Source: a virus
Length of the DNA stretch: 27,447 nucleotides
IMG/VR virus record: IMGVR_UViG_3300045107_000427
Location: 1-27,447 of that record
Strand: one strand, 5' to 3'
Shown here in pieces: positions 1-27,447 of the stretch. Position 1 is the first letter of the stretch. Every line of letters begins with the position of its first letter. The notes under the pieces were generated by a model, which saw only the letters and a program-made list of their open reading frames with translations, was not told where the DNA came from and searched no databases. Both the position numbers and the translations under genes were made by a program.

Positions 1-1
1 G

Positions 2-220
2 CTGCCCAAGAAGGTCAGCTGGAACCAGCAGCAACTGGCCGAAATCGCCGAGCGCATCGTGGCTTCGGGCGAGAAGGTCGAGGGCTACCTCGACATCAAG
101 TTGTCCGTCTCCGAATCCCGCTTCACGAATTGGCCCCCGGCCCTGCAACAGCAGTTCGCCGCCGCCCGCACCGTGGATTCCGGCAAGCCGTCTTTCACCC
201 TTTCCCTCGATTCGGAGTAA
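2..220 (+). CDS. 3' end of an unidentified phage protein (5' truncated)
   Basis: An open frame enters from the left edge and gives 72 residues before TAA at 218-220. The visible part begins LPKKVSWNQQ and ends TLSLDSE. It is polar, with no signal peptide, membrane segment or recognisable catalytic motif. The next gene starts 5 bases after the stop, so it belongs to the same early operon. I do not recognise the family. Its place just upstream of the recombination genes suggests an early phage function, but that is context only. The start codon lies outside the window. Confidence 0.6.
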   Translation: MPKKVSWNQQQLAEIAERIVASGEKVEGYLDIKLSVSESRFTNWPPALQQQFAAARTVDSGKPSFTLSLDSE

Positions 221-225
221 TCACC

Positions 226-507
226 ATGAGCACCAATCTCATCGCTTCACTGCGTAAGCAACTGCCATCCATCTACGGCGAAAACCTTACCGACGAAATC
301 CGGTATCGCCGCGCCGACGGCCAAGACGTCGTTGTCCCGCTCGATGTCGCCACGGTGGACGAACTGGCTTTCGCCATCCAGACGGCCAACGCGGAATCGC
401 TGGCGCTCGGTCGCCGCCGCACTGCATTGGAAGAACTCCACACGGAGGTGCGCAAGCGCGCCGCCCGTGGGGCCGACCGCATCGCCGACGTGTCGTGGGA
501 GGGCTGA
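226..507 (+). CDS. small hypothetical phage protein, 93 aa
   Basis: The ATG at 226 begins MSTNLIASLRKQLP, 5 bases after the preceding stop. The frame is open further upstream to 130, but that stretch overlaps the previous gene, so the ATG at 226 is preferred. The protein has a mixed N-terminal half with a charged YRRADGQDVVVPLD segment, then a long, likely helical half (about residues 39-85) rich in Ala, Glu and Arg, which suggests a small alpha-helical fold. There is no membrane segment or cysteine cluster. The next gene begins 2 bases after its stop. I recognise no named family. A small early-operon accessory protein is the most that can be said. Confidence 0.6.
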   Translation: MSTNLIASLRKQLPSIYGENLTDEIRYRRADGQDVVVPLDVATVDELAFAIQTANAESLALGRRRTALEELHTEVRKRAARGADRIADVSWEG

Positions 508-509
508 TC

Positions 510-1268
510 ATGAGCGCGATCATTCCGTTCCAGTTCGAGGCGCACGCCGTGCGCACCTTGGTCGATGATAGCGGCGAAGTCTGGTTCGTCGGCAAGGACG
601 TGGCCACCGTGTTGGGTTACACGGATACGGTCAATGCTCTCAAGCAGCATTGCCGTGGGGTGGTGAAACGCCACCCCATTCTTGACAGTCTCGGACGCCC
701 GCAGGATGTTCGAATCATCTCGGAGCCTGATCTGTTCCGTATGGTCGTGAACAGCAAGCTCCCCGCCGCAGAGCGGTTCGAGCGTTGGGTGTTTGAGGAT
801 GTCCTGCCTGCGATCCGCAAGACCGGCAGCTACGCCGTCCCCAGTGCGTTGGCGGCTTTGCCGGCACAGACCCACGACCGGGTTTCAGCGATCCTGCTGA
901 TCGGCGAAGCCGTGGCGAAGGTGCCAGGCGTGAAACCTGGCATCGCGGCGGCGGCGACGCTGACCTGTATTCAGGAGAACACGGGCATCACCACCGAGGT
1001 GCTGCGCCGTGCGCTGCCGTCGGCCAACGAACCGATCTGTGCCCTGAACGCCACTCAACTCGGCAAGCTACTGAACCGTTCGGCCAAGGCCACGAACCAG
1101 TTGTTGGCAGCGGGCGGTTTTCAGCTCCGCAACGAGCGCGACGAATGGGAACTGACCGAGGCCGGTGAGGCGTGGGCCGAGGCCATGCCGTACTCGCGCA
1201 ATGGTCACAGCGGCTACCAGATTCTCTGGAATCCTGCTGTCGCCGAGCAGCTGAAGGAGGTGGCGTGA
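510..1268 (+). CDS. phage antirepressor, Bro-N domain with antirepressor-type C-terminus
   Basis: Antirepressors of this type are DNA-binding proteins that interfere with phage repressors. Residues about 8-105 form a Bro-N domain, with the typical VWFVGKDVATVLGY stretch at 24-37 and the FRMVVNSKLPAAERFERWVF block at 76-95. Residues about 120-250 look like an antirepressor/KilA-C-type DNA-binding domain, including a helix-turn-helix-like LNATQLGKLLNRSAKATNQLL at about 179-199 and a C-terminal winged-like tail. The ATG at 510 is chosen over 495 because a GGGAGG ribosome site lies at 497-502 and the upstream ATG overlaps the preceding gene. It is 252 residues. It sits inside the replication operon rather than in an immunity region, so it may regulate lysogeny or be an operon-borne accessory. 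The family is confident; the target is unknown. Confidence 0.85.
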   Translation: MSAIIPFQFEAHAVRTLVDDSGEVWFVGKDVATVLGYTDTVNALKQHCRGVVKRHPILDSLGRPQDVRIISEPDLFRMVVNSKLPAAERFERWVFEDVLPAIRKTGSYAVPSALAALPAQTHDRVSAILLIGEAVAKVPGVKPGIAAAATLTCIQENTGITTEVLRRALPSANEPICALNATQLGKLLNRSAKATNQLLAAGGFQLRNERDEWELTEAGEAWAEAMPYSRNGHSGYQILWNPAVAEQLKEVA

Positions 1269-2101
1269 TGTCACTCCCGATTATTTCTGCTCAACAGCGC
1301 CTCGCTGAACGTAAGGGTGTGAAGTTGCTGATGCTGGGCAAATCCGGCATCGGCAAGACCACCCGTCTCAAGGATCTCGACCCGGCCACCACGCTGTTCC
1401 TCGACATCGAGGCGGGCGATCTCGCCGTGGCCGACTGGCCGGGCGACACCATCCGCCCGGCATCATGGCCGGAGAGCCGCGACTTCTTCGTGTTTCTCGC
1501 AGGCCCGGACAAGTCGCTGCCGCCGGAGAGCGCGTTCTCGCAGGCGCACTACGACCACGTCGTCGAGAAGTTTGGCGAACCGGCACAACTCGACCGTTAC
1601 CAGACCTTCTTCCTCGACTCGATCACGCAGCTGTCGCGCCAGTGCTTCGCGTGGTGCAAGACGCAGCCGGGTGCCACCAGCGACCGCTCCGGCAAGCCTG
1701 ATCTGCGCGCGGCCTATGGCCTGCTCGGCCAGGAAATGATCAGTGCCTTGACTCACCTGCAGCACGCCCGGGGCAAGAACGTGGTGTTCGTGGCCATCCT
1801 CGATGAACGGCTCGATGACTACAACCGCAAGGTGTTCGTGCCTCAGATCGAGGGCAGCAAGACCAGCCTCGAGCTGCCAGGCATCGTCGATGAGGTCGTG
1901 ACGCTGGCCGAGATCAAGGCCGACGACGGCAGCGCCTACCGCGCGTTCGTCACGCACACCGTCAATCCCTACGGCTTTCCGGCCAAAGACCGCAGCGGTC
2001 GTCTCGACCTGCTGGAGCCGCCGCATCTCGGCGCGCTGATCGCCAAGTGCGCAGGCACTGCCACCCCCATTGCCCAGAACACCACCGAATCCAAGGAGTA
2101 A
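1268..2101 (+). CDS. Sak4-like RecA-fold ATPase (AAA_24), phage recombinase
   Basis: This is a 277-residue P-loop ATPase of the AAA_24 type. Phage Sak4 proteins in this group are RecA-like, single-strand-annealing recombinases that work with a partner SSB. Walker A GKSGIGKTT is at residues 24-32 and a Walker B-like FFLD at 114-117. A conserved helical region with GQEM lies near 155-160 and a polar C-terminal tail follows. It starts at the ATG overlapping the previous stop (TGATG, 1266-1270). The next gene encodes a DUF669-like putative SSB and a PD-(D/E)XK nuclease follows shortly, which is the expected company for a Sak4 module. Other AAA_24 proteins are simply annotated as ATP-binding, so the fold is firmer than the recombinase role. 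Confidence 0.8.
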   Translation: MSLPIISAQQRLAERKGVKLLMLGKSGIGKTTRLKDLDPATTLFLDIEAGDLAVADWPGDTIRPASWPESRDFFVFLAGPDKSLPPESAFSQAHYDHVVEKFGEPAQLDRYQTFFLDSITQLSRQCFAWCKTQPGATSDRSGKPDLRAAYGLLGQEMISALTHLQHARGKNVVFVAILDERLDDYNRKVFVPQIEGSKTSLELPGIVDEVVTLAEIKADDGSAYRAFVTHTVNPYGFPAKDRSGRLDLLEPPHLGALIAKCAGTATPIAQNTTESKE

Positions 2102-2105
2102 TCAC

Positions 2106-2735
2106 ATGACCACCAATAACTGGAACGACTTCAACGATGCTGAATCGCAACAATCCGGCTTCGATCTGATCCCCAAAGGCACCATCGTCCCGGTGCGCAT
2201 GACCATCAAACCCGGTGGTTATGACGACCCCACGCAAGGCTGGGGCGGCGGCTACGCCACCGAGTCCTTCGACACCGGCTCCATCTATCTCGCCGCCGAA
2301 TTCGTGGTCACCGCCGGTGACCATGCCAAGCGCAAGATGTGGAGCAACATCGGCCTGCACTCCAAGAAGGGACCGACCTGGGGCCAGATGGGTCGCAGCT
2401 TCATCCGTGCCGCGCTCAACAGCGCCCGCAACGTCCACCCGCAGGACAACAGCCCGCAGGCCGCCGCCGCCCGCCGCATCCAGGGATTTCATGAGCTGGA
2501 CGGTATCGAGTTTCTCGCCCGCGTCGATGTCGAGAAGGATGCCAAGGGCCAGGATCGTAATGTGGTCAAGGTTGCCGTCGAACCCGACCATCCCGACTAT
2601 GCCAAATTGATGGGTGTGCCGCACAAGGACTCGGGTGGTGGAGGTTCCGGCGCTCCGGCGCAGGCAGCCCCCGCGTATCAGGCTCCCGCTCCGCAACGAG
2701 CACCTGTGACGGGCAAACCGTCGTGGGCGCAGTGA
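2106..2735 (+). CDS. putative single-stranded DNA-binding protein, DUF669-like
   Basis: This 209-residue protein starts at the ATG at 2106, four bases after the previous stop, with a GGAG ribosome site just upstream. Residues about 20-165 look like a beta-rich domain: FDLIPKGTIVPVRMTI, then an AAEFVVTAGDHAKRKMWSNIGL block and a DGIEFLARVDVEKDAKG strand pair. This pattern fits the DUF669 group found beside Sak4-type recombinases in phages. The C-terminus (about 175-209) is a low-complexity Gly/Ala/Pro/Gln tail ending in SWAQ. It lacks the acidic tip of bacterial SSB, which is worth noting. Position next to the AAA_24 ATPase is the main support for a DNA-binding role. The family assignment is by pattern and not certain. 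Confidence 0.6.
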   Translation: MTTNNWNDFNDAESQQSGFDLIPKGTIVPVRMTIKPGGYDDPTQGWGGGYATESFDTGSIYLAAEFVVTAGDHAKRKMWSNIGLHSKKGPTWGQMGRSFIRAALNSARNVHPQDNSPQAAAARRIQGFHELDGIEFLARVDVEKDAKGQDRNVVKVAVEPDHPDYAKLMGVPHKDSGGGGSGAPAQAAPAYQAPAPQRAPVTGKPSWAQ

Positions 2736-2744
2736 GGGAGGCCG

Positions 2745-3221
2745 ATGAAATGTTGGGTCTGCAAACGACAGTCCCGGGGGTTCGGCCATACCGACAACCG
2801 TCACGGTGTCGGCAATCCCCGGCGCTACCCCATCGACTGGGTGTTCTGCTCGCAGCGTTGCCAGAACGCATTTCACGCGCTGTACGGCAACTGGCTGCGC
2901 GCCAAGGAAGGTCACATCGGTATCAAGGAGGTCGCCATGATCGATCCTTCTGATGTCGAACTGGCGGCGATGAAGAAGTGCCTCCGGTCGTTCGGCGAAG
3001 CGGCTGGCGAGATCGGTTTCGACAAAGCACTCGGGGCCTATTCGGAAGCCGAGGCGCTGCAGGTGATCGATGCCATCGTCACCTGTTACACCGAGGCGAT
3101 GCTTGAACACCACGAGGAAACCAAGTTTCCGCCGGTGCGCGGCATGGCTCCGACACCCGATCCGATGGCCAGCCCCTTCGCCGACCTGGAGGACGACCTG
3201 CCTTGGGAGACGAAGCCATGA
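2745..3221 (+). CDS. small zinc-finger phage protein, DUF6511-like
   Basis: The 158-residue product starts at the ATG at 2745 behind a GGGAGG ribosome site. The N-terminal 50 residues carry a C4 metal site: Cys3 and Cys6 (CWVC) with Cys35 and Cys39 (CSQRC), resembling a treble-clef zinc finger. The middle, about residues 64-125, is helical, and the C-terminus is acidic and proline-containing. The zinc-finger arrangement and overall pattern match what I know of DUF6511 phage proteins, a family without a known function. It overlaps the nuclease gene by four bases (ATGA), so the two are probably translationally coupled. A role in recombination or replication is inferred only from the neighbours. 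Confidence 0.65.
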   Translation: MKCWVCKRQSRGFGHTDNRHGVGNPRRYPIDWVFCSQRCQNAFHALYGNWLRAKEGHIGIKEVAMIDPSDVELAAMKKCLRSFGEAAGEIGFDKALGAYSEAEALQVIDAIVTCYTEAMLEHHEETKFPPVRGMAPTPDPMASPFADLEDDLPWETKP

Positions 3222-3958
3222 TCGACTTCAACTCCTCATCGAGCATCTCCGGCCAGATCACCGCCCTGGTCGACGCCGGGATGCAGCAGGCTCGCACCCG
3301 CCAGCCGGAACGCCAGTACCTAGGGGCGTCGCGTCTCGGCGTGGCCTGCGAGCGCGCGCTGCAGTTCGAGTATGCCAAAGCACCCGTCGACCACGGGCGC
3401 GATATCCCCGGGCGGATGCTGCGCATCTTCGAGCGCGGCCACGTCATGGAGGACTGCATGGTCGCGTGGCTACGTGATGCGGGGTTCGACCTGCGCACAC
3501 GCAAGACGGACGGCGAGCAGTTTGGTTTCTCCGTGGCTGATGGCCGACTGCAGGGCCACATCGACGGCGTCATCGTCGGCGGCCCCGAGGGCTTCGCCTA
3601 TCCCGCGCTCTGGGAGAACAAGTGCCTGGGCAACAAGTCCTGGCGCGAGCTGGAGAAAAGCCGCCTCGCCGTGGCCAAGCCCATCTACGCCGCGCAAGTG
3701 GCGATCTACCAAGCCTATCTCGAACTGCACGAGCACCCGGCGCTCTTTACCGCGCTCAACGCCGACACGATGGAAATCTATACCGAGGCCGTGCCCTTTG
3801 ACGCGGCGCTTGCCCAACGCATGTCGGATCGGGCGGTAAAGGTCATCACGGCAACCGAGGCAGGAGAACTCCTGCCGCGTGCCTTCAATGACTCAACCCA
3901 CTTCGAATGCCGGATGTGCGCATGGCAAGACCGCTGCTGGAGGATGCATCATGACTGA
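3218..3958 (+). CDS. PD-(D/E)XK exonuclease, Cas4-like with Fe-S cysteines
   Basis: This 246-residue nuclease probably resects DNA ends for the adjacent recombinase. Visible motifs are GHVMED at 74-79 (motif I-like), HID at 114-116 with catalytic-type Asp116, the ENK at 133-135 that supplies Glu and Lys, and a QxxxY motif with Gln160 and Tyr164. Four cysteines sit where Cas4/AddB-type nucleases hold a 4Fe-4S cluster: Cys44 near the N-terminus and Cys231, Cys234 and Cys240 at the C-terminus. The ATG at 3218 overlaps the previous stop (ATGA) and has a GGGAG site. An in-frame ATG at 3203 lies inside the previous gene and is less likely. Family is confident; polarity and substrate are unknown. 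Confidence 0.82.
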   Translation: MIDFNSSSSISGQITALVDAGMQQARTRQPERQYLGASRLGVACERALQFEYAKAPVDHGRDIPGRMLRIFERGHVMEDCMVAWLRDAGFDLRTRKTDGEQFGFSVADGRLQGHIDGVIVGGPEGFAYPALWENKCLGNKSWRELEKSRLAVAKPIYAAQVAIYQAYLELHEHPALFTALNADTMEIYTEAVPFDAALAQRMSDRAVKVITATEAGELLPRAFNDSTHFECRMCAWQDRCWRMHHD

Positions 3959-4205
3959 CAACAACACGTCCGAAAACGGCATCGAGCCGATGATCGACGC
4001 CAAGCAGGCCGCCGCAGCGCTACGCCTGCCGTACTACTGGTTCGCCGACCATGCGATGCGCTCCAAGTACCGGATTCCGCACTACCTGATGGGCGGCCTG
4101 GTGCGCTATCGCCTTTCTGAACTCTCGGCTTGGGCCGCGCGCAGCGCAGCCGTCCAAGACCGTGATGCCCAAGATGCTGCCGCATCTGTCGAGGAGGTTG
4201 AATGA
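3951..4205 (+). CDS. small helix-turn-helix DNA-binding protein (AlpA/excisionase-like)
   Basis: The 84-residue protein starts at the ATG at 3951, overlapping the nuclease stop by eight bases, with a GGAGG site at about 3939-3943. Residues 14-33 give a MerR/AlpA-type helix-turn-helix (MIDAKQAAAALRLPYYWFAD), followed by a wing-like RIPHYLMGGLVRYRLSEL at 41-58 where the sequence reads G-x-V-R-Y. This is the usual layout of HTH_17 excisionase or AlpA-like regulators. The tail is Ala/Asp/Glu-rich and probably disordered. It could be a transcription regulator, a replication accessory or a directionality factor; no integrase is nearby to favour the last. Fold confident, role open. Confidence 0.7.
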   Translation: MTDNNTSENGIEPMIDAKQAAAALRLPYYWFADHAMRSKYRIPHYLMGGLVRYRLSELSAWAARSAAVQDRDAQDAAASVEEVE

Positions 4206-6481
4206 TCGACTTCAACGACACAAATCAAGCGGTAGAGCACAGTCGGGAGTCAGACCGCGACGAGCTTCGAGTCGAACTGCTCGCACGCCTGGAGTCGGTG
4301 CTGACCACGATGTTCCCGGCAGGTAAGAAGCGCAAGGGCAAATTCCTGATCGGCGACGTGCTGGGAAGTCCTGGCGATAGCCTCGAGGTGGTGCTCGACG
4401 GCGAGAAGGCGGGGTTGTGGACGGATCGTGCCACAGGCGACGGCGGAGACATCTTTGCGCTGATTGCTGCCTGCATTGGGGCCGACGTTCACGCTGATTT
4501 TTCCCGCGTGCTCGACGAGGCTGCCGAACTGCTCGGTCGTTCGCGCTCGGTGCCAGTGCGCAAAGCCAAGAAGGAAGCTCCGGTTGACGAACTTGGCCCA
4601 GCTACGGCCAAGTGGGATTACCACGATGCCGGCGGCAAGCTGATCGCAGTCGTCTACCGCTACGACCCACCCGGTCGCAAGAAGGAGTTCCGCCCTTGGG
4701 ACGCCAAGCGGCGCAAGATGGCACCGCCCGAGCCACGCCCGCTCTACAACCAGCCGGGGATGAAGGATGCTGCGCAGGTCGTGCTGGTCGAGGGCGAAAA
4801 ATGCGCGCAGGCGCTCATCGATGCGGGCATCACTGCCACGACGGCAATGCACGGGGCAAACGCCCCGGTAGAGAAAACCGACTGGTCGCCGCTGGCGGGC
4901 AAGTCCGTGCTGATCTGGCCTGACCGCGACAAGCCGGGCTGGGAGTACGTGACACTGGCAGCGCAGGCAATACTGGCGGCGGGCGCAAAGTCCTGCCACA
5001 TCCTGTATCCGCCCGAAGATGCGCCGCAAGGCTGGGATGCGGCGGATGCCATTGCCGAAGGCTTCGACGTTTCCTCTTTCCTCACCCACGGTCCACGCCT
5101 GCAGATACACGACGTGGCCGACGCCGAGGAGCCGGTGGTCGGCAGCGACGAATCTGTCTGGGGTACAGAGGATGCGCTGGCGCTGACATTCACCCGGCGC
5201 TACCACCGTGACTGGCGCTACGTCGCGGGATGGGGACGCTGGTTGGTGTGGGACGGGCAACGCTGGCGCACCGAGGACACACTGGCCGCCACCGACCTGA
5301 TCCGCAGCGTCTGCCGCCAGACCGCCTTGCGCGCCGACAACCCCAAGGTCGCCGCCAAGCTGGCCAGCGCTGGAACGGTAGGGGGCGTGGAACGGCTGGC
5401 GCGGGCTGATCGCCGGCACGCCGCCACTACCGATGAGTGGGATGCCGATCCGTGGTTGCTCAACACACCCGGCGGCGTGGTCGACCTGAGAACAGGCCGC
5501 CAGCGCCCACATGACCGTGCCGACCGGATGACCAAGATCGCTACGGCCACACCTCGGGGCGAGTGTCCGCAGTGGACGGCCTTCCTGTCCGACATCACCG
5601 GCGGCGACGTCGAGCTGCAGTCCTACCTGCAGCGGATGGTCGGCTACTGTCTGACCGGGGTGACCAGCGCGCACGCGCTGTTCTTCCTGTATGGCACCGG
5701 GGCCAACGGCAAGAGCGTATTCGCCAACGTGGTGGCATCCATCCTTGGTGACTACGCGTCCACCGCGCCGATGGATACCTTCGTCGAAACACGTGGTGAC
5801 CGCCACCCGACCGATCTGGCTGGACTGCGTGGCGCACGCTTCGTCACGGCCATCGAGACTGAGCAGGGACGGCGCTGGAACGAATCCAAGGTCAAGGCCA
5901 TCACGGGCGGCGACAAGATTTCCGCACGCTTCATGCGCCAGGACTTCTTCGAGTTCTTTCCGCACTTCAAGCCGGTCATCGTCGGCAACCACAAGCCCGC
6001 CATCCGCAACATCGACGAGGCAATGAAGCGGCGGATGCACCTGATCCCGTTCACGGTGACGATTCCGCCCGAGAAACGCGACGGCCGCCTGACCGAAAAA
6101 CTGCTCGCCGAACGCGACGGGATTCTGGCTTGGGCCGTGGCCGGTTGCCTCGCGTGGCAGCGCGAAGGGCTGAATCCGCCCACCTGCGTTCAAGCCGCGA
6201 CTGATGAGTATTTCGAGGCCGAGGACGCCATCGGTCAGTGGATCGAGGAGCGCTGCCTGCTCGCCAACACCCACCGTGAAGGCGTGTCCGAGCTTTTTTC
6301 CGATTGGCGCGAATGGGCTGAGCGTGCTGGCGAATACGTGGGATCGGTCAAGCGCTTCTCCGAGCTGATGGCAACCCGAAAGTTCGAGAAGTGTCGGCTG
6401 ACCGGAGGCGCACGCGGCATCGCAGGAATCACCCTGCGACCCAAACCCTATGGCCATGGCTACCCCTATCGCGATGACTGA
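4202..6481 (+). CDS. Toprim/D5-type phage primase-helicase, 759 aa
   Basis: This is the replicative primase-helicase of the phage. Residues about 30-115 are an N-terminal DNA-binding-like region, and about 190-290 hold a Toprim domain with LVEGEKC (Glu198) and the DRD triad at 241-243. A D5_N-like region covers about 330-480. The SF3 helicase motor follows, with Walker A GTGANGKS at 498-505, a Walker B-like FVTAIETE near 547-554 and a sensor-type VIVGNHKP at 592-599. The C-terminus is a DNA-binding-like tail. Length fits P4/D5-family primase-helicases. The start overlaps the previous gene (ATGA). The inverted repeat just downstream is a candidate origin or control site. No CHC2 zinc motif is visible at the N-terminus. 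Confidence 0.9.
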   Translation: MIDFNDTNQAVEHSRESDRDELRVELLARLESVLTTMFPAGKKRKGKFLIGDVLGSPGDSLEVVLDGEKAGLWTDRATGDGGDIFALIAACIGADVHADFSRVLDEAAELLGRSRSVPVRKAKKEAPVDELGPATAKWDYHDAGGKLIAVVYRYDPPGRKKEFRPWDAKRRKMAPPEPRPLYNQPGMKDAAQVVLVEGEKCAQALIDAGITATTAMHGANAPVEKTDWSPLAGKSVLIWPDRDKPGWEYVTLAAQAILAAGAKSCHILYPPEDAPQGWDAADAIAEGFDVSSFLTHGPRLQIHDVADAEEPVVGSDESVWGTEDALALTFTRRYHRDWRYVAGWGRWLVWDGQRWRTEDTLAATDLIRSVCRQTALRADNPKVAAKLASAGTVGGVERLARADRRHAATTDEWDADPWLLNTPGGVVDLRTGRQRPHDRADRMTKIATATPRGECPQWTAFLSDITGGDVELQSYLQRMVGYCLTGVTSAHALFFLYGTGANGKSVFANVVASILGDYASTAPMDTFVETRGDRHPTDLAGLRGARFVTAIETEQGRRWNESKVKAITGGDKISARFMRQDFFEFFPHFKPVIVGNHKPAIRNIDEAMKRRMHLIPFTVTIPPEKRDGRLTEKLLAERDGILAWAVAGCLAWQREGLNPPTCVQAATDEYFEAEDAIGQWIEERCLLANTHREGVSELFSDWREWAERAGEYVGSVKRFSELMATRKFEKCRLTGGARGIAGITLRPKPYGHGYPYRDD

Positions 6482-6488
6482 TCAATCC

Positions 6489-6594
6489 GGGCGAGTGACG
6501 GATTTGACAGGTTTGCTGGTTTACCTCTCACGCGTGCGCGTGTGCATACGTCATGGAGACTTTCCGCAGAACCCGTCACATCCGTCACTCGCCC
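6489..6594 (+). repeat. 23-bp inverted repeat enclosing an alternating pyrimidine-purine tract; candidate origin or control site
   Basis: The left arm 6489-6511 and right arm 6572-6594 are inverted copies matching at 21 of 23 positions, around a 60-base spacer. The outer 15 bases (GGGCGAGTGACGGAT) match exactly. The heptamer GTGACGG recurs: once at 6495-6501 with a degenerate copy near 6504-6510, and as CCGTCAC at 6573-6579 and 6582-6588. The spacer holds 23 bases of perfect pyrimidine-purine alternation at 6529-6551, including CACGCGTG. The element fills the gap between the primase and the RuvC-like gene. Origin, operator, resolvase target and RNA hairpin are all possible; the choice is inference. 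Confidence 0.75.
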
Positions 6595-6616
6595 AGCAAG
6601 AAATGGAGCAATGACA

Positions 6617-7081
6617 ATGACGAACACCATCCTCGCCCTGGACTTGGGCACCACAACTGGCTGGGCGCTGCGCGACAACGACGGCCACATTACCAGCGGT
6701 TCCGAGAGCTTCCGGCCGCAACGTTTCGAGGGCGGCGGGATGCGCTTCCTGCGCTTCAAACGCTGGCTCACCGAGATCAAGCAGTCTTGTGACGGCATTG
6801 ACTGCCTGTACTTCGAGGAAGTTCGCCGCCACGTTTCCACAGATGCCGCCCACGCCTACGGCGGGTTTCTGGCCACGCTTACAGCGTGGTGCGAGCACCA
6901 CCAGATCCCGTACCAGGGCGTGCCAGTCGGCACGATCAAGAAGCATGCGACCGGCAAAGGTAATGCAGGCAAGGAGGACGTGATCGCATCTGTTCGTGCG
7001 CGTGGCCACGCTCCGGTTGATGACAACGAAGCCGATGCCCTGGCACTGCTGCACTGGGCCATCGAGACGCAGGAGGTGTGA
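6617..7081 (+). CDS. RuvC-like Holliday junction resolvase
   Basis: This 154-residue protein has an RNase H-fold resolvase pattern. An N-terminal strand LALDLGTTTGWAL carries Asp9, YFEEV supplies acidic residues Glu67/Glu68, and the C-terminal DDNEADALALLHW supplies Asp136 and Asp140. These match the acidic catalytic set of phage RuvC-like nucleases, which cut branched recombination or replication intermediates. The start at 6617 is preferred over the ATG at 6611 because the GGAG at 6605-6608 is then eight bases away rather than two. The gene follows the primase and the inverted repeat, and the next gene starts two bases after its stop. Confident family, substrate inferred. Confidence 0.82.
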   Translation: MTNTILALDLGTTTGWALRDNDGHITSGSESFRPQRFEGGGMRFLRFKRWLTEIKQSCDGIDCLYFEEVRRHVSTDAAHAYGGFLATLTAWCEHHQIPYQGVPVGTIKKHATGKGNAGKEDVIASVRARGHAPVDDNEADALALLHWAIETQEV

Positions 7082-7082
7082 C

Positions 7083-7286
7083 GTGAAGATCCCGGCACAG
7101 CAATACCGCTGTCCCCTCGGTCGCCTGCAACCGCAGACCGCCGACCTGGAAGCTATCAAGCAGACCGGCTGGCGCGACCAGCACATCCTCGTGGTGTCCG
7201 AGGAGGACGCACGGTTGGATTTCGTCGAGCGTGAATTCGTGCGGCGGATTGGGGAACGCCTGTACGGAGGGAAACGTCATGGCTGA
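7083..7286 (+). CDS. small hypothetical protein, GTG start, 67 aa
   Basis: The frame opens with GTG at 7083, two bases after the resolvase stop and behind a GGAGG at about 7072-7076. It ends at 7286, overlapping the next gene by eight bases. No ATG is available in that frame at a sensible place, so a GTG start is called. The product begins with KIPAQQYRCPLGRL and has an acidic middle (EEDARLDFVEREFV) and a basic end. I recognise no family. Tight spacing on both sides and the ribosome site support it as a real gene of the operon. Confidence 0.55.
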   Translation: MKIPAQQYRCPLGRLQPQTADLEAIKQTGWRDQHILVVSEEDARLDFVEREFVRRIGERLYGGKRHG

Positions 7287-7740
7287 ATGGACGATGGACG
7301 ACGTGGCAGCGCGGTTTGCCGAGGCAGCCGAGACGGGGCGTCGACTGCCCCCGGTCAGGGTGCAGGGCTACTTCAGCGTTTGGCCCGCCTTCGTGCGCAA
7401 GGAGTGGGAAGGGTTCGCAGACAGGGACTACCAGTACCGGCCTCTCCCCCCAACCCCCGAGGCCATTGACCGGATGCTGGAAGCGATGCGATGGGTGCAA
7501 TGGCTGGAGGAGGAGCAACGCCACCTGATCTGGATGCGTGCCAAGCAACGCGAGTGGAAGGACATCTGTCGTCGCTTCGGTTGCGACCGCACGACCGCAT
7601 GGCGGCGCTGGCAGAAGGCATTGCAGATCGTGGTGGATCATCTGAACGCTGCGCGCACAGGTGTCACGCTGCGCGCAGCGGCACTTGACGATCAGCGACC
7701 GCACGATGCGCCTTCCAAAAATTTAGGCAATTTAGGGTAA
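7279..7740 (+). CDS. DUF6362-like protein with sigma-type helix-turn-helix
   Basis: The ATG at 7279 has a GGAGG site at 7267-7271 and overlaps the previous gene. The 153-residue product has a conserved-looking block from about 60 to 125: EAIDRMLEAMRWVQWLEEEQ, then LIWMRAKQREWKDICRRFGCDRTTAWRRWQ. The last part is a region-4-like helix-turn-helix in which CRRFGCDRTTAWRRW would be the recognition half. The pattern agrees with DUF6362 phage proteins. It is the last gene of the early operon, so a late transcription regulator or small DNA-binding protein is plausible, but the function is not established. The last codons contain two AATTTAGG repeats at 7720-7737. Confidence 0.7.
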   Translation: MAEWTMDDVAARFAEAAETGRRLPPVRVQGYFSVWPAFVRKEWEGFADRDYQYRPLPPTPEAIDRMLEAMRWVQWLEEEQRHLIWMRAKQREWKDICRRFGCDRTTAWRRWQKALQIVVDHLNAARTGVTLRAAALDDQRPHDAPSKNLGNLG

Positions 7741-7880
7741 TGTTTGCCGCGCTTGTCCTCGCCTTGCCCAGTTTGTCCGTTTCGAGGCTCACGAGGGATG
7801 CAACACAACAGCCCGGTTGAGGGTAGTATTTCAGCTATCTTCTGGACAGCGGTGCGGGCAGCGAAGGTCTCACGAATCAA

Positions 7881-7942
7881 GAGGGGTCCTTCCTTCCCAA
7901 AATCCCATGCGGGGGGCGCGAGCGCGGCATTTCGCTAGCGTC
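7881..7942. other. candidate cos-like DNA packaging site
   Basis: The segment contains GGGTCCTTCCTTCCC at 7884-7898, a run of six G at 7911-7916 followed by GCGCGAGCGCG, and the palindrome CGCTAGCG at 7933-7940. GCGAGCG at 7918-7924 can pair imperfectly with CGCTAGC at 7933-7939. Phages with Nu1/gpA-type terminases cut at a cos site, and GC-rich dyads of this kind are typical of such sites. Against it, the terminase genes are about 4 kb away. This is inference from motif appearance. Confidence 0.3.
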
Positions 7943-7945
7943 AAA

Positions 7946-7981
7946 CTGCAAACCGAGGTTTGCAGGGTTTGCATGTTTGCA
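7946..7981. promoter_or_regulatory. 20-bp palindrome and TTTGCA hexamer cluster
   Basis: CTGCAAACC at 7946-7954 and GGTTTGCAG at 7957-7965 form a perfect 9-bp inverted repeat around GA. The hexamer TTTGCA follows in direct orientation at 7959-7964, 7968-7973 and 7976-7981, with TGCAAA at 7947-7952, giving four copies in 36 bases. Such clustering suggests protein binding, either a regulator or terminase small-subunit sites beside a cos. No function is shown by the sequence. Confidence 0.5.
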
Positions 7982-7994
7982 CCCCAGTCCTACC

Positions 7995-8018
7995 GGCCCG
8001 CCACTGCGCGGGCCTTTT
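7995..8018 (+). terminator. rho-independent terminator
   Basis: GGCCCGC at 7995-8001 pairs perfectly with GCGGGCC at 8008-8014 around a six-base loop, followed by TTTT at 8015-8018 and a further T run after AG. It would end transcription of the early operon before the methyltransferase genes. Confidence 0.7.
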
Positions 8019-8043
8019 AGTTTCTACCGCAGCAGCGACCCTC

Positions 8044-8096
8044 GCGGCCCGTGACGGGGCTTTCCTCCTTTCACCCGTCCGGGCCGCACCCTTTTT
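8044..8096 (+). terminator. second terminator-like hairpin, possible attenuator
   Basis: The arm at 8044-8058 (GCGGCCCGTGACGGG) pairs with 8074-8087 over 14 base pairs with one bulged base, around a 15-base loop. A run of five T at 8092-8096 follows. It ends only 18 bases before the methyltransferase start at 8114, so it may act as a leader terminator or attenuator. The smaller CCCG-TGA-CGGG hairpin at 8048-8058 could compete with the long stem. Confidence 0.55.
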
Positions 8097-8113
8097 GGAA
8101 ACCCGAACTGAAC

Positions 8114-9520
8114 ATGCTCAACGTCGAGTACCGCAAGGTCGAGACGCTGATCCCCTACGCACGGAATCCGAGGACGCACAACGACGAGCAGGTGGCGAAG
8201 ATCGCCGCCAGCATCGTTGAGTACGGCTGGACGAATCCGATCCTGGTGGACGGCGAGAACGGCATCATTGCTGGCCACGGTCGGCTGGCTGCCGCGCGCA
8301 AGTTGGAGCTGGCTGAAGTGCCGGTCATCGAACTGGCTCACCTGTCGCCCACCCAGAAGCGCGCCTACGTGATTTCCGACAACCGCTTGGCGCTCGACGC
8401 CGGGTGGGACGACGCAATGCTGGCGCTGGAACTGGCCGAGCTGTCCGAGGCCGGGTACGACCTTGCGCTCACCGGCTTCGACGATGCCGAGATCGAGGAA
8501 CTGCTCGCCACCGATGTGGCGGTTGGTGACGAAGCCAGCGACGCGCAGGAGAGCGACGAGCCCGATGCGGCAGACGATGTCCCGGACGCTCCGGCGACGC
8601 CCGTCTCTCGGCCCGGCGATGTCTGGCAGCTGGGTGCTCATCGCGTCATCTGCGGGGACGCTGCCGATGCCGAGGTGGTCGCGGCCCTGATGGCTGGCGA
8701 GCAGGCGGCGCTCTGCTTCACCTCGCCGCCCTACGGCAACCAGCGCGACTACACGAACACCATCATTGATTGGGATGCCCTGATGCGCGGCGTATTCGCC
8801 CAGCTGCCGATGGCCCAGACCGGGCAGGTGCTGGTCAATCTTGGGCTGATCCACCGCGAGCAGGAAGTCATTCCGTACTGGGATGCCTGGCTCGACTGGA
8901 TGCGCAGCCAGGGCTGGCGGCGTTTCGCCTGGTACGTCTGGGATCAGGGGCCGGGCTTGCCCGGCGACTGGAATGGTCGGCTCGCACCGGCCTTCGAATT
9001 CGTCTTCCACTTCAACCGGAAGGACAGCGAGGCGCGCCGCCCCAACAAGATCGTGCCCTGCATCTACGCCGGGCGCGACACCCATTTGCGCGGCGACGGC
9101 ACCAGCGCCGGCGGGATGCGCAACAAGGATGGCAGCAAGACTGCGTGGAACCACGTGGGTACGGTCACCCAAGACTTCCGCATTCCCGACTCGGTGATTC
9201 GCATCATGCGGCACAAGGGCAAGATCGGTCAGGACATCGATCACCCGGCCGTGTTCCCGGTGGCGCTGCCCCAGTTCGTGCTGGAGTCCTACACCGACGA
9301 CGGCGAGATCGTCTTCGAGCCCTTCTGCGGATCGGGCACGACGCTGCTCGCAGCCCAGCGTACCGGGCGAGTGACCCGGGCAACGGAGATCGCCCCCGAG
9401 TACGTCGACGTGACGGTCAAGCGCTTCCAGCAGAACTTCCCCTATGTGCCGGTGACCCTGGTGGCCACCGGGCAGACATTCGAGGAAGTTGCCACCGAAC
9501 GATTGGGAGCACAGGCATGA
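8114..9520 (+). CDS. ParB-DNA methyltransferase fusion, SPPY (N4-cytosine type)
   Basis: The 468-residue fusion has a ParB/Srx-like domain at about 1-130, with the AGHGRLAA box at 53-60 and a conserved VISDNR at 86-91. An acidic linker covers about 135-162. A beta-class methyltransferase domain follows: catalytic motif IV TSPPY at 203-207 precedes the AdoMet-binding FEPFCGSGTT at 401-410, and HPAVFP lies at 378-383. SPPY is typical of N4-cytosine enzymes. Such fusions are common in phages and probably modify phage DNA against host restriction; the ParB part may aid DNA binding. The ATG at 8114 is chosen because upstream codons overlap the terminator-like hairpin. The ribosome site is weak (GGAA, 13 bases away). 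No restriction partner is visible. Confidence 0.85.
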   Translation: MLNVEYRKVETLIPYARNPRTHNDEQVAKIAASIVEYGWTNPILVDGENGIIAGHGRLAAARKLELAEVPVIELAHLSPTQKRAYVISDNRLALDAGWDDAMLALELAELSEAGYDLALTGFDDAEIEELLATDVAVGDEASDAQESDEPDAADDVPDAPATPVSRPGDVWQLGAHRVICGDAADAEVVAALMAGEQAALCFTSPPYGNQRDYTNTIIDWDALMRGVFAQLPMAQTGQVLVNLGLIHREQEVIPYWDAWLDWMRSQGWRRFAWYVWDQGPGLPGDWNGRLAPAFEFVFHFNRKDSEARRPNKIVPCIYAGRDTHLRGDGTSAGGMRNKDGSKTAWNHVGTVTQDFRIPDSVIRIMRHKGKIGQDIDHPAVFPVALPQFVLESYTDDGEIVFEPFCGSGTTLLAAQRTGRVTRATEIAPEYVDVTVKRFQQNFPYVPVTLVATGQTFEEVATERLGAQA

Positions 9521-10785
9521 GCATCTCCTGGCTCGCCGACAAGATCGAGCAGTGGCCGACCGCAAGGCTCGTGCCCTATGCCCGCAACGCGCGCACCCAT
9601 ACCGATTCGCAGGTGGCGCAGATCGCAGCCTCGATTGCGGAGTTCGGTTTCACCAATCCGATCCTCGCGGGCAGTGACGGCGTGATTGTTGCCGGGCATG
9701 GCCGACTGGCCGCCGCCCAGAAACTCGGCATCGAAACGGTGCCGGTGGTGGTGCTCGACCACCTGACGCCAACCCAGCGCCGGGCCCTGGTGATCGCGGA
9801 TAACCGCATCGCCGAGAACGCCGGCTGGGACGAGGCGATGCTGCAGGTGGAGTTGGCAGCCCTGCAGGATGACGACTTCGATCTGACCCTGACCGGTTTC
9901 GACGCCGATGCCCTGGCTGATCTGCTCGCCGGCGGCGAGACGACCACCGAGGGGCAGACCGACGAGGATGAAGCCCCCGAGGTGCCGGAGACGCCGGTGT
10001 CACGACCGGGCGATGTCTGGATTTGTGGCGAGCACCGGGTGCTCTGCGGCGACGCCACCGATGCCGATGCCTACGCCAAAGTGCTGGGCGACGAGTTGGC
10101 CAGCATGGTGTTCACCGACCCGCCCTACAACGTGAACTATGCCAACAGCGCCAAGGACAAGATGCGCGGCAAGAACCGCGCGATCCTCAACGACAACCTT
10201 GGCGAGGGTTTCTACGATTTCCTGCTGGCGGCACTGACACCAGCTCTGGCGCACTGCCGGGGCGGCGTCTACGTGGCGATGTCGTCCAGTGAACTGGATA
10301 CGCTGCAATCTGCCTTCCGCGCTGCCGGTGGCCACTGGTCGACTTTCATCATCTGGGCCAAGAATACCTTCACCCTGGGCCGGGCCGACTACCAGCGCCA
10401 GTACGAGCCTATCCTCTACGGCTGGCCGGAGGGTGGCGAGCGTCACTGGTGCGGCGACCGCGATCAGGGCGACGTCTGGCAGATCAAGAAACCGCAGAAG
10501 AACGATCTGCACCCGACGATGAAGCCAGTGGAACTGGTGGAGCGGGCGATTCGAAATTCGAGTAGTCCGGGTGACGTGGTACTAGACCCGTTCGGTGGAT
10601 CCGGCAGCACGCTGATTGCCGCCGAGAAGTCGGGGCGGCGGGCGCGGCTCATCGAGCTCGACCCGAAGTACGTGGATGTGATCGTGCGCCGCTGGCAGGA
10701 TTTCAGCGGCGGTGAAGCCACCCGGCTTGGGAATGGCGTCGCCTTCGATCAGGCGGCGAGTTCTTCTTCGACAATTTCGCAGTGA
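9517..10785 (+). CDS. ParB-DNA methyltransferase fusion, DPPY (N6-adenine type)
   Basis: This 422-residue protein repeats the architecture of its upstream neighbour. The ParB-like domain (about 14-137) has VAGHGRLAAA at 58-67 and VIADNR at 92-97. A short acidic linker follows. The methyltransferase has motif IV TDPPY at 200-204 before DPFGGSGS at 357-364, again beta-class order, plus HPTMKP at 332-337. DPPY is typical of N6-adenine enzymes, so the pair probably marks two different bases. The start overlaps the previous stop (ATGA, 9517-9520). The last 37 bases overlap the convergent minus-strand gene at 10749. The Ser-rich end (AASSSSTISQ) may be non-essential. Confidence 0.86.
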   Translation: MSISWLADKIEQWPTARLVPYARNARTHTDSQVAQIAASIAEFGFTNPILAGSDGVIVAGHGRLAAAQKLGIETVPVVVLDHLTPTQRRALVIADNRIAENAGWDEAMLQVELAALQDDDFDLTLTGFDADALADLLAGGETTTEGQTDEDEAPEVPETPVSRPGDVWICGEHRVLCGDATDADAYAKVLGDELASMVFTDPPYNVNYANSAKDKMRGKNRAILNDNLGEGFYDFLLAALTPALAHCRGGVYVAMSSSELDTLQSAFRAAGGHWSTFIIWAKNTFTLGRADYQRQYEPILYGWPEGGERHWCGDRDQGDVWQIKKPQKNDLHPTMKPVELVERAIRNSSSPGDVVLDPFGGSGSTLIAAEKSGRRARLIELDPKYVDVIVRRWQDFSGGEATRLGNGVAFDQAASSSSTISQ

Positions 10786-11117
10786 ATCACAAAGCCCGTC
10801 AGGTAGGGCAGGCCCTTGGGGATGCCGTATTCCTTGCTGGTCTGGCGGCCAATCGTCCAACCCATCCACCGCGTCACTGCGGCGTCGATGGCCTGCTTGA
10901 TGTTGTGGCCCCGCAGCATCTCGTTCAGGACGTCGTCGGCAAAGTGCCGCCCGTGGCGACTGTCGAGGAAGACCCTGACCGATTCGAGGGGCTGGCAGGT
11001 GGCGTCCGAGATCGTGGTCATCGCGATGGGCCAGGCGGCTTGGGCATCGTTGTTCATCGTGCCCCAAAAGCCCCAGGCTTCGTTTTGGGTGGTGGGGATT
11101 TGCTTGGTGGTGGTCAT
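10749..11117 (-). CDS. conserved hypothetical protein, 122 aa, accessory cargo
   Basis: Read on the minus strand from ATG at 11117, with an AAGGAG site six bases upstream. The protein opens MTTTKQIPTTQNEAWGFWG and carries a conserved-looking core: LESVRVFLDSRHGRHFADDV, then RWMGWTIGRQTSKEYGIP and a hydrophobic end, PYLTGFVIHCEI. The pattern resembles a small conserved protein I have seen in proteobacterial phages and mobile elements but cannot name. It has no membrane segment or obvious catalytic motif. It is the most downstream of three minus-strand genes, each with the same leader, and its 3' end overlaps the methyltransferase gene by 37 bases. Function unknown. Confidence 0.7.
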   Translation of the reverse strand: MTTTKQIPTTQNEAWGFWGTMNNDAQAAWPIAMTTISDATCQPLESVRVFLDSRHGRHFADDVLNEMLRGHNIKQAIDAAVTRWMGWTIGRQTSKEYGIPKGLPYLTGFVIHCEIVEEELAA

Positions 11118-11153
11118 CGTTTTCTCCTTCGGGTTGATCGTTGCGACACCCGT

Positions 11154-11203
11154 ATGAACGCGCTGTTCGATTGAGAAGCCAAGCGCTTTCTGAATCTTTT
11201 TTC
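11154..11203 (-). promoter_or_regulatory. conserved leader copy A, candidate promoter and operator
   Basis: This is the first of three homologous leaders, each starting 34-36 bases upstream of a minus-strand start codon. On the minus strand the shared core reads CTTGGCTTC, six variable bases, then GAACAGCGCGTTCAT. A TTGGCT -35-like hexamer stands 17 bases before a weak GTTCAT -10-like hexamer, and GAAC-N5-GTTC makes a dyad over the latter. Copy A serves the gene starting at 11117 and also has the AAGCGCTT palindrome at 11181-11188. Confidence 0.6.
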
Positions 11204-11204
11204 G

Positions 11205-11230
11205 GGGGCGGCAGCAGGTTTCGCCGCCCC
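11205..11230. other. 8-bp GC-rich hairpin after the DUF3489 gene
   Basis: GGGGCGGC at 11205-11212 pairs perfectly with GCCGCCCC at 11223-11230 around a 10-base loop. It lies eight bases past the stop of the minus-strand DUF3489 gene and just before leader copy A. On the minus strand it is followed by A residues rather than T, so it is not a standard intrinsic terminator; it may protect the mRNA end or separate transcripts. Confidence 0.4.
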
Positions 11231-11238
11231 GTTGTTAA

Positions 11239-11787
11239 TCACGAAACTCGGTAAATGCGCTCGCCACCCTCGGGCTTTTCCGAGGTGATGGTGAGTCCGA
11301 GCTTTTTCTTGAATGCCCCGGCAAAGGTGCCCCGCACCGTGTGCGCCTGCCAGCCGGTGGCCGCGCAGATTTGGTTGATGGTGGCTCCCTCCGGTCGCTG
11401 CAGCATCTGGATCACGGCGGCCTGCTTGCTGTTCTCGCGGGTGCGGGGCTTGCCCTCGACGCCGACCTTGAGCAGCCGCTTGGCCGCGTCCTGTTTTTCT
11501 TGCGCCCAGTTGGCCTCTGCGGCCGACACGGCGGCCTCGACCTCGGGGTCGGGGTGGATGGTGGCCGGCGTTGGCCGGGCGCGCCCCAGGGCGTCGTAGC
11601 CCTCGGCCGCGACGAACCAGTCGGTGCTGTCGCGGGTGATCAGGGCCTTGTTGAACAAGCCCTCCAGCACCTTGGTGCGGGCACCGCCCTTGATATTGTC
11701 GGGGAACCATTCGATCTTGCCGCCGGTGTGTTCGATGGCATAGGCAAGGATGGCGTGCTGGGCCGGGGTCAGTTGGATGGTGGACAT
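11239..11787 (-). CDS. DUF3489-containing protein, 182 aa
   Basis: Minus-strand gene from ATG at 11787, with AAGGAG about seven bases upstream. The frame runs on to 11850, but that stretch is the leader repeat, so the later start is chosen. The C-terminal 70 residues match DUF3489, including LQRPEGATINQICAATGW, then HTVRGTFAGAFKKKLGLTI and a GGERIYRV end. This is a winged-helix-like fold probably binding DNA. The N-terminal 80 residues (QLTPAQHAILAYAIEHTGG onward) look like a second helical or winged-helix unit. A transcription regulator or DNA-binding accessory protein is plausible, but the family has no established function. It is the middle of three genes with the same leader. Confidence 0.78.
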   Translation of the reverse strand: MSTIQLTPAQHAILAYAIEHTGGKIEWFPDNIKGGARTKVLEGLFNKALITRDSTDWFVAAEGYDALGRARPTPATIHPDPEVEAAVSAAEANWAQEKQDAAKRLLKVGVEGKPRTRENSKQAAVIQMLQRPEGATINQICAATGWQAHTVRGTFAGAFKKKLGLTITSEKPEGGERIYRVS

Positions 11788-11821
11788 TTGATGCTCCTTC
11801 GTGGTGGTTGATGGTGTGGTC

Positions 11822-11870
11822 ATGAACGCGCTGTTCGAGAGTGAAGCCAAGCGCTTTCTGCTTCTTTTTC
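11822..11870 (-). promoter_or_regulatory. conserved leader copy B, candidate promoter and operator
   Basis: This copy lies upstream of the DUF3489 gene, beginning 35 bases from its start codon. It shares the core with copies A and C and keeps the AAGCGCTT palindrome of copy A (11849-11856). The -35-like and -10-like hexamers have the same 17-base spacing. Its far end touches the stop codon of the preceding DUF6900-like gene (11869-11871), so each gene appears to carry its own promoter despite tight packing. Confidence 0.6.
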
Positions 11871-12066
11871 AGCCCTGCTTCGCGGCCTGCCGGCCTGCTT
11901 CGTAGGCGGCCATCAGGGCGCTCTTGACGCCCCAGACGCTGACCTCGTGGAAGTCCATCCGGTCGCTGTTGCGGGTTTCCAGGGTTTCGATGAACAGGTG
12001 GTCCAGCGCGATCTGCTGGAGCAGGGTTTCGAGGGCTTGAGTGACCTGGGTGGCTTGCTTGCTCAT
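11869..12066 (-). CDS. small DUF6900-like protein, 65 aa
   Basis: Minus-strand gene from ATG at 12066 with an AAGGAG site seven bases upstream. The frame continues upstream, but into the leader repeat, so 12066 is preferred. The product is short, helical and has a distinctive IETLETRNSDRMDFHEVSVW core followed by VKSALMAAYEAG, matching what I know of DUF6900 proteins found in phages and mobile elements. No function is known. There is no membrane segment or cysteine. It is the first gene of the minus-strand block and diverges from the terminase genes. Confidence 0.68.
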   Translation of the reverse strand: MSKQATQVTQALETLLQQIALDHLFIETLETRNSDRMDFHEVSVWGVKSALMAAYEAGRQAAKQG

Positions 12067-12101
12067 GTGCGTCTCCTTGTGGCGTCGTTGATGGTGATGG
12101 C

Positions 12102-12144
12102 ATGAACGCGCTGTTCCAGAGAGAAGCCAAGCTGAATCTGATCG
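12102..12144 (-). promoter_or_regulatory. conserved leader copy C, candidate promoter and operator
   Basis: The third copy lies 36 bases upstream of the DUF6900-like gene. It keeps the GAAC-N5-GTTC dyad and 17-base spacing, but lacks the six bases that create AAGCGCTT in copies A and B. Similarity to copy A continues to the G run near 12144. It lies between two divergent genes, so a protein bound here could also affect the terminase start at 12173. Confidence 0.6.
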
Positions 12145-12172
12145 GGGGCCGCACCAATGCTTGATGGAGATC

Positions 12173-12703
12173 ATGGGACTGTCGATTCGCGCCTACGCCC
12201 GACACCGAGGTGTGTCGGACACCGCCGTGCACAAGGCCATTCGTGCCGGGCGGATTACGCCCGAGGCCGATGGCAGCATCGACCCGGACAGGGCCGACCG
12301 GGAGTGGGCGAAGAATTCCGACACGCCCAAAGAAGGCACCAAGCGCCGGGCTGAAACGGTCGCGGTCAAGGAACCTGCCAGCGATCCGGTTGCTCCGGCA
12401 TTGAATGCCGGTGGTACGTCGTTGCTGCAGGCACGCACCGTCAATGAGGTCGTCAAGGCGCAGACCAATAAGGTGCGCCTGGCCCGCCTCAAGGGAGAAC
12501 TGGTCGACCGGCCCCAGGCCATCGCCCACGTTTTCAAGCTGGCCCGTGCCGAGCGGGACGCCTGGCTCAACTGGCCGGCGCGTATCTCGGCACAGATGGC
12601 GGCGAAGCTCGGCGTCGATGTCCATACGTTGCACGTCGCGCTGGAAACCGCCGTGCGGGAACACTTGCAGGAATTGGGCGAGGTTCGCCCACGGGTGGAT
12701 TGA
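12173..12703 (+). CDS. terminase small subunit (Nu1-like)
   Basis: The 176-residue protein begins MGLSIRAYARHRGVSDTAVH, an N-terminal helix-turn-helix of the kind Nu1-type subunits use to bind the packaging site. The middle is a linker rich in Lys, Glu and Ala, and the C-terminal half (about 95-170) is helical with LARLKGELVDRPQAIAHVF, suggestive of contact with the large subunit. The start at 12173 is chosen for the helix-turn-helix; in-frame ATG at 12164 and TTG at 12161 are alternatives. The stop overlaps the large-subunit start (TGATG). The call rests on fold and position before gpA. Confidence 0.78.
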   Translation: MGLSIRAYARHRGVSDTAVHKAIRAGRITPEADGSIDPDRADREWAKNSDTPKEGTKRRAETVAVKEPASDPVAPALNAGGTSLLQARTVNEVVKAQTNKVRLARLKGELVDRPQAIAHVFKLARAERDAWLNWPARISAQMAAKLGVDVHTLHVALETAVREHLQELGEVRPRVD

Positions 12704-14667
12704 TGCTGGATGCAGATTACGAAGGGGCGCTCGACATCGAGCGTGCCTGGCGGGAGGGGCTGACGCCCGATCCCTTGCTGACGGTGTCGGAGTGGTCGGA
12801 TCGCCACCGGATGCTCTCCAGCAAGGCGTCCGCCGAGCCGGGCCGCTGGCGCACCAGCCGCACGCCGTACCTGAAGGCGATCATGGACTGCCTGTCGCCG
12901 ATGTCGGCGGTGGAGCGGATCGTGTTCATGAAGGCGGCGCAACTGGGTGCGACCGAGATGGGCAACAACTGGATCGGCTACGTGATCCACCACGCCCCCG
13001 GCCCGATGATGGCGGTGTCGCCGACGGTGGAGATGGCCAAGCGCAACTCCAAGCAGCGGATCGACCCGCTGATCGAGGAGTCGCCGGTGCTGGCCGAACT
13101 GATTGCGCCGGCCCGCAGCCGCGATGCCGGCAACACGATTCTTGCGAAGGAGTTTCGCGGCGGCGTGCTGGTGATGACCGGCGCGAACAGCGCGGTCGGC
13201 CTACGTTCGATGCCGGTGCGCTACCTGTTCCTGGACGAGGTCGATGGTTACCCGTCCGACGTCGACGGCGAGGGTGACGCGATCTCGCTCGCCGAAGCGC
13301 GCACCCGCACCTTTGCCCGGCGCAAGATTTTCATCGTCTCGACGCCGACGATTGCCGGCGCGAGCAGCATCGAGCGCGAGTACGAAGCCAGCGACCAGCG
13401 CCGCTACTTCCTGCCGTGCCCGCATTGTTCGCACCGGCAGTGGCTGCGCTTCGAGCAGCTGCGTTGGGAGAAGGGCCAACCGGAAACGGCGGCCTACGTG
13501 TGCGAGGCGTGCGACGAGCCGATCCCGGAGAGCCACAAAACCTGGATGCTGGAGCACGGCGAATGGCGCGCGATGGCTCCCGAGAATGGAGCCAAGACGG
13601 CTGGCTTCCACCTGTCGTCGCTGTACAGCCCGGTGGGCTGGCGCAGTTGGCGGGAGATTGCCACCGCTTGGGAGAGTGCAGTGAACAAGGAATCCGGATC
13701 GGCGGCCGCCATCAAGACCTTCAAGAACACCGAGCTTGGCGAGACTTGGGTCGAGGAAGGCGAAGCCCCCGACTGGCAACGCCTCATCGAGCGGCGCGAG
13801 GACTATCCCATCGGCCGCATCCCGTCCAACGGTCTGCTGCTGGTCGGCGGGGCCGACGTACAGAAGGATCGTATCGAGGCGTCGATCTGGGCCTTCGGGC
13901 GCGGCAAGGAGTCCTGGCTCGTCGAGCACCGGGTGCTGATGGGCGACACCGCCCGCGACGCGGTATGGAAGCGCCTCGGTGAGCTGATTGCCGAAACGTG
14001 GTCACACGAGTCGGGTGCACAGTTGCCGCTAGCCCGGTTCGCCCTGGACACTGGTTTCGCTACGCAAGAGGCCTACACCTTCGTGCGTCTGGCGCGCGAC
14101 CCCCGCGTGATGGCGGTCAAGGGTGTGCCCAAGGGGGCGGCCCTGATCGGCACGCCGACGGCGGTCGACCTCTCGCAGGGCGGCAAGAAGCTGCGCCGGG
14201 GCATCAAGGTGTTCTCGGTCGCGGTCGGCATCGCCAAGCTGGAGTTCTATAACAACCTGCGCAAAGCAGCCGACGTTCTGGAGGATGGGGTCACCCTGCG
14301 TTACCCCACCGGCTTCGTGCATCTGCCCAAAGTTGATGCCGAGTTTGTGCAGCAGCTGTGCGCCGAGCAGCTGATCACGCGCCGCGACCGTAACGGCTTC
14401 GCTATCCGCGAGTGGCAGAAGATGCGCGAGCGCAACGAAGCCCTGGACTGCTACGTGTATGCCCGCGCGGCAGCGAGTGCTGCCGGCCTCGACCGTTTCG
14501 AGGAACGGCACTGGCGCGAACTGGAACGACAGATCGGACTCTCGCCGCCCGGCGATCCCGATCCGCAAACCGAACAACCCACTGAGGCCACCCAACGCGG
14601 TGGCCTCGCTGTTTCTGGAACCCCAAGAACGGGCCGGCGCGTCATCCGCAGCCGCTGGTTCAGTTGA
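12703..14667 (+). CDS. terL: terminase large subunit (lambda gpA-like)
   Basis: The 654-residue motor packages DNA into the capsid and cuts it. The ATPase has the deviant Walker A KAAQLGATEM at 77-86, comparable to the gpA form, and Walker B LFLDE at 175-179, with a coupling-type IVSTPT at 211-216. Cys239, Cys242, Cys267 and Cys270 form two CxxC pairs, probably a zinc site. The C-terminal nuclease begins around 370, where GGADVQKDRIE gives an acidic strand. Length and motif order match lambda gpA (641 residues). It starts at the ATG overlapping the small-subunit stop. The last 60 residues are polar and variable. Confidence 0.93.
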   Translation: MLDADYEGALDIERAWREGLTPDPLLTVSEWSDRHRMLSSKASAEPGRWRTSRTPYLKAIMDCLSPMSAVERIVFMKAAQLGATEMGNNWIGYVIHHAPGPMMAVSPTVEMAKRNSKQRIDPLIEESPVLAELIAPARSRDAGNTILAKEFRGGVLVMTGANSAVGLRSMPVRYLFLDEVDGYPSDVDGEGDAISLAEARTRTFARRKIFIVSTPTIAGASSIEREYEASDQRRYFLPCPHCSHRQWLRFEQLRWEKGQPETAAYVCEACDEPIPESHKTWMLEHGEWRAMAPENGAKTAGFHLSSLYSPVGWRSWREIATAWESAVNKESGSAAAIKTFKNTELGETWVEEGEAPDWQRLIERREDYPIGRIPSNGLLLVGGADVQKDRIEASIWAFGRGKESWLVEHRVLMGDTARDAVWKRLGELIAETWSHESGAQLPLARFALDTGFATQEAYTFVRLARDPRVMAVKGVPKGAALIGTPTAVDLSQGGKKLRRGIKVFSVAVGIAKLEFYNNLRKAADVLEDGVTLRYPTGFVHLPKVDAEFVQQLCAEQLITRRDRNGFAIREWQKMRERNEALDCYVYARAAASAAGLDRFEERHWRELERQIGLSPPGDPDPQTEQPTEATQRGGLAVSGTPRTGRRVIRSRWFS

Positions 14668-14691
14668 TCACCACCACTGGAGAACACCACC

Positions 14692-15183
14692 ATGAGTCTG
14701 CAAACCCAACTCAACAGCTTCGTCCTGCGCGTCGCCGAGGAATTCAACACCGTCAAGGGACGCACCGGTACGCTGACCGCGCTGACCACCACAGACAAGT
14801 CGAGCCTGGTCGCCGCGATCAACGAACTGAAGTCCGCGATCATCACGGCAGTGGCCATCGACGATCTGCAGGTATCGACGACGACCACGTATTCGTCGAA
14901 CAAGGTCGTCACCCTGCTCGATGCACTGAAGGCCGACATCTTAGGCGGTGCTGACCCGGCCTACGATACCCTGCTGGAACTGCAGCAGGCGCTGCAGAAC
15001 GACCAGACCGGCATTGCCGCGCTGACCGCCGCCATCGACAAGCGCGTGCGCTTCGACGCCGCGCAGACCCTGACCGTTCCCGAGCAGACGCAAGCCCGGG
15101 ACAACATCGGTGCGGTCGCCGCGACTGACATTGGCGATACCACCACCGACTTCGTGGCGATCTTCAATGCGGCCCTGGTGTAA
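14692..15183 (+). CDS. putative virion fibre-like protein, coiled-coil type, 163 aa
   Basis: The ATG at 14692 follows a GGAG site. The sequence is Thr/Ala/Leu-rich with no cysteine or tryptophan. It shows repeated segments typical of trimeric phage fibres: KSSLVAAINELKSAI near 36-50, an AYDTLLELQQALQND stretch near 88-102 and a hinge NIGAVAATDIGDTTTD near the end. These resemble head or tail fibre shafts. It lies between terminase and the gpW-like gene, where lambda has no counterpart, suggesting a capsid-surface or head-fibre protein rather than a tail one. The next gene starts three bases after its stop. The structural class is fairly likely, the location on the virion is inferred. Confidence 0.55.
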   Translation: MSLQTQLNSFVLRVAEEFNTVKGRTGTLTALTTTDKSSLVAAINELKSAIITAVAIDDLQVSTTTTYSSNKVVTLLDALKADILGGADPAYDTLLELQQALQNDQTGIAALTAAIDKRVRFDAAQTLTVPEQTQARDNIGAVAATDIGDTTTDFVAIFNAALV

Positions 15184-15186
15184 GTG

Positions 15187-15579
15187 ATGAGCATCGTCGC
15201 CCAACTGTCGGCGCTCGCCACCCGCATCGGCAACGAGATCAAGGGATTGATTCGCCCAGACCACCCGGGTCTGGCCCGGGCCTGGGCGAATTTCGGCTAC
15301 CTCGGCGGCGCGGTCGATCTGCGAGCGGCGCACAACGTAGCGTCCGTATCACGCCTCGCTGCTGGCCGTTACCGTATCACCTTCGCCAATCCCTTCGCTG
15401 ATACGGACTACTGCTGGGTGGCCACCGGCAGGAGCAACACCGCAACCGGCACGATCCGCTTTGCGGCTGCTCGCTCCACCACCGACGGCAAGACGACTAC
15501 GACACTCGACATCGTGTGTGTCACCAGTGCCGGATCGCTTGCCGATACCACGGAAATCAACGTGGTGGTCTATCGATGA
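15187..15579 (+). CDS. putative virion fibre protein with C-terminal beta domain, 130 aa
   Basis: The start is ATG at 15187 (a GTG at 15184 is possible). Residues 1-22 form a helix like that of the previous protein (MSIVAQLSALATRIGNEIKG). Residues about 30-130 resemble the beta domain often found at the end of phage tail fibres: ARAWANFGYLGG, then NVASVSRLAAGRYRITFANP and a strand-rich TEINVVVYR end. The pair therefore looks like a shaft and a head domain. It is placed in the head module, so host binding or capsid decoration are both possible. No enzymatic motif is visible. It overlaps the next gene by four bases. Confidence 0.6.
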   Translation: MSIVAQLSALATRIGNEIKGLIRPDHPGLARAWANFGYLGGAVDLRAAHNVASVSRLAAGRYRITFANPFADTDYCWVATGRSNTATGTIRFAAARSTTDGKTTTTLDIVCVTSAGSLADTTEINVVVYR

Positions 15580-15806
15580 GCATCCCGACCTACACCGAAG
15601 CCCAGTTGCAGGCGCTGCGTGACAGCTTGGCCCGTGGCGAGAAGCGCGTGACCTTCGGCGACAAGACCGTCGAGTACCGCACCGTCGAGGAACTGAAGCA
15701 GGCCATCGCCGAGGTCGAAGCCGCAATGCACAAGGATGCCGTGGCCACCGGCCTGTATCCGCGTGCGCCGCGCCAGATCCGCGTCACCACCGGAAAGGGA
15801 TTCTGA
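15576..15806 (+). CDS. gpW-like head-tail joining protein
   Basis: This 76-residue protein matches gpW in size (68 in lambda), place and pattern. A helical N-terminus (YTEAQLQALRDSLARGEKRV) leads to a short beta hairpin around FGDKTVEYRTVEE, then a helix AIAEVEAAM and a basic tail. Lambda gpW enters the portal channel after DNA packaging and helps stabilise it for tail attachment. The ATG at 15576 overlaps the previous stop (ATGA), and its stop overlaps the portal start (TGATG), so it is translationally linked to both neighbours. Confidence 0.82.
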   Translation: MSIPTYTEAQLQALRDSLARGEKRVTFGDKTVEYRTVEELKQAIAEVEAAMHKDAVATGLYPRAPRQIRVTTGKGF

Positions 15807-17272
15807 TGAGCTGGATGACCCGAATCCGTACCCTGTTCGGTGGGGCCCCGGCACACGAGGCAGCCGGGCGCGGCCGTCGCGCGCTTGCGTGGATGCCCGG
15901 CAACCCCGGCGCGGTGGCCGCGATGCTGGCAACCTCCAACGAACTGCGCGTGAAGTCCCGGGATCTGGTGCGCAGGAACGCCTGGGCCAATGCGGCCATC
16001 GAGGCCTTCGTCGCCAATGCCGTCGGCACCGGCATCAAGCCGCAGTCGATGGCGCAGGACGAAACCTTCCGCGTCGCGGTCCAGGCGCTCTGGCGTGACT
16101 GGACGGAAGAAGCCGACGCCACCGGCCAGACCGATTTCTACGGACTGCAGTCGCTGGCGGCTCGGGCGATGTGCGAGGGTGGCGAGTGCTTCATCCGCCT
16201 GCGTCCGCGCCGTCCCGAGGATCGTCTGACCGTGCCGCTTCAACTGCAGCTGCTGGAAGCCGAACACCTGCCGCTGACGCTCAACACAGAATTACCGTCG
16301 GGCAATGTGGTGCGCTCCGGCATCGAGTTCGATGCGATGGGGCGGCGCGTGGCCTACCACCTCCACCGTTCGCACCCCGAGGACGGTCGGCTCTCGCCGA
16401 TGTCGGGTCAGGGTGGGCAGGACACGGTGCGGGTGCCGGCGGCCGAGATCATGCATCTCTACCGCGTGCTGCGGCCAGGCCAGATTCGCGGCGAGCCGTG
16501 GCTGGCCCGCGCCCTGGTGAAACTGAACGAGCTCGACCAGTACGACGACGCCGAGTTGGTGCGCAAGAAAACCGCCGCGATGTTCGCCGGCTTCATCACG
16601 CGGCTTGCTCCTGAAGACAACCTGATGGGCGAAGGCCTGTCGGATGCCGACGGCGTGGCGCTCGCTGGCCTGGAGCCCGGCACCTTGCAGATTCTGGAGC
16701 CGGGCGAGGACGTCAAGTTCTCCGACCCCGCCGATGTCGGTGGCAGCTACGCGGAGTTTCTGCGCACCCAGTTTCGGGCAGTGGCCGCCGCCATCGGCAT
16801 CACCTACGAGCAGCTGACCGGCGACCTGACGGGCGTGAATTACTCGTCCATCCGCGCCGGGCTGCTTGAGTTTCGCCGCCGGATGGAAGCCATCCAGCAC
16901 GGCGTGATCGTCCATCAACTGTGCCGCCCGGTGTGGAATGCCTGGCTAGATCAGGCCGTGCTCGCAGGTAGCGTCAATGCGCCAGGGTTCGCCCGCCGCC
17001 GCCGCGAGTACGCCGCCTGCAAATGGATTCCGCAGGGCTGGCAGTGGGTCGATCCCGAGAAAGAGTTCAAGGCGATGCTGCTGGCGATTCGTGCCGGTCT
17101 GATGTCCCGGTCGGAGGCGATATCGGCCTTCGGCATGGATGCCGAGGACGTCGACCGAGAGATTGCCGCCGACAACGCCCGGGCCGATGCGCTCGGACTG
17201 ATCCTCGATTCCGATCCGCGCAAGGCCGCCAAGGCCGCTACGGCAACCCCGCCGCCCCCACCTCAGGACTGA
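15806..17272 (+). CDS. portal protein (lambda gpB-like)
   Basis: The 488-residue protein forms the dodecameric ring through which DNA enters and leaves the capsid. Its N-terminal region contains the family's typical stretch, RNAWANAAIEAF then VANAVGTGI (about 57-78), and the central part has the TGDLTGVNYSSIRAGLLEF segment near 339-357, a hallmark of lambda portals. The C-terminal tail is Ala/Pro-rich and ends in a run of prolines. Length is close to lambda gpB (533). It starts at the ATG overlapping the gpW-like gene stop and is followed after four bases by the protease gene. Confidence 0.92.
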   Translation: MSWMTRIRTLFGGAPAHEAAGRGRRALAWMPGNPGAVAAMLATSNELRVKSRDLVRRNAWANAAIEAFVANAVGTGIKPQSMAQDETFRVAVQALWRDWTEEADATGQTDFYGLQSLAARAMCEGGECFIRLRPRRPEDRLTVPLQLQLLEAEHLPLTLNTELPSGNVVRSGIEFDAMGRRVAYHLHRSHPEDGRLSPMSGQGGQDTVRVPAAEIMHLYRVLRPGQIRGEPWLARALVKLNELDQYDDAELVRKKTAAMFAGFITRLAPEDNLMGEGLSDADGVALAGLEPGTLQILEPGEDVKFSDPADVGGSYAEFLRTQFRAVAAAIGITYEQLTGDLTGVNYSSIRAGLLEFRRRMEAIQHGVIVHQLCRPVWNAWLDQAVLAGSVNAPGFARRRREYAACKWIPQGWQWVDPEKEFKAMLLAIRAGLMSRSEAISAFGMDAEDVDREIAADNARADALGLILDSDPRKAAKAATATPPPPPQD

Positions 17273-17276
17273 CTCC

Positions 17277-18512
17277 ATGAATCTGTTGCCCCATATGGCG
17301 GCGCGCCTCTTCGGTGCGCCGCTGATGATCCATCGTCCCAAGCTCGAGGTGATCCTCGCCGTGCTGGGCCCGCGCATTGGTCTGCCGCAGGCGGCCGTGC
17401 CAAGCGATGCCATTCCGGATCGGGTCGCCACGCCGACCGGTGCCACCGGCATCGCCGTGCTGCCGGTCTACGGCACGCTCGTGCGCCGCACGGTCGGGCT
17501 GGAAGCCGAATCCGGCCTCGCCAGTTATCAGGGTGTCGCCACGATGCTGGATGCGGCAGTGGCCGACCCCAACGTCGCCGCAATCCTGCTCGACATCGAC
17601 AGTGCCGGGGGCGAGTCGGGTGGCGTGTTCGACCTGGCCGACCGGGTACACGCCGCGACCAAGGTCAAGCCGGTCTGGGCGCTGGCCAACGATATGGCCT
17701 TCTCGGCGGCCTATGCCATCGGCTCGGCGGCGAGTCGCCTCATCGTCACGCGCACCGGCGGCGTCGGCTCCATTGGCGTCATCGCGATGCACGCCGACCA
17801 GTCGGTGAAGGATGCCAAGGACGGCGTGCGCTACACGACCGTATTCGCCGGGGCGCGCAAGAACGATCTCAACCCGCACGAGCCGATCTCCGACGAAGCG
17901 CACGCATTCCTCAAGGCTGAAATCGGGCGCGTCTATGACCTGTTCGTCGACACCGTCGCCCGCCACCGGAATCTCTCGGCGGACGCGGTGCGGGCCACCG
18001 AGGCCGGCATCTATTTCGGAGCCGACGCGGTGGCCGCAGGGCTTGCCGATGCCGTCGGCACCTTCGACGACGTGCTGCTCGAACTCACCGATTCGCTTTC
18101 CCAACGTCTTGTGTTGCCGGCTGCCGTTTCCACGGTCGCGGCCGCGCAGGGCATTTCCTCGCAACTCAGACTGGAGACATCCATGAATGAACCCGCAACC
18201 CCTGCTGCTGATGGGACTGGCGTTGATCCTGATCGCGCTACTCCTGCAACGCCCACCCCGGCAATGACCATCGACGACGCCCAGGAGGTCGCCGAACTCT
18301 GCGCGCTGGCTGGCTGCCCCGAACGCATCCCGGGCTACCTCGCCGCGCGCACGTCGCCTGCCAAGGTGCGCAGCCAACTGCTGACCGCCCGTGCCGACAG
18401 CCCGGAAATCAGTAGCCACATCGCACCAGATGCGGCCAAGCCGAATCCCAAATCCCTCAACGACAACCCGCTGGTGATGGCCGCTCGTGCCCGCGCCGGC
18501 AAGGAGAAGTGA
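17277..18512 (+). CDS. S49 head maturation protease (lambda gpC-like) with scaffold-like C-terminus
   Basis: This 411-residue ClpP/SppA-fold protease processes the prohead. The oxyanion-type strand DIDSAGGESGG lies at 106-116 and the nucleophile is probably Ser143 in AFSAAY. Lys195 in AGARKN is 52 residues further on, the same spacing as Ser166 and Lys218 in lambda gpC. The GGVGSIGV loop is at 161-168. Residues about 303-411 form a separate acidic, Ala/Pro-rich domain that can also be made alone from an internal start (18183). This copies the lambda C/Nu3 arrangement. The start is ATG at 17277, four bases after the portal stop. Confidence 0.9.
   Translation: MNLLPHMAARLFGAPLMIHRPKLEVILAVLGPRIGLPQAAVPSDAIPDRVATPTGATGIAVLPVYGTLVRRTVGLEAESGLASYQGVATMLDAAVADPNVAAILLDIDSAGGESGGVFDLADRVHAATKVKPVWALANDMAFSAAYAIGSAASRLIVTRTGGVGSIGVIAMHADQSVKDAKDGVRYTTVFAGARKNDLNPHEPISDEAHAFLKAEIGRVYDLFVDTVARHRNLSADAVRATEAGIYFGADAVAAGLADAVGTFDDVLLELTDSLSQRLVLPAAVSTVAAAQGISSQLRLETSMNEPATPAADGTGVDPDRATPATPTPAMTIDDAQEVAELCALAGCPERIPGYLAARTSPAKVRSQLLTARADSPEISSHIAPDAAKPNPKSLNDNPLVMAARARAGKEK
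18183..18512 (+). CDS. nested scaffold protein (lambda Nu3-like), in frame within the protease gene
   Basis: An in-frame ATG at 18183, residue 303 of the protease, follows a GGAG at 18173-18176 with six bases of spacing. It would give a 109-residue product from MNEPATPAADG to GKEK, with an acidic disordered start and a helical middle (DDAQEVAELCALAGC). Lambda makes its scaffold Nu3 from an internal start inside C in the same way. The start and site are seen; separate production is inferred from the lambda precedent. Confidence 0.65.
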   Translation: MNEPATPAADGTGVDPDRATPATPTPAMTIDDAQEVAELCALAGCPERIPGYLAARTSPAKVRSQLLTARADSPEISSHIAPDAAKPNPKSLNDNPLVMAARARAGKEK

Positions 18513-18513
18513 A

Positions 18514-18891
18514 ATGCCCGCCATCACCGAAGGACTCAACCTCGGCGACCTTCTGAAGTACGAAGCGCCGAATCTGTTTTCCCGCGACCAGGTAACGGTC
18601 GCCTCCGGCCAGACGCTGCCCCTGGGTGCGGTGGTCGGCATCGTGACCACCACCGGCAAGGTCAAGCAGATTGACCCGAGCGCCACCGACGGCAGTCAGT
18701 ACGCCGCAGGTGTGCTGATGCAGCCGTGTGACGCGGCGCTCATCGACCGTGAGGACGGACTGATGGTGGCGCGTCACGCCATCGTCGCCGACCACGCCCT
18801 GACCTGGCCCGCCGCCATCACCGCCGCCGAGAAGCAGGCCGCCGTCCTGCAGCTCAAGAGCCTCGGCGTCCTCATCCGCAAAGGAGTCTGA
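18514..18891 (+). CDS. head decoration protein (lambda gpD-like)
   Basis: This 125-residue protein lies between the scaffold and major capsid genes, as gpD does in lambda (110 residues). The ATG at 18514 follows an AAGGAG by seven bases. It begins with an extended arm (ITEGLNLGDLLKYEAPNLFS), then a beta-rich core containing VASGQTLPLGAVVGIVTTTGKV and AAGVLMQPCDAALIDREDG, ending in VLIRKGV. GpD trimers cap the expanded capsid and hold it against internal DNA pressure. The family is well supported by both sequence pattern and position. Confidence 0.9.
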   Translation: MPAITEGLNLGDLLKYEAPNLFSRDQVTVASGQTLPLGAVVGIVTTTGKVKQIDPSATDGSQYAAGVLMQPCDAALIDREDGLMVARHAIVADHALTWPAAITAAEKQAAVLQLKSLGVLIRKGV

Positions 18892-18893
18892 CC

Positions 18894-19898
18894 ATGAACA
18901 ACCCCTTCGACAATCCGTCGTTCTCGATGTCGGCCCTGACCGCCGCCATCAACATCCTGCCTAACAACTACGGCCTCATGGAAAGCATGGGCCTGTTCCC
19001 GACCAAGCCGGTGCGCTTCCGCTCCGTGGTGGTGGAGGAGAAGAACGGCATCCTGACCTTGCTGCCGACAATGCCTGTCGGCTCGCCCGGCACCGTCGGC
19101 AAGCGAGGCAAACGCAAGCTGCGCTCGTTCGCCATCCCTCACATCCCACACGACGATGTGGTGCTGCCCGAAGAGGTCCAAGGCATCCGCGCCTTCGGTT
19201 CCGAAACCGAAGTACAGACCGTAGCGGCAGTGATGGCCGAGCACCTGCAGACGATGCGCAACAAGCACGCCATCACCCTGGAGCATCTTCGCATCGGCGC
19301 GCTCAAGGGCATCATCCTCGATGCCGACGGCTCGGAGCTCTACAACCTCTTCGACCTGTTCGACATTACGCCGAAGGTGGTCAATTTCCAGCTGAGCAAC
19401 GCTGCGACGGACGTGAAGAAGAAATGCCTTGATCTCAAGCGCTACCTCGAGAAGAACCTCAAGGGCGAGCGGATGAGCGGGGTGCACTGTCTGGTCTCCG
19501 AGGAGTTCTTCGACGCGCTGACCAGTCACGACAACGTCAAGGCTGCCTACGACCGTTGGCAGGATGGTCTGGCACTGCGTTCCGATCTGCGCTCGGGCTT
19601 CACCTTCGCCGGGATCACCTTCGAGGAATACTCGGGCGAGGCCAGCGACGGCGACGACAACGTGCATCGCTTCATCGCTGCCGGCGAGGGCCACGCCTTT
19701 CCGCTGGGCACGGTGGACACCTTCGCCACCTACTTCGCGCCCGCCGACTTCAACGAGACGGCGAATACGTTGGGTCAGCCGCTGTATGCCAAGCAGGAGC
19801 CGCGCAAGTTCGAGCGCGGTACCGACATCCACACCCAGTCCAACCCGCTGCCGATGTGTCATCGCCCGGCGGTGCTGGTGAAGGTGCTGGCGTCCTGA
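18894..19898 (+). CDS. major capsid protein (lambda gpE-like)
   Basis: The 334-residue product is the HK97-fold shell subunit; lambda gpE has 341. It starts at the ATG at 18894 with an AAGGAG site, two bases after the decoration stop. Features of the gpE group include the N-terminal FSMSALTAAINILPNNYGL, the KRGKRKLRSFAIPHIPHDD segment near 64-80, EHLRIGALKGIILDADGSELYN near 132-153, and a C-terminal region with FAPADFNETANT. No separate cleaved delta domain is apparent; scaffolding is provided by the upstream nested gene. Confidence 0.93.
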   Translation: MNNPFDNPSFSMSALTAAINILPNNYGLMESMGLFPTKPVRFRSVVVEEKNGILTLLPTMPVGSPGTVGKRGKRKLRSFAIPHIPHDDVVLPEEVQGIRAFGSETEVQTVAAVMAEHLQTMRNKHAITLEHLRIGALKGIILDADGSELYNLFDLFDITPKVVNFQLSNAATDVKKKCLDLKRYLEKNLKGERMSGVHCLVSEEFFDALTSHDNVKAAYDRWQDGLALRSDLRSGFTFAGITFEEYSGEASDGDDNVHRFIAAGEGHAFPLGTVDTFATYFAPADFNETANTLGQPLYAKQEPRKFERGTDIHTQSNPLPMCHRPAVLVKVLAS

Positions 19899-20182
19899 TG
19901 GCCTTCGTCGAGGACATCTACGACGCGGCGGCGCGCTCAAACCTGCTGACGCGCGCAATCGTCGGGGGCGCGGAGGTCATGGTCGACTTCCGTGCGCCCG
20001 ATGAGGACGTGCTCGACGGTCTGGGCGTCTCGCGCAACCACACCATCCGCTATCCGGTCAGTCGGCTGCCGTTACTGGCCGCAGGCAACACGCTGGAAAT
20101 CGCGGGCCAGACCTATCGCGTGCGAGAAGTTACCGCGATGGGCGACGGCTCTGAGGCCCGCGCCTCGCTTACCCGATTGTAG
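19898..20182 (+). CDS. gpFII-like head-tail joining protein
   Basis: This 94-residue protein starts at the ATG overlapping the capsid stop (TGATG). The N-terminal helix MAFVEDIYDAAARSNLL is followed by a beta domain (EVMVDFRAPDEDV, then TIRYPVSRLPLLAAGNTLEIAG and YRVREVTAMGDGSEARASL). The size and the order right after the major capsid gene match lambda FII, which completes the head-tail connector. An internal gene equivalent to FI is missing. Confidence 0.75.
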   Translation: MAFVEDIYDAAARSNLLTRAIVGGAEVMVDFRAPDEDVLDGLGVSRNHTIRYPVSRLPLLAAGNTLEIAGQTYRVREVTAMGDGSEARASLTRL

Positions 20183-20190
20183 GACTGGCC

Positions 20191-20634
20191 ATGCCCAACT
20201 CGATCCGCGAGCAGATTCTGCAAGCGGTGACGGGGCTTCTTGTGCCTGTCGCCGCTGCAGTCGGGGCACAGATTCGGCGCTCGCCGCCGACCGGTATCAC
20301 GCGCGAGCAGTCGCCGGCCCTGCTGGTGTTCCCCGAGTCCGATGCCATCACCCAGCGCCCCAACGACCGCGTCGAGCGGCAACTGGTCGTGCGGGTGGTG
20401 GCACTGGCTCGAGAAACCGGCAGCGAAACGCCGGAGGTGATCGCCGACCGGTTGCTGGTGGCCACCCACGCGGCGCTGCTGGCCGACGCCAATCTTGGCG
20501 GCCTGTGTCTCGGCATCCGCGAACTGGACTGCGAGTGGGATGTGGAGGACGCCGATGCCACGGCAGCCGCCATTCCGGCTCGCTACCAGATCACCTACCG
20601 CACGCTGGCCGCCGATCTCTCAACCCGAGGATGA
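20191..20634 (+). CDS. tail terminator or completion protein (gpU-like position)
   Basis: The 147-residue protein starts at ATG at 20191, eight bases after the previous stop. It has an N-terminal helix (SIREQILQAVTGLL), a beta core with ERQLVVRVVALARETGSETP, a helix ADRLLVATHAALLAD and a C-terminal strand ARYQITYRTLAAD. This alpha-beta pattern and the ending ITYRTL are typical of small tail terminator proteins (gpU or Z-like) that cap tail polymerisation. The position just before the tube gene agrees with lambda gpU (131 residues). Exact family not certain. Confidence 0.65.
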   Translation: MPNSIREQILQAVTGLLVPVAAAVGAQIRRSPPTGITREQSPALLVFPESDAITQRPNDRVERQLVVRVVALARETGSETPEVIADRLLVATHAALLADANLGGLCLGIRELDCEWDVEDADATAAAIPARYQITYRTLAADLSTRG

Positions 20635-20638
20635 ACCC

Positions 20639-20818
20639 ATGCCCAACCAAACCGTTGAACTGTTGAAACCCCACACGCACACCGGCGTCGCCTACCCACC
20701 AAGTGCAGTCATCACGCTCGACGACGACCTGGCGAAGTGGCTGGTCGATGCCGGCATCGCCCGAACCGTGCAGTCGATCCCGAAACCCATCCCCCGCAAT
20801 GAGGAGAAATCCAAGTGA
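20639..20818 (+). CDS. small DUF7210-like tail-region protein, 59 aa
   Basis: The ATG at 20639 follows a CGAGG at 20626-20630, four bases after the previous stop. The sequence LLKPHTHTGVAYPPSAVITLDDDLAKWLVDAGIA resembles the short DUF7210 module seen beside tail genes: a strand with a KPHTHxG motif, then a helix WLVDAGIA, with a basic Pro/Lys-rich end. Its function is unknown. It overlaps the tube gene by four bases, so the ribosome probably passes straight on. Confidence 0.65.
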   Translation: MPNQTVELLKPHTHTGVAYPPSAVITLDDDLAKWLVDAGIARTVQSIPKPIPRNEEKSK

Positions 20819-21567
20819 GCTACTACGCATCTTTCCAAGGCCGGGTCTATCTCGGCAAGCGCGACATCAACGGCCTGCCCATCGAGGTGCGCAGCCCCGG
20901 CAACGTCGCCGATCTGAAACTGTCCCTCAAAACCGAAGTGCTGGAACACTACGAGTCGCAGTCGGGACAGCGTTCCCTCGATCACCGGATGATCAAGAGC
21001 AAGTCGGCGACGATCAATCTGTCCATCGAGGAATTCACCAAGGAAAACCTCGCGCTCGCCCTCTACGGCACCCACGTCGCCACGACCGGCGGCACGGTGA
21101 CCGACGAGCCGGTGGGTGGCGCAACCCCGGTTGTTGGCGACCGCTACTTCCTTGCCCATCCCAAGGTGTCGACGCTGGTCGTCAAGGACTCCGCCGGCAC
21201 GCCGGCCACGCTGACGCTGGGCACGCACTACACCGCCGACACCGACTTCGGTGCCCTCCAGTTTCTGGATACCACCGGCCTCACCGCGCCGTTCAAGGCG
21301 AGCTACGCATTCGGTGATGTCTCCGAGATTGGCATCTTCACGCAGCCGCTGCCGGAGCGTTACCTGCGCCTGGAGGGACTCAATACCGCCCAGGGTAACG
21401 CCAAGGTGCTGGTCGAGCTTTACCGCGTGGCCTTCGATCCACTGAAGGAACTGGCGCTGATCTCGAACGAGTACAACAAGTTCGATCTGGAAGGCTCGCT
21501 CCTGGCCGACTCGACAAAACCCTACGACGCGGTGCTCGGTCAGTTCGGTCGCATCGTGCAGATCTGA
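20815..21567 (+). CDS. major tail tube protein (gpV-like), GTG start
   Basis: This 250-residue protein is the likely tail tube subunit; lambda gpV has 246. It starts with GTG at 20815, overlapping the previous stop (GTGA), with GAGGAG upstream; no ATG fits. The first 90 residues include MSYYASFQGRVYLGKRDING and ATINLSIEEFTKENLALALYG, a pattern shared by phage tube proteins. The C-terminal half has the strand-rich RYLRLEGLNTAQGN and ALISNEYNKFDLEGSLLAD, fitting a tube fold. An inserted beta domain lies around 95-160. Position before the G/GT genes is as in lambda. Confidence 0.82.
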   Translation: MSYYASFQGRVYLGKRDINGLPIEVRSPGNVADLKLSLKTEVLEHYESQSGQRSLDHRMIKSKSATINLSIEEFTKENLALALYGTHVATTGGTVTDEPVGGATPVVGDRYFLAHPKVSTLVVKDSAGTPATLTLGTHYTADTDFGALQFLDTTGLTAPFKASYAFGDVSEIGIFTQPLPERYLRLEGLNTAQGNAKVLVELYRVAFDPLKELALISNEYNKFDLEGSLLADSTKPYDAVLGQFGRIVQI

Positions 21568-21569
21568 TC

Positions 21570-21992
21570 ATGGACGCGCAAACCTTCGCGGCGCTGCCGC
21601 CGGTCGCCGAAACCGTGATCATCGGCGGCGAGACGCTCGACATCACGCCCCTCAAGGTGGGCGAACTGCCGATCTTCGCCCGCACCGTCCGTCCCATCGC
21701 CGACAAGCTCGGCCCCGATCCCGACTGGTTGCGCCTGCTATCCGAGGACGGCGAAGCGGTGATCCTGGCGCTGGCCATCGCCTGTCGCCGTCCGCCGGAG
21801 TGGGTGTCGGGCCTGGCCCTGGACGACGCGATCCGCCTTGCCGAGGCGGTGTTCGGGGCGAACGCGGATTTTTTTATCCGCCGCGTGGTGCCGGAGATCA
21901 CGCGGGTGAGCCAAACCCTCGGTACGCTGATCCCTGGTCAGATGCCATCCAGCGGCTCATCCGATCCGGCCACCGTTACCCCGACGTCCTGA
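21570..21992 (+). CDS. tail assembly chaperone gpG-like
   Basis: The ATG at 21570 lies two bases after the tube stop. The 140-residue product contains TVIIGGETLDITPLKVGELPIFA (split as two strands near 16-38), a VRPIADKLGPDPDWLRLLSEDG helix region and NADFFIRRVVPEI, features of phage tail assembly chaperones. Lambda gpG has 140 residues too. It holds a slippery T run at 21869-21875 within the Phe-Phe codons. The last part (GQMPSSGSSDPATVTPTS) is low complexity. It is expected to coat the tape measure with the frameshifted form. Confidence 0.82.
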   Translation: MDAQTFAALPPVAETVIIGGETLDITPLKVGELPIFARTVRPIADKLGPDPDWLRLLSEDGEAVILALAIACRRPPEWVSGLALDDAIRLAEAVFGANADFFIRRVVPEITRVSQTLGTLIPGQMPSSGSSDPATVTPTS

Positions 21993-22141
21993 CCTACACA
22001 CTCGCGCAGCTGCGGGCGTTTCTCGCGGCCATCGACCGTGACGAACGTGACGATCTGGCCGCGCAGTTCGCCCTGCTGGTCACGGCGCAGCGCGGTGGCA
22101 GCGCCGAGATCAAACGACTCCAGAAAGAACTCACCCGATGA
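21570..22141 (+). CDS. gpGT-like chaperone made by -1 ribosomal frameshift
   Basis: The downstream frame ending at 22141 encodes DAIQRLIRSGHRYPDVL, then TYTLAQLRAFLAAIDRDERD and ALLVTAQRGGSAEIKRLQKELTR, a plausible T domain. After the slippery run it has no ATG, GTG or TTG, and its only ATG (21800) would add an out-of-frame copy of gpG. A -1 shift at 21869-21875 joins the frames and gives about 190 residues. The fusion point is inferred; a later slip is possible but I found no better heptamer. Confidence 0.68.
21869..21905 (+). promoter_or_regulatory. -1 frameshift signal: T7 slippery site and stem-loop
   Basis: The heptamer T TTT TTT at 21869-21875 is in register with GAT-TTT-TTT in the zero frame. 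After a five-base spacer, CCGCGT at 21881-21886 pairs with ACGCGG at 21900-21905 (six base pairs, 13-base loop). Slippery run, short spacer and stem match known -1 frameshift signals. A run of seven T in such GC-rich DNA is unusual. Confidence 0.72.
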
Positions 22142-22791
22142 AACTCTCGCTCATCACCTCGGGGCTGCTCGATCCGAAGCGGCTCGACAGTTGGGTGCCG
22201 GAGAAGCGGCGGGCGATTCGCAAGGCCGTGGAAGCCGGGATGAAAACCGCCGGCAAGGAGATCGCCCAGTCGGCCCAGTCCCGAATGCAGTCGGTCTTCA
22301 AGGTAAGGAAGGCCGGCTTCGTGAAGTCGATGCGCCACAAGCTCTACGCCGGCAGCCCGGAGAAATTCCCGGCGCTGCTGGTCGGCTCGCGCATCTCGTG
22401 GCTGGGCATCCACGTCCAGGGCGGCACCATCGGCGGTCGAATGCTGATCCCCTTGCTACCCGAGCACCAGCGCATCGGTCGCAAGGCGTTCCGCCGCGTG
22501 ATCGACGGCCTGATGCGCGCCGGCAATGCCTTCTTCATCGAGAAGAACGGCAAGGTGATCCTGATGGCCGAGAACATCAAGGACAACGCCGCCGAGCTGC
22601 GCCGCTTCAAACGTGCCGAACGTGGCCGCACCGGGGCGAAGTCGATCAAACGCGGCCAGGAGGTTCCCATCGCCGTGCTGGTGCCGAGTGTGACCCTGCG
22701 CGGCCGTTTCGATCTGCCGGGGCTCGTGCGCTCGCAAATGCCCAAGCTCTCCACCGCGATCCTGCAACAACTCAACGCACAAGGTTTGTAA
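22138..22791 (+). CDS. DUF6441-like minor tail protein, 217 aa
   Basis: The ATG at 22138 overlaps the end of the frameshifted gene (ATGA). The product opens MKLSLITSGLLDPKRL, followed by a basic helical region (RAIRKAVEAGMKTAGKEIA) and a FKVRKAGFVKSMRHKLYAG stretch near 53-71. The middle (LVGSRISWLGIHVQGGTIGG) and end look like a mixed alpha-beta domain. The pattern resembles DUF6441 phage proteins, and the position before the tape measure suits a minor tail or joining protein (lambda gpZ type). It is strongly basic. Function not established. Confidence 0.6.
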   Translation: MKLSLITSGLLDPKRLDSWVPEKRRAIRKAVEAGMKTAGKEIAQSAQSRMQSVFKVRKAGFVKSMRHKLYAGSPEKFPALLVGSRISWLGIHVQGGTIGGRMLIPLLPEHQRIGRKAFRRVIDGLMRAGNAFFIEKNGKVILMAENIKDNAAELRRFKRAERGRTGAKSIKRGQEVPIAVLVPSVTLRGRFDLPGLVRSQMPKLSTAILQQLNAQGL

Positions 22792-22794
22792 ACC

Positions 22795-25755
22795 GTGGCC
22801 TCTGACCGCGCCCAAATTCTCATCACCGCCATCGACCAGACCAAGGCGGCGCTCGCCTCGGTCAAGGGCAACCTGGAAGGTTTGTCGGTCGCCGCGAGCA
22901 AGGTCAATGGCGTGCTGGCAGGCCTGGGTACTGCCTTGTCGCTCGGCGCACTGGTCGCTGCCGGCAAGGCCGCCCTCGATACCGCCGACAATCTCTCCAA
23001 GCTCTCGCAGAAGACCGGCATCTCCGTCGAGTCGCTGTCGCTTCTGAAACCCATCGCCGAGCAGTCCGGCATTTCGCTGGAGGGACTGGCCAAGGGGATG
23101 CAGAAGCTGGCGACCGCGATGGTCGAGGCGGCGGGCGGGTCGAAGGAGCAGGTCGAGGCCTTCAGTCGGCTGGGCGTCTCGGTCAAGGATGCCGCCGGCC
23201 AGCTGCGCCCGACCGAGGAGGTGCTGCTCGACCTCGCCGATGCCTTCGCGGCGATGCCGGATGGGGCCGAGAAATCGGCGCTGGCCGTCAAGCTCTTCGG
23301 CAAGAGCGGTGTCGAGCTGATCCCGTTCCTCAACCAGGGACGGGCCGGCATCGAGCAGTTGAAGCAGAAGTTCAAGGAGCTGGGACTCGAGATCAGCGGC
23401 GACACCGCCAAGGCCGCCGAGAAGTTCAACGACACCCTCGACACGGTGAAGCAGGCCCTGTCCGGCATCGCAATGAAAGTGGCCGAAGCCGCGCTGCCAG
23501 CCTTGCAGAAACTGGCCGACGCCCTGGTGGCGCTCGCATCCCACGGCGAGGAGATCATGGCCGTGCTGCGGGTACTCGGCGAGATCATCATCGCTGTGCT
23601 GGCCGTCAAGGGCGTCACGGCGGTGGCTGCGTTGGGTAGTGCCTTGGCGGTACTGAAGGCCGCCTTCATGCGTTTCCTGCCGGTGCTCGCCGCCGTTGCC
23701 GTCTGGGAGATGGGACGCGGCATCGTCAATATGTTGCAGGACATCCGCGAGACCAACCGCGCCATCGACGAGATGAACCGGCAGCGCCAGCAGTTGCAGC
23801 AGTTGACGGCTGCGATGGAGGAACTGGCCAATACCGGCATGCTCTCCGTCAAAACCCAGATGATGCGGGCGGCGCAGGCTGCCGAGCGACTCAAGGCGGC
23901 GCTGCCCGGCACGGCAGATGCGCTGCGCGCCATCCAGGGTGCGGCCGCCCAAGCCGGCGAAGCGATCCGGCAGGCGCTCGACGCCGAAACCAAGAAGGCC
24001 GCCGAGACGGTCAAGCAACTCTCGGCGAGCTACAAGCAGGTGGCCACCGACATCAAGGCGATCTGGGATGCACGCGTGGCCGAGATCGAGTCGAACTACA
24101 AGCGACAGGAAGCGGCAGCGCAGAATGCCGCGCGCTCCGAGGCGGCTGCCATCCGCGAGTCGGCCCAGGCATTGCTCGCCGCCGAGCGCGAGAAACTCGC
24201 GGCGGTGGAAGCCGGTGCGCGGCAGATGGAGTCGGCATGGAAGGCCACCTACGGTCAGGCCGTCGCGCTCGCCCGGGCTGCCGGTCAGGACGTGCAAGCC
24301 ATCGAACGGCAGGCGGTCGAGGCGCGCATCGCCATCTACAGCCAGTTGGAATCGGCCTACCGCGCCACCGTCGACCGGCTGATCGCCGAAGAGCAGCGGC
24401 ATCTGCAGGCGGCCAAGGCGGCCGACGAAGCACGGCTCAACCTGCGTCTGTCGGTCGAGGATCGCATCCGCGAACTGTCCCGGAAAGGGATGGACGAGTA
24501 CGCGGCCTATCAGGATCGGCTGCGCCAGATCGATGAAAAGCAGGCGCAGGCCCGCGCGGCGCTCGCCGCCGGCAACTACGAGCAGGCCCGCAAGCTCGCC
24601 GAGGAAGCCATCGCCCTGGCCGAGCGTACCGCTTCGGCGGTGACTCGCCAAGTCGAGCAGAACGGCAAGGCGGTCACCCAGACCGTGGTTTCCGAAGGCC
24701 AGGCGGCCGCGACCGCCATCGGTGAGATCAAGGAGGCAGCCGGCATTGCCGATGCCGCCCTGAAGGGCTTGGGCGACGCGCACAAGCAGGCTGCCAGTGC
24801 TGCCGGCCAGGGTGCCGACGAGGCCAAACGTGCTCTGGCTTCCGTGTCCGATGAACTGGACAAGTTGCGCCAGCAGTTGCTCGCGCAGGACAAACTCAAG
24901 CTCGAGGTCGACATCGAGGCCGCGAAGGCCGGCATCGAAAAACTCAAGGCGCTGACCGAGGCGCAGCAGCTCGTCGCCAAGATTCAGGCCGACACGAAAG
25001 AGGCGCAAGCCTCCCTGGAGAAACTCCAGTCCGACGCGGACAACCTGCAACTGCTCGCCAAGGTCGAGGCCGACACCAGTCAGGTCATTGCCGACATCGA
25101 CCGGCTCAAGGGCACGCTGGCCAGCGCCAATGTAGAAATCCCGGCGCTGGTGTCATTCGACCAACCCCGCCAGCAACTGGTGTCGTTTGCGCAGGATGCC
25201 AAGACGGTGCTATCTGCTCCGACCTCGGCCACGCACACCGTGCAGCCCGACCTGAATCAGTACCGGGCGGCCGTGTCGGAACTGCTGCGGCCGACCTCGA
25301 GCACCCACACGATCTACGTCACCAAGGTCTACACCAATGCCCAGGGTGGGCTGATCCAGAAGCTGGCCGAAGGTGGGCAGGCCGTGGCTGATGGATTTCG
25401 TCGAATGTCGGGGCGCATTTTCGGGCCGGGTACCGAAACCTCGGATTCGGTGCCAGCGCTGCTCTCCCATGGCGAGTTTGTTATCCGGGCGGCCAGCGTG
25501 CGCAAGTTCGGCGAGGCCTTCTTCGCTTCGCTCAACTCGGGCTTTTTGCCTGCCATACCGCGCTTCGCCGCTGGCGGTGCGGTGGGCAATGCCGTTAGCC
25601 AGATGGCGATGATGGCTGGCGACAACGGCGCGACAGCTCGAGACGTGGTCGACCTGCGCTTCCACGTCGGCGGCAAAGCGCACACAGTGCAGTCCTCGCG
25701 CGAGACGGCAATGCAGCTGGCGCAGGCGCTGCGCGAACTCTCAAGGGGGGCGTGA
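22795..25755 (+). CDS. tail tape measure protein, 986 aa
   Basis: This long alpha-helical protein sets tail length and helps DNA ejection. It starts with GTG at 22795, three bases after the previous stop, with only a weak ribosome site. Hydrophobic stretches at about 38-58 and 255-305 may insert in membranes. From about 310 to 840 the sequence is coiled-coil-like, rich in Ala, Glu, Lys and Gln. The C-terminus has the classical tape-measure module FGPGTETSDSVPALLSHGEFVI near 894-915. At about 1.5 angstrom per residue, the tail would be near 150 nm. A shorter repeat PTSxTHT occurs twice near 825-860. Confidence 0.92.
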   Translation: MASDRAQILITAIDQTKAALASVKGNLEGLSVAASKVNGVLAGLGTALSLGALVAAGKAALDTADNLSKLSQKTGISVESLSLLKPIAEQSGISLEGLAKGMQKLATAMVEAAGGSKEQVEAFSRLGVSVKDAAGQLRPTEEVLLDLADAFAAMPDGAEKSALAVKLFGKSGVELIPFLNQGRAGIEQLKQKFKELGLEISGDTAKAAEKFNDTLDTVKQALSGIAMKVAEAALPALQKLADALVALASHGEEIMAVLRVLGEIIIAVLAVKGVTAVAALGSALAVLKAAFMRFLPVLAAVAVWEMGRGIVNMLQDIRETNRAIDEMNRQRQQLQQLTAAMEELANTGMLSVKTQMMRAAQAAERLKAALPGTADALRAIQGAAAQAGEAIRQALDAETKKAAETVKQLSASYKQVATDIKAIWDARVAEIESNYKRQEAAAQNAARSEAAAIRESAQALLAAEREKLAAVEAGARQMESAWKATYGQAVALARAAGQDVQAIERQAVEARIAIYSQLESAYRATVDRLIAEEQRHLQAAKAADEARLNLRLSVEDRIRELSRKGMDEYAAYQDRLRQIDEKQAQARAALAAGNYEQARKLAEEAIALAERTASAVTRQVEQNGKAVTQTVVSEGQAAATAIGEIKEAAGIADAALKGLGDAHKQAASAAGQGADEAKRALASVSDELDKLRQQLLAQDKLKLEVDIEAAKAGIEKLKALTEAQQLVAKIQADTKEAQASLEKLQSDADNLQLLAKVEADTSQVIADIDRLKGTLASANVEIPALVSFDQPRQQLVSFAQDAKTVLSAPTSATHTVQPDLNQYRAAVSELLRPTSSTHTIYVTKVYTNAQGGLIQKLAEGGQAVADGFRRMSGRIFGPGTETSDSVPALLSHGEFVIRAASVRKFGEAFFASLNSGFLPAIPRFAAGGAVGNAVSQMAMMAGDNGATARDVVDLRFHVGGKAHTVQSSRETAMQLAQALRELSRGA

Positions 25756-27447
25756 TGAAGGAACCGTCCCCAACCCCTCTGCCGGATGTAACGCCGCCAC
25801 CGGGTGGGCCAGTCAAGGCCAACCTCAAGCAGGCGGTGCCCATCGAATTCTTCGCCTGCAGCTGGCAGAGCGCTCAGGACGAAGTGCGTCAGCAGCGTGA
25901 CTGCGACTGGTGGATCTACGACTGGCCGGGGGTCGATTTCTACTGGCTGTTCGGCAACAACTACTGGTGGATTCAGCCGCAGCCGGATCACAGTCCTCTG
26001 GCACGCCGTTACTACGACCAGGTCGTCAGCGATCTCAACAACGCCACGAGTCAGGCGTACAGCCAGTGCGAGAGCCGCCATTACGCCTCGCAGTCGGAGC
26101 CGGAACCCGGTTTGCGTCTCACCGTTTCCAGCCGCCTCGACCGGGGTGGGGTGACACGCGGCAGCACCACCGAGTCCAGCGGAATCGAGACACGGGTGTC
26201 CGTACCGTTTGCGGGCGGGACGACCCCGCCGCCGCCCACGCCCTGTCCGATGCTGCGGCGCGAGATCTTCTCCAAGCCGGTCGACTTCAACTACGTGCTG
26301 CACGGGCCGGGGGGAGGCAACTTCCGCTGGGAGTGGCGCGATCAGCAGACCGTGACGCCTGACCCGTATTTCGAGCTTTACGGTCGCACCCTGAAATTCT
26401 CCGGCAGCAGCGGCTCGCAGTTCCTCGGCAGCCTGCACCTCATCATCGACCGGGTCGCCGACCTGTGGGTGCGATTCGAGTCTCGACCGATCCCGGCCGC
26501 CGTCGCGGATCGGGTCGATCCCGCCCAGCCGCTCTCCTATCAGGTCAGTGCCGGGGGCGGCTACTTCGGCATCGCCGCCGTGATCGAAGTGCTGCACGTC
26601 GAGTCGGGCCAGATTTGGTACCAGAGTGTGCACGGATCGAACTACTCGCCCGGCCAGATGACCACCTACAGTTGGTGGCCGAGTGGCTGGGAACAGATGT
26701 CGATGGACGCCAACGGCATCATCCGGCACTACAACGTGGACTGGTTCTACTGGTTCAATACCATCGACCCGGCCAGCATCGGGCTGCCGACAACCGGCTC
26801 CTACCGGATGCGCTACATCCTGCTGGCCTACGGCTACCAGACCTACAGCCGCTCGGTGAGCAGCAACGCGCTGGGCCTCTCCGGCGACACGCGGATGTCG
26901 TGGAAATCGATCTGGCTCTCGCACATGCCGTCGCTGATCAGCTACACGCCCGGGATGACCGACGGCATCATTCCGCCGTTCGAGGTGACCTACACGCGCA
27001 GTCCGGTGCTCTATCCGTGGCCGGCGAACGGAACCGGCATCCTGTTCGATGCCGTGTTCGACATGAAGAACATCACCACCTTCCGCTTCGTGATCAAGGT
27101 GGGCAACACCTTCGATTTCGCCGTTGGACTGGTGGTGCAAGCCTCGGGCTGGCAGGCGTGGGTGCATCTGGAACCGGGCGAGACGAAATACCTGGCTGGT
27201 GGCGTCTCAATTTCCGGGATGGCGAACTGGAATGCCTACCCATTGCATCCGCAGTCGCCGTATTACGGCTGGCAGGGCAACTGGGGCAGCAGCTACATCT
27301 CGATGTACAACGGCCAGTGTTCGATCTCGTTCAGCCTGTTCCTGACCGCACCGGACAATCCGGAAACGACGCCGGCCAATATGCCGGCGAAGAAGGCCAC
27401 GCAGCGCTGGTACTGGGATCTGTCCAGCTGGGGCCCGCAATACGAAC
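25755..27447 (+). CDS. tryptophan-rich protein of unknown function (3' truncated)
   Basis: An open frame starts at the ATG at 25755, overlapping the tape measure stop (TGATG), and continues past the window end, giving at least 564 residues. It is very rich in aromatic residues, with about 27 tryptophans (near 4.8%), including the clusters CDWWIYDW, NNYWWI, YSWWPSGW and DWFYWF. The start is Pro-rich (EPSPTPLPDVTPPPGG) and Gly/Ser/Thr-rich parts alternate with beta-like segments. No enzymatic motif is visible. In siphophages the gene after the tape measure is usually a distal tail or hub protein, so a structural tail protein is likely. I do not recognise the family. Confidence 0.75.
   Translation, partial: MKEPSPTPLPDVTPPPGGPVKANLKQAVPIEFFACSWQSAQDEVRQQRDCDWWIYDWPGVDFYWLFGNNYWWIQPQPDHSPLARRYYDQVVSDLNNATSQAYSQCESRHYASQSEPEPGLRLTVSSRLDRGGVTRGSTTESSGIETRVSVPFAGGTTPPPPTPCPMLRREIFSKPVDFNYVLHGPGGGNFRWEWRDQQTVTPDPYFELYGRTLKFSGSSGSQFLGSLHLIIDRVADLWVRFESRPIPAAVADRVDPAQPLSYQVSAGGGYFGIAAVIEVLHVESGQIWYQSVHGSNYSPGQMTTYSWWPSGWEQMSMDANGIIRHYNVDWFYWFNTIDPASIGLPTTGSYRMRYILLAYGYQTYSRSVSSNALGLSGDTRMSWKSIWLSHMPSLISYTPGMTDGIIPPFEVTYTRSPVLYPWPANGTGILFDAVFDMKNITTFRFVIKVGNTFDFAVGLVVQASGWQAWVHLEPGETKYLAGGVSISGMANWNAYPLHPQSPYYGWQGNWGSSYISMYNGQCSISFSLFLTAPDNPETTPANMPAKKATQRWYWDLSSWGPQYE

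Follow-up and report, generated by a model that had tools for sequence, protein, structure and literature searches.

A predicted phage replication origin with inverted iterons and an alternating purine/pyrimidine core, downstream of a D5-type primase-helicase gene

The DNA under study is a 27-kb virus record from IMG/VR (27,447 nucleotides, hereafter the window). In the gap between a D5_N/DUF5906 primase-helicase gene (Pfam) and a gene for a RuvC-like resolvase (phrog_159), two neighbours already recognised in a reading made from the sequence alone, lies a large inverted repeat, hereafter the element. The features of the locus are as follows (strand in brackets):

4202..6478 (+): D5_N/DUF5906 primase-helicase, 759 aa, predicted iteron-binding initiator (Pfam, PHROGs 6088, fold match)
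6257..6472 (+): C-terminal winged helix of the primase (residues 686-757), the domain predicted to read the iterons (column agreement, structure model)
6350..6352 (+): codon of K717, predicted to set specificity from the start of the recognition helix (K/R covariation)
6489..6594 (no strand): whole element, two inverted iteron pairs around a core, predicted replication origin (alignment in 51 distinct relatives, covariance model)
6496..6504 (+): iteron 1, TGACGGATT, left outer (9-bp repeat unit of arm 1, arm alignment)
6505..6513 (+): iteron 2, TGACAGGTT, left inner, degenerate (arm alignment)
6514..6569 (no strand): core between the iteron pairs (alignment of relatives)
6529..6551 (no strand): strictly alternating purine/pyrimidine tract, CACGCGTGCGCGTGTGCATACGT, 23 nt, predicted to be Z-DNA-prone
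6570..6578 (-): iteron 3, TGACGGGTT, right inner (arm alignment)
6579..6587 (-): iteron 4, TGACGGATG, right outer (arm alignment)
6611..7078 (+): RuvC-like resolvase (phrog_159), a neighbour judged functionally untied to the element and kept where primase and iterons are replaced

The sequence-only reading had described inverted arms of 23 bp, and these indeed match at 21 of 23 positions (6489-6511 and 6572-6594); when extended to 6489-6513 and 6570-6594, they match at 23 of 25 positions, with 56 nt between them. This inverted repeat is far above chance: it is the best of the window, with a score of 19 versus 11 for the next one, and the best repeats of 12 dinucleotide-shuffled windows score 11 to 13. 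Similarly, the alternating run at 6529-6551 has the 23 nt ascribed to it and is the longest of the window, the next one measuring 12 nt and those of the shuffles 14 to 18 nt. The heptamer GTGACGG, said to be repeated in the arms, occurs there three times (at 6495 on the + strand, and twice on the - strand in arm 2), and a fourth copy is degenerate (TGACAGG). The element folds as a single strand with z values of -7.5 (+ strand) and -9.3 (- strand). The GC skew of the window makes a turn near 6-7 kb that is too weak to be used. A 735-aa open frame runs antisense to the primase (window 4250-6457, - strand) and probably results from GC-rich codon use.

A DNA similarity search of the element against GenBank phages gave one 26-base chance match and nothing else, and relatives were traced through the primase instead. 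A primase search of viral contigs gathered 80 loci. Related phages devoid of any inverted repeat at this place would have spoken against the sequence-only reading. Of about 79 relatives, however, 75 have the same kind of element, with arms, inner flanks and alternating core, between primase and RuvC; it could be aligned in 51 distinct ones. Arm sequences vary by clade (GTGACGGATTTGACAGG, CTGACGCAGCTGACGC, CTGACGGATCGGACGG), and both arms change together. Searches with a covariance model usually returned a single strong match in a phage record; G009 and G012, both long records, gave two each. Genome contigs and viral contigs were also scanned with the element as a pattern, and a strict recount retained 170 loci where a primase relative lies next to it; pattern matches located inside genes and lacking a primase were considered as chance and left out of the counts. 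In every one of these 170 loci the element follows the 3' end of the primase. A RuvC relative is present in 143 of them, and the element is kept in 20 loci that have no RuvC relative nearby, for each of which the downstream sequence extends over 1.2 kb or more. Four loci (L201, L214, L219 and L262) have identical element and downstream ORF sequences and represent the same phage region; they come from MAGs labelled Clostridia, Aeriscardovia and Eggerthellaceae, and from the isolate Vreelandella rituensis. Contamination is the probable reason for its presence in these MAGs.

The arms are built from a 9-bp tandem iteron, TGACGSANN, present in two to three copies per arm (three for instance in AcaML1 and L203) and inverted between arms. 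Our strict tandem-iteron test did not flag the window itself, because its iteron 2 is degenerate. Across the four copies, base 6 of the iteron reads GGGG in 52, CCCC in 44 and CTCC in 12 of 121 non-redundant loci, an agreement that is not due to hairpin pairing, since the copies within one arm are direct repeats. Mismatches between arms are G-T in 39 cases, A-C in 31 and other in 55, which is a weak wobble bias. This pattern points to arms that act as double-stranded protein-binding sites, and not as an RNA stem.

An RNA hairpin controlling the resolvase had nevertheless been one of the first proposals: a stem in the transcript would control resolvase expression, or end the primase transcript. 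The very stable fold, the double changes observed in 9 of 16 consensus pairs and the location between two co-directional genes are all in keeping with it. However, direct repeats inside one arm covary much like opposite arms, the above mismatches show little G-U bias, no T run follows the stem, and the element persists in the loci without RuvC. Moreover, the iteron base, shared by the four copies, covaries with the C-terminus of the primase and not with RuvC (see below). We consider this proposal very unlikely, and discarded it. Membership of a structured RNA family was also rejected, given the direct-repeat covariation, the lack of a strong G-U bias, and scans of the element with Rfam 15, in which no family matched beyond noise.

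The helicase part of the primase has a fold match to AsfvPrimPol and to the poxvirus D5/E5 helicases. Its residue 717 is a lysine in 56 of 56 loci with TGACGG iterons, and an arginine in 62 of 65 loci with TGACGC iterons, so that K/R717 covaries with iteron base 6 in 118 of 121 loci. The 12 primase columns that agree best with the iteron base all fall within residues 686-757; agreement culminates at 0.975 for residue 717, and reaches at most 0.775 in residues 1-640 and at most 0.744 inside RuvC. Seemingly informative "RuvC" columns, with high mutual information, were discounted because they precede the RuvC start and are the element's own DNA. Independence of the changes was assessed on a tree built from primase residues 1-640, leaving the C-terminus out. 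On this tree, the iteron base switches at least 12 times, and in 7 of 7 supported independent pairs residue 717 changes in the same direction as the iteron base (sign test, p about 0.016, which is at its floor and is uncorrected for the choice of 717 as the best of 758 columns). The C-terminal region is modelled as a winged helix of helix-helix-wing topology, in which residue 717 opens the third helix; among PDB structures it comes closest to the DNA-bound RFX winged helix, at modest significance (E 0.0018). The Pfam D5_N match, the winged-helix model, the covariation and the swaps described hereafter lead to the in silico prediction of a D5_N/SF3-type initiator with an iteron-reading C-terminal domain.

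Natural swaps between phages bear on the same point. Compared to relatives with TGACG-type iterons, L136 and L157 are 84 to 87% identical over the helicase and 86 to 88% over RuvC, but only 40 to 46% over primase residues 686-757; their iterons are GGTGACC-type, and their core is still alternating. Since the K-type and R-type groups themselves diverge in this region, low C-terminal identity between two relatives is in itself not unusual, and we place the weight of this swap in the iterons having changed along with the C-terminus. A more drastic situation is found in L149, L156 and L160, where RuvC is 82 to 83% identical to that of the window, the primase is non-orthologous (28% identity over the helicase), and the iterons are TTGGCAG-type. 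From these comparisons, iterons follow the primase and, within the primase, its C-terminal domain, and RuvC is judged to be a bystander to the element.

These data also bear on the proposal that the palindromic arms form a cruciform cut by the neighbouring RuvC-like resolvase, the gene of which adjoins the element in most relatives. The element is kept in the 20 loci without RuvC, iterons are replaced together with the primase while RuvC is kept, and no RuvC column tracks the iterons well; the joint co-occurrence and covariation that would designate a Holliday-junction resolvase target was not found. Such a resolvase substrate is strongly disfavoured, to the point of having practically no chance of being correct. 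Separately, L149, L150, L156 and L160 all combine a kept RuvC, a different primase and TTGGCAG/CTGCCAA repeats in the gap, an arrangement that we interpret as a second, separate origin type with the same layout.

The core has features of its own. In 59 of 59 loci of at least 6 kb, the element holds the longest alternating run of the whole locus, of 16 to 25 nt and mostly 23. In the alignment, 96% of the core differences among relatives are transitions, versus 36 to 45% elsewhere in the element, an excess that the aligner may favour; run lengths are independent of the alignment. Among 173 loci examined, alternation goes beyond that of shuffled cores in 147 of the 157 whose locus GC is 0.60 or higher, and in 0 of the 3 whose locus GC is below 0.55; the cores of these three are AT-rich. 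On the strength of these comparisons, the alternation of the core is under selection. As AT-richer phages have AT-rich cores, an AT-rich element seems to be replaced by the alternating GC tract in the GC-rich ones. The tract is probably kept because it would adopt a non-B form (Z-DNA or cruciform), or distort easily under superhelical stress. We propose further, although with more doubt than confidence, that in GC-rich phages of Proteobacteria a selected alternating tract, flipping to Z-DNA or extruding under negative supercoiling, replaces the AT-rich unwinding element. If true, this would be a left-handed or shear-based way of opening an origin; a search for Z-DNA together with iterons and primase origins returned no paper in the literature collection that it covered.

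Known origins were then used for comparison. In a sample of 12 annotated phages with related primases, each scored against 200 shuffles, inverted tandem iterons are present 3' of the primase in 7 (Sfi21, AcaML1, phi105, GMA4, KiSi, AmM-1 and phi-adh), and in 0 of 200 shuffles each. Among the 7, those of Sfi21 and phi-adh are annotated as origins:

NC_000872, 34487-34784: origin of Streptococcus thermophilus phage Sfi21, 302-bp noncoding region
AJ131519, 13084-13469: rep_origin of Lactobacillus phage phi-adh

The Sfi21 element, described as an independent replication origin (PMC6356513), resembles ours in that it is directly 3' of a phage primase and has two tandem iterons per side, inverted, over about 100 bp overall. 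It differs by its iterons (AGTTACTT, of 8-bp period) and by its AT-rich core without an alternating GC tract, and its primase belongs to a different branch from that of the window. In phi-adh, the annotated origin also has inverted tandem repeats 3' of the primase (ORF771), but these are 10 to 11 bp long and of several types, and the core is AT-rich. The SaPI rep-ori and the SCCmec Cch2 iteron region likewise go with a helicase initiator: according to PMC7581432 (citing Ubeda et al. 2007), Cch2 of SCCmec and SaPI5 Rep are of D5_N type, and the C-terminal domain of SaPI Rep and of the D5_N helicase Cch2 reads iterons directly downstream of the gene or operon. In contrast with our element, they belong to pathogenicity islands and cassettes, not phages, and the Cch2 iterons are AAGTG. 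SaPI iterons flank an AT-rich core. The alpha protein of satellite phage P4 is a primase-helicase fusion that acts as initiator and binds DNA by its C-terminus, and the phage of the window would similarly use such a fusion. The P4 origin, ori1, needs a second site, crr, whereas the element is as a rule single-copy per phage record; a P4-type origin with a second essential copy was rejected on this count, the covariance model giving a single strong match per record as a rule.

The element shares with the SaPI/Sfi21 type its position directly downstream of the predicted initiator gene (170 of 170 loci) and its short tandem iterons in inverted sets. It does not have the AT-rich core, which is usual, but not clearly defining, for that type: mean core GC is 0.57 to 0.61 in GC-rich phages. 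By analogy, we propose that it works like these rep-ori systems, but with an alternating GC tract instead of AT-rich DNA as core.

Two other uses of a site bound by the primase were weighed against this analogy. The iterons might be an operator only, by which the primase or another regulator represses or times downstream genes, replication beginning elsewhere. The covariation of iterons with the C-terminal winged helix supports such binding, not use as an origin, and the element does lie in an intergenic gap ahead of a gene. However, it stays 3' of the primase even where the downstream genes differ, its counterparts in Sfi21 and phi-adh are annotated as origins, and two inverted pairs around a specialised core exceed the needs of an operator, so that we regard this scenario as quite unlikely. 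Alternatively, the primase may recognise a single-stranded or cruciform-extruded hairpin as a priming site. The element has a long, near-perfect hairpin potential on either strand, and primase activity is expected in the same polypeptide; yet the arms are iterons with a 9-bp direct-repeat periodicity, the modelled C-terminal domain resembles double-strand readers, and more distant relatives keep the iterons but not a matching core stem. Little room, hardly a few chances in a hundred, is left for this possibility.

We favour reading the element as the origin at which replication of the phage starts, bound by the primase-helicase that the phage itself encodes, and hold this to be very probable. 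An origin was among the first proposals made for this site, and it is now strongly supported, at the level of sequence, by position, iteron-primase covariation and natural swaps; the architecture of the element and the selection on its alternation belong to the same basis. As to origin activity, we infer the following steps. The upstream primase-helicase, a D5/SF3-type AAA+ hexamer, would bind the element via its C-terminal winged helix. As the iteron pairs point in opposite senses, two helicase rings facing each other would be loaded, one on each flank of the core. The core, whose physical role would lie in this step, would be opened between the rings, the helicases would travel outwards from it, and the fused primase would then start DNA synthesis. 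Counting against an origin, 5 of the 12 sampled annotated phages with related primases have no such array 3' of the primase, an alternating GC tract melts poorly, and in the window iteron 2 is degenerate and the GC-skew turn weak.

Such an origin would be defined at the sequence level for a large group of mostly uncultivated phages and prophages of Beta-, Gamma- and Alphaproteobacteria. It would come with a concrete specificity code between initiator and origin, K717 with TGACGG and R717 with TGACGC, and natural proteins suit the testing of this code. The conserved GC-rich alternating core also raises the question of how an SF3/D5-type helicase opens an origin without an AT-rich element.

Finally, eight loci in host chromosomes contain the full element (arms TGACGCATCGGACACAG, alternating core) without primase or RuvC:

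L236, 5434-5526: orphan copy
L257, 6117-6209: orphan copy
L207, 3326-3418: orphan copy
L220, 792-884: orphan copy
L240, 956-1045: orphan copy
L192, 135-227: orphan copy
L184, 3679-3771: orphan copy
L244, 2059-2151: orphan copy

Each of the eight genomes has one strong copy. In 7 of the 8, no primase relative was found at E 1e-10, and the element of these seven host genomes therefore needs another explanation. Orphan copies may be relics, origins of satellites that depend on a helper phage, or anti-phage decoys like the Sfi21 element, which is reported to lower phage plating. Since iterons follow the C-terminal domain, the origin type could predict which phages, satellites and orphan decoy copies use each other's replication proteins. 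A search for the orphan element on plasmids found none. When the flanks of orphan copies are aligned, the element may point either way with respect to them. Several copies adjoin a DUF3489 gene in defence-type islands, and the islands carry type III or type I restriction genes, a ParE toxin, and DUF2924 with a serine recombinase. The window itself encodes, at 11239-11850 (- strand), a phage DUF3489 protein of the same family as the orphan-adjacent gene (phrog_10315); DUF3489 may be linked to this type of origin. A last configuration was seen in genome G027, where L412 holds the element twice (about 6571-6864), with about 80 bp between the copies and no primase match beside them; nearby are two ParB-methyltransferase-like genes that resemble those of the window at 8051-9520 and in the frame ending at 10785.
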